From: Synechococcales cyanobacterium bin59.metabat.ball.084
GTDB lineage: Bacteria; Cyanobacteriota; Cyanobacteriia; Cyanobacteriales; Chamaesiphonaceae
Assembly (NCBI GenBank): GCA_013297675.1
Contig: JAAFHZ010000025.1
Coordinates: forward strand, 1 to 42,542
DNA length: 42,542 nucleotides
Direction of reading: 5' to 3'
Shown: piece by piece, positions 1 through 42,542 of the stretch
Layout of the letters: every line of letters starts with the position of its first letter
How positions within the stretch are numbered: position 1 is the first letter of the stretch
Notes under the pieces: generated by a model
Databases searched by the model: none
The model's input: only the letters and a program-made list of their open reading frames with translations
What the model was told of the DNA's origin: nothing
Translations under genes and position numbers: made by a program

Positions 1-260
1 TAATGGTTTTAGGCTTTTGGAGCATGAGTAGCAACCTGGTGATTGATATTTTGCTCAACTTTAACAGGATTCTAAGTTAGACTGATACATTGGTTATTAA
101 ATATAAATTTTGATGCGTTTGCCCTGGTACATTTTCTCTGCTATCGCCATCTGAAAATCGGCTTTATAATGCCGAAATCAGCGAGACAATGGCTCCCCTC
201 GCCCAACCGCAAAACAAACCGGCAAAGCAGAGCTAAGTTCATCCAGCAGAGAACTCAGTC

Positions 261-842
261 ATGGAAATACCCACCCCCGTACTGGTTAGATGTGAAGACT
301 TCAAAACAGTGGCGCTGCCTCCAGCCCACATCCTCGATCCTCGCTGGCCACACGTCGAGCAATTCCTCAACGGCTCAGAAATTGGCCCTGGCTCCCGACG
401 CACCTACCAATTTGCCCTGCGTCGTTTCCTTGACTGGACCAACAAACCTTGGGGCAACATCCAATCTGGCGACGTTATCCTTTACAAGCGCTTTCTAAAC
501 GATGGCGAACTCGCCCCCGCCACCGTTAACCTTTCCCTCAACGCCCTGCGAACCTTTTTTAATTGGTTCGGCAAAACCAACCTCTTTCAAGATGATCGGC
601 ATCCCCTAACAGGTATCCAACTTAATCGACTCGACGAACCACCCGCCAAAGATCTGACCCCTACCGAATTACAGCGTATTTGGTCAACCGTCAACGATCA
701 ACCACAAACTCAACAGCGGGATGTCATCTTACTCTGGATTTTCAATCTAGGCTTACGCTCTAAAGATTATCGATTATCTAATGCAGCCACAACCGATTTT
801 CTCACCAAGGAACGGTTGAAAGCCGATTTGATCGTCGAATAA
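261..842 (+). pseudogene. Truncated tyrosine recombinase (phage integrase family), N-terminal half only
   Basis: The first ~165 residues look like a tyrosine recombinase. A SAM-like N-terminal core-binding domain (GSRRTYQFALRRFLDW, then ATVNLSLNALRTFFNW) covers about residues 40-110. The start of the catalytic domain follows (LTPTELQRIW..., then LLWIFNLGLR), reaching the place where the first catalytic arginine normally sits. Full-length relatives are about 300 residues; this frame has 193. The rest of the catalytic domain, with the HxxR and Tyr motifs, is missing. The last ~20 residues are translated from a CRISPR-like repeat (786-822) rather than integrase sequence. The ATG at 261 has no convincing ribosome binding site. 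It lies inside the transposon end, so it is either decayed cargo or a remnant cut off when the repeat block arrived. It should be inactive as a recombinase. Confidence 0.7.
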
Positions 843-961
843 CGATCGCGCCGCAACCGACTTTCTCACCAAGGAACGGTTCGTTATCCACAGCTTTAAC
901 CTGTTCTGCTGCAACCAATTTTATCTGAAAGGAATGGTTGGAAGGAGTCTGTTCACCAGCT
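786..961 (+). CRISPR. Three degenerate V-K-type CRISPR repeats, the last followed by a tRNA-Thr-matching (homing) guide
   Basis: Repeats lie at 786-822, 850-886 and 908-944, each 37 nt. Repeat 1 ends GGTTGAAAG, the usual 3' end of V-K direct repeats. The 27-nt cores (791-817, 855-881, 913-939) differ by one base between copies 1 and 2 and by six between copies 1 and 3. Two of those six differences compensate each other: the AACCG/CGGTT arms become AACCA/TGGTT, so the stem is kept. Copy 2 ends GGTTCGTTA and copy 3 GGTTGGAAG, so both have drifted. The intervening segments are only 27 and 21 nt (823-849, 887-907), too short for normal spacers. After copy 3, bases 945-961 read GAGTCTGTTCACCAGCT, identical to the tRNA-Thr 3' end except at base 9; similarity stops at 962. 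Not a normal adaptive array: no leader is visible and the spacers are not full length. Confidence 0.75.
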
Positions 962-1087
962 TACTCATATAGATAGCTGAAGTTGTTTTACAAAGGACAG
1001 GACTTTTGTTCAGCAATCCTAGCGAGTGTGCCACAAACTGGATAAATCAAGCTAAAACCTTTACTGAAGAGGTTGATGTCAATATTT

Positions 1088-1174
1088 TCGACGACAATAA
1101 TTTGGCACGATGACACTTAATTTGGCACAACGACAGCAATTAGTCACCGATGACAAATAATTAGTCACTGTACA
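1088..1174 (-). repeat. CAST transposon end: TGTACA terminus plus four TnsB-type binding repeats
   Basis: On the minus strand the end starts TGTACAGTGACTAATT at 1174. Repeat units start at 1168 and 1147 (both GTGACTAATT) and at 1128 and 1108 (both GTGCCAAATT). Each closes with TGTCATC, TGTCGT or TGTCGTC before the next, giving spacings of 21, 19 and 20 bp. A TGTACA terminus followed by tandem GTGAC...TGTC repeats is the layout I know from V-K CAST ends. The units are directly repeated, not inverted. Not verified by alignment. Confidence 0.8.
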
Positions 1175-1185
1175 CCAGGCGAATA

Positions 1186-1231
1186 GAAATAAAGAAGGGT
1201 TTAAGATGATGCACCATCTTAAACCCTTCTT
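1186..1231 (-). terminator. Intrinsic terminator behind tRNA-Thr
   Basis: A perfect 17-bp stem is formed by 1192-1208 and 1215-1231 with a 6-nt loop. On the minus strand it is followed by a T-rich run (complement of 1186-1193). It lies 17 bases beyond the tRNA 3' end and 11 bases before the transposon boundary, so the insertion has left the tRNA transcription unit intact. Confidence 0.8.
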
Positions 1232-1248
1232 AAATTTTACCGAAACAG

Positions 1249-1321
1249 AGCTGGTGGACAGACTCGAACTCCCGACCGGCTGATTACAAATCAGCTGCTC
1301 TACCAACTGAGCTACACCAGC
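1249..1321 (-). tRNA. tRNA-Thr (anticodon TGT)
   Basis: Reading on the minus strand from 1321, the acceptor arm GCTGGTG pairs with CACCAGC, the D-arm is GCTC-AGTTGGTA-GAGC, and the anticodon stem GCTGA/TCAGC carries the loop TTTGTAA, giving anticodon TGT (Thr). The T-loop is TTCGAGT and the discriminator base is T at 1249. CCA is not encoded. The T-stem GGGAG/CTGTC has a G-G mismatch in the middle and one G-T pair, a slight oddity. The GTTCGA of the T-arm supplies a GTT that would serve as the PAM-like motif for the homing guide at 945-961. A terminator follows at 1186-1231. Confidence 0.93.
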
Positions 1322-1337
1322 AAACTTTTATAAATAT

Positions 1338-1343
1338 ATCATA
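1338..1343 (-). promoter_or_regulatory. Probable -10 box of the tRNA-Thr promoter
   Basis: TATGAT on the minus strand lies 17 bases upstream of the tRNA 5' end in an AT-rich stretch, a suitable distance for a short 5' leader. No clear -35 box was found. Confidence 0.35.
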
Positions 1344-1592
1344 CCCTGTTCCGATCGACCACTCCCAAAAAAATAAAATTCTCCAATCGCCCACAGCAAC
1401 ACCGCCGCTTGACCCGAGCCATATCTCTGCCCATGACTCAAACTCTTGCTCCAAAGTTTTAATTGGCCAGAGCAATCATCCAAAGACCGCAGGACGAAGA
1501 TTCACCTGAATCTTAAGATGAAATTTGGCTCTTTACTTGGGATCTGGCTTTCTACTAGAATGAGAGGCTCGATACTTTCACAGGAATCAAGA

Positions 1593-2618
1593 ATGCGGCG
1601 GCAGAGGATTTGGCGAAGATTGGGCTTCAGCAAATATTTGGTTACTTTAGGCTGTCTATTGTTTCTTGGCTTACATAGCTGCACTCAAAATACCGTAGAG
1701 ATTGTTTTGGTTTCTAACAGTGTCAGCAAAACTGCTTACCAGCAAATTACCGATAAGTTTGCCGAACAGTGGCAAAAAGACCACAAGCAAACCGTGCTAT
1801 TTAGCCAAAGCTATGGTAGCTCTGGTGCCCAGACCCGATCGGTGATTGCTGGCTTAGAAGCTGACGTGGTGGCCTTAGCCCTAGAGCCAGATATTAATAA
1901 AATCCAAGCGGCCCAGATTCGAGATATTCCTTTAATTCAGCCGGGATGGCAAAAAGAGTTGCCGGGTGGTTCGATCGTTAGTAAATCGGTAGTAGCCCTA
2001 GTCACGCAACCCGGCAATCCTCAACAAATCAAATCTTGGTCAGATCTGCTGCGCCCGGGGCTAAAAATTATTACCACCAACCCCAAAACTTCTGGGGCAG
2101 CTCGCTGGATCTTTTTGGCATTGTGGAATGGTCTAGATAATCCGACCGAGGCTAAAATGCAGCAAATTTATCAAAACAGCGTGGTTTTAGCTAAAGATGC
2201 CCGCGAAGCTAGTGATGTGTTTTTCAAACAAGGTCAGGGAGATGTGCTGCTGACCTATGAAAATGAGGCGATCTTAATCGCTAAAAAAGGCGAAAAGTTA
2301 GATTATCTGTCACCGCCACTAAATATTTCGATCGATCTGCCAGTAGCGATCGTCGATGCCAACGTCGATAAACATGGCAATCGGGCAGTAGTCGAAGCCT
2401 TTGTGAAGTATTTGTTCGAGCCAACCGCTCAGCAAGAATTTGCTAAAGTGGGTTTTCGATCGATCTTACCCGCAGTACAAAAAGAATTTGCCCAACAGTA
2501 TCAGCCGCTGACCAATGCGGTGAATGTGCAAAAGCTGGGCGGTTGGCCTGCCATTCAAAAACAGTTTTTTGCTGACAATGCCATGTTCGATCGGATTGAA
2601 AGGAACCTAAAAAAATGA
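1593..2618 (+). CDS. sbpA: Sulfate-binding lipoprotein of an ABC sulfate importer (Sbp/CysP family)
   Basis: This is the extracytoplasmic solute-binding subunit for sulfate (or thiosulfate), which passes its ligand to the CysT/CysW permease. The start at 1593 is chosen because AGGAA lies 7-8 bases upstream. It also gives a 341-residue protein opening with a charged Arg-rich stretch, a hydrophobic segment and a lipobox LHSC ending at Cys30, so the protein is probably anchored to the outer face of the membrane. The frame is open up to 1446, but that would add about 49 uncharacteristic residues. Family motifs include SQSYGSSGAQTRSVIAGLEA, LVTQPGNPQQI and TSGAARW. The stop overlaps the start of cysT by four bases (ATGA), so the two are translationally coupled. 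Confidence 0.9.
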   Translation: MRRQRIWRRLGFSKYLVTLGCLLFLGLHSCTQNTVEIVLVSNSVSKTAYQQITDKFAEQWQKDHKQTVLFSQSYGSSGAQTRSVIAGLEADVVALALEPDINKIQAAQIRDIPLIQPGWQKELPGGSIVSKSVVALVTQPGNPQQIKSWSDLLRPGLKIITTNPKTSGAARWIFLALWNGLDNPTEAKMQQIYQNSVVLAKDAREASDVFFKQGQGDVLLTYENEAILIAKKGEKLDYLSPPLNISIDLPVAIVDANVDKHGNRAVVEAFVKYLFEPTAQQEFAKVGFRSILPAVQKEFAQQYQPLTNAVNVQKLGGWPAIQKQFFADNAMFDRIERNLKK

Positions 2619-3457
2619 CCCAGCTTGCTGTAGTTAATCGCAAAAAATCTCCTAGCCTCTATAAATCTTGGCCTTGGCGGATTACCATTGGCTATTTAAT
2701 AGTGATGCTGCTGTTGCCGATCACCGCTTTGTTGGTGAATGCTGCAACTATTAATCCGCAAGCATTTTGGGCGAAAGCCACTAGCCCGATCGCTCTGGCG
2801 GCTTATGAAGTAACCTTTGTTACGGCCTTGGGTACAGCATTAGTTAACGGCGTATTTGGCACCTTAATTGCTTGGGTTTTGGTTCGCTACGATTTCCCTG
2901 GTAAAAAGATCATTAATGGCGTTATCGATTTACCGTTTGCCTTGCCTACTTCGGTAGCTGGTCTGACTTTAGCGACAATTTATAGTCCCAAAGGTTTAAT
3001 TGGCGGCATGTTGGCTCCCTTGGGAATTAAGATTGCTTTTACTCGTTTGGGTGTAGTGATTGCGATGCTCTTTGTCTCGTTGCCTTTTGTGGTGCGCACT
3101 TTGCAGCCGGTGCTAGAAGAAATGGAAAAAGAAACCGAAGAGGCTGCTTGGAGCTTAGGAGCCACCCCCAGCCAGACTTTTTGGCAGGTGATTTTACCGC
3201 CTTTGATGCCTGCTATCTTAACTGGGGTGACATTGGGTTTTTCCAGATCTGTAGGAGAATATGGTTCGATCGTGATGGTATCGGCGAATCGCCCCTTTCA
3301 GGATTTGATTGCTTCGGTGCTGATTTGGCAGAGCTTGGAGAGCTATGACATTGTGGGGGCAACGGCGATCGGGACGGTGTTGCTGCTGATTTCTTTGGTG
3401 CTGCTGTCTCTGATTAACTGGTTGCAGGCTTGGGGGCAGCGGTATGGTGGCAGGTAA
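2615..3457 (+). CDS. cysT: Sulfate ABC transporter permease subunit CysT
   Basis: This is an inner-membrane permease subunit of the sulfate/thiosulfate ABC importer, normally pairing with CysW and driven by the CysA ATPase. It has 280 residues, the usual length, with about six membrane segments. An EAA-type cytoplasmic loop (EEAAWSLGATPSQTFWQVIL) around residues 170-190 contacts the ATPase, and GFSRSVGEYGSIVMVS follows, typical of CysT. It overlaps the preceding binding-protein gene by four bases. Unusually, nothing follows: the next gene, 11 bases on, is on the opposite strand, so cysW and cysA must be elsewhere or lost. Confidence 0.93.
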   Translation: MTQLAVVNRKKSPSLYKSWPWRITIGYLIVMLLLPITALLVNAATINPQAFWAKATSPIALAAYEVTFVTALGTALVNGVFGTLIAWVLVRYDFPGKKIINGVIDLPFALPTSVAGLTLATIYSPKGLIGGMLAPLGIKIAFTRLGVVIAMLFVSLPFVVRTLQPVLEEMEKETEEAAWSLGATPSQTFWQVILPPLMPAILTGVTLGFSRSVGEYGSIVMVSANRPFQDLIASVLIWQSLESYDIVGATAIGTVLLLISLVLLSLINWLQAWGQRYGGR

Positions 3458-3468
3458 CTGTGACTATG

Positions 3469-5106
3469 TTAATTTTCATGCTCCATCTCAATCTCACAGG
3501 GCAAGCATACTTGAAACTCAGTGCCTTTACCCATTGCACTATTAACCAATAAAAATCCACCATGATTTTTTAAAATTCCCACAGCCGTAGATAGCCCCAA
3601 GCCTGTCCCCCGATCGACTCCCTTAGTAGTAAAAAACGGATCAAAGATTTTTTCCAGATTTTCTGGCGAAATACCAGTGCCGGTATCACGAATAGTTATC
3701 GATACATAAGAGCCATTCCGGGCATCGGGATGTATTTGGCTGGTGTTGGCATCCAGATCTAAATTGTGAGCTGAAATTCTGAGTGTACCGCCGCTGGGCA
3801 TGGCATCCCGAGCATTGACCAATAGATTCATCAATACTTGGTGGACTTGGGTATGGTCAGCCATCACCAACCGCAGAGGTTGATTAACAAAGTCTTCGAT
3901 GACTTCGATCGAACTGGGGAAAGTTTGGCGGGCAATATTTAATACGGCGGTGAGCAGCGGAATAATTTCTACTGATCGATGTTGACTGGCCGTACCCTGG
4001 GCAAAAGAAAGAATTTGTTGCACCAAATCACTGCCTCGGTGAGCACTTTCTTCTAGCATTTCAATCAGCCTGCGACTGCGCCGATCTAGGTTGGGAATCG
4101 CCAATGGTAGCAACTGAGATGCGGCCAAAATTGGCGTAAAAATATTATTCATATCATGGGCAATTCCACTGGCCAAAGTACCCAAAATCTCTAAACGCTG
4201 GGCGCGTAGCATCTGCTGCTCATGTTTTTTCTTGTCCGTAATATCAGTAAAAGAAGCCACTACAGCGTATGGATTAGTTTCACCTTCATGCACCAAAGGC
4301 CGAGAATTGATCGAAATCCAGATCACTGATTCATCTGATTGCACTAGCCCCATCACCACATCTCGATAGGATAAACCAGTGCGAAAAGACTGCATGGAGG
4401 GATGCTCAACGCTCAGAAAAGGTGAGCCGTTTTCATGGATCGATCGCCAGCGCGGAATATAAGAAGAAGTATCTAAAATCTCGGCTACTGTCATCCCTAA
4501 AATACTGGCAGCACTGGGATTACAAGCCAAAATATCCCCAGCAGCATTTTGAAACACAATCCCTGTATCTAGTGCGGCCATGATCGATCGATAGCGATCG
4601 GTGGCTTCCTGTAATGATGCTTCGACTTTGCGACGTTCGGCAATTTCTTGTTCTAGCTGCATGTTAGATAAAGCAATGGCAGCAGTGCGCTCTTCGATGC
4701 GAGTCAAGGTCTGTAACAAAGTGGTTTGAGTCACCACCCCCAAAACGTCGCCAGCTTGGTTGAGTACTGGCAAATAAACCAGTTGATGCCGATACAAAAT
4801 TGCCAGGGCACTCAGGATAGTTTGGTCTTCGTTCAACGTCAAAGTGATCGGTTGGATGGGCAGCACGTCAGCTAAAACGGTTGCTTGCAAATCTTGACCA
4901 ATGGCGACAGCCCGCACCGCATCTCGATCGGTAAAAATTCCTTGAAAAACTCCACCATCCATCACCAGGATGTACTTCCCCTGGGGAGACAAATCCATTT
5001 GTCTAATTGCCGTTAGCAAATTCACCCCACTCGGAAGCTGCAATGGCATTTGGTCAACGGCTGCCATCAAAGGTGGTAAATCGAGTAAGAGGCTTTGATT
5101 AGACAT
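3469..5106 (-). CDS. Sensor histidine kinase with CBS pair and PAS domain
   Basis: 545 residues. Two CBS domains cover residues ~15-135 (FTDRDAVRAVAIG and YLPVLNQAGDVLGVVTQ), which often bind adenine nucleotides. A short coiled stretch (~140-170) is followed by a PAS domain (~171-290) and then the kinase core. The H-box LASGIAHDMNNI has the phospho-accepting His317, and the N-box is NLLVNARDAM (~428-436). DTGTGIS (~474) and GTGLGLSTAVGILKNHGG (~500-517) form the ATP-binding site. There is no membrane segment and no receiver domain, so it is a cytoplasmic sensor. No response regulator gene lies nearby. The H-box (HDMNN) places it with the HisKA kinases of the NtrB-like type. The input signal cannot be read from sequence; the CBS pair suggests energy or nucleotide state. 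Confidence 0.9.
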   Translation of the reverse strand: MSNQSLLLDLPPLMAAVDQMPLQLPSGVNLLTAIRQMDLSPQGKYILVMDGGVFQGIFTDRDAVRAVAIGQDLQATVLADVLPIQPITLTLNEDQTILSALAILYRHQLVYLPVLNQAGDVLGVVTQTTLLQTLTRIEERTAAIALSNMQLEQEIAERRKVEASLQEATDRYRSIMAALDTGIVFQNAAGDILACNPSAASILGMTVAEILDTSSYIPRWRSIHENGSPFLSVEHPSMQSFRTGLSYRDVVMGLVQSDESVIWISINSRPLVHEGETNPYAVVASFTDITDKKKHEQQMLRAQRLEILGTLASGIAHDMNNIFTPILAASQLLPLAIPNLDRRSRRLIEMLEESAHRGSDLVQQILSFAQGTASQHRSVEIIPLLTAVLNIARQTFPSSIEVIEDFVNQPLRLVMADHTQVHQVLMNLLVNARDAMPSGGTLRISAHNLDLDANTSQIHPDARNGSYVSITIRDTGTGISPENLEKIFDPFFTTKGVDRGTGLGLSTAVGILKNHGGFLLVNSAMGKGTEFQVCLPCEIEMEHEN

Positions 5107-5266
5107 GACTTCACCCAGGAAGTAAGGGCACCCGATGTAACAACCTTACCTTATTTAAATGGCGTAAATTTGGATGATCTGCAAAAAAAGCACTAAGGAT
5201 GTCACCTTTTACAACTGGTTTACCCTTATTATTTATAAAGAATATCTTAAATTTTATTGCTAATTT

Positions 5267-8182
5267 ATGACTCAATCTCCTCTGCGATCCATTTCAGCAC
5301 AGCACTCTAGCCCCACTGACTCTCTTCAGCCTTGGCAGACCACTACCGAGTTCATCGCCAGACACATTGGCCCTCAGGCTGTGGATGTACGGAAAATGTT
5401 GGCTGTATTAGGATTTACCAGCTTAGATGAGTTGACGGCTTATGCAGTGCCAACCGATATTCAACTTCAGCAGCCCTTGGCAATTCCGATCGGCACCACC
5501 GAGCAACAGGCGTTGACTAGGTTGAAATCGATCGCCAGCCAGAACCAAGTCTTCCGCTCTTTTATTGGCTTAGGATACTACAACTGCATCACCCCTGCGG
5601 TAATTCAGCGGAATATTCTAGAAAATCCTGGCTGGTACACCCAATACACCCCCTACCAACCAGAAATTTCTCAAGGTCGCCTAGAAGCACTGCTTAATTT
5701 TCAGACCATGGTGATGGATTTAACTGGGATGTCGATCGCCAATGCTTCGCTGCTAGATGAAGGCACCGCCGCCGCTGAAGCGATGACCATGAGCTACGGA
5801 GTACAGACTAAGAAAGGCTTACAGCGCTATTGGGTATCGGCAGACTGCTTTCCCCAAACCATTGATGTCTTGCAAACCCGCGCCCAGCCCTTGGGCATCG
5901 AAATCGTAGTGGGTGACTGGCAAAATATTGATTTTAGCCAGGGCTATTTTGGTATTTTGCTACAATACCCAGCGGCTGATGGGGCGGTACACGACTATCG
6001 ATCGATCATTAAAGCAGCTCAGGAGGCTGGCGCGATTATTACGATGGCGGCGGATTTGTTGAGCTTAACTTTGCTGGCCTCTCCTGGATCTTTGGGTGCC
6101 GATATTGTGGTGGGCAGCAGCCAGAGATTAGGGGTGCCCTTGGGTTACGGTGGCCCTCACGCCGCGTACTTTGCTACCAAAGAAGAGTACAAGCGCCAGC
6201 TACCCGGCAGATTGGTAGGAGTCTCTAAAGACAAACGCGGCAACATGGCCATGCGACTTTCTTTGCAAACTCGTGAACAGCACATTCGCCGCGATAAAGC
6301 TACTAGCAATATTTGTACTGCGCAGGTGTTGCTGGCTATTATGGCTGGGATGTATGGGGTATACCACGGCCCGGCTGGTTTGAAGGCGATCGCGACCCGA
6401 GTGCATAGCCTGACTCAGATTTTGGCTGCTGGTTGCCAGAAGCTGGGCTTACCGGTAGTTCAAGAAAATTTCTTTGATACCGTAACAATTTCTGTCTCTC
6501 ATGCCGAACAGGTGATCAATAAAGCCGTGTCACGGGAAATTAACTTGAGATCGATCGATGCCCAAACCATCGGCATATCTCTAGATGAAACTAGCGCGAA
6601 GCAAGATGTGATTGATCTCTGGGCATTATTGGCAGACAAAGTAGATTTCACTTTTAGCGAAATCGCCGAATCTTTAATACTCAAGGCCAATCCTCATGCA
6701 GATTTGGTCAGAGCCAATGACTATTTAACTCACCCAGTATTTAATAGTTATCATTCCGAAACCGAGCTACTACGCTACATCAATCGCTTGCAATCTAAAG
6801 ATTTATCATTAGCGCAGGCCATGATTCCGCTGGGTTCTTGCACGATGAAGCTGAATGCCACTGCCGAAATGCTGCCGGTAACATGGCCGGAATTCGGCCA
6901 AATTCATCCCTTTGCACCAGTTAACCAAACTCAAGGCTATGCCACCCTCTGTAAGGAATTGGAGCAGTGGCTATCAGAAATTACCGGTTTTGCTGGAATA
7001 TCTTTGCAGCCTAACGCTGGTTCCCAGGGAGAATATGCCGGACTATTGGTAATTCGGGAATATCACCAGCAGCGTAACGACAGTCAGCGAAATATCTGCT
7101 TAATTCCCCAATCTGCCCATGGCACCAATCCAGCCAGCGCAGTGATGGCCGGGATGCGGGTAGTGCCGGTGAAATGTGATGACCAAGGCAATATTGATGT
7201 AGCTGATTTAAAAGCTAAATCGATCGAACACCAAGCTAATTTAGCGGCCTTGATGGTGACATATCCTTCTACTCACGGGGTATTTGAAGCATCGATCCGG
7301 GAAATTTGCCAAGTGATTCACGACCACGGCGGCCAGGTCTATATGGATGGGGCAAATCTGAACGCCCAAGTGGGTCTCTGTCGCCCCGGTGACTTTGGTG
7401 CCGATGTTTGTCACCTGAACTTGCATAAAACTTTCTGTATTCCCCATGGCGGCGGTGGCCCTGGCGTTGGTCCGATCGGGGTGGCGGCTCATTTGGTGCC
7501 CTATTTACCCGGACATCCCTTGGTAAAAGTTGGTGGTGATAAGGCGATCGGGGCAATCTCGGCGGCTCCTTGGGGCAGCAGTAGCATTCTGCCTATTTCT
7601 TGGATGTACATCGAAATGATGGGTGGCCAGGGTCTAAAATTGGCGACTCAGGTAGCAATTTTGAATGCCAACTATATTGCTAAACGCTTAGAAGGTCACT
7701 ATCAAGTCCTCTATACCGGCAATCGGGGCTTGGTTGCTCACGAGTGTATTTTGGACTTGCGGGAGTTTAAGAAAACCGCTGATATCGATGTAGATGATAT
7801 CGCTAAGCGCTTGATTGACTATGGCTTCCATCCACCTACTGTGTCTTGGCCAGTGGCTGGGACGGTGATGGTCGAACCTACTGAAAGTGAGTCTTTGGCG
7901 GAACTCGATCGGTTCTGCGATGCCTTGATTGCTATTCGGCAAGAAATTCAGGCGATCGAAAGTGGCGAGGTGGCTCCAGATAACAATCTGCTGAAAAATG
8001 CTCCTCATACTCTGGCTGATTTGGTAGATGCCAATTGGGATCGTCCTTACGATCGGGAAACCGCTGTTTTCCCGGTGGCTAACCTGAAGAACTTTAAGTT
8101 CTGGCCAACGGTGAACCGCATTGATCAGGCTTACGGCGATCGGAACCTAGTTTGTAGTTGTCCTTCGATGTCTGAGTACTAG
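5267..8182 (+). CDS. gcvP: Glycine dehydrogenase (decarboxylating), P-protein of the glycine cleavage system
   Basis: PLP enzyme that decarboxylates glycine and passes the aminomethyl group to the lipoyl arm of GcvH. In cyanobacteria it acts in photorespiratory glycine breakdown. It has 971 residues, the normal length of the single-chain P-protein. The N-terminal half starts at [11 protein letters not shown]. The C-terminal half contains the PLP-lysine motif [16 protein letters not shown] with Lys721, and the Gly-rich loop after it. [13 protein letters not shown] and AHGTNPASA are further family signatures. The ATG at 5267 lacks a strong ribosome binding site and lies 160 bases from the divergent kinase gene. 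No glycine riboswitch could be seen upstream. gcvT and gcvH are not nearby. A terminator follows at 8276-8314. lipA, needed for the lipoyl partner, is elsewhere in this window. Confidence 0.97.
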
Positions 8183-8217
8183 CAATAAAAATCTGCTTGC
8201 ATATAAACAGAAAAGCT

Positions 8218-8245
8218 AGGTTGTGGGCACTGCCCACCCTACAAC
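8218..8245 (+). repeat. Small hairpin repeat behind gcvP
   Basis: The arms GTTGT (8220-8224) and ACAAC (8241-8245) enclose GGGCA/TGCCC (8225-8229, 8231-8235), with unpaired ACCCT on one side. The first 12 bases, AGGTTGTGGGCA, recur at 40391-40402. Elements of this kind are dispersed in cyanobacterial intergenic regions. A second small echo lies here too: TCGATGTCTGAGT occurs at the end of gcvP and again about 90 bases later. Confidence 0.45.
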
Positions 8246-8275
8246 TACTGTTTCTCGATGTCTGAGTCCTTGTGT

Positions 8276-8314
8276 CCAAAAAATCTCTCCGATATACAGG
8301 GAGAGATTTTTTGG
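8276..8314 (+). terminator. Terminator behind gcvP
   Basis: A perfect 15-bp stem (8276-8290 with 8300-8314) closes a 9-nt loop. The stem has six A-T pairs at its base, giving a T-run on either strand, so it could act in both directions. It is about 95 bases beyond the gcvP stop. Confidence 0.75.
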
Positions 8315-8502
8315 CCTTGAAAGGCAGAAATGCTCCTGTCATCTCACAATTTCGGTCAAATCAGCTTTTGAAGGTGGTGAATATTCTCTGAAGAGGTACA
8401 TCAACAGTTGCACTAAATAGTGGGATGCCAGCAGGTGTGACGTGGTTCGGCTTTGATGACAGATGCTGAGTTATAATGGCGATCTCTTATGTTTTTAGTC
8501 TT

Positions 8503-8832
8503 ATGAGCGCATCTTCTACATATAGGATACTTTTGGAAAACACCTCTGAAGGAAAAGCTTTGGCAACTGTGTTGGAACTACCTGAATGTCGAGTAATGGC
8601 TGATACTATTGATAGTGCTCTGATCGAAGTTCAGCAACAGTTGAGCAGGCGCTTAGCTAAAACCGAAGTTGTTTCGATTCAAGTGCCAAATAATTCAATC
8701 CAGGCTGAGCACTCAACATTTGAGCATCCAATGTTAAAATTCGCGGGGATTTTTAAAGATGACTCTGATTTTGCTATTGTAATGGATAGCATTAAAGAAG
8801 AAAGAGCAATTACAGAAGCGGAAGACCAATGA
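8503..8832 (+). CDS. Putative VapB-like antitoxin
   Basis: About 109 residues from this start. The gene lies directly before, and overlaps by four bases (ATGA), a PIN-domain toxin gene, the usual layout of VapBC modules. The N-terminal part (YRILLENTSEGKALATVLEL) could form a beta-sheet. The C-terminal part (HPMLKFAGIFKDDSDF...) resembles the toxin-wrapping tails I know from cyanobacterial antitoxins of this kind. No ribbon-helix-helix or AbrB domain is obvious. An in-frame ATG at 8476 would add nine residues, but it overlaps a TATAAT sequence (8472-8477) that looks like a -10 box, so the later start is preferred. If that box is real, the pair is transcribed from just upstream, as expected for autoregulation. 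Confidence 0.65.
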   Translation: MSASSTYRILLENTSEGKALATVLELPECRVMADTIDSALIEVQQQLSRRLAKTEVVSIQVPNNSIQAEHSTFEHPMLKFAGIFKDDSDFAIVMDSIKEERAITEAEDQ

Positions 8833-9257
8833 CTCTATCAATTCTAGATACTGACTCTGCTTCATTGTTTTTAGCCGGGAATCAAACATTGATTGATCGA
8901 GTAATCTGTAGAGTTCCGCATGTTGTGACTACAATCATCACTGTGCAGGAACTTTTTAATGGTTGGGCTGGCCGCATCAATGACCCAAAAGAAGCTAAAA
9001 ATTTGGTCAGAATCTATGGCAAGCTTTCGCAAACCACAGAGTTTTTGAAGACCATGGATATATTGCCATTTAGTGAATCAGCAAATGATTACTATCAAAG
9101 TCTTTTATCAGAATATCATTTTCTGGCAAAGAAAAGATTGGAAAAGGATCTTCGTATCGCTTCTATTGCTTTGTCGATCGAAGGTACTGTGATTACATGT
9201 AATTACAGAGATTTTTCACAAATACTTGGAGTTAAAATTGAAGACTGGACAATGTAA
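8829..9257 (+). CDS. vapC: PIN-domain ribonuclease toxin (VapC-like)
   Basis: 142 residues, the normal length for VapC. PIN domains cleave RNA using a cluster of acidic residues that bind magnesium or manganese. Here they are Asp7 (ILDTDSASLF), Glu41 (VQELFNGW), Asp107 (KDLRIASIAL) and Asp128 in NYRDFSQI. All four are present, so the enzyme looks active. LDTDS at the N-terminus and ITCNYRDF are typical of the family. The start overlaps the antitoxin stop, giving coupled translation. Known family members cut tRNA or rRNA and slow growth when the antitoxin is degraded; which RNA this one cuts cannot be seen. Confidence 0.85.
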   Translation: MTLSILDTDSASLFLAGNQTLIDRVICRVPHVVTTIITVQELFNGWAGRINDPKEAKNLVRIYGKLSQTTEFLKTMDILPFSESANDYYQSLLSEYHFLAKKRLEKDLRIASIALSIEGTVITCNYRDFSQILGVKIEDWTM

Positions 9258-9265
9258 CCAGTCTC

Positions 9266-9391
9266 ATGCTTCGCTTTGTAGAACTCAACATTTTCACCGA
9301 ACTCACCGCTACATTCAGAACATTAGAACGTAATGATGCAGCCACCCTTACCGGCTATTTCCGCAGCTTTGGCTATGTCTCACCAATATGA
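9266..9391 (+). other. Short orphan reading frame, possibly a gene fragment
   Basis: A 41-codon frame (begins MLRFVELNIFTELTATF) directly after vapC, overlapping the tail of the next, opposite-strand gene by 19 bases. It reads like a normal protein start but I recognise no family, and it stops abruptly. It may be debris of a lost gene or chance. Confidence 0.2.
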
Positions 9392-9657
9392 CTAAGGATT
9401 TGTTGGCATTTAATAAATTTTTGATATTCTTGGGCATAGTGTTCGTTGATATGAGCTTTTATACCTCGATCGAGATCTTGAAATGCTGCATCTAAATTAG
9501 GATAGCTACTTTTGCCTTCATAGACAGTGCCACCATGAGAATATGCCCTAACAAAGGATGAAACCATTTCATCGTCTCCTATTTCGATCCAGCCGATTTC
9601 TTCTACGAAGTAGTCGATACTAGGATATTTTTCTGCGAAGGTTTTGGATTTTGGCAT
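9373..9657 (-). CDS. Small hypothetical protein
   Basis: 94 residues, acidic, with no membrane segment or recognised motif (MPKSKTFAEKYP..., EEIGWIEIGDDEMVSSFVRA, then YPNLDAAFQDLDRGIKAHI). The sequence has a natural alpha/beta look and the gene sits next to a toxin-antitoxin pair. Proteins of this size and look are common as uncharacterised cyanobacterial genes. I cannot give a function. The ATG at 9657 has only a weak ribosome binding site. Confidence 0.6.
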   Translation of the reverse strand: MPKSKTFAEKYPSIDYFVEEIGWIEIGDDEMVSSFVRAYSHGGTVYEGKSSYPNLDAAFQDLDRGIKAHINEHYAQEYQKFIKCQQILSHIGET

Positions 9658-9731
9658 GGTATGAGCGGAATCTGGATTTTAAGATTTTAGTGAATGAGGG
9701 GTCGATCGAAAGATTGATTATCTGCCCAGCT

Positions 9732-9768
9732 AAAAAAGAAAGCCCAAACTAGCTGAGCTTTCTTTTTT
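9732..9768 (-). terminator. Terminator behind ndhF
   Basis: A 12-bp perfect stem (9732-9743 with 9757-9768) ends in six A-T pairs, so it reads as hairpin plus T-run on the minus strand. It lies about 125 bases beyond the ndhF stop. Confidence 0.7.
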
Positions 9769-9812
9769 GGTTAATATTTAATCACACAGGTGCAATCATC
9801 GATCAGTCAAAC

Positions 9813-9891
9813 AATCCAGATCCCAAATGATGGGTTGTGCTTCGGCTCCGCAACAGCCCACCGGAGTTGTTTTATACTAAAAATCTGGATT
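9813..9891 (-). repeat. Structured 3' element directly after ndhF
   Basis: A 9-bp inverted repeat (AATCCAGAT at 9813-9821, ATCTGGATT at 9883-9891) brackets about 60 bases with smaller pairings (for example GTTG...CAAC around 9834-9854). It starts two bases after the ndhF stop. It could be a mobile hairpin element or an mRNA-stabilising structure. Confidence 0.4.
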
Positions 9892-9892
9892 C

Positions 9893-11914
9893 CTACGTTA
9901 CACCGAATACAACAACCATACCTAGCACCGCACCAAGAAAGATTAACGCATAGAACTGAGCGCGACCATTCTCGAAGTACTTCAGTCCCTCACCGCCCAG
10001 CAGCGTGGCCAGACCAGTAAGATTCACTGCACCATCCACCACTCGATAATCTATTTCCATTACCTGGCGAGCAACTCGGCGTAAACCGATTACAAACACC
10101 TGGTTATAGACATTATCGAAGTACCACTTATTCAACGAGAAATTGTAGAGAGTGGGAATTTTAGCCGCGATCGACTGCGGAGAAATCTTACCTTGCAGAT
10201 ACATCATTGCCGCCAAAGTAATCCCCATCAGCACAATTCCCACCGAACTACCACCCATCACCAAAAACTCCGTCAGATCAAACTCATGAGCAGCTTCTAC
10301 CGCACCAGGAGCATGGATAAATTCCCCAAAGTAATTGTGGAAAGGCGTACCCACCAACCCAATCAAAGCCGAAGGAATCGCCAACATCACCAAAGGCAAA
10401 GTCATCGTCCAAGGCGACTCATGGGGTTCATTAGCATGGTGCTGGTGATCATCATGAGCTAGCTCAGCCACATTCATCGCGCCCGGGCCAAAGTTGGCAC
10501 GACCTAGTAACTGATTTTTAATGACCTCATCAGTACCCCGAAACTTACCTTCAAAAGTACTGAAATACATCCTGAACATATAGAACGCAGTCATCCCCGC
10601 CGTCAGATAGCCCACTAACCACAAAGCCGGGTTAGCAGCAAAAGCCTCACTCAAAATCTCATCCTTCGACCAGAAACCAGCAAAAGGCGGAATTCCACAA
10701 ATTGCCAAAGTTCCTAACAAGAAAGTAAAAGAAGTCACCGGCATATACTTGCGCAGACCACCCATCAAACGCATATCCTGCGCCAGAGCTGGGTTATGAC
10801 CCACCACATCTTCCATGCCGTGAATGACCGAGCCAGAACCCAAGAACAACATCGCCTTAAAGTAAGCATGAGTCATCAAATGGAACAAACCAGCCCCATA
10901 GGCACCCACACCCATTGCCATCACCATGTATCCCAACTGAGACATAGTGGAATAAGCTAAGCCCTTCTTAATATCGTTTTGGGTAATTGCAGTTGTGGCT
11001 CCAATCAAGGCCGTTGCGGCACCAGTCCAAGCAATTACGTTCATTGCTGCGGGCACATGTTCAAACACCGGGTACATCCGAGCAATCAAGAACACCCCAG
11101 CCGCCACCATGGTTGCGGCATGAATCAAAGCCGAAATTGGAGTAGGGCCTTCCATCGCGTCAGGTAGCCACACATGCAATGGCGCTTGAGCTGACTTAGC
11201 CACCGGTCCCATAAATACCAAAATGGCAAAGACCACCGCCAAGGTGCTACTGATCGCACCAGAACTTACTAACTGTTCTAGACGTTCTCCCATCAAGCCA
11301 AACTCAAAAGTGCCAGTCGCCCAATAGAGACCCAGCATTCCTAACAGCAAGCCAAAATCACCAACCCGGTTGGTCACAAAAGCTTTTTGGCAGGCATCAG
11401 CCGCAGCAGGCCGATCGAACCAAAAACCGATCAGCAGGTAGGAACACATCCCCACCAGCTCCCAGAAAATATACACCTGCACCAAGTTGGGGCTAATTAC
11501 CAACCCCAACATCGAAGAGCTAAACAAGCTCAAATAGGCGTAAAAGCGCACATAGCCTTTGTCGTGCGCCATGTAACCATCGGTGTAAATCATCACCAAC
11601 AGCGCCACGGTGGTCACAATTACCAACATCAGCGCCGTGAGATGGTCGATCGTGTAGCCCATCTTCAGATGGAAACTACCCGCCGCCGCCCAATCGATCG
11701 AATACAAATAGGTAGGATGCCCTTGGAATTGGCTCCAAAGCAACCCTATAGACATCAACATCGCTGCGCCGATCGCAGAGATGATCACCACAGCATTGGC
11801 CTGACGGAGGCCATTCGTAAATTTATTAAAAGAGATTAGCCCCAGACCGACCAGCATGGCTCCTAAGAGCGGCAGAACTGGAATTAGCCAGGCGTATGTG
11901 TAGAGTGCTTCCAT
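9893..11914 (-). CDS. ndhF: NAD(P)H-quinone oxidoreductase subunit 5 (NdhF)
   Basis: Large proton-pumping membrane subunit of cyanobacterial NDH-1 in the thylakoid, used in respiration and cyclic electron flow. It has 673 residues with about 16 membrane segments; family length is 610-690. Characteristic stretches are YTIDHLTALMLVIVTTVALL, LVQVYIFWELVGMCSYLLIG (with the pumping Glu), PLHVWLPDAMEGPTPISALI and LGYMVMAMGVGAYGAGLFHL. The C-terminus has the long amphipathic-helix region. The protein lacks hallmarks of the CO2-uptake forms and looks like the respiratory NdhF1, but telling NdhF1 from NdhF3/F4 needs a tree. No ndhD follows. Confidence 0.94.
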   Translation of the reverse strand: MEALYTYAWLIPVLPLLGAMLVGLGLISFNKFTNGLRQANAVVIISAIGAAMLMSIGLLWSQFQGHPTYLYSIDWAAAGSFHLKMGYTIDHLTALMLVIVTTVALLVMIYTDGYMAHDKGYVRFYAYLSLFSSSMLGLVISPNLVQVYIFWELVGMCSYLLIGFWFDRPAAADACQKAFVTNRVGDFGLLLGMLGLYWATGTFEFGLMGERLEQLVSSGAISSTLAVVFAILVFMGPVAKSAQAPLHVWLPDAMEGPTPISALIHAATMVAAGVFLIARMYPVFEHVPAAMNVIAWTGAATALIGATTAITQNDIKKGLAYSTMSQLGYMVMAMGVGAYGAGLFHLMTHAYFKAMLFLGSGSVIHGMEDVVGHNPALAQDMRLMGGLRKYMPVTSFTFLLGTLAICGIPPFAGFWSKDEILSEAFAANPALWLVGYLTAGMTAFYMFRMYFSTFEGKFRGTDEVIKNQLLGRANFGPGAMNVAELAHDDHQHHANEPHESPWTMTLPLVMLAIPSALIGLVGTPFHNYFGEFIHAPGAVEAAHEFDLTEFLVMGGSSVGIVLMGITLAAMMYLQGKISPQSIAAKIPTLYNFSLNKWYFDNVYNQVFVIGLRRVARQVMEIDYRVVDGAVNLTGLATLLGGEGLKYFENGRAQFYALIFLGAVLGMVVVFGVT

Positions 11915-12040
11915 CGGCTCGCTTATGAAAATTCAAGTGGACACTAGCTTAGCGCAGCATCCACACTATCATAATCAAGCTCTGAGTCAGTGGCAGGAGA
12001 TCGAGTAGTTTATTTGCAAATCTTTAAGCAGAGAATATTT

Positions 12041-12388
12041 TTAGGCCAAAATTCGATCGCGAGAAATCAGGATGTTATCTAGGCTGTGTTGCAGGTCATC
12101 CCGATTATTGAACCGATCAAACCGCTGCACTACTTCGCCATTGGCAAACAGCAGCAGAGTAGGCAGAGTGCGAATCCGATAAGCACTTGCCAGCCTTAAA
12201 TTATCATCAGCATCGATGTTTAAGACTTGAATTTGCTCTTCCCAAGTGGGGATCGCCCGGTCAATCAGAGGCTGTAAGATTTTGCACAGACCACACCAAG
12301 GAGCACCAAAGTTCAACAGCACCAAGTGCTGGTGTGAAGCGAGCAAAACCATTTCAGTAAAGTTCTTTTCCTCTACAGATTGCTGCAT
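12041..12388 (-). CDS. Atypical thioredoxin with active site WCGLC
   Basis: 115 residues with a complete thioredoxin fold. The redox site APWCGLCK has Cys32 and Cys35, the cis-proline loop is IRTLPTLLLF, and the end strands follow. Classical thioredoxins have WCGPC; the change of Pro to Leu between the cysteines normally alters the redox potential. Cyanobacteria have a separate group of atypical thioredoxins with such sites (TrxC-type). I think this gene belongs there, but not with certainty. It stands alone between ndhF and the antiporter gene, both on the same strand, with 126 and 105 bases of spacing, so it is probably its own transcript. Confidence 0.88.
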   Translation of the reverse strand: MQQSVEEKNFTEMVLLASHQHLVLLNFGAPWCGLCKILQPLIDRAIPTWEEQIQVLNIDADDNLRLASAYRIRTLPTLLLFANGEVVQRFDRFNNRDDLQHSLDNILISRDRILA

Positions 12389-12493
12389 GATGTGTTCTTA
12401 AGAATTTTTTATATGTAGATGATATTACACCCATTTTTTCAGGATGGGAAGAGGGCGGGGATCGCGCAGTGGTTATCTACTCCGCCAAATTGC

Positions 12494-14665
12494 CTAAGCC
12501 AGGGCTTTGTGGCGTAAAAAGCTCAAATGAGAAGTGAGCTGGCTATGACGACGAGTAATCAGTAAAGGAGAGTTACAGTGCAGCGCCAGTTCATCGGTAT
12601 AGCGACCCAAAGTATTCCGCTGCACTCCCCAGTTGCGACTAGTCCCGGCGATCGTTAAATCAGCGTCCCGAGATTCGGTAATCACTGTGCCCATTAAGCT
12701 TTCGCTCGCGATCGTCTCCAAGTGAATTCGCCCCCGCACATCGCTAGGTAGATCGGCGATCGATTGGTTCATTTCATAACTCAACTCGCTCACCGTCAAA
12801 GACAAAGGTGAGAGTTGTAAAACATGCAAAGAGCGCTGATCGTCGTTAAACAACAGACGAAGAGCTAACTCTAAAGCCAAATCATCATGAGTATTAGCGG
12901 TGTAGGGCACCAAAATTTTTTGATATTGCCGCTTAGGCATCCCTTCTATGACTTCGCTGGGCAGGTTGGCATCTACCAATACGGCTACATCGGTCGCCGC
13001 CGTAGCCAAAATCTGTCGCACCCGGCCACCTAATCGATCGCGGCTAAAAGCCGATCGATGCCAGCCCAACAAAATTAAATCTGGTCGATCGAGCACCACC
13101 AAGTCAGCGGTTTTTTTGGCTACATCAAAACCAACTTGGACAATTGGCTGAATTTTATTTTGAATTGAGAGGGGATCGATCGTCCCCACCAAAGTTTGCA
13201 GCTCTTGGCGACGGTTGGCGATCAATCTTTCTACTTCTGCTGGAGAACTTTGGTACAGATAGTCTTCTTCTAATTCCAACAAACTCAATGGATGAACAAT
13301 CGACATTTCCTCGGGGTTGTGGGCGATCTCTACCGCCAGTTCAATCAAACCTTTTTGGGTGTTAGGATTGGCCACGGGTACCAAAATCCGATAATCGGTA
13401 GCCGGGGGAATCACTGGCACCATCGCATCAAAATGCTGCTGGCGTAAAAGCTTTTTCGGGTAGGTCCACTCCACCAGCGGCGAAGTCATAAAGGTAGTAG
13501 TTAACGCCATGATTACCAACATGGCAAACAATAGGTCGTTAATCACCCCAAGCTGAAGACCAATATTCAACACAATCAACTCAGTTAAGCCACGGGTATT
13601 CATCAACCAACCCAAAACCGATGCCTCCCGCTCGGGTAATCCCAGGCTTTTAGCAGTCAAATAAATTCCCACATACTTGCCAATAATCGCCACTGCCAAA
13701 ATGATCCCGCAAACCAACCATAGGTAGGGGCTATCGATCAGGCCAATTTTGGTTTTGAGTCCGCTGTAAACAAAAAATACCGGCAATAAAAAAATCAAGA
13801 CAAAATCTTCGGTTTTTTGAGCGATTTCTCTGACCATTCCCTCATTTTTGGGCATAGCCGCCCCAATTAAAAATGCCCCAAAGATAAAGTGAATGCCGAT
13901 CTCTTCGGCAATTAAAGCCGAAGTAACCACCGACATATAAACCACCGCCAGCAAAATTTGGCTGACTCGGTTAGAGCGATTGTAATGAGCCGCCAGACCT
14001 TGCAGTAACCAGCGTCCGACCGTGAGCATAAACACGATATAGAGCAAAGACAGACCGATATGGGGCAAGGCGGTGTAAATATTGTTGGTTCTGGCTACGG
14101 CGATCGCCAAGGCCAACAGACACCAAGCAGCTACATCATCAACAGCAGCACAGGTGAGAGCGAGAGAGCCGATCGGAGTGTTTTGCAGATTGCTCTCGCT
14201 AATGATTCTGGCTAAAACTGGAAAGGCGGTGATAGAAAGCGCCGAACCAAAAAACAGACTAAAAGCTAACAGCGATGTTTGGCTACCTTGACCTATGGGG
14301 TATAGCCACAGAGCTAAGCCCCCCGCTAGTAAAAATGGCAGAATGATCCCGGCTGCTGAAGTAAACACCGCCACCCGAACTTTGCCCTTAAGATACTTGG
14401 GGTCAAGCTCTAGCCCAATTAAAAACATGAAAAAGATCAGGCCGATTTGTGCCAATACTTCCAAAATTGGCGCAGTGCTGGGCGGAAACAGTCTTTGTTG
14501 AGTAACCGGAAAAATTTTGCCCAGCAAGGATGGTCCTAGCATAATGCCAGCCATGATTTCCCCAATTACCAAGGGCTGTTTGATCGCACGGAACAACAGG
14601 CCCACAAGGCGCGAGAATCCAATGACTATCAGTATTTCTAGCAATACCAACGAGACTGTATTCAT
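12494..14665 (-). CDS. Cation/proton antiporter (CPA2 family) with C-terminal universal-stress domains
   Basis: 723 residues from the ATG at 14665. This start opens directly on the first membrane helix (NTVSLVLLEILIVIGFSRLV); the frame extends upstream to 14773 but the extra 36 residues look non-coding. Residues ~1-400 are a Na+/H+ exchanger domain with about 12 helices. It includes GEIMAGIMLGPSLLG, the acidic TCAAVDDVAAW (ion-binding region) and NTRGLTELIVLNIGLQ. Residues ~430-715 hold two universal-stress-like modules (YRILVPVANPNTQ and YQKILVPYTANTHDD). Such tails are thought to regulate transport, perhaps through nucleotides. It may exchange Na+ or K+ for protons in the plasma or thylakoid membrane. 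No trkA-type partner is adjacent. Confidence 0.9.
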   Translation of the reverse strand: MNTVSLVLLEILIVIGFSRLVGLLFRAIKQPLVIGEIMAGIMLGPSLLGKIFPVTQQRLFPPSTAPILEVLAQIGLIFFMFLIGLELDPKYLKGKVRVAVFTSAAGIILPFLLAGGLALWLYPIGQGSQTSLLAFSLFFGSALSITAFPVLARIISESNLQNTPIGSLALTCAAVDDVAAWCLLALAIAVARTNNIYTALPHIGLSLLYIVFMLTVGRWLLQGLAAHYNRSNRVSQILLAVVYMSVVTSALIAEEIGIHFIFGAFLIGAAMPKNEGMVREIAQKTEDFVLIFLLPVFFVYSGLKTKIGLIDSPYLWLVCGIILAVAIIGKYVGIYLTAKSLGLPEREASVLGWLMNTRGLTELIVLNIGLQLGVINDLLFAMLVIMALTTTFMTSPLVEWTYPKKLLRQQHFDAMVPVIPPATDYRILVPVANPNTQKGLIELAVEIAHNPEEMSIVHPLSLLELEEDYLYQSSPAEVERLIANRRQELQTLVGTIDPLSIQNKIQPIVQVGFDVAKKTADLVVLDRPDLILLGWHRSAFSRDRLGGRVRQILATAATDVAVLVDANLPSEVIEGMPKRQYQKILVPYTANTHDDLALELALRLLFNDDQRSLHVLQLSPLSLTVSELSYEMNQSIADLPSDVRGRIHLETIASESLMGTVITESRDADLTIAGTSRNWGVQRNTLGRYTDELALHCNSPLLITRRHSQLTSHLSFLRHKALA

Positions 14666-14745
14666 ACAATAATTAAGGCTGATGGCAAAACATTCCTCAT
14701 TGTAGCAGGTGAGTTCTGGTCTGTAATCCATGGTAATCGGTATAC

Positions 14746-14973
14746 TTAGATACCAAAAGTATCTTGATGGCATCGATGGGATCGCTTAGCCTGCTTCATG
14801 CCAATAGCACTATTGATGCTCTTGATTCTCTGGCATAGCAGCTTCCTGATATCTTGGTCACGACACAGGGCGCGGTAATTATAAGCTTGGCTAGTCTCTA
14901 AAAAAGAAATCGTGGACAGGCGCTGAAGTGCTTGATGTATAAGCTTTTGAACTTTTTGCGATCGAGATGCCAA
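14746..14973 (-). CDS. Doubtful small ORF upstream of the antiporter gene
   Basis: 75 codons, basic, with a helical look (KVQKLIHQALQRLSTISFL, then DIRKLLCQRIKSI). No family is recognised. The end runs into a stretch that could be the antiporter 5' region. There is no clear ribosome binding site. It may be chance. Confidence 0.22.
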   Translation of the reverse strand: MASRSQKVQKLIHQALQRLSTISFLETSQAYNYRALCRDQDIRKLLCQRIKSINSAIGMKQAKRSHRCHQDTFGI

Positions 14974-15386
14974 TTTTTGCTAATATTAGGTTTAATATTC
15001 TAATTTTTATTCTTAAATCCACCATGAAAACCTATGATTTTGATCGGGGCTACCAGACGATTTAATTCTTTCTAGATCTACCTTGTATCAAGGGCTACAG
15101 CCTTCTGTAGACTGCGATCTACTTATGTTTACTTATATATTTCATCAGCTAAACTTAACACTCAATATTCTAGTTCGGATAATTTAAATCTTGATTCTTT
15201 CCGAGTTCTATCTTCATTTATTTAGATCGAAAAGCTTTCTTGTTTATTGAGCCTTGGTTGCTTTACTGGCAAACCTATCTGGTCTTGGCTATATTTTTTT
15301 ATACTCAATCGTAGTTTTACGGCTCTAATTACTTTTCGAAATAGCTTATATTCACTGCCTGCCAAAACAAATATACTTAATTTAAT
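14974..15386. other. AT-rich non-coding stretch upstream of the NYN gene
   Basis: About 410 bases without a credible gene. The base composition is clearly more AT-rich than the neighbours. The only structure noted is a small hairpin CTACAG-CCTT-CTGTAG near 15095. It probably holds the promoter of the gene at 15387 but no box could be assigned with confidence. Confidence 0.4.
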
Positions 15387-15944
15387 ATGTTAACGCTTAT
15401 CAAGCATCTATCCATTTTTGTGGATGGAAACAATATGTTTTATGCTCAGCAGAAAAACGGGTGGTTCTTCGATCCCAAGCGCGTTTTGGAGTACTTCACC
15501 AACGAACCTGATGTCAATTTGGTCAATGCCTTTTGGTATACTGGACTCAAAGATCCCCAAGATCAGCGGGGGTTTCGAGATGCCTTAATTGGTTTGGGCT
15601 ATACCGTAAGAACTAAAATTCTCAAAGAATATTATGATGACAACTCTGGTCGCTACTCCCAAAAAGCCAATTTAGATATCGAAATTGTAGTAGATATGTT
15701 TAATACGGTAGAACAATACAACCGGGTGATTTTGTTCAGTGGAGATGGCGATTTTGAGCGGGCAATTGAACTACTTCGCTCTAAAAATACCCATATTACG
15801 GTGGTTTCTACTGAGGGGATGATTGCGCGGGAGTTACGAAATGTGACCGATCGCTATATTGACCTAAACAGCATTCGGGATCAAATCGAAAAGGTCGATA
15901 TCTCTCAAGATTTATCTTTATCTCTACCATCACGACAAATTTAG
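15387..15944 (+). CDS. LabA-like NYN-domain protein (DUF88)
   Basis: 185 residues, essentially a single NYN domain, a PIN-like fold expected to be a ribonuclease. The conserved acidic residues are Asp13 in SIFVDGNNMF, Asp97 and Asp103 in NLDIEIVVDMF, and Asp120/Asp122 in LFSGDGDFERAI. All are kept, so it could be catalytic. Relatives in cyanobacteria include LabA, which affects circadian gene expression in Synechococcus; family resemblance does not prove that role here. The start at 15387 lies in an AT-rich leader without a clear ribosome binding site. bioB follows on the same strand 96 bases later but is probably separate. Confidence 0.88.
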   Translation: MLTLIKHLSIFVDGNNMFYAQQKNGWFFDPKRVLEYFTNEPDVNLVNAFWYTGLKDPQDQRGFRDALIGLGYTVRTKILKEYYDDNSGRYSQKANLDIEIVVDMFNTVEQYNRVILFSGDGDFERAIELLRSKNTHITVVSTEGMIARELRNVTDRYIDLNSIRDQIEKVDISQDLSLSLPSRQI

Positions 15945-16040
15945 CTATGGGTGACAAACGAAGGTAGTTGCCCAAACTCATCAACTGCTTCACCTGTGGT
16001 AGGATGAATCCTCAATATTCTCTGAAAACCGCTGGACTGT

Positions 16041-17075
16041 ATGAACCTTGCCCCCATCGCCCCCAACTGGCAAAACCTGGCCGATCGAGCAATCCAGGGA
16101 GAAGCATTGGATAAAGCAGCAGCCCTCGCAGTACTTCAAGCACCAGATAGCGAAATTTTAGACCAAGTGGCCGCCGCTTACAAAGTGCGTCGTCACCACT
16201 GGAGCAACCGCGTGCGGCTCCACTTTTTACTCAACGCCCAAAGCGGACTCTGCCCCGAAGATTGCCACTACTGCTCCCAATCCAAAATCTCTACCGCCGA
16301 AATCGAAAAATATCCCCTAATGGCCGAAGAGAAAATCTTGGCCGCCGCTGATCGAGCAGCTAGCTACAAAGCTGCTACATTTTGTATGGCCATCTCCGGT
16401 CGATCGCCCAACGAACCTACCTTTGAAAAAATCCTTGCTGCCATCCGCGCCGTCAAATCGCGCCACGACATGAAAGTATGTACCACCCTGGGCTTACTTT
16501 CTGCCGAGCAAACCCAGCGTCTGGCTGAGGCCGGAGTTGATCGAGTCAACCACAACCTCAACACCGCCGCAGAACACCACAGCGATATCTGCACCACCCA
16601 TACTTACCTCGATCGACTTACCACCGTTAAAAATGTCCAAGCAGCCGGAATTACCACCTGCTCTGGCGGAATCTTCGGGATGGGTGAAACCGATGAAGAT
16701 ATTGTCAGCCTTGCCTTTGCTTTGCGAGAACTAGCCGTCACTAGCGTGCCTTTAAACTTCTTGATTCCTATTCCTGGCACTCCCTTTGGTGGCTTCACCG
16801 ATCTGACCCCCCAACGCTGCCTGCGCATTCTCTGCCTGTTCCGGCTACTGTTACCCAGCCAAGAAATCAGAATTGCTGGCGGACGCGAAGTACAACTGCG
16901 ATCGCTGCAACCCCTGGGTTTATATGTGGCCAACTCTATCTTTGTGGGCGATTACCTCACCACCCCCGGTCAAGCGGCACAGGCCGACTGGCAAATGATT
17001 GCCGATGCTGGCTTTGTATTAGAAGCTGCCGATGGTTCGGCATTATCCTCAGACATTTTGGCTTCAATCTGTTAA
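16041..17075 (+). CDS. bioB: Biotin synthase
   Basis: Radical-SAM enzyme that inserts sulfur into dethiobiotin, the last step of biotin synthesis. It has 344 residues, within the family range. The 4Fe-4S cluster motif CPEDCHYC has Cys71, Cys75 and Cys78. Further signatures are [43 protein letters not shown] and IPGTPFGG, in the normal order. The [12 protein letters not shown] motif carries the arginine near the auxiliary cluster. No other biotin gene is adjacent, which is normal for cyanobacteria. Confidence 0.96.
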
Positions 17076-17155
17076 AATCTAGTCCTACAGCCCAGTGCTG
17101 CTATGAGATTAGCGGCCATCTGTATAACTAGCTACCACCTATACCAAGTTTGACC

Positions 17156-19288
17156 ATGCTGGACGATCTGCAAGTACTAGAATGTTCACTCCGAGACCAG
17201 CTTCATGCCCATCTGGGTAGGGTCTTGCCCTTCCAGGTGCAGTGCATATTTAAAGATGGAGTGTTGTGGGTGTTGGCTCAACACGCCCAAGAAGTTGTGA
17301 TCGATACCCAAGAAACTTTTCGGGTATTAGAAAAAACCTTGCAGGCCGAGCAGCCCGATCGACAGCTACCAGTCAAACTCTACTTGCGCAAAGCCGGAGA
17401 TAAAAAGCCTTACAGCACCGAGAATTTCACCATCTATCCTTCTATTAAAGATGCTTTGCCCGGTGAGGCGGCACCTTCGATCGATATTACAGAATTGCAT
17501 GGTCAGGAGGAATCCGCTCCAGAGGCTATCCAACCAGAGACTATTCAAACTGTCGATAAACCTGATTTAGTTACTGAAATCAATGCTCCAGCAGCATCTT
17601 TGATGATCGATCCAGATTCTTCGATCCACACTGATTTTATCACTCCTCCCACTGCGACCTCCTTCGCCAAAGAAGCTGAAACCGGATCTATATCTAATAT
17701 TCAAACCGACTTAAAAGATTCAGCCAAAGAATCTGTTGATGCCGAAGAATTTGTAGACCCAGAAGTAAATCGCGCCAAAGAAATTTTAGATCGCTTAGCT
17801 TTAGGCACTATGCCCACTGCTACTGCCGATCCCAACTATTTTGTAGAATCTGATGCCGACAGCTCTTTTTTGCAGCAGCACAGAGCTGAAACTAATCTAG
17901 ATCCCAGTACCGGCGATGCCCCTTCGGATAGTTTTAATGATGCCGCCGCTTTTGCTAGCGATATCGAAAATTCTTTTGCCTATAGCAAAGTAGAGCCGCC
18001 AAAGTCTCATCTCAAAGGGCTATTAATTGCCAGTGGCATTGGAGTTGGTTTGTTGGGAGCCGGAGGCTATGGTTTAAGTCGCCCCTGTGTGATGGGTGCC
18101 TGCCCTCAGTTACAACAATCACAGGCATTAGCCGAAAAATCTTTGAATGTGTTGAATGGTGAAGCAACTGGCAAACAAATTTTAGAGGCTCAAGAGAGTC
18201 TGCGCCAAAGTTTAAGCCAGTTTAAATCTGTACCTTTCTGGTCAACTTCTCATGGCAAAGCCCAAGCTGATTTAAAACAATATGAACAGCAGGCGGCAAT
18301 GTTAGATATCACTGTAGACGGCATGAAAAAAGCCGATCGAGCATCCCGGAAAACTTTTAAGCAGCCAGTTTCGCAAGAAACCTGGAAAGAGAGTAAAAAG
18401 CTGTGGGAAGGAGCAATTAGTGACTTGAGCAAAGTTGCCCCTGGTAGCCGCGCCTATCCTTTAGCTCAACAAAAGTTAGTAGAATATCAAAAAAAATTAG
18501 AAAAAATTAATCAAAATATTACCAGCGAGGTTAGCTCTGACAAAGTTTTAGCTAATGTGAAATCTTTAGGGACTGCTCTGACTGCCAAACAGGCTGAAAA
18601 TAAAACCTTAGAAGATTGGCAAGCTAGTCAAAAAAGCTGGACAGCATTTAATGAGCAAATTGCCGAAATCCCCCCAGATGTGACTGCTTATCCAGAAGCT
18701 CAAAAGCTGTTAAAAGATTATCAGCCCCAAATCGCCGGGGTCAATGAGAAGCTCAACAAAGAAAAAAAGAATACCGAGATTTATGAAAAGGCTCAAGCTG
18801 ATGCAGCAGAGGCAAAAAAGATAGCAGCACAAAAGCCTGAGGAATCTTTAGCTAGTTGGAATCGGGCAATTTCTAACCTGCAAAATATTCCCCGAGACAG
18901 CATTTATTTACCCAAGGCTGAGGCATTGATTGCGGAATACACCAAATCAATGAAAAAAACCGAAGTGACAGTAGTGGGAGAAAAGAAAGCACTCCAAGCG
19001 GCTGAAGCACTGAAAAAAGTTTGTGAAGGCCAACTGAAAGTTTGTAGCTATAAAGTAACAAACGATAAAATTTCGGTTACATTGTTGCCAGAATATGCCA
19101 AGACGGTACGGCAACGAGCTACTGATGCCAATAAAGAAGCCGATCGCAATGCTCAAATGGGTCTTCGTAAACACGTTGACAGTTTAGGAGATGCGCTAGA
19201 ATCGGTCAGCAATACTTCAGAGATACCACTACAGCTATTTTCAGATAGTGGTAAGCTGTTGCAACTTTATTCGCCTCCCAAAACTTGA
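17156..19288 (+). CDS. Large membrane-anchored protein with tandem helical repeats, function unknown
   Basis: 710 residues from the ATG at 17156 (a TTG two codons earlier is also open). A small N-terminal domain (residues ~1-95) is followed by an acidic, Ser/Thr/Pro-rich linker (~100-280) and one membrane helix (~287-307, LLIASGIGVGLLGAGGYGL). Then come at least three imperfect ~90-residue repeats in the C-terminal part (~325-600). They carry a pattern like ...W..SKKLWEGAISDLSKV...AYP.AQ.KL..YQ (around 409-450), W.ASQKSWTAFNEQIAEIPP (around 488-508) and SWNRAISNLQNIPRDS (around 567-583). They look like long helical hairpins. The last ~100 residues form a further domain. One helix with an acidic N-terminus suggests the repeats face the periplasm or lumen. 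Its 3' end overlaps the opposite-strand ABC gene by 22 bases. Confidence 0.82.
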   Translation: MLDDLQVLECSLRDQLHAHLGRVLPFQVQCIFKDGVLWVLAQHAQEVVIDTQETFRVLEKTLQAEQPDRQLPVKLYLRKAGDKKPYSTENFTIYPSIKDALPGEAAPSIDITELHGQEESAPEAIQPETIQTVDKPDLVTEINAPAASLMIDPDSSIHTDFITPPTATSFAKEAETGSISNIQTDLKDSAKESVDAEEFVDPEVNRAKEILDRLALGTMPTATADPNYFVESDADSSFLQQHRAETNLDPSTGDAPSDSFNDAAAFASDIENSFAYSKVEPPKSHLKGLLIASGIGVGLLGAGGYGLSRPCVMGACPQLQQSQALAEKSLNVLNGEATGKQILEAQESLRQSLSQFKSVPFWSTSHGKAQADLKQYEQQAAMLDITVDGMKKADRASRKTFKQPVSQETWKESKKLWEGAISDLSKVAPGSRAYPLAQQKLVEYQKKLEKINQNITSEVSSDKVLANVKSLGTALTAKQAENKTLEDWQASQKSWTAFNEQIAEIPPDVTAYPEAQKLLKDYQPQIAGVNEKLNKEKKNTEIYEKAQADAAEAKKIAAQKPEESLASWNRAISNLQNIPRDSIYLPKAEALIAEYTKSMKKTEVTVVGEKKALQAAEALKKVCEGQLKVCSYKVTNDKISVTLLPEYAKTVRQRATDANKEADRNAQMGLRKHVDSLGDALESVSNTSEIPLQLFSDSGKLLQLYSPPKT

Positions 19289-20217
19289 TCGGGGTTGGTC
19301 ATAGCCAAAAACACATCTTCGAGGTTGGCGCGTCGCCGTCGTACTTCGTGGACTGCGATATTTTGAGCGACCAGTGCAGAAACTAGCTCTGAACCGATAT
19401 CTTGAGCAGCGACAGCTTCGACAGATAATAGTGATCTGCCCGGAGTTGTTGCCGGTAATATTTGTACTGAGTTAACCAGTGGTAGGCTCTGTAATATTTT
19501 TTGAATCTTGGTGGCTTCGCCGCTGCATTCCAGTTCGTAGCTGCTGCTGGTATCTAAAACCTGGGTGAGATGGGCAGGGCTATCGATCGCCAGTACTTTA
19601 CCCTGATGAACAATGGTAACTCGCTGGCAGGTCATTTGCACTTCGGCCAAGATATGACTAGAGAGCAAAATGGTATGGTCTTGAGCCAATTCTTGAATGA
19701 GGCTACGAATGCTAATGATTTGGTTGGGATCTAAGCCTCTGGTGGGTTCATCTAAAATAATTACGGGGGGGTTATGAACGATCGCCTGGGCAATACCCAG
19801 CCGTTGGCGATAGCCTTGGGATAGTTTGAAGATCGGGCTATTTTGGTATTCTTTCAGTCCACAGCGATCAATCGCTCTTTGGGCGTATTGTTTACGATGT
19901 CGTCCGGGAACTTGACCAAGGGCAGCGGTGAATTCTAAGAAATCTTGCACCTGCATTTCTTTATATAAGGGGACGGTTTCGGGTAAGTAACCAACTTGTT
20001 TGCGGGCGGCCAAGGTCTGAATATCGTGGCCTGCAATGGTGGCGCTGCCGCTGCTAGGACGCAAGGCTCCGGCTAAGATCCGCATAATGGTAGTCTTACC
20101 GGCACCGTTGACTCCTAGTAGCCCCATGACTTCGCCAGACTGGACGCTAAAGCTGATATCTTCGATCGCTGGTTTACTGCCGTATTTTTTGCCGAGCTGG
20201 CTTACTTCGATCGTCAT
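19267..20217 (-). CDS. ABC transporter ATP-binding protein (GldA-like / ABC-2 type)
   Basis: 316 residues from the ATG at 20217; the frame is open to 20307 but the normal N-terminus begins at MTIEVSQLGKKYG. Walker A is GVNGAGKTT (~35-43), the signature is LSQGYRQRLGIAQ (~132-144), Walker B is VIILDEPTRGLDP (~152-164), and the switch His is in LLSSHI. The C-terminal ~90 residues (YELECSGEATKI... and RRRRANLEDVFLAMTNPD) are typical of exporter ATPases of the ABC-2 type, as in gliding-motility and drug export systems. No permease gene is adjacent, so the substrate is unknown and the partner must be elsewhere. Confidence 0.88.
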   Translation of the reverse strand: MTIEVSQLGKKYGSKPAIEDISFSVQSGEVMGLLGVNGAGKTTIMRILAGALRPSSGSATIAGHDIQTLAARKQVGYLPETVPLYKEMQVQDFLEFTAALGQVPGRHRKQYAQRAIDRCGLKEYQNSPIFKLSQGYRQRLGIAQAIVHNPPVIILDEPTRGLDPNQIISIRSLIQELAQDHTILLSSHILAEVQMTCQRVTIVHQGKVLAIDSPAHLTQVLDTSSSYELECSGEATKIQKILQSLPLVNSVQILPATTPGRSLLSVEAVAAQDIGSELVSALVAQNIAVHEVRRRRANLEDVFLAMTNPDQVLGGE

Positions 20218-20383
20218 GGTGCAGGCTGAAATATTGGCTATTGACAGCTTACTCGATTTGGTTGGTTCTTGTTCACCACGTCCAAGGGTCAGTTGATTGA
20301 TGGACAAAATGAATTAGCCGTGATAGATTAAAGCTAAAGAACAACATTTTTGTTGTTATGCCTAAACCTAATGGAGCTAGTGT

Positions 20384-20785
20384 ATGCCGCCATTCGACAA
20401 AAATGGCAATTTGCCGAGGGGGATTTATGAAGTGATTTGGTCGGAGCTTGAAGATCGCTTTGCTTTCAATGATCATCGTCGGCAATTGCTCCTCGGTCTG
20501 ATGCAGGCTTTGCTGCTGTTGGCTAAAGTTGGTTGTCGGCGGGTTTATATCGGAGGCAGTTTTATTAGTAATAAGGAGTACCCTAATGATTTCGATGGTT
20601 GTTTTGATGACTTTTGCATTGATTATGGTGCGATCGATGAAATATTCGATGACTACAATGCTCAGCAATCCAAATTTGGGGGAGTATTAATTAATGATGG
20701 AGCTTTTCACGGCTTCTTTCAAACAGATAGGAATAGTAATCCGAGAGGAATAGTTGCTATCGATCCAAGTGAGCTAATTAAATGA
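20384..20785 (+). CDS. DUF6932-type protein, nucleotidyltransferase-like (possible toxin-antitoxin partner)
   Basis: 133 residues. The region CRRVYIGGSFISNKEYPNDFDGCFD (~51-75) has the G-S-F...D-F-D-G pattern of the minimal nucleotidyltransferase fold; the acidic residues at the end would bind metal. The N-terminus GNLPRGIYEVIW and the C-terminus FFQTDRNSNPRGIVAIDPS match what I remember of DUF6932 proteins, which travel with XRE regulators in bacterial accessory regions. That is the case here, with an XRE gene 66 bases downstream. The ATG at 20384 follows GGAG. MNT-like enzymes of such pairs can act as antitoxins by nucleotidylating the partner; whether that holds here is inference. Confidence 0.68.
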   Translation: MPPFDKNGNLPRGIYEVIWSELEDRFAFNDHRRQLLLGLMQALLLLAKVGCRRVYIGGSFISNKEYPNDFDGCFDDFCIDYGAIDEIFDDYNAQQSKFGGVLINDGAFHGFFQTDRNSNPRGIVAIDPSELIK

Positions 20786-20837
20786 ACACAAAAAAGCTGA
20801 TCTAAATCAACATCAATCAATAAGTTCTATTTTAGAG

Positions 20838-20845
20838 AAGGAGGT
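20838..20845 (+). promoter_or_regulatory. Strong ribosome binding site for the XRE-fusion gene
   Basis: AAGGAGGT is a near-perfect Shine-Dalgarno sequence six bases before the ATG at 20852. It is much stronger than those of neighbours. It supports translation from 20852 rather than from the later in-frame ATG at 21251. Confidence 0.7.
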
Positions 20846-20851
20846 CAATAT

Positions 20852-21676
20852 ATGAAGACTTTATACTTAACACCTGGATTAATTCCAATCTTATCAATGT
20901 GTCCAGTTATTATCCCTGACACTCATAACAAGAAAAATAAAGAAGTGGATAACAATAACAAGTCAATGAATCGTGTTCTGGTATACATCGATAATAGTAG
21001 ATCATCATTGACTTCTAAGTTTAATGGTGACATCAAACCTCTTATGGGGATTGTCTCTGGCTTTTTTACGTGGGGCGATTCTTATGATCGTCAAACCAGA
21101 TGTGAAACAATTAGAGCTAGAGATGTGTGCGGCTCTACTATGGGAGCTTTTAGAACTGGTTCTAAAAGTGGATTTCCCGTAGTATGTGCATCTGATATCT
21201 CTGCATTCAATCAACAGTCTAGTACTAAACAACTTGATATAGGTTTTAATATGATTCAGAATGAACATCAGTACAAGATCTCTCAAGGAAAAATCAGAGA
21301 GATTGAGCAATCCTTAGATCATCTATATAAAGAAAAGGAATCTCTACATCCTCGACAATTTAAAATGCGTGAAAACGGATTGCAAGGAACATTAACAGAG
21401 ATTCAGGAAGAAATTAAAAAATATGATGCATTAAAAGAGAAGCCGATGGCTATTGAAATAAAATCCTTTGCTGAAATTCCAATCGCTTTGATTAAAGCAC
21501 GCATTGCATCAGGAATGACTCAAAAAGATTTGGCAGAAAAACTAGGAATGAAAGAGCAACAGATTCAGCGATATGAAGCTAATCAATATGGCTCAGCAGG
21601 TTTTTATAGATTAGCCGAAGTAGCTGAGGCACTAGAAGTCACGCTGAGTGATAGTCTCCTAACTTTGCGCAGCTAA
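20852..21676 (+). CDS. XRE-family DNA-binding protein with an unusual N-terminal extension
   Basis: 274 residues. The C-terminal part (from residue ~134, MIQNEHQYKISQGKI...) is a known arrangement: a helical coiled region (~140-195) followed by an XRE helix-turn-helix (~207-262, with MTQKDLAEKLGMKEQQIQRY). Relatives normally start at the residue-134 methionine (21251). Here a strong ribosome binding site directs translation 399 bases earlier, adding ~133 residues that I do not recognise: a hydrophobic start, an Asn/Lys-rich linker, then stretches such as VLVYIDNSRSS and GFFTWGDSYDR. The extension's base usage is AT-rich. It may be a real fusion, a remnant of a separate gene in the same frame, or a translated leader. 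Together with the gene before it this looks like a toxin-antitoxin or defence-type pair. Confidence 0.65.
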   Translation: MKTLYLTPGLIPILSMCPVIIPDTHNKKNKEVDNNNKSMNRVLVYIDNSRSSLTSKFNGDIKPLMGIVSGFFTWGDSYDRQTRCETIRARDVCGSTMGAFRTGSKSGFPVVCASDISAFNQQSSTKQLDIGFNMIQNEHQYKISQGKIREIEQSLDHLYKEKESLHPRQFKMRENGLQGTLTEIQEEIKKYDALKEKPMAIEIKSFAEIPIALIKARIASGMTQKDLAEKLGMKEQQIQRYEANQYGSAGFYRLAEVAEALEVTLSDSLLTLRS

Positions 21677-21758
21677 GATCGATAACTTACGATAAATAAT
21701 TGATAATCACAAAATTGTAGAATCCCAATACAGTTCAAGATATCAAGAAATTTGTCAA

Positions 21759-21862
21759 ATGGGGTGGGTGGAGCGGAGTCGATAGCGTAGCGTCGCTGTT
21801 AGGCGATACACCACCCCCCATGAATTCAGTGATTTCTATAGGTGTCCCATTCGACTCCGCTC
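21759..21862. repeat. Inverted-repeat element, possible small mobile sequence
   Basis: GAGCGGAGTCGA (21771-21782) and TCGACTCCGCTC (21851-21862) form a 12-bp perfect inverted repeat. Within them ATGGGGTGGGTG (21759-21770) pairs imperfectly with CACCCCCCAT (21812-21821), flanking GC-rich GTAGCGTCGC. The same type of 'GAGCGGAGTCGA' repeat is common in cyanobacterial intergenic regions. The 257-base gap between the XRE gene and the HupE-like gene holds no ORF worth naming. Confidence 0.5.
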
Positions 21863-21933
21863 AGGGAACACCCTTTATTAATTTCTTTGATTTTCATTGT
21901 TTAAGTGAACTATATTGGGCTGAGTAGTAAGAC

Positions 21934-23055
21934 TTAGCCAATAAAAGCCCTTTCCCAAAACCAGATTAAGCTCATGACAATCACTCCAGCCGAAATCAGT
22001 TGGCGAATTTTTAGATCCCACTTAGATTTGCGCAGAAACCAGAGGGCGGCATAGACCCCGAGGATGATCGCAAACTGTCCTATCTCAATCCCCACACTAA
22101 AGCTAGCTAGAGAAGTCAGCAAATTAGTGCGGGGCAGCTCCAATTCCTGTAAAGCCGAAGAAAAGCCTAGGCCGTGGATTAGTCCAAAACCAAAGGCTAG
22201 CTGCCAGCGGGCTTTTGCTTCCTTGCGCCAAATATTCTCGGCGGCAATATAGGCGATCGACAAAGCAATGATAATTTCTACCCAGCGGCTAGGGAAAGAC
22301 ACTATATTTAAGGCTGCCAATGTAAGCGTAAAAGTATGAGAAAGACTAAAAGCCGTGACTACTTTGAGTATATACCGCAGCTCTCCACCCAACATCAGCA
22401 AACTGATTAAAAACAAAATATGATCGTAGCCTGTCCAGATATGCTCAATGCCCAAACCAATAAAGCTAATAATTTTTTGACCCAACGGGGCATCAATTAA
22501 AGCAACATTGTTGTTACTAGGAGTCAGGACTAAATTATCTAATTGATTGCCTCGGCTCACCTGTACCAAGCAGCGGGCAGTATTTACACCCGGTACAAAC
22601 AAGTCATAGTTCATCTGCAATTGGTTTATCGGCTGTGGCCAATGGTAAGTTAACAGCAGGCTGCTATGAGTTCCAGGCGTAACGTTTAAATTACTGGGTA
22701 AATCAGTGGCTGTGCCAATTTTCACCTGAGATTCATCAGGTTTTTCGCCAGCCACCTTCAGGCGGATTTTTTCAGCTAGAAATTTTTGCAGTTCGGGCTG
22801 ATGCTTAGTAATTTCAGCTTCTGATAGCTGCTTACTGCGATCGTCATCAAATTGCTCTAATAAGCCAGTCGGGATAGTGAGATTAATTGCTACATCTTGG
22901 GCTTTAACTTGAATATCGGCCACCGCCAAATCTGCCCAATGCGCCTGACTGGGCAAGCCTAAGGATAAAACCATCAAAAAGCCTATCCCCCAGGATGTGA
23001 TGATTTTCCAGAATTTAGAAGTTTGAGGATAAATAGATAATAAATTTCTCAACAT
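21934..23055 (-). CDS. HupE/UreJ family membrane protein
   Basis: 373 residues from the ATG at 23055, which follows AGGGA; the frame extends to a TTG at 23091, less likely. An N-terminal signal peptide ends near SQAHWA, followed by a periplasmic domain of ~165 residues (DLAVADIQVKAQDVAINLTI...). The C-terminal half has six or seven membrane helices, starting with GLGIEHIWTGYDHILFLISL, the His-containing signature of the HupE/UreJ group. SLSHTFTLTLA and FGLIHGLGFSSAL carry further histidines. HupE and UreJ are thought to bring nickel or cobalt into the cell; the two-part form is a recognised subfamily. No hydrogenase or urease gene is adjacent, so the metal role is inference. Confidence 0.83.
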   Translation of the reverse strand: MLRNLLSIYPQTSKFWKIITSWGIGFLMVLSLGLPSQAHWADLAVADIQVKAQDVAINLTIPTGLLEQFDDDRSKQLSEAEITKHQPELQKFLAEKIRLKVAGEKPDESQVKIGTATDLPSNLNVTPGTHSSLLLTYHWPQPINQLQMNYDLFVPGVNTARCLVQVSRGNQLDNLVLTPSNNNVALIDAPLGQKIISFIGLGIEHIWTGYDHILFLISLLMLGGELRYILKVVTAFSLSHTFTLTLAALNIVSFPSRWVEIIIALSIAYIAAENIWRKEAKARWQLAFGFGLIHGLGFSSALQELELPRTNLLTSLASFSVGIEIGQFAIILGVYAALWFLRKSKWDLKIRQLISAGVIVMSLIWFWERAFIG

Positions 23056-23087
23056 AAGATTCCCTGTAGACTGACTCATAGCTTTAA

Positions 23088-23115
23088 ACAAAGCTCTCTA
23101 ACTAGAGAGCTTTGT
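23088..23115 (-). terminator. Hairpin terminator between the Gly/Ser/Phe-rich gene and the HupE-like gene
   Basis: ACAAAGCTCTCT (23088-23099) and AGAGAGCTTTGT (23104-23115) form a perfect 12-bp stem with a 4-nt loop. On the minus strand it is followed by TTTAAAGC. It lies 17 bases beyond the upstream gene's stop. Confidence 0.65.
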
Positions 23116-23132
23116 ATCATTCTGTTGAAAAG

Positions 23133-23678
23133 CTAAACTAGCTTGACATCTGGCTTGCCCGGTAAGTTACCACTGCTGCCGAGTAAGTTGCTAAATGAAG
23201 TTGTAAATATACTATTAACAGACACAATTCCTGAATTAGAAAGAGCACCAAGGTTAACGGTATAGTTAGAAGAACTATTGCCAGAGCCAAAAGAACCCAG
23301 TGAGAAGCTATTTATTCCACCGCCAAAGCTATTACTGAAACTACTGCCAAAGACAGAGCCTGAATCAAAATACAGTGGGGTGAAAACGGCTGGAGGGAGC
23401 TGTACTATACTTGGATAGTAAGGTAACTGACCATCGAAAAAGCCTGACCTTAAATCGTTTGTGTAAGGATTATACAAGCTGGCGTAATTTACATCAGCAT
23501 CTGCTGTAGCACGAATATACACACCTTCTCCGGTTAAGATATCTCGACCCCCAAAGACAAAATCATCCCCAGTAGGACCACTGTTTATGGCACCCTCAAG
23601 CCTACCTGGATTTTGACGCTGAAATTCAGTAAACAGCGTTAGTGCGTCAGCAGCAGTGATGTTATTCAAATCGGACAT
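23133..23678 (-). CDS. Gly/Ser/Phe-rich hypothetical protein
   Basis: 181 residues from the ATG at 23678, which follows GGGAG; an upstream ATG at 23714 would add 12 residues with a hydrophobic look. The N-terminal ~75 residues look globular (ADALTLFTEFQRQNPGRLEG, then TGDDFVFGGRDILTGEGVYI). The C-terminal ~100 residues are low complexity and rich in Gly, Ser, Phe and Asn (VFGSSFSNSFGGGINSFSLG and more), without Cys. No signal peptide or domain is seen. Such tails occur in secreted or surface proteins and in substrates of peptide-export systems. Not recognised; a terminator follows. Confidence 0.65.
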   Translation of the reverse strand: MSDLNNITAADALTLFTEFQRQNPGRLEGAINSGPTGDDFVFGGRDILTGEGVYIRATADADVNYASLYNPYTNDLRSGFFDGQLPYYPSIVQLPPAVFTPLYFDSGSVFGSSFSNSFGGGINSFSLGSFGSGNSSSNYTVNLGALSNSGIVSVNSIFTTSFSNLLGSSGNLPGKPDVKLV

Positions 23679-23843
23679 AATAAACTCCCAAAATAGATAG
23701 ACAGCAATATACAATTACCTTCATGAATAAAGGATTTGAAGACTATTACGTCATGAATGTAAAAATGGATCTCTATTCAGATATTATTTTTCTCAGGTAT
23801 ATAATCACTGCCCGTTTGGTCATTTTTGAACTGCCAGCAAATT

Positions 23844-24440
23844 TTAGTGAGCTGCTAATTTTTGCAGCAGTCGATGCCCATCCTGAAAAACTTGCCAACC
23901 ATCGCCAACTAACACCGCTGCAACTTGGTCTAATGCTGCCAATTTTTGTACCGAAGCGATCGCCTGGGATTTATCCACCAACTTAGCATCGGGTAGCATC
24001 ATCAGTGAGCCAGCTTGATGTGCCCGCACCAAGTCACCAGTAATTAAAGTGGTATCCTGAAGCAACAGCGCCAACTCACCAGGGGTTTTAGAGCCATGCA
24101 GCTCGATCGCCTCTAAACCAGGCACGATCGCCTCACCATCACTCAACCAGCGCTGCACAGGAATCGGAAAAGAATCTTTCTCTCCATGAGGTGCAGCAAC
24201 CTGAGCACCAGTTTTGGCGGCAATTTCCTCACTAGCCCGCAAATGGTCGGAGTTAGTAATCAAAATCCATTGAACACCGCCCAAAGATTCTAAATGTAGC
24301 CAGTTGTGTTCCGAGAGCGGCAAAGGGTCAATGAGAATATTGCCCTCGGGGCGAACCCAGGCAATGCTGTGAAAGTCTACGTTGCGATCGGCATCAAACT
24401 CAGACCAGCAGTATAAATCGGGGCGATGTAATGATTTCAT
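23844..24440 (-). CDS. MBL-fold-like protein with degenerate metal site
   Basis: 198 residues with the overall order of a metallo-beta-lactamase fold: NILIDPLPLSEHNWLHLESL, then a strand, then ITNSDHLRASEEIAAKTGAQ, then a late ALLLQDTTLITGDLVRA. Catalytic members use HxHxDH; here the same place reads TNSDH (62-66), with the two histidines replaced by Thr and Ser but Asp65-His66 kept. The second metal-binding region has Asp in ITGDLV. It may therefore bind one metal or none, and could be a non-enzymatic or altered member. Alone between other minus-strand genes, with no context hint. Confidence 0.7.
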   Translation of the reverse strand: MKSLHRPDLYCWSEFDADRNVDFHSIAWVRPEGNILIDPLPLSEHNWLHLESLGGVQWILITNSDHLRASEEIAAKTGAQVAAPHGEKDSFPIPVQRWLSDGEAIVPGLEAIELHGSKTPGELALLLQDTTLITGDLVRAHQAGSLMMLPDAKLVDKSQAIASVQKLAALDQVAAVLVGDGWQVFQDGHRLLQKLAAH

Positions 24441-24487
24441 GGTTTTAGCTAAAATTATATTGTAGTTATTTTATCTAATGCTCAGCT

Positions 24488-25150
24488 CTAATTAGAGCCT
24501 AGTGCTGTACTTGGCTTTGCAGCCACCAAATCCACAGTAGGACGCAGACATAAATAAGCCAACGCTCCCAATAACGGCACAAAGCAGAGGCTCCACAGCC
24601 AACTAGCCCCGCCTCGTCTGGCTAAATCGTCTTTAGCTAATACCGGAAACAGCGCAGAAAGCATCAAAAAATCTAGACTCATCACATGAATGAAGCGCTT
24701 GGTTTGCCACTGCTGTACAAAATCTGCCCATGCCCAGTTGCCTTGGCTGAGTCCATAGAACAATAAAGTTCCGGCACCTGCTGTAAGCAGCAGTGCAAAC
24801 CAGCGAGAACCCACCACTTTTAATAATTTACTCGCAGCCGGATTAGTGTTGGGGTTCGGTTGACGCAGAGCCAGATACGGCAAAATAGCAAACGCTCCCA
24901 CTGCAAAAGAAGCCCCACAAAACCAACCGGGCTTAAATCTCTGTGGTTTACCATCAAAGAGCATCACGGCAGCATAAATTGCAGGCCATACCCCCATCAG
25001 GTTAAACAGAGAAATAATCGCAGGATTAATGCCTGTCCATTTGCCAGTAGAAAGATCGATGATTAACTGCAAAGTGCTGGGGCTATCTGGAGGAGCCAAG
25101 AAAAAAGCGTAGCCAGAAAATGCCGCCCAGACCAACCAAAAGATCGCCAT
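24488..25150 (-). CDS. Integral membrane protein, DUF2834-like
   Basis: 220 residues from the ATG at 25150, preceded by GGGGGA; a GTG eight codons upstream is less likely. About six hydrophobic segments (IFWLVWAAFSGYAFFLA, SLFNLMGVWPAIYAAVMLF, SFAVGAFAILPYLAL and more). A conserved look, LFNLMGVWPAIYA, fits a family of cyanobacterial and plant chloroplast membrane proteins I associate with DUF2834. Function unknown. It lies 60 bases after mfd on the same strand. Confidence 0.72.
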   Translation of the reverse strand: MAIFWLVWAAFSGYAFFLAPPDSPSTLQLIIDLSTGKWTGINPAIISLFNLMGVWPAIYAAVMLFDGKPQRFKPGWFCGASFAVGAFAILPYLALRQPNPNTNPAASKLLKVVGSRWFALLLTAGAGTLLFYGLSQGNWAWADFVQQWQTKRFIHVMSLDFLMLSALFPVLAKDDLARRGGASWLWSLCFVPLLGALAYLCLRPTVDLVAAKPSTALGSN

Positions 25151-25209
25151 TACAATCCCCCAATAAATTCCCACAGTTTAACGCACCCAGAGAATCATGG
25201 GTCAGACTT

Positions 25210-28200
25210 TTATTGGGGTTCGCTGGCATTTAATAATACTGACTGCATTTTGCTTAATGTGGTAATTAATGTTTCCACCTGTTCTGCGGCTTTGAATACG
25301 CCAAGACCTCGGGCGGTGACTTTGCCAGAGGAATATACAAAGCGCGATCGCATACTGTCTGGTAAATTGCCTGCTAATAAATTCCAGGCTGGCTCTGCCA
25401 TGGGTGTTTCTAGCACTACATGCTGCTTGCCATCGGGTTTAATGCGGCTAAAACCGAGCTGCTTGGCAATTTGCTTCAGTTCCACAATTCTAAACAACTG
25501 CTGGGCTGGCTTGGGGATTGCCCCATAGCGATCGACCCATTCCGCCGCGATCGCCACCAGCTCCTGTCGATCGATCGCTGCCGCCACTGCCCGATAGGCG
25601 CTCATCTTTTGATCTAAATCAGTAATATAGTCCGCTGGAATCAGCGCTGTTACATGAAGATCGATCTGGGTATCGTCTACTTGGGGAATCTCTTGGCCGC
25701 GAATCTCTTGGATGGCAGTTTGCAGCATTTCCATATATAGATCAAAGCCGATCGTTTCCATTTGACCAGACTGCTCTGCTCCCAACAAATTCCCCACCCC
25801 TCGAATCTCCATATCGCGCGTAGCTAACTGATAGCCTGAGCCAAGCTGAGCAAATTCTTGGATGGCGCGTAGTCTTTGTCTGGCTTGATCTGTCAACTTT
25901 TCTTCTTTGGGATACAGCAGCCAAGCGTGCGCCTGAATCCCGGCACGGCCTACCCGTCCCCGTAGCTGATAGAGCTGAGATAAACCAAAGCGCTGGGCAT
26001 CTTCAATCAAAATTGTATTTACCCGAGGAATATCTAAACCAGATTCTACGATCGTGGTACAAAGTAACAAATCGGCTTCCCCAGAACCAAAAGCCAGCAT
26101 GGTGGCCTCTAGTTGTCCTTCATCCATTTGACCATGGGCGATCGCGGTACGACAGCTCGGCACTAACTCCCGAATAGTAGCAGCAATTTCTTCGATGCCT
26201 TCAACTCTAGGCACTACATAAAACACCTGTCCACCCCGCTCTAATTCCTGACGAATTGCCGCGCTAATTACTTCGGTTTTGTAGGGAGAAAGATGGGTCT
26301 GAATCGCGCGGCGGGAAGGTGGCGGTGTAGTGATCAAACTCATTTCTCGCACCCCAGACAAAGACATATATAGGGTTCGGGGAATCGGGGTAGCCGAGAG
26401 CGTCAACACATCCACCTGACTCTTCATGGTTTTAATTTTCTCTTTTTGATTTACCCCAAACCGCTGTTCTTCATCGACTACTAATAGCCCCAAATTGCGA
26501 GGTCTAATATCTTTGCTGAGCACCTGATGAGTCCCTACCACTACATCCAGTTCACCGGTAGCTAGACGACGCAGAATATCTTTGCGCTCCTCGGCAGTCC
26601 TAAAACGATTCAAAAGCCCCACATTAACCGGATAAGCTGCAAAACGCTCTAATAAAGTGTGATAGTGCTGCTGAGTTAAAATTGTGGTAGGAGCCAAGAA
26701 AATTACCTGCTTTTGGCCACTAGTTACAGCTTTAAAGATCGCTCGAATCGCTACTTCGGTTTTACCAAAACCTACGTCTCCGCAGATCAACCGATCCATT
26801 GGTCGATCGCTCTCCATATCTCTTTTCACATCTTGGACAGCCTTAATCTGGTCGGGAGTAGGCTGGAACCGGAAAGAATCTTCTAGCTCCTGCTGCCAAG
26901 GAGAGTCGATCGGATAGGCAAATCCCTGATTATCAGCGCGTTCAGCATAGAGCTTCAACAAATCGAAAGCCAGCTTTTTGATCGACTTTTGCACCTTGGC
27001 CTTAGTCTTCGCCCAGGCTTGGCCAGACATTTTATTTAGCTCTGGTCTTTTGGTATCAGTATTCCGAAAACGGGAGAGTACACCCACCTGATCTGCCGCG
27101 ACTCGCAGGATGCCATCGGCATACTGTAGCGTTAAATAATCCCGACTGTCGTCGTCGATCGAAACATTCTCTAACCCCACAAACCGCCCTAAACCATAGT
27201 GACGATGCACCACAAAATCTCCAACTTGGAGCTTATTAGGATCAACTTTTTTGGAGGCAGCCTGGCGTTTTTTGCGCACATAGTTATAGCTAACCAAAGA
27301 CTGCTGACCAAAAAACTCTCGATCGGTTAATACCATCATCCGAAACGTGGGGAGAATGAATCCTTCTAGCTCAGCAATCCCAGAATATTTCACCGCGACC
27401 GTGACATGCTGAGTCTGAAGTTTATCGATCGAACCAAAATCTCTAGGGTTGGGCACAAACTGGGTGGTGCAGTCATGCTCTTGGAGTAACGCCGCCGATC
27501 GACAAGGCTGTGCTGACACCACCCAAGTTGAGTATTTGTTTTGATATTCTCGCAGGCTCTCCCCTATTTTGGCGAACTGGTGAGGCATCACGGGTAAAGG
27601 CCGACTGGCCAGGTTTAAACCCTCACCATCTACCGCAATCTCTGAAAGCTTGAGAAACAGAAATTTCTCATTTAATGCTGCAATAGTTTCTTTAAACGGC
27701 AGATTAGCGCTATGAGCCACACAGCGATCGAAGTCATCCACGGTTAACAGGGTTTGCGCGGGCAAATAATCGGCCAAAGTACAGTTCAAACCATGATCAC
27801 TTAAAGTCGCCCAGTTAGTAGGGGTCAACAGAAGATGATCGATCGCCTCCAGGGATCTTTGCGTAGTGGGATCAAATTCCCGCATTTTTTCTAACTCATC
27901 ACCAAACCATTCCAGCCGGACTGGTAACTCTGCTGCTACCGGAAACAAATCAATAATGTCACCGCGCTGACTCCATTGGCCTTCGCTTTCCACCAAAGGC
28001 ACTCGCTCGTAGCCCAGCCGCACCAGCTCTGCACCGATTTCTCCCAAATCGATTTCTAATTTGGGAGCCAGTTCTAGACAAGTTTGCTGAAATCGATCGA
28101 CCGGCGGTAAATGAGGAGTTAAAGCTGCTGTGGTGCAAACGATCGCCATCGGCTGAATAGCCACCCGAATCGCCGTTAAAGCCTGCATTTGTCCCCAGAC

Positions 28201-28479
28201 CACTTCTGATTCCACATCACTGTGGGCTTCGGGGTAAAAATGCACCTGCGGCCAATTCATTGCTTCGAGCTGGGCTGTCCAGCGACTGGCTTCTTCGTTG
28301 GTGGAAGCCACTACCCACAGATGCTGTTCGGCAACTTGGGCGATCGCGGTGGCCACTAAGCCCCGAGGCAGACGTGCTGCGCCATTTAAGTGCATCGATC
28401 GCTGGTGCTGAAGCTTGCCCAATATTTCATGAGTAAGCTGTGATTGACCTAGGGTGCGGATAAGAGCAGAAAAAGACAT
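25210..28479 (-). CDS. mfd: Transcription-repair coupling factor Mfd
   Basis: Removes RNA polymerase stalled at DNA lesions and recruits UvrA for nucleotide excision repair. 1089 residues, slightly shorter than the E. coli protein. The UvrB-like N-terminal module (~1-430), the RNA-polymerase-interacting domain with [18 protein letters not shown] (~425) and the SF2 translocase follow in order. Walker A is [13 protein letters not shown], the DEEQ motif II is in [30 protein letters not shown] is present, and [10 protein letters not shown] lies late. The C-terminal TRCF domain ([20 protein letters not shown], then DYITD) is complete, so the gene looks intact. Confidence 0.97.
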
Positions 28480-28639
28480 ATAGATGGCTTAGCGACTAGT
28501 TTGCTATTATAGAACGGCTGCGATAGCTTTGCTTGTGTCAAAGGCGATTCTTTGCAGAACGCGCATAGCACGATCGAGAGGGAGAATATATCAAAAATTC
28601 CGCTGAATAGTTTGGGTGAGCGAATTTGATAGTTAATGT

Positions 28640-29542
28640 CTACTCTGGGCGATTGTCTCTTAGCATCAAAGCTGTCAATGCCTCTGCCGGGGTGATTTGG
28701 CCTTGCAAAGCCCGATCGACCATCGTAGTAATTGGTAACTCCACCTGATTTTGCCGAGAAATTTGCATCAATACTTTAGTAGTATTTACGCCTTCGGCGG
28801 TGCCTTCTAACTGCGCCAAAATTTCGGAGAGCGATCGACCTTCGGCCAAACCATAACCCACCTGATAATTGCGACTCAAACTACTACTGCAAGTTGCCAA
28901 CAAATCACCCAAACCCGAAAGCCCATAAAACGTCTCGGGGTTTGCGCCCCAATGAGTGCCGATTCTAACAATTTCTGCTAACCCTCTAGTCAACAAACCA
29001 GCCTTGGCATTGCTGCCTAAACTTAAGCCATCACAGGTGCCAGCCGCGATCGCCATCACATTTTTCACCGTACCGCCCAGCTCAACCCCTAAGGGATCAT
29101 CGTTGGTATAGACCCGAAACTGACTCGAAGAAAATGCTGTTTGAACTTTTTGGGCAGCAGAGTGATCACTACTTGCCACTACTGTAGCTGCCGGTAGCCC
29201 CTGCTGAATTTCTGCCGAAAGATTTGGTCCTGATAATACTACGATCGAATTCTGGGGAAACGCTGCTGCCCAAATTTGCGCAGGGGTCAAATTAGTTGCT
29301 AAATCTAAACCTTTTGTAGTAGTGACAATGATTTGGCCTGGGGTAATAATGTTTTGCAGCCGATCGACCATCTCATTGACCCCGGCCATGGAAACTGCCG
29401 AAATCACCAATTCACTGCCGGTTACGGCCTCTTTTAAAGTCACCGCAGACCGGCGCGACCACACTTGTACCGGTGATCTCACCAAACCAGCCAAGGCATT
29501 ACCCCAAGCACCAGCACCAATAATTGTAGAAGGCAACAACAT
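28640..29542 (-). CDS. gpsA: Glycerol-3-phosphate dehydrogenase [NAD(P)+], cyanobacterial short form
   Basis: Makes glycerol-3-phosphate for glycerolipid synthesis. 300 residues, short for the family but like cyanobacterial GpsA. The Rossmann motif GAGAWGNALAGL is at the N-terminus. LSGPNLSAEIQQGLP, LGGTVKNVMAIAAGTCDGL (the catalytic Lys region), SNAKAGLLTRGLAEI, and GLSGLGDLLATCSS are all present. lipA lies immediately upstream on the same strand with two bases between, so the two are probably co-transcribed. Confidence 0.94.
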   Translation of the reverse strand: MLLPSTIIGAGAWGNALAGLVRSPVQVWSRRSAVTLKEAVTGSELVISAVSMAGVNEMVDRLQNIITPGQIIVTTTKGLDLATNLTPAQIWAAAFPQNSIVVLSGPNLSAEIQQGLPAATVVASSDHSAAQKVQTAFSSSQFRVYTNDDPLGVELGGTVKNVMAIAAGTCDGLSLGSNAKAGLLTRGLAEIVRIGTHWGANPETFYGLSGLGDLLATCSSSLSRNYQVGYGLAEGRSLSEILAQLEGTAEGVNTTKVLMQISRQNQVELPITTMVDRALQGQITPAEALTALMLRDNRPE

Positions 29543-29544
29543 AT

Positions 29545-30426
29545 CTAATGAAGATTTTGGCGGGGATTTTTTACCATTAGTTCTCGCACTTGCTCTGCGT
29601 GATAAGAGCTGCGAGTTAGGGGTGAAGAGACAACCTGCAAAAAGCCGATCGACTCGCCAAATTCTTTCCAGCTAGCAAATCTCTCAGGAGTGACAAATTC
29701 TACGAGCTGCAAATGCTGAGGTGAAGGCTGCAAATATTGACCAATGGTTAAAATATCGCAGTGCGCCGCTCGCAAATCTTCCATGGTTTGGCGCACTTCA
29801 GCATCCGATTCGCCTAAGCCCACCATAATGCCCGACTTAGTGTAAACCTTGGGAGCTAGCTGGCGGGTTTTGCTGATTACTTCTAGACTGCGTAGATAGC
29901 TACCTTGGGGGCGCACTTTGCGATACAGCCTTGGCACTGTTTCAGTATTGTGATTCAACACTTCTGGCTCTGCCCGCAAAATAACTTCTAAGGCTGCCCA
30001 GTTACCACAGAGATCGGGAATCAAAACTTCGATCGTGGTCTTGGGTGACAGGGCACGCACCGCACCAATACAGCGCAGAAACTGCATTGCCCCACCGTCT
30101 TCTAGATCATCTCGGTTAACTGAGGTGATCACCACATGATTGAGTTTTAATCTTTGTACTGCTAAGGCCAACTGATGAGGCTCGGCTGGGTCTAGCTCTG
30201 GGGGCTTTTTGTTGAAATCGATGTCACAGTAAGGGCAAGCCCGCGTACAGCCCGGACCCATAATTAAAAAAGTGGCGGTGCCTGCTTGAAAACATTCACC
30301 AATATTGGGACAAGAAGCCTCTTCACAGACCGTATTCAGATGCAGGTCGCGGAGAATATCTTTGACTTTGCCCACCCGCTCCATTTGGGGCGCTTTCACC
30401 CGCAGCCATTCTGGTTTGACGGTCAT
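29545..30426 (-). CDS. lipA: Lipoyl synthase
   Basis: Radical-SAM enzyme that inserts two sulfurs into octanoyl chains to make lipoyl cofactors for GcvH and 2-oxoacid dehydrogenases. 293 residues from the ATG at 30426 (the frame is open to 30480 without family sequence). The auxiliary cluster motif [12 protein letters not shown] uses Cys34, 39 and 45; the radical-SAM motif CTRACPYC uses Cys60, 64 and 67. The C-terminal RSSYHAE, with its conserved serine, is present. It makes the cofactor that gcvP (elsewhere in this window) works with. Confidence 0.96.
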
Positions 30427-30501
30427 AATGAGTTTTAGGGAGCAATGATAAAGGTTAGGATTGGGATGTAGTTTTCCCAACAGGTTGAGGAAGATAGCGC
30501 G

Positions 30502-31775
<1,274 letters not shown>

Positions 31776-31835
31776 TCATCTTGAATGTAAGAGTTGAATG
31801 TAAGGGCGTTGACAAAATCAGCAAACTACTCAAGC

Positions 31836-33251
31836 CTATTTTATTAAAATCACCCCTGCAATGATTAGGCCAGCAGCCACATACCTAATTGGACTAGTGG
31901 CATCACCAAAAAAAGATATGCCAATTAAAAATGTCCCAGCGGCACCCATTCCCGTCCACACAGCGTATGATGTGCCGAGTGGAATTTCTTTCTGGGCGTA
32001 CCACAATAAACTAGCACTACAAACAAAGCATATGAAGGCAATAGCGATGCCAAGAACTGTTTTATCAGGTTGCTGGGAAATCTTCATACCCACTGGCCAG
32101 CCAGTTTCCGCAATCCCGGCTAAGACTAAGGCGATCCAAGCTGTACTCATTGTTTTATTTTTAGGTATATTTTTATCTGTTGGTAATAAGTCTGGTAAAG
32201 CTGTAATATCAGCAATAATTTTGTCGCAGCCGATTTGGCTTAAAAGTTGCTGCTTGTATTCTAGATCCATCCCAAAGCCAGTAAGAACACCGATCGAGTG
32301 ACAACCTGCGGCTTTTGCCGCCACCACATCACTGGCGGCATCCCCAATATAGGCGACCCGAGGATGAGATTTCTTAGCCATTTTTATTAACTTGGTATTT
32401 TCGACTTGGGGGTAAATTGCTTTCAAGACGATAAAAGGGTGAGGCTTACCTAAGCGAATATCTGATGATTTCTCTGCCGTGATCACTTCGTCATAGGTCA
32501 CAATTCGATCGGCTGCAAAGTATTCAATTAACTCTAACTTAGTCAGAGTTGGGATAGTTTCATTGCGCGGACGACCAGTTGCGACCGCTAGCTGATAACT
32601 CTGAGCTAACTGTGCTAATGTTTGACGAATTTCAGCTACCGGCAGCACCGTTTCATCATCGGGTAGTTGATATGCTTTACGTCCTTCATACCAATCCTGA
32701 AAATTGTCATAGCACAACTGCCATAGGGGGCTATCAGTAAGAAATATATTTAGGCTTTGACCAATAACTTTTTCGGCAAAAACTGGCACGTATTCTTGAA
32801 CGGCAGTACCCTTGAGATTAATTGACTCCTTCCAAAAATCTTGAATGATGTACTCAGTGATCAATAGATCTATATTTTTACTTTCACTAAAATGACTGAG
32901 CAATTGCAACTGCTCATATATATTACAACTGTTTAAAGTAGATAAAGATGCGCGACTTAGCTGATTGGCAATTCCAATAATGTGTAAAGAAACCACAAAA
33001 AAAGTTAAATCCCAATTGGAGTTTACCGCTCGATTTTTTAACTCGGCAATAAATGCCGTACTAATTAATGCTTCACCATTTTCCAAAACCAGATCTGGAT
33101 TGGTCAGAGTGATCTTGAAATATTCTGACAAGCCGATATAATCACTGCGGCAAAGTATCTCCCACACAGTTAGGCGGGCAGTGTTCCAATATTTTTGCTC
33201 ACTGGTAATTACACCATCAAGGTCAAATATGAGTAGTTCCAGATCTTTCAT
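31836..33251 (-). CDS. Fusion of a HAD-type phosphatase and a Gdx/SugE-type SMR exporter
   Basis: 471 residues. Residues ~1-365 are a haloacid dehalogenase (phosphatase-like) domain. It starts LIFDLDGVIT with Asp10 and Asp12, has a long helical cap, the motif-II region QLAVATGRPRNET, Lys in RLGKPHPF, and motif IV IGDAASDVVAAKAAG. Residues 368-471 are a complete four-helix SMR transporter: IALVLAGIAETGWPVG with the central Glu, then PLGTSYAVWTGMGAAGTFLI, the signature of the SugE/Gdx branch. Gdx proteins export guanidinium. The SMR part begins with its own Met (32150) but lacks a ribosome binding site there, which favours one fused protein. Either a fusion or two genes merged by stop loss. The gene follows gatB on the same strand. 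Confidence 0.85.
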   Translation of the reverse strand: MKDLELLIFDLDGVITSEQKYWNTARLTVWEILCRSDYIGLSEYFKITLTNPDLVLENGEALISTAFIAELKNRAVNSNWDLTFFVVSLHIIGIANQLSRASLSTLNSCNIYEQLQLLSHFSESKNIDLLITEYIIQDFWKESINLKGTAVQEYVPVFAEKVIGQSLNIFLTDSPLWQLCYDNFQDWYEGRKAYQLPDDETVLPVAEIRQTLAQLAQSYQLAVATGRPRNETIPTLTKLELIEYFAADRIVTYDEVITAEKSSDIRLGKPHPFIVLKAIYPQVENTKLIKMAKKSHPRVAYIGDAASDVVAAKAAGCHSIGVLTGFGMDLEYKQQLLSQIGCDKIIADITALPDLLPTDKNIPKNKTMSTAWIALVLAGIAETGWPVGMKISQQPDKTVLGIAIAFICFVCSASLLWYAQKEIPLGTSYAVWTGMGAAGTFLIGISFFGDATSPIRYVAAGLIIAGVILIK

Positions 33252-33296
33252 GGGTTTAAGATATCAAACTGAATAACTTGACTTGTTCAAGAACTA

Positions 33297-33348
33297 GGGA
33301 TTACTTTGCTGATATCCATGCTCTAGAGAGGGTAAATATAGTAATCCC
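33297..33348. repeat. Inverted repeat between gatB and the HAD-SMR gene
   Basis: GGGATTACT (33297-33305) and AGTAATCCC (33340-33348) are a perfect 9-bp inverted repeat with a 34-base interior that includes the palindrome CTCTAGAG. It lies between the gatB stop and the HAD-SMR start. It may be a gatB terminator-like structure, an operator or an RNA element of the fusion gene. No known riboswitch consensus was recognised. Confidence 0.45.
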
Positions 33349-33354
33349 AAATTT

Positions 33355-34839
33355 TCAACCTTTCAACCTCTCCGCCAAAATTTGATTGGTGAGCTTTGGC
33401 TCAGCCCGACCACCAGACTGCTTCATCACTTGGCCCACAAAGAAGCCTAGCAATTTGGTCTTACCGCCCCGATACTGCTCTAGCTCTGTGGGGTTCGCAG
33501 CGATAATCTCGTCAATTAATTGACCGATCGCCGCTGGGTCAGATAATGAAGTCATCCCTTTGCTTTCCACCAGAGCTTGTACCGAGCCACCTTTTTCTAA
33601 TAGCTCCGGTAAAATTTCCTTGGCGATTTTGCCATTAATTGTTCCCTTGCCAATCAAACCGACCAATTCAGCCAGATTGTCGGGCTGAAAGGGAATATCG
33701 GTAATGCTGATTTTTTGAGTCTTGAGGTGAGAAGTGATATCTCCCATGACCCAGTTGGCAGCCTGTTTGGCATCAGCGCCCGCTTGGATCGAATGCTCCA
33801 AATACAGCGCCACATCCCGATCGTCTGTTAACACCCGCGCATCGTAAGGCGAAAGGCCATACTCGGTTTCATAGCGCAATCGCTTTTGGGCAGGCAGCTC
33901 GGGCAAGCTGCCTTTCCAAGCAGTCAACCGTTCATCACCTACCACGATCGCGGTTAAATCTGGCTCGGGGAAATAGCGATAATCGCTGGCTCCTTCTTTT
34001 GTCCGCATACTAATAGTGCGCTGGGTGCCTTCTTCCCACAGGCGGGTTTCTTGTAAGATAGTTTCACCTGCTTCTACCGCTGCAATCTGCCGCTCAATTT
34101 CGTAATCGATCGCCTTGGCAATGGCGCTAAAGGAGTTCATATTTTTGATCTCCACCTTCACCCCAAATTCTTCGCGTCCTACCGGGCGCACCGAAATATT
34201 TACGTCACAGCGCAGAGAACCTTCTTGCATGTTACCGTCGCCCACACCCAGATAACGAATGATCCGGCGCAGCTCTTGAGCATATTCGGCGGCCTCTAGG
34301 CCACTGCGCAGATCTGGCTCCGAGACGATTTCGACCAAGGGTACACCGGTACGGTTGTAGTCTACCAACGAATAAGTGGAGCCAGCTAACCGATCGCTCC
34401 CGGCATGTACCAATTTGCCAGCATCTTCTTCCATGTGCAGGCGAGTGATGCCGATGCGTTTACGCACGGGTTGGCCTGCTTCATCTAAAGGAGCAATTTC
34501 TAGCCAGCCATGCTCACCGATCGGCAGGTCAGACTGGGTAATTTGGTAATTCTTGGGTAGGTCAGGATAAAAGTACTGCTTGCGATCGAACTTGCTGTAA
34601 GGTGCAATGGTGGCATTTAAGGCTAGACCGGCTTTGACGGCAAATTCTAAGACTTTTTCGTTGAGTACTGGCAACACTCCCGGCATCCCCAAGCAGATCG
34701 GACAGACGTTGTGGTTGGGGTTCTGGCCAAATTCGGTGGAGCAGTTGCAGAATATTTTGGTGGCGGTGCTTAGTTGGCAATGGGTTTCGAGTCCGATGAC
34801 TGCCTCGTATTTGGTGCCGCTAGGAGATGCTGTGACCAT
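33355..34839 (-). CDS. gatB: Aspartyl/glutamyl-tRNA(Asn/Gln) amidotransferase subunit B
   Basis: Converts misacylated Glu-tRNA(Gln) (and Asp-tRNA(Asn)) to the amide form, together with GatA and GatC. 494 residues, normal. The N-terminal catalytic core begins [15 protein letters not shown] and has [20 protein letters not shown] with the cysteines of a zinc site. [33 protein letters not shown] and [18 protein letters not shown] are hallmark stretches. The C-terminal helical YqeY-like domain ends [16 protein letters not shown]. gatA and gatC are not here. Confidence 0.97.
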
Positions 34840-34962
34840 GTTAGAACACGCTGGAGAAACTGAAACCTCAGTATAGTCGATCGGAGATCTTGCGGCATTC
34901 TAAAAAGTTGATACAATTGCTGATGCCGCTGATTCAGTGGCTATTCAATCCAGCGATTCGCC

Positions 34963-36630
34963 ATGAATATCAATGCCGCCATCATCGATCAAAGACTTAA
35001 TGCTCTGCAACAACAGATCGCTGATCAGGCCAAAGCAGAATTGAATATTAATCCAGGGGAGAAACTAAAGGCTTTATCTTTTGTCTACTTGGCTGTCAAA
35101 ACAGTCCTAGACCTATCTGATGATGAAGTTTTTGATTGTTTGACCGAGGGAGGACAAGATTTTGGTGTGGATGCGATTCATTTCACCGAAGAGCAAGATG
35201 CTGAATTCACTGTTACTATTTTTCAGGGTAAGTACAAGGGCAACCTTAGCGGTGAAGCTAATTTCCCAGAAAGCGGGGTGCAGGCTCTCATCAATGCTAT
35301 TCGATACCTTTTTGACCCTAGTACAGTTTTAGATAACATTAACCATCGACTCAGTATCAAAGTCGAAGAAATTCGTTCTTTAATTCGAGATGGCTATATT
35401 CCACAGATTAGAGCGATCGCTTGCAACAATGGTCAGAAATGGAATGCGGCGGCAGAGGAAGTAATTACTGCTGCGCGCTTTGGCGATCAGGTTAGTTGGG
35501 AATACGTCAACCATGACCAACTGATTGCTATGTTGCAGGCTACCAAATCGGTAGATGACACTCTGCAACTTACTGGAGCAGCCATTGTAGAAGATTTGAA
35601 TTTTAGTCGGGTGATGGTGGCACGCATTGCAGCCACTGAGATTGCGGCTTTGATCGATCGACATGGAGAAAGATTGTTAGAACGCAATATTCGGCGTTAT
35701 TTGGGACTCAAAGGTAATCGGGTCAATGAATCTATTCGAGATACCTTGCAGGGAGAGCAGGCTAGCAATTTTTATTTCTACAACAATGGCATCATTCTCA
35801 CCTGTCAGAAATTCTCTTATAATGCCCTGCAAAATAGTAACTACCAAGTCAAAGTAGAAAACCTCCAGATTATCAATGGTGGTCAAACTTGCCTGACAAT
35901 CGCTAAAACATTAAGGCAACCAAGCTTATTTAGTAGATTATTTAGTAATGATGCCTATGTATTAATTCGGATTTATGAACTACCCAGTGATAACGACGAA
36001 TTTGTCCAGCAAATAACCTATGCCACTAACAGTCAAAACCCGGTAGACCTCAAGGACTTGCGATCAAATGATGATTTGCAGAGACGTTTAGAAATCGATA
36101 TTGCCCAATTAGGCTTTAACTATCGACGTAAAAAAACAGATTCTACTCTCAAGCCTACCGATATTTCTTCTGGGATAGCTGCAGAGTCTGTTTTAGCTGT
36201 CTGGAAGCGTAAACCACATCAAGCCAGGTTTATGCGCAATCAACATTTTGGTAAGCTATATGATGCGATCTTTACTAATGACCTTAGTGGTACCCAAACA
36301 ATCATTGCTACTTTATTGTACCGAATCCCAACAAACAAAAGACGGGCAGCATTGCCTAGCAGTCATATTTTTGTTCCTTATGCAGCTTGTTTTATTGCCA
36401 TGCAAATGGGCAAATATTTATTGGCAGACCTGGGATGCAATATTGCTGATTTGACTCACCAGAATTTTGCTCAGGCTAAAGATCTGGTGGCAGAACGAGG
36501 CGATGAATATTTCGATCGAGGGGTTCAAGATATTCAAGTTGCTCTCCAAGAGCTATATGGATCATCCAAGATTTCCTTACAACAATTGGCAGCAACCTTT
36601 CGCCGAGGCGATTTACTAGAAAAACTATAA
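34963..36630 (+). CDS. AIPR-family putative phage-defence protein with a nuclease-like N-terminus
   Basis: 555 residues. The central and C-terminal part matches the AIPR (abortive infection phage resistance) family: LERNIRRYLGLKGNRVNES, then FYFYNNGIILTC, VENLQIINGGQT and VDLKDLRSNDDLQRRLE. The N-terminal ~100 residues look like a PD-(D/E)xK nuclease: EGGQDFGVDAIHF with Asp70, then a strand and VTIFQGKYKG, where Gln88-Gly-Lys90 is the QxK form seen in Mrr-type enzymes. AIPR proteins have been linked to phage resistance, sometimes within restriction islands. A methyltransferase gene follows after only five bases. The ATG at 34963 is the first in frame; the ribosome binding site is weak. Confidence 0.85.
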   Translation: MNINAAIIDQRLNALQQQIADQAKAELNINPGEKLKALSFVYLAVKTVLDLSDDEVFDCLTEGGQDFGVDAIHFTEEQDAEFTVTIFQGKYKGNLSGEANFPESGVQALINAIRYLFDPSTVLDNINHRLSIKVEEIRSLIRDGYIPQIRAIACNNGQKWNAAAEEVITAARFGDQVSWEYVNHDQLIAMLQATKSVDDTLQLTGAAIVEDLNFSRVMVARIAATEIAALIDRHGERLLERNIRRYLGLKGNRVNESIRDTLQGEQASNFYFYNNGIILTCQKFSYNALQNSNYQVKVENLQIINGGQTCLTIAKTLRQPSLFSRLFSNDAYVLIRIYELPSDNDEFVQQITYATNSQNPVDLKDLRSNDDLQRRLEIDIAQLGFNYRRKKTDSTLKPTDISSGIAAESVLAVWKRKPHQARFMRNQHFGKLYDAIFTNDLSGTQTIIATLLYRIPTNKRRAALPSSHIFVPYAACFIAMQMGKYLLADLGCNIADLTHQNFAQAKDLVAERGDEYFDRGVQDIQVALQELYGSSKISLQQLAATFRRGDLLEKL

Positions 36631-36635
36631 AAATC

Positions 36636-37259
36636 ATGGAACAACACGAAAAAATCACGATCGCCGAATATCAGCTCACCGCTGAATCTTTTCGGGAAGG
36701 CACCTGGGATCATGATGTCTCTCAAAACCGCGCGGCTCTGATTGCCGCATTGCCCAATACTCCCGGCAAAATCCTAGACTTGGGCTGTGGCCCCGGTCGG
36801 GACTTGGTGGCTTTTCAGGAACTGGGACACGCTGTGACCGGCTTAGATGCCACACCAGCTTTTGTAGAGATGGCTAAAGCAGCAGCTAATTGTCCAGTTC
36901 TGGAGCAAAGCTTTCTCAGCCTCGATTTACCCGCCAATTACTTTGATGGCATTTTTGCCAATGCTTCGCTGATTCATGTGCCTAGCCATGAAATGCTGCG
37001 AGTCTTAAAAGATTTACAGAAATCGTTGGTCGATCGAGGTACCCTAGTTATGTCGATGGTGCGCGGCAGCTATGAGGGCTTCTCCGATCGACCTACCGGC
37101 TCTCGCTATGTTGCTGGCTGGGAATATGCGACTTTATCGCCCCACCTATTAGCTGCCGGGTTCCAGATTTTAAATCATTACTATCGACCACCCGGAATGC
37201 CGATCGCTCAACAATCTTGGTTAGTAATAGTTGCCTTGAAACAGCAAACCAAAGCTTAA
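36636..37259 (+). CDS. SAM-dependent methyltransferase (class I), small-molecule type
   Basis: 207 residues. SAM-binding motif I is ILDLGCGPGRDLVAF (~46-60), the acidic residue after strand 2 is in VTGLDATPAFVEMA, and motif IV is YFDGIFANASLIHVP. It resembles the small ubiE/TehB-like methyltransferases, not a DNA methyltransferase (no NPPY or similar). It lies five bases after the AIPR gene, in the same direction, so it is translationally linked. It could be a housekeeping gene placed downstream or a true partner; the substrate is unknown. Fine tuning of the start is not needed, as the ATG is the first possible. Confidence 0.85.
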   Translation: MEQHEKITIAEYQLTAESFREGTWDHDVSQNRAALIAALPNTPGKILDLGCGPGRDLVAFQELGHAVTGLDATPAFVEMAKAAANCPVLEQSFLSLDLPANYFDGIFANASLIHVPSHEMLRVLKDLQKSLVDRGTLVMSMVRGSYEGFSDRPTGSRYVAGWEYATLSPHLLAAGFQILNHYYRPPGMPIAQQSWLVIVALKQQTKA

Positions 37260-37268
37260 ATTGTGAAT

Positions 37269-37607
37269 TTAGTTTGCCACTTCGATCAACAGCATCACCG
37301 CAATTCCAATCATCAAAGTCGCGGCCAACAAGTCTAACATTTTCGGCGACACCAGTTTAGAAATCCAACGTCCCAGCAGCACTCCTACCAAACTGGTCGC
37401 AATCAACGCCGCTCCAGCTCCCAACAAAACGCTGAAAGGCGATCGAGACTGGGCAGCCATCAGCATGGTGGCTAATTGGGTCTTGTCACCCATTTCTGCC
37501 AAAAAAATGGTGACAAACGTAGACAGCCAAACCCCCCAGGCACCTTTTTGAGTAGGGCTGGGGGGAGTTGTGGGTTCAGGGGGAGTTACGGGGATAGAAT
37601 CGGACAC
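37269..37607 (-). CDS. Half-size UPF0016 / GDT1-type cation transporter
   Basis: 112 residues starting at GTG. A Pro/Thr-rich cytoplasmic start (residues ~5-20) is followed by three membrane helices and the family motif FLAEMGDKTQ (Glu38-Met-Gly-Asp41-Lys-Thr-Gln). UPF0016 proteins export Mn2+ or move Ca2+/Mn2+ against protons. Full-length members have two such halves; this one carries a single motif, so it must pair with itself or with a second half-size protein. In cyanobacteria half-size members are often next to each other, but no partner is seen here; the neighbour at 37682 is unrelated. Confidence 0.88.
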   Translation of the reverse strand: MSDSIPVTPPEPTTPPSPTQKGAWGVWLSTFVTIFLAEMGDKTQLATMLMAAQSRSPFSVLLGAGAALIATSLVGVLLGRWISKLVSPKMLDLLAATLMIGIAVMLLIEVAN

Positions 37608-37681
37608 GATACTTTTCTCATATTTTTCTCATTTTTTAGTATCGCATTAATTTTGCTGACTTTTTCCCTGGATATTTCAGC

Positions 37682-37999
37682 CTACTTTTCTAGTTCGCTT
37701 TTCATTCGATCGAGGGTCATGGTCATACCGTCAAACATCTGTTGGGGAGTCATGCCGAACTGGCCGAGTTGAGTATTCATTTGCTCTACGGTCATTTTGG
37801 CCATAAAGTCATCAGAAAGCTCAAAGCGTTTCATAAATATCTTGTACCGATCCATTAACTCTTCCATCTGGTCGATGTACATTTTTTTGCCATCTCGATC
37901 GAACTTGCCGTAGTTGCTGCCTAAACCTACCAAGTTCTGGTAGTCTGTGAACAACTGCTTCGCTTCGTTTTGGACGATTTCGGAGTCAAAAAATCCCAT
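37682..37999 (-). CDS. DUF1825 family protein
   Basis: 105 residues from the ATG at 37999 (FDSEIVQNEAKQLFTDYQNL, then YGKFDRDGKKMYIDQMEELM). An all-helical, acidic, soluble protein. The family is conserved across cyanobacteria and, to my knowledge, without known function. The frame is open to 38065, but those 22 basic residues do not belong. Gene position is between the UPF0016 gene (same strand) and the divergent TM2 gene. Confidence 0.82.
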   Translation of the reverse strand: MGFFDSEIVQNEAKQLFTDYQNLVGLGSNYGKFDRDGKKMYIDQMEELMDRYKIFMKRFELSDDFMAKMTVEQMNTQLGQFGMTPQQMFDGMTMTLDRMKSELEK

Positions 38000-38075
38000 G
38001 GCTTTCAGTAGGTAATAGTGTTGACGGGGTTTTTCCCGCTTTCTTTTATTGTAATCTAGCCCCAATCTATTATAA

Positions 38076-38468
38076 ATGCGGTTTCCCTCACTTCTTTCTA
38101 CCTCTCTATCCCAGTTTCACAATAACTTTCAGCCCAGGCATGTGGCCATTGTGTTGGCTTTTGCTGGGGTAGTGCTGCCGGTCTCTGGGTTACATAAGTT
38201 TTATCTGGGTCAACATCGCTGGGGCTTGGTGTATTTGCTGCTTTCTTGGACTCCGATTCCCCATGTGGCGGCGGCGATCGAGGCGGTTTGGTATTTGACT
38301 CAGCCCGATGGGTTTGCGGGGGTGGTAGCTAGTAATGTGGCTGCTCCTAATTTATTAGTTCCACAGCTTACCGATGGGATTCGTCAGTTGGAGCAGTTGC
38401 GGGTGGATGGCCTAATTACGGAGTATGAATTTGAGCAAAAACGGCGGCAGTTTCTCGATCGAATGTAA
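38076..38468 (+). CDS. TM2-domain protein with C-terminal SHOCT module
   Basis: 130 residues. The TM2 domain (GLHKFYLGQHRWGLVYLLLS and the second helix TPIPHVAAAIEAVWYL) covers ~38-80. A linker leads to the short helical SHOCT tail QLEQLRVDGLITEYEFEQKR (~102-121), which often mediates oligomerisation. Expected to be a small membrane protein; role unknown. The start ATG at 38076 is first in frame and there is no strong ribosome binding site. Confidence 0.8.
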   Translation: MRFPSLLSTSLSQFHNNFQPRHVAIVLAFAGVVLPVSGLHKFYLGQHRWGLVYLLLSWTPIPHVAAAIEAVWYLTQPDGFAGVVASNVAAPNLLVPQLTDGIRQLEQLRVDGLITEYEFEQKRRQFLDRM

Positions 38469-38665
38469 ATGATCTGCTGAAAGTCTTAAGATTTTTCTAC
38501 TAGCCACCTGCTGTAATTTTTGCGCTTGCACAAATCACGAAGATTTAGATTAAGTTTTTGTTGGGGCATGGCCATGATTAATCAGCACAGTCCATACATG
38601 GACTTAAAGCTCTGCAAACAAGATATGGAACGATATTTTCAGCTTTAATTCTGTAGCAAAAGAGC

Positions 38666-38693
38666 AGGTGTTTACCCAACTGCGTAAACACCT
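38666..38693 (-). terminator. Terminator behind the gene at 38719
   Basis: AGGTGTTTAC (38666-38675) and GTAAACACCT (38684-38693) form a 10-bp perfect stem with an 8-nt loop, 25 bases beyond the minus-strand stop, followed on that strand by a short TTTT. The 250-base gap from 38469 to 38718 otherwise holds nothing credible. Confidence 0.55.
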
Positions 38694-38718
38694 TCTGTAA
38701 AAAATAGCTTCATCTTAT

Positions 38719-39288
38719 TCAGACTAACTGTTGTTGAATTTCAATCCAATGCAAAAGATTTGCAGTCGGCTGAAAAGTTGGGATAGATAGCAACTCCTTA
38801 ACAATATTCAACTTGTTTTTGATGGTTCGAATTTCTAAAAGACTATCATTTGATATATGAGCATAAGGATCACCGGCTGCTAAGTCAGCTCTCCATTGCT
38901 GTGATATCTGTAATGCATCTTCTGGAAGCAACTGAACTGATCGCTCAAACCATTGAACAATAATTTGAGGGTTTAAAAGATCTTCCTGCTCTTGAACACC
39001 AAACTTTTGAAGCAAATTTAAACGAAGTGCCATGGAGGATTCAATAAGAGTGGGGTTGTTAAGATGCTCATAAAATGCAACAGCAATCTTTGCCCAGTCT
39101 AAATCCCACGGTTCAATCGATCGGCTGCGAGATGCTAGTGCATAAGCAAGACCAGTCCACCAATTAATATCACAGCCGGAAGGTAGAATAACCTCCCCTT
39201 GAGAACATTGGTTAATCCAAACTGCAAGCTCCTCTTTGCCTAAGGAAAGCAAATGATTTTCTAATTCTTTTGATTCAGATAAGGTCAT
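38719..39288 (-). CDS. Hypothetical protein, possible partner of the secreted toxin-like protein
   Basis: 189 residues, all-helical and acidic, soluble, without signal peptide (ESKELENHLLSLGKEELAVW, then INWWTGLAYALASRSRSIEP and QISQQWRADLAAGDPYAHIS). No known family comes to mind. The gene starts six bases after the stop of the secreted protein at 39295, on the same strand, so the two form an operon. Small acidic proteins behind toxin-like secreted proteins are often immunity proteins, but that is only a guess from the layout. A terminator follows at 38666-38693. Confidence 0.6.
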   Translation of the reverse strand: MTLSESKELENHLLSLGKEELAVWINQCSQGEVILPSGCDINWWTGLAYALASRSRSIEPWDLDWAKIAVAFYEHLNNPTLIESSMALRLNLLQKFGVQEQEDLLNPQIIVQWFERSVQLLPEDALQISQQWRADLAAGDPYAHISNDSLLEIRTIKNKLNIVKELLSIPTFQPTANLLHWIEIQQQLV

Positions 39289-39294
39289 AATTAT

Positions 39295-39858
39295 TTAGCT
39301 GTATTTTTTAGGATCTTGAACTACTTTCTTTGCAGAATCTGTTTTGACTCCAGCTTTTTTAAATGCAGTAATACCAAGATCTATTGTGTCTCCAGTTGGT
39401 TTATAATGTCCAGAGTAGTTACTTATCATCAATAAGAAGTAACCATTAGTTTTATCTCCAGCCATTTCTGCTTCTCCTGCGGCCGCAACGGGGGCACCAT
39501 TCGTTAAGACAGAATGATATATTTCACTTCCTTTAACATTTTTAGGAATAATAAGCAGGTTTCCTGCTTCATCTATTGCCCATTTTATTGTACCGGCACT
39601 GATAACGCTGTCAAATGCGGCTGTCTTGATTTGTGTTTGAACGTTCAGTGGCTTAACGCCTAGCTTTTTTGCGTCAGCTAATTCTGCCTGTAGCCTGCTA
39701 GACAACTGATTTGGAAAACTGGATACCCAGTTCCATTGTCTAGCTGGCGAAGCACCTGAAATATTACTACTACTGGTTAAACTCAAAACTGGAAGTATTT
39801 GTAGACTACTGAGGATAAAAGATAATCCACTAACAAACAAAAAATTTTGGTATTTCAT
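39295..39858 (-). CDS. Secreted protein with a polymorphic-toxin-like C-terminal motif
   Basis: 187 residues. A hydrophobic N-terminal signal sequence (~1-30, FLFVSGLSFILSSLQILPVL) is followed by a mature part of ~155 residues. The C-terminal half holds VAAAGEAEMAGDK (124-136) and ISNYSGHYKPTGDTIDLGIT (145-164). An 'AAGE ... N-x-SGHY-x-P' pattern recurs in the C-terminal domains of bacterial polymorphic toxins and related secreted proteins, as I recall. No nuclease motif is otherwise certain. Its start ATG at 39858 lies at the edge of a 320-base AT-rich spacer. The gene behind it, with six bases between, may be the cognate immunity protein. Alternatively a harmless periplasmic protein. Confidence 0.6.
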   Translation of the reverse strand: MKYQNFLFVSGLSFILSSLQILPVLSLTSSSNISGASPARQWNWVSSFPNQLSSRLQAELADAKKLGVKPLNVQTQIKTAAFDSVISAGTIKWAIDEAGNLLIIPKNVKGSEIYHSVLTNGAPVAAAGEAEMAGDKTNGYFLLMISNYSGHYKPTGDTIDLGITAFKKAGVKTDSAKKVVQDPKKYS

Positions 39859-40178
39859 GACTCAATTTAAGTGACTTCACCTTTAGTCTAGCACACTATT
39901 GCACGGGTTAACCATCCACATTGTGAATAAAATCTGATTTTTAATGGTGCTCCGCCAAATAGCTTAGATCGGCTCAAGATTTTGGCAATTTAGCCGCTGT
40001 TGATAATTATTTTTTGCTAACTGCAAACTTCTGATAGATTATCAGATGATTAATTCTGACTATCTCAGTCTTACAGAGAGGCTGGTGATTTCTTTTGTTT
40101 CAAAAGTTTTGTGTTTTATTAATTTTTATAGATTTATCTAATACTCTTGAAGAGTAATGAATTATTGGGAGTCTTGCC
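39859..40178. other. AT-rich spacer with divergent promoter space
   Basis: 320 bases without a credible gene between two divergently read genes. It should hold the promoters of both. No known RNA, repeat or box was recognised. Confidence 0.4.
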
Positions 40179-40391
40179 ATGTTGTTTCAACGTAATCCTC
40201 AACCGCCACTTCCACCGCCTAGCAATGGTTTTCCCCCTGATGCTGTGGTGGTGGTGATTCCCAAGGTTGTGCTCGATCGACTGTTCGCCATTTCTGCCAT
40301 TGTGATCTTGCTGGCTTTGGGCAGTACTATCACGCTGACGCTGCGCCCCGCATCGCACCCTATTCCCTCTAGCCAAAAATCTGGATCATGA
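40179..40391 (+). CDS. Small single-helix membrane protein
   Basis: 70 residues with a Pro-rich start (NPQPPLPPPSNGFPPDAVVV), one membrane helix (RLFAISAIVILLALGSTITL) and a short polar tail. GGGAG lies eight bases before the ATG, which argues for a real gene. Not recognised; no partner is obvious. Confidence 0.62.
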   Translation: MLFQRNPQPPLPPPSNGFPPDAVVVVIPKVVLDRLFAISAIVILLALGSTITLTLRPASHPIPSSQKSGS

Positions 40392-40531
40392 GGTTGTGGG
40401 CAATATGTTTGAGGGAGTCGGTCATTCCTGGCTCCTTTAGATCTAGGAAAACCAGAGTTGTGTTAATTTTGATGTATTCTATGTTTATATAAGGTATGCT
40501 AAAGATGATTGTGGCATTGGAGTTTTAAGTT

Positions 40532-40867
40532 ATGCCTAAAGAAAAAAATGATACTGATATAGTAAGGCTGTCGGCGATCGAAGAGGATATTCTCACCGGT
40601 ATGGGCAGTCAGGAACTCTACGGTCTGGAGATTCTAGACCAGTTAAATTTTGAGCGATCATTTGAGCTTAGCTTCGGTAGTTTATATCCAGCTTTGAACC
40701 GATTGGATAAAAAGGGATTTATTAGTTGGAGGTGGGGTGATGTACAAGACGGTAGTGGTGGAGCAAGGCGAAAATACTATAAAGTTACTCGATTGGGAGC
40801 AACTGTTTTATCGGACGTGCAAAGTTACCGGATGGCATTACAAACTAGAGCTTTAGGAGCAACCTAA
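40532..40867 (+). CDS. PadR-family transcriptional regulator
   Basis: 111 residues. A winged-helix PadR domain: EEDILTGMGSQELYGLEILD at the N-terminus, then FGSLYPALNRLDKKGFISWR, then GGARRKYYKVTRLGATVL. The usual C-terminal dimerisation helix is short. PadR proteins sense small molecules and repress nearby genes, often membrane proteins, which are the next frames here. A near-palindrome or operator was not identified. Confidence 0.9.
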   Translation: MPKEKNDTDIVRLSAIEEDILTGMGSQELYGLEILDQLNFERSFELSFGSLYPALNRLDKKGFISWRWGDVQDGSGGARRKYYKVTRLGATVLSDVQSYRMALQTRALGAT

Positions 40868-40869
40868 CA

Positions 40870-40971
40870 ATGAGCAATCTACCCAAAGAAAAGACTAATT
40901 GGCAATTTATTCATTTTGTTGTACCACTAGCAGTAATGTCTGTCTTATTGATACTTGGTGATTCTATGTGA
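40870..40971 (+). CDS. Very short membrane ORF directly behind padR
   Basis: 33 codons: MSNLPKEKTNWQFIHFVV followed by one hydrophobic helix PLAVMSVLLILGDS. It starts two bases after the PadR stop. Its end overlaps the next frame, which starts at 40955, so the two may be pieces of one membrane-protein gene split by a frameshift. Confidence 0.45.
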   Translation: MSNLPKEKTNWQFIHFVVPLAVMSVLLILGDSM

Positions 40972-41206
40972 TTATAGTTTGTTATTTGTTGTGGGATATT
41001 TTCTGTCATTCTGCTTATTGCTATTAGTGACCTTTTTATTTTTATGGGTATTTTCATTGTTCATTAACTTCCTCTGTTTTCTAAGTGCTTCACTGTTGTT
41101 TGTATTTACATCAATAATAGAAGCAAAGCCTGGAACTACTAGATTAAGTTTAATGCTCTTTTTACCTGAGGATATAACTGCTGAAATGCTAGCTCTACAA
41201 GGTTAA
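40955..41206 (+). CDS. Membrane protein fragment, possibly frameshifted, downstream of padR
   Basis: 83 codons with non-ATG start choices (TTG 40955, GTG 40958). Two or three hydrophobic stretches (SLLFVVGYFLSFCLLLLVTF, then CFLSASLLFVFTSIIEA), then a soluble end TTRLSLMLFLPEDITAEMLA. The end resembles what I recall from the permease-prefix-like proteins that follow PadR genes in cyanobacteria; those are longer. Overlap with the 33-codon ORF by 17 bases and lack of a ribosome binding site suggest a broken gene. It may still be translated by coupling. Confidence 0.4.
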   Translation: MVILCDYSLLFVVGYFLSFCLLLLVTFLFLWVFSLFINFLCFLSASLLFVFTSIIEAKPGTTRLSLMLFLPEDITAEMLALQG

Positions 41207-41279
41207 TGGAACTAGATAGCCGGGAATACACAAGGCTGTTGCTGAATTTATCTCGATTGGAATTACTTGCCTTGCGCTA

Positions 41280-41378
41280 AATAACCTGACATCGCTATGC
41301 ATAGAGTTCGGAATAACCTGAGCTGTTAGAATCAGCGCTAGTATTGATTGAAAGTCAAAGTTCAGCTAGAATCAGTGC
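41280..41378 (+). repeat. Two short direct repeats upstream of the pentapeptide gene
   Basis: AATAACCTGA recurs at 41280-41289 and 41312-41321 (32 bases apart). TAGAATCAGCGC at 41327-41338 recurs as TAGAATCAGTGC at 41367-41378 (40 bases apart). Could be regulator sites or chance. The gap 41207-41393 holds no gene. Confidence 0.3.
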
Positions 41379-41393
41379 AAAATACTAGAGCTT

Positions 41394-42512
41394 ATGGTTT
41401 GGTTGAATTTATTGTCGATCGTCCTGATGGCGATCGGCCTCTACATAGCGAATTGGTGGGTGGCTCTGGCTGGATGCTTGCTAGCCTTAATCCTGTCGAT
41501 TCCCACAATCGCCAAATCGATTCAGCAAGAGTTTCTGGAGGCGTTAAACCCAGCCCAGCGGCGGCAGTTTATCGCTGCTTTTACTTTTTTAGTCGCTTTG
41601 GTGGTGCTAGCAGAACTTACTGGATTAATTGCCTGGATTAGATTGCAAATCAAATCAATCAATTGGGATGTTGCCGGAAGCTTGGCCGAGTGGACGGGGG
41701 CGTTAGGGCAAATCTTAATTGCGGTATTAGCGGTGTATATCGCTTGGCGACAGTATGTGATTTCGCGCGATCTGACGATCGAACAAAACCGGCTCACCAC
41801 TCAACAAAACGTTTTGACCCAACAGCAAACGATCGATACCTATTTTCAAGGGATTTCTGATCTGGCTTTGGATGACGATGGCTTTTTGGAAGACTGGCCA
41901 CAGGAGCAGGCTTTTGCTGTCGGACGCACGGCGGCACTCTTAGGCAGTATCGATGCTAATGGCAAAGCCAAAGTTCTCAGATTTTTATCTCAGTCCAAGT
42001 TAATTAGCCCTTTGAAGCGCGATCGACGGCTAGGTAGACCAATGTTAGATGGCGATGGAGGCTACGCCGAAGATCGAAATGAGGGTTCGCGGGTAATTGA
42101 TTTGGGTGTGATCTTAGCGGGTACAGACTTGGCTGGAACTGACTTGCGCTGGACAGATTTGAGCGATGCCAACATGATTCGGTCTAATTTACAGGGTTGC
42201 GATTTAGTGAGAGCCAATTTTTCGCGCACTATTTTGTATGGAGCAAACTTGCGTAAGGCCGATTTAAAAGGGACTTTGTTATTTTATGGTCGGGTAGAAA
42301 CCGCTAGTCCCCGCAGTAAAAACCATGTTCCTAACTACAATACCGGAGCTTTTACTGGTGCTGTGGTAGAAAATGCTGATTTTACAGATGCGCTAGAAAT
42401 GAGTACCGAACAACGCCAATATTGTTGCGCTTGGGGCGGCGATAAAACTCGGGCAACTATTCCTGGTGGTTGTGCCGGGATTCCTAATCTTTTGGGTCAG
42501 GAGAAAGAATAA
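41394..42512 (+). CDS. Pentapeptide-repeat membrane protein
   Basis: 372 residues. The N-terminal ~125 residues hold four membrane helices (LLSIVLMAIGLYIANWW, VALAGCLLALILSI, FIAAFTFLVALVVLAELTGL and ILIAVLAVYIAWRQYVI). A Gln-rich coiled stretch (~127-150, TIEQNRLTTQQNVLTQQQTI) connects to a soluble domain. Pentapeptide repeats (~242-285: LAGTDLAGTDLRWTDLSDAN and QGCDLVRANFSRTILYGANL) form a right-handed beta-helix, interrupted around 290-330 and resumed with VVENADFTDAL. This architecture, helices plus pentapeptide repeats, is common in cyanobacteria; function unknown. The stop at 42512 lies just inside the window end. Confidence 0.85.
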   Translation: MVWLNLLSIVLMAIGLYIANWWVALAGCLLALILSIPTIAKSIQQEFLEALNPAQRRQFIAAFTFLVALVVLAELTGLIAWIRLQIKSINWDVAGSLAEWTGALGQILIAVLAVYIAWRQYVISRDLTIEQNRLTTQQNVLTQQQTIDTYFQGISDLALDDDGFLEDWPQEQAFAVGRTAALLGSIDANGKAKVLRFLSQSKLISPLKRDRRLGRPMLDGDGGYAEDRNEGSRVIDLGVILAGTDLAGTDLRWTDLSDANMIRSNLQGCDLVRANFSRTILYGANLRKADLKGTLLFYGRVETASPRSKNHVPNYNTGAFTGAVVENADFTDALEMSTEQRQYCCAWGGDKTRATIPGGCAGIPNLLGQEKE

Positions 42513-42542
42513 AAAGATTTGGAGGATTTTCGACCTGATCAC

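Follow-up and report, generated by a model that had tools for sequence, protein, structure and literature searches.

A tRNA-Thr-matching anchor in a cyanobacterial contig, very probably the relic of a decayed type V-K CAST

The guide-like segment and its tRNA match

In the cyanobacterial contig stretch analyzed here (the window, 42,542 nucleotides), 17 bases that directly follow a CRISPR-like repeat almost reproduce part of the tRNA-Thr gene next door. This raises the question of whether the segment is the homing guide of a type V-K CAST, as the original prediction had it, and whether it is a working one. The features of the match are given below by position in the window.

786-822, plus strand: CRISPR-like repeat 1, 37 nt, ending in GGTTGAAAG
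850-881, plus strand: CRISPR-like repeat 2, without the GAAAG end
908-944, plus strand: anchor repeat (R*, repeat 3), 37 nt, ending in GGTTGGAAG
945-961, plus strand: anchor spacer (guide), 16/17 to tRNA-Thr
1248-1321, minus strand: tRNA-Thr(TGT), found by ARAGORN, oriented toward the left end
1249-1265, minus strand: anchor protospacer, located in the tRNA's 3' part and matching 945-961
1267-1269, minus strand: GTT as would-be PAM, with one base (1266) between it and the match

The guide reads GAGTCTGTTCACCAGCT at 945-961 and abuts the 3' end of the 37-nt repeat, and the minus strand from 1265 to 1249 reads GAGTCTGTCCACCAGCT. As predicted, the two are identical at 16/17 positions, with the sole difference at position 9, and similarity is lost from base 18 (mismatches at 18, 19 and 20). 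Excluding the tRNA, the two strands of the window hold 84,872 17-mers, and no other than that at 945 matches the tRNA at 16/17 positions. In the 4.64-Mb assembly the guide, itself included, has 15 sites with three or fewer mismatches, compared with six for a control pattern consisting of the guide read backwards. The tRNA is the only site with one mismatch, a single site on contig C24 has two, and twelve sites have three. The analytic chance of one mismatch or fewer between one fixed start and the 58 17-mers of the tRNA is ~2e-7.

The repeats were compared with those of V-K arrays. Both hallmarks of V-K repeats, a length of 37 nt and the 3' end TTGAAAG, are present in repeat 1; the end is missing in repeat 2 and reads TTGGAAG in repeat 3. 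Over 32 nt, identity to repeat 1 is 94% for repeat 2 and 75% for repeat 3. The pairing arms are intact in repeat 1 (CAACCG/CGGTTG) and in repeat 3 (CAACCA/TGGTTG), the latter having changed on both sides with complementarity preserved, and 5/6 bases of the 3' arm are left in repeat 2. Successive repeats begin at distances of 64 and 58 nt, against the usual 70-78 nt in the V-K arrays compared. Repeat 1 agrees with the best V-K repeat at 22/37 positions, and whole-repeat similarity tells little at this level because a non-array stretch reaches 21. As such, the expected kinship with V-K repeats is only weakly answered, favored by the length and TTGAAAG end of repeat 1 but not by whole-repeat identity, which stays at or below 22/37. 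A scan of viral contigs gave no match to the exact repeat end.

Layout and ends in comparison with V-K loci

To compare layouts, we used 37 stretches downstream of Cas12k (NF038191) hits, chosen mostly among long ones. Of these, 28 have a 17-nt anchor that comes after a TTGAAAG-ended repeat and matches, in the inverted orientation also seen in the window, a tRNA directed at the element; nine stretches (L086, L101, L102, L103, L106, L109, L110, L113 and L120) have neither tRNA nor anchor. That V-K elements carry short tRNA-matching anchors thus holds for 28/37 stretches beside Cas12k genes, and the window's element lies on the V-K side of its tRNA, as had been proposed, with the inverted layout of those 28 loci. 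The anchor is identical to its tRNA at 17/17 positions in 15 loci, at 16/17 in 12 and at 15/17 in one, so that a single mismatch is common. The GTN PAM is adjacent to the protospacer in 28/28 anchors, whereas the GTT of the window is one base farther away. The GTTC expected before the tRNA match is in place (minus strand, 1269-1266), its GTT being one base out of register for an adjacent PAM.

The first protospacer base is 91 nt from the left-end terminus in the window, compared with 42-72 nt in 21 loci (mean 56.3, s.d. 7.0), a count that omits seven of the 28 anchor loci (six in which no terminus was found, plus L087, whose sole candidate is 218 nt away) and that includes six distances for which the terminus was picked by eye among several candidates. 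A strict first pattern for the terminus matched few loci, and a looser pattern was used instead. Excerpts of PMC9938897 place the left end of V-K CASTs 46-82 nt from the PAM, with one exception of 147, and the published V-K architecture in excerpts of PMC9938897 and PMC11406308 consists of the same parts. Saito et al. 2021 and Hsieh and Peters 2021 are cited for such guides in excerpts of PMC9938897, PMC11406308, PMC10293859 and PMC8649781.

Between the anchor and the tRNA, the following features were located.

1085-1174, minus strand: left end of V-K type, carrying TnsB-type boxes and finishing with the terminus TGTACA (1169-1174), z 15.0
1175-1179, no strand: 5-bp flank CCAGG, which also flanks, on the other strand, the end on contig C37 (L005 263-267)
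1184-1239, no strand: near-palindrome of 56 nt in the interval that separates the left end from the tRNA

Over its terminal 80 nt, the left end gave shuffle z values of 15.0, 14.9 and 14.5 to three known V-K left ends among the 23 V-K ends compared (21 left and two right ends). Contig C37 begins inside a second V-K-like end (L005 1-262). Compared with two flank bases included, this end has its best z, 13.4, to the right end beside tnsB in G076, followed by a left end at 11.3 and the other right end at 9.2. From these scores it is probably a right end, its type being uncertain because a left end outscores the second right end. CCAGG flanks both the left end of the window and the end on C37, on contigs that are not joined; a 5-bp coincidence is expected about once in 1000, and equal 5-bp flanks were present in 0/2 V-K elements compared by eye. 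The C37 end would thereby belong to the element of the window. We found no contigs overlapping the start of C37 or that of C15, a contig described below, and both are left unjoined for this reason. In the genome of L037 (cyanobacterial MAG GL140_1), the neighbourhood of tRNA-Thr did not show the C37 flank; the flank gene sits on another contig there, so synteny speaks neither for nor against the pairing of the two ends. Near its beginning, C37 carries two adjoining 516-aa genes (L005 1937-3487 and 3723-5273), ATPase-like by eye, with ~85% DNA identity over roughly 1 kb.

The fold of 1175-1247 on the minus strand has -25.9 kcal/mol (z -5.77), and the 56-nt near-palindrome is possibly the terminator of the tRNA. 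As an idea only, it could have arisen after insertion by a fold-back duplication of 28 nt, without which the spacing of 91 nt would be 63, a common value. In the corresponding place (5658-5696), the hairpin of L037 is a different one. When window positions 780-1182 were searched against plasmids, one match was obtained, a stretch of 51 bases in the Crinalium epipsammum plasmid NC_019734.1 (L191, 3668-3718) that is 86% identical to the left-end terminus of the window. The 10.7 kb examined around it carry 13 features, of which none has a CAST-gene annotation.

The search for relatives covered 40 genomes, the window's own one included. At the best tRNA-Thr(TGT) locus of one same-genus and nine same-family genomes, there was neither a left-end-like terminus nor a second copy of the guide; two of these ten loci (L151 and L159) stop about 150-170 nt past the tRNA. 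The refuting case of the same 17-nt match in a transposon-free relative thus did not turn up among the relatives examined. The guide agrees with the tRNA itself at 16/17 positions in the same-genus genome and at no more than 14/17 in the same-family genomes. Beside the locus, L037 shares ~90% identity with the window; past the tRNA its sequence resembles that of the same-genus genome, and its tRNA-Thr locus likewise carries no element.

Machinery and linked cargo

V-K machinery had been looked for upstream of the array, and none was found: no Cas12k or TnsB in the assembly and no tracrRNA in the stretches searched. The Cas12k profile NF038191 gave no hits at E 0.001 in the assembly, which is 99.59% complete with 220 contigs and 4.64 Mb. 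The same profile matches 44/386 genomes of the phylum, 36 of them above the cut-off, and 2/14 control genomes, both below it. The Mu-transpos_C domain of TnsB (PF09299) had no hits in the assembly and none in the 14 controls; it matches 9/9 genomes tried, eight of them Cas12k-bearing and one not. For tracrRNA we built two profiles, each from half of 30 loci, and each finds 14/15 held-out loci (28/30 together). In window 1-1500, C15, the first 3000 nt of C37 and C53, these profiles gave nothing better than E 3.9. On the same stretches, tblastn with 30 Cas12k ORFs reached E 0.024 at best, and tblastn with two TnsB ORFs gave no match at E 1. A comparison of the ORFs common to six upstream stretches did not yield TnsB. 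The guidance machinery seems to have been lost, although its absence from these searches is not proof because 220 contigs leave gaps.

Upstream of the repeats, the window holds the following features.

1-126, no strand: last 126 nt of a multicopy insertion sequence, within which the contig breaks off; the end of contig C53 has the identical sequence
127-136, no strand: 10-bp target duplication GTACATTTTC of the insertion sequence, with its partner near the end of contig C15
261-842, plus strand: truncated tyrosine recombinase (N-terminal part), Pfam Phage_int_SAM_4 at E 5.3e-10

The recombinase fragment is at the spacing where intact elements hold the tracrRNA and the 3' end of cas12k. Homologues with less than 60% identity occur in 64 plasmid records, for which the listed genera are cyanobacterial, and one homologous plasmid CDS encodes 343 aa. 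In a first set of loci, no homologue was found beyond the fragment's own copies and one weak hit at E 0.57.

The same kind of insertion sequence terminus is located 124-126 nt from the contig end in six contigs, the window's included. An insertion sequence with 10-bp target duplications interrupts the assembly at the ends of contigs C1, C15, C53, C86, C122 and C196. Because the 10-bp duplication GTACATTTTC is present on both, the sequence upstream of the window probably continues on C15. C53 and C1, as well as C122 and C86, likewise pair by their 10-bp flanks, C122 differing inside the terminus; no flank partner was found for C196. On C53, a gene that is caspase-like by eye (L121 8790-9484) runs into a copy of the same insertion sequence.

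The genes of C15 include a methyltransferase, MADS-like genes, GmrSD_N, CD-NTase, E1-E2, JAB and HNH-SAVED. A CBASS-like set (CD-NTase, E1-E2, JAB and an HNH-SAVED effector) occupies 9963-14393 of L178 on this contig, and MADS-like methylation/restriction genes lie beside it at 3103-8520. We take the set of CD-NTase, E1-E2, JAB and HNH-SAVED to be a type II CBASS. The defence-rich C15 may, in whole or in part, be cargo of the element, linked to the window through insertion sequence flanks at contig ends only.

Origin of the anchor and comparison with known systems

Taken all together, positions 908-961 are very probably the anchor repeat-spacer of a decayed type V-K CAST that homed to tRNA-Thr(TGT). 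The idea of a V-K CAST homing guide holds up as a statement of origin, given the layout, the strand, the left end, the second end with an equal flank and the absence from the relatives examined. It is not supported for a working guide, as the assembly gave no match to Cas12k or TnsB and the stretches searched gave none to tracrRNA, the PAM is out of register, the spacing is long and the repeats are degraded. The element is therefore regarded as a decayed, probably non-working member, on account of its PAM register, its spacing and the machinery that was not found. The match, its geometry, the ends, the equal flank, the insertion sequence flanks and the negative searches for cas12k, tnsB and tracrRNA are observations; from them we infer a past RNA-guided insertion, an order of decay, the membership of the C37 end and present immobility.

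In the mechanism we propose, a crRNA would have directed Cas12k to the tRNA gene, in its 3' part next to the T-arm GTT; TnsB, TnsC and TniQ would have integrated the element downstream, the left end turned toward the tRNA. The cas12k-tracrRNA segment may then have been replaced by, or deleted against, cargo, of which the truncated tyrosine recombinase would be a part, and the array would have lost parts. In the simplest account, the loss of one base at the boundary of repeat and anchor would have put the PAM out of register. An insertion sequence would have landed in the cargo, so that the presumed remnant consists of the ends, a fossil address and a cargo rich in defence genes on the linked contig C15.

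An intact, working V-K CAST whose machinery falls into assembly gaps would be compatible with the way C37 stops, 262 nt inside its end, given that the first tnsB ORF starts 255 and 522 nt from the end in two other elements, and with the outcome that no contig was found to overlap C37 or C15 at its start. We nevertheless regard it as improbable, because a broken recombinase occupies the place where the tracrRNA precedes the array in other loci, the linked C15 appears as cargo without a good Cas12k or tracrRNA match, and both the PAM register and the repeats are degraded. The 3' ends of tRNA genes are the usual targets of integrases, and the attL and attR sites that result are direct repeats. 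With a typical target and a recombinase fragment (261-842) nearby, the match could be the attachment-site duplication of an integrase-type element that entered the tRNA 3' end. The two copies in the window are inverted, however, one of them directly follows a CRISPR-like repeat, and a V-K type end lies between them, which makes this origin very improbable. Chance similarity beside unrelated repeats, for which the mismatch, the PAM out of register and the weak whole-repeat similarity might be cited, is hardly credible for the best 17-mer of the window and the sole one-mismatch site of the assembly, in the place and orientation of 28 known anchors.

A decayed V-K CAST therefore remains our preferred explanation. 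In a rather unlikely variant of this picture, the locus would be a non-autonomous island built on a V-K CAST, with both ends and the anchor kept around defence cargo after loss of the RNA-guided machinery; it could still be moved, or its anchor used, if a complete V-K CAST provided Cas12k, tracrRNA and TnsB/TnsC/TniQ in trans. The locus matters in that a tRNA-homing anchor could be recognized from raw sequence where cas12k, tracrRNA and tnsB were not found; decayed CASTs might therefore be sought by their ends together with an anchor instead of by their genes. In addition, the relic is tied to a defence-gene island and bears on what stays once such transposons stop moving.

Compared with type V-K CASTs such as ShCAST and AnCAST, the window shares the tRNA directed toward the left end, the inverted 17-nt anchor after a 37-nt repeat and the TGTACA-type left end. 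It differs from them in that the assembly matched neither Cas12k nor TnsB and the searched stretches did not match tracrRNA, in a PAM that is off by one base, in its 91-nt spacing and in the truncated recombinase at the place of the tracrRNA. Excerpts of PMC9938897 mention twelve degenerated Cas12k proteins. While cas12k is recognizable in V-K CASTs with a degenerate cas12k and none was recognized here, these elements resemble the window's in being decayed with other parts retained. Restriction-modification and CBASS are listed as cargo of Tn7-like transposons in excerpts of PMC8649781, whose Table 1 gives CBASS cargo for Proteobacteria, Actinobacteria and Firmicutes and not for Cyanobacteria. 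Although the island of the window is tied in only via insertion sequence flanks at contig ends, it is like the defence islands of Tn7-like transposons in its restriction-modification and CBASS genes.
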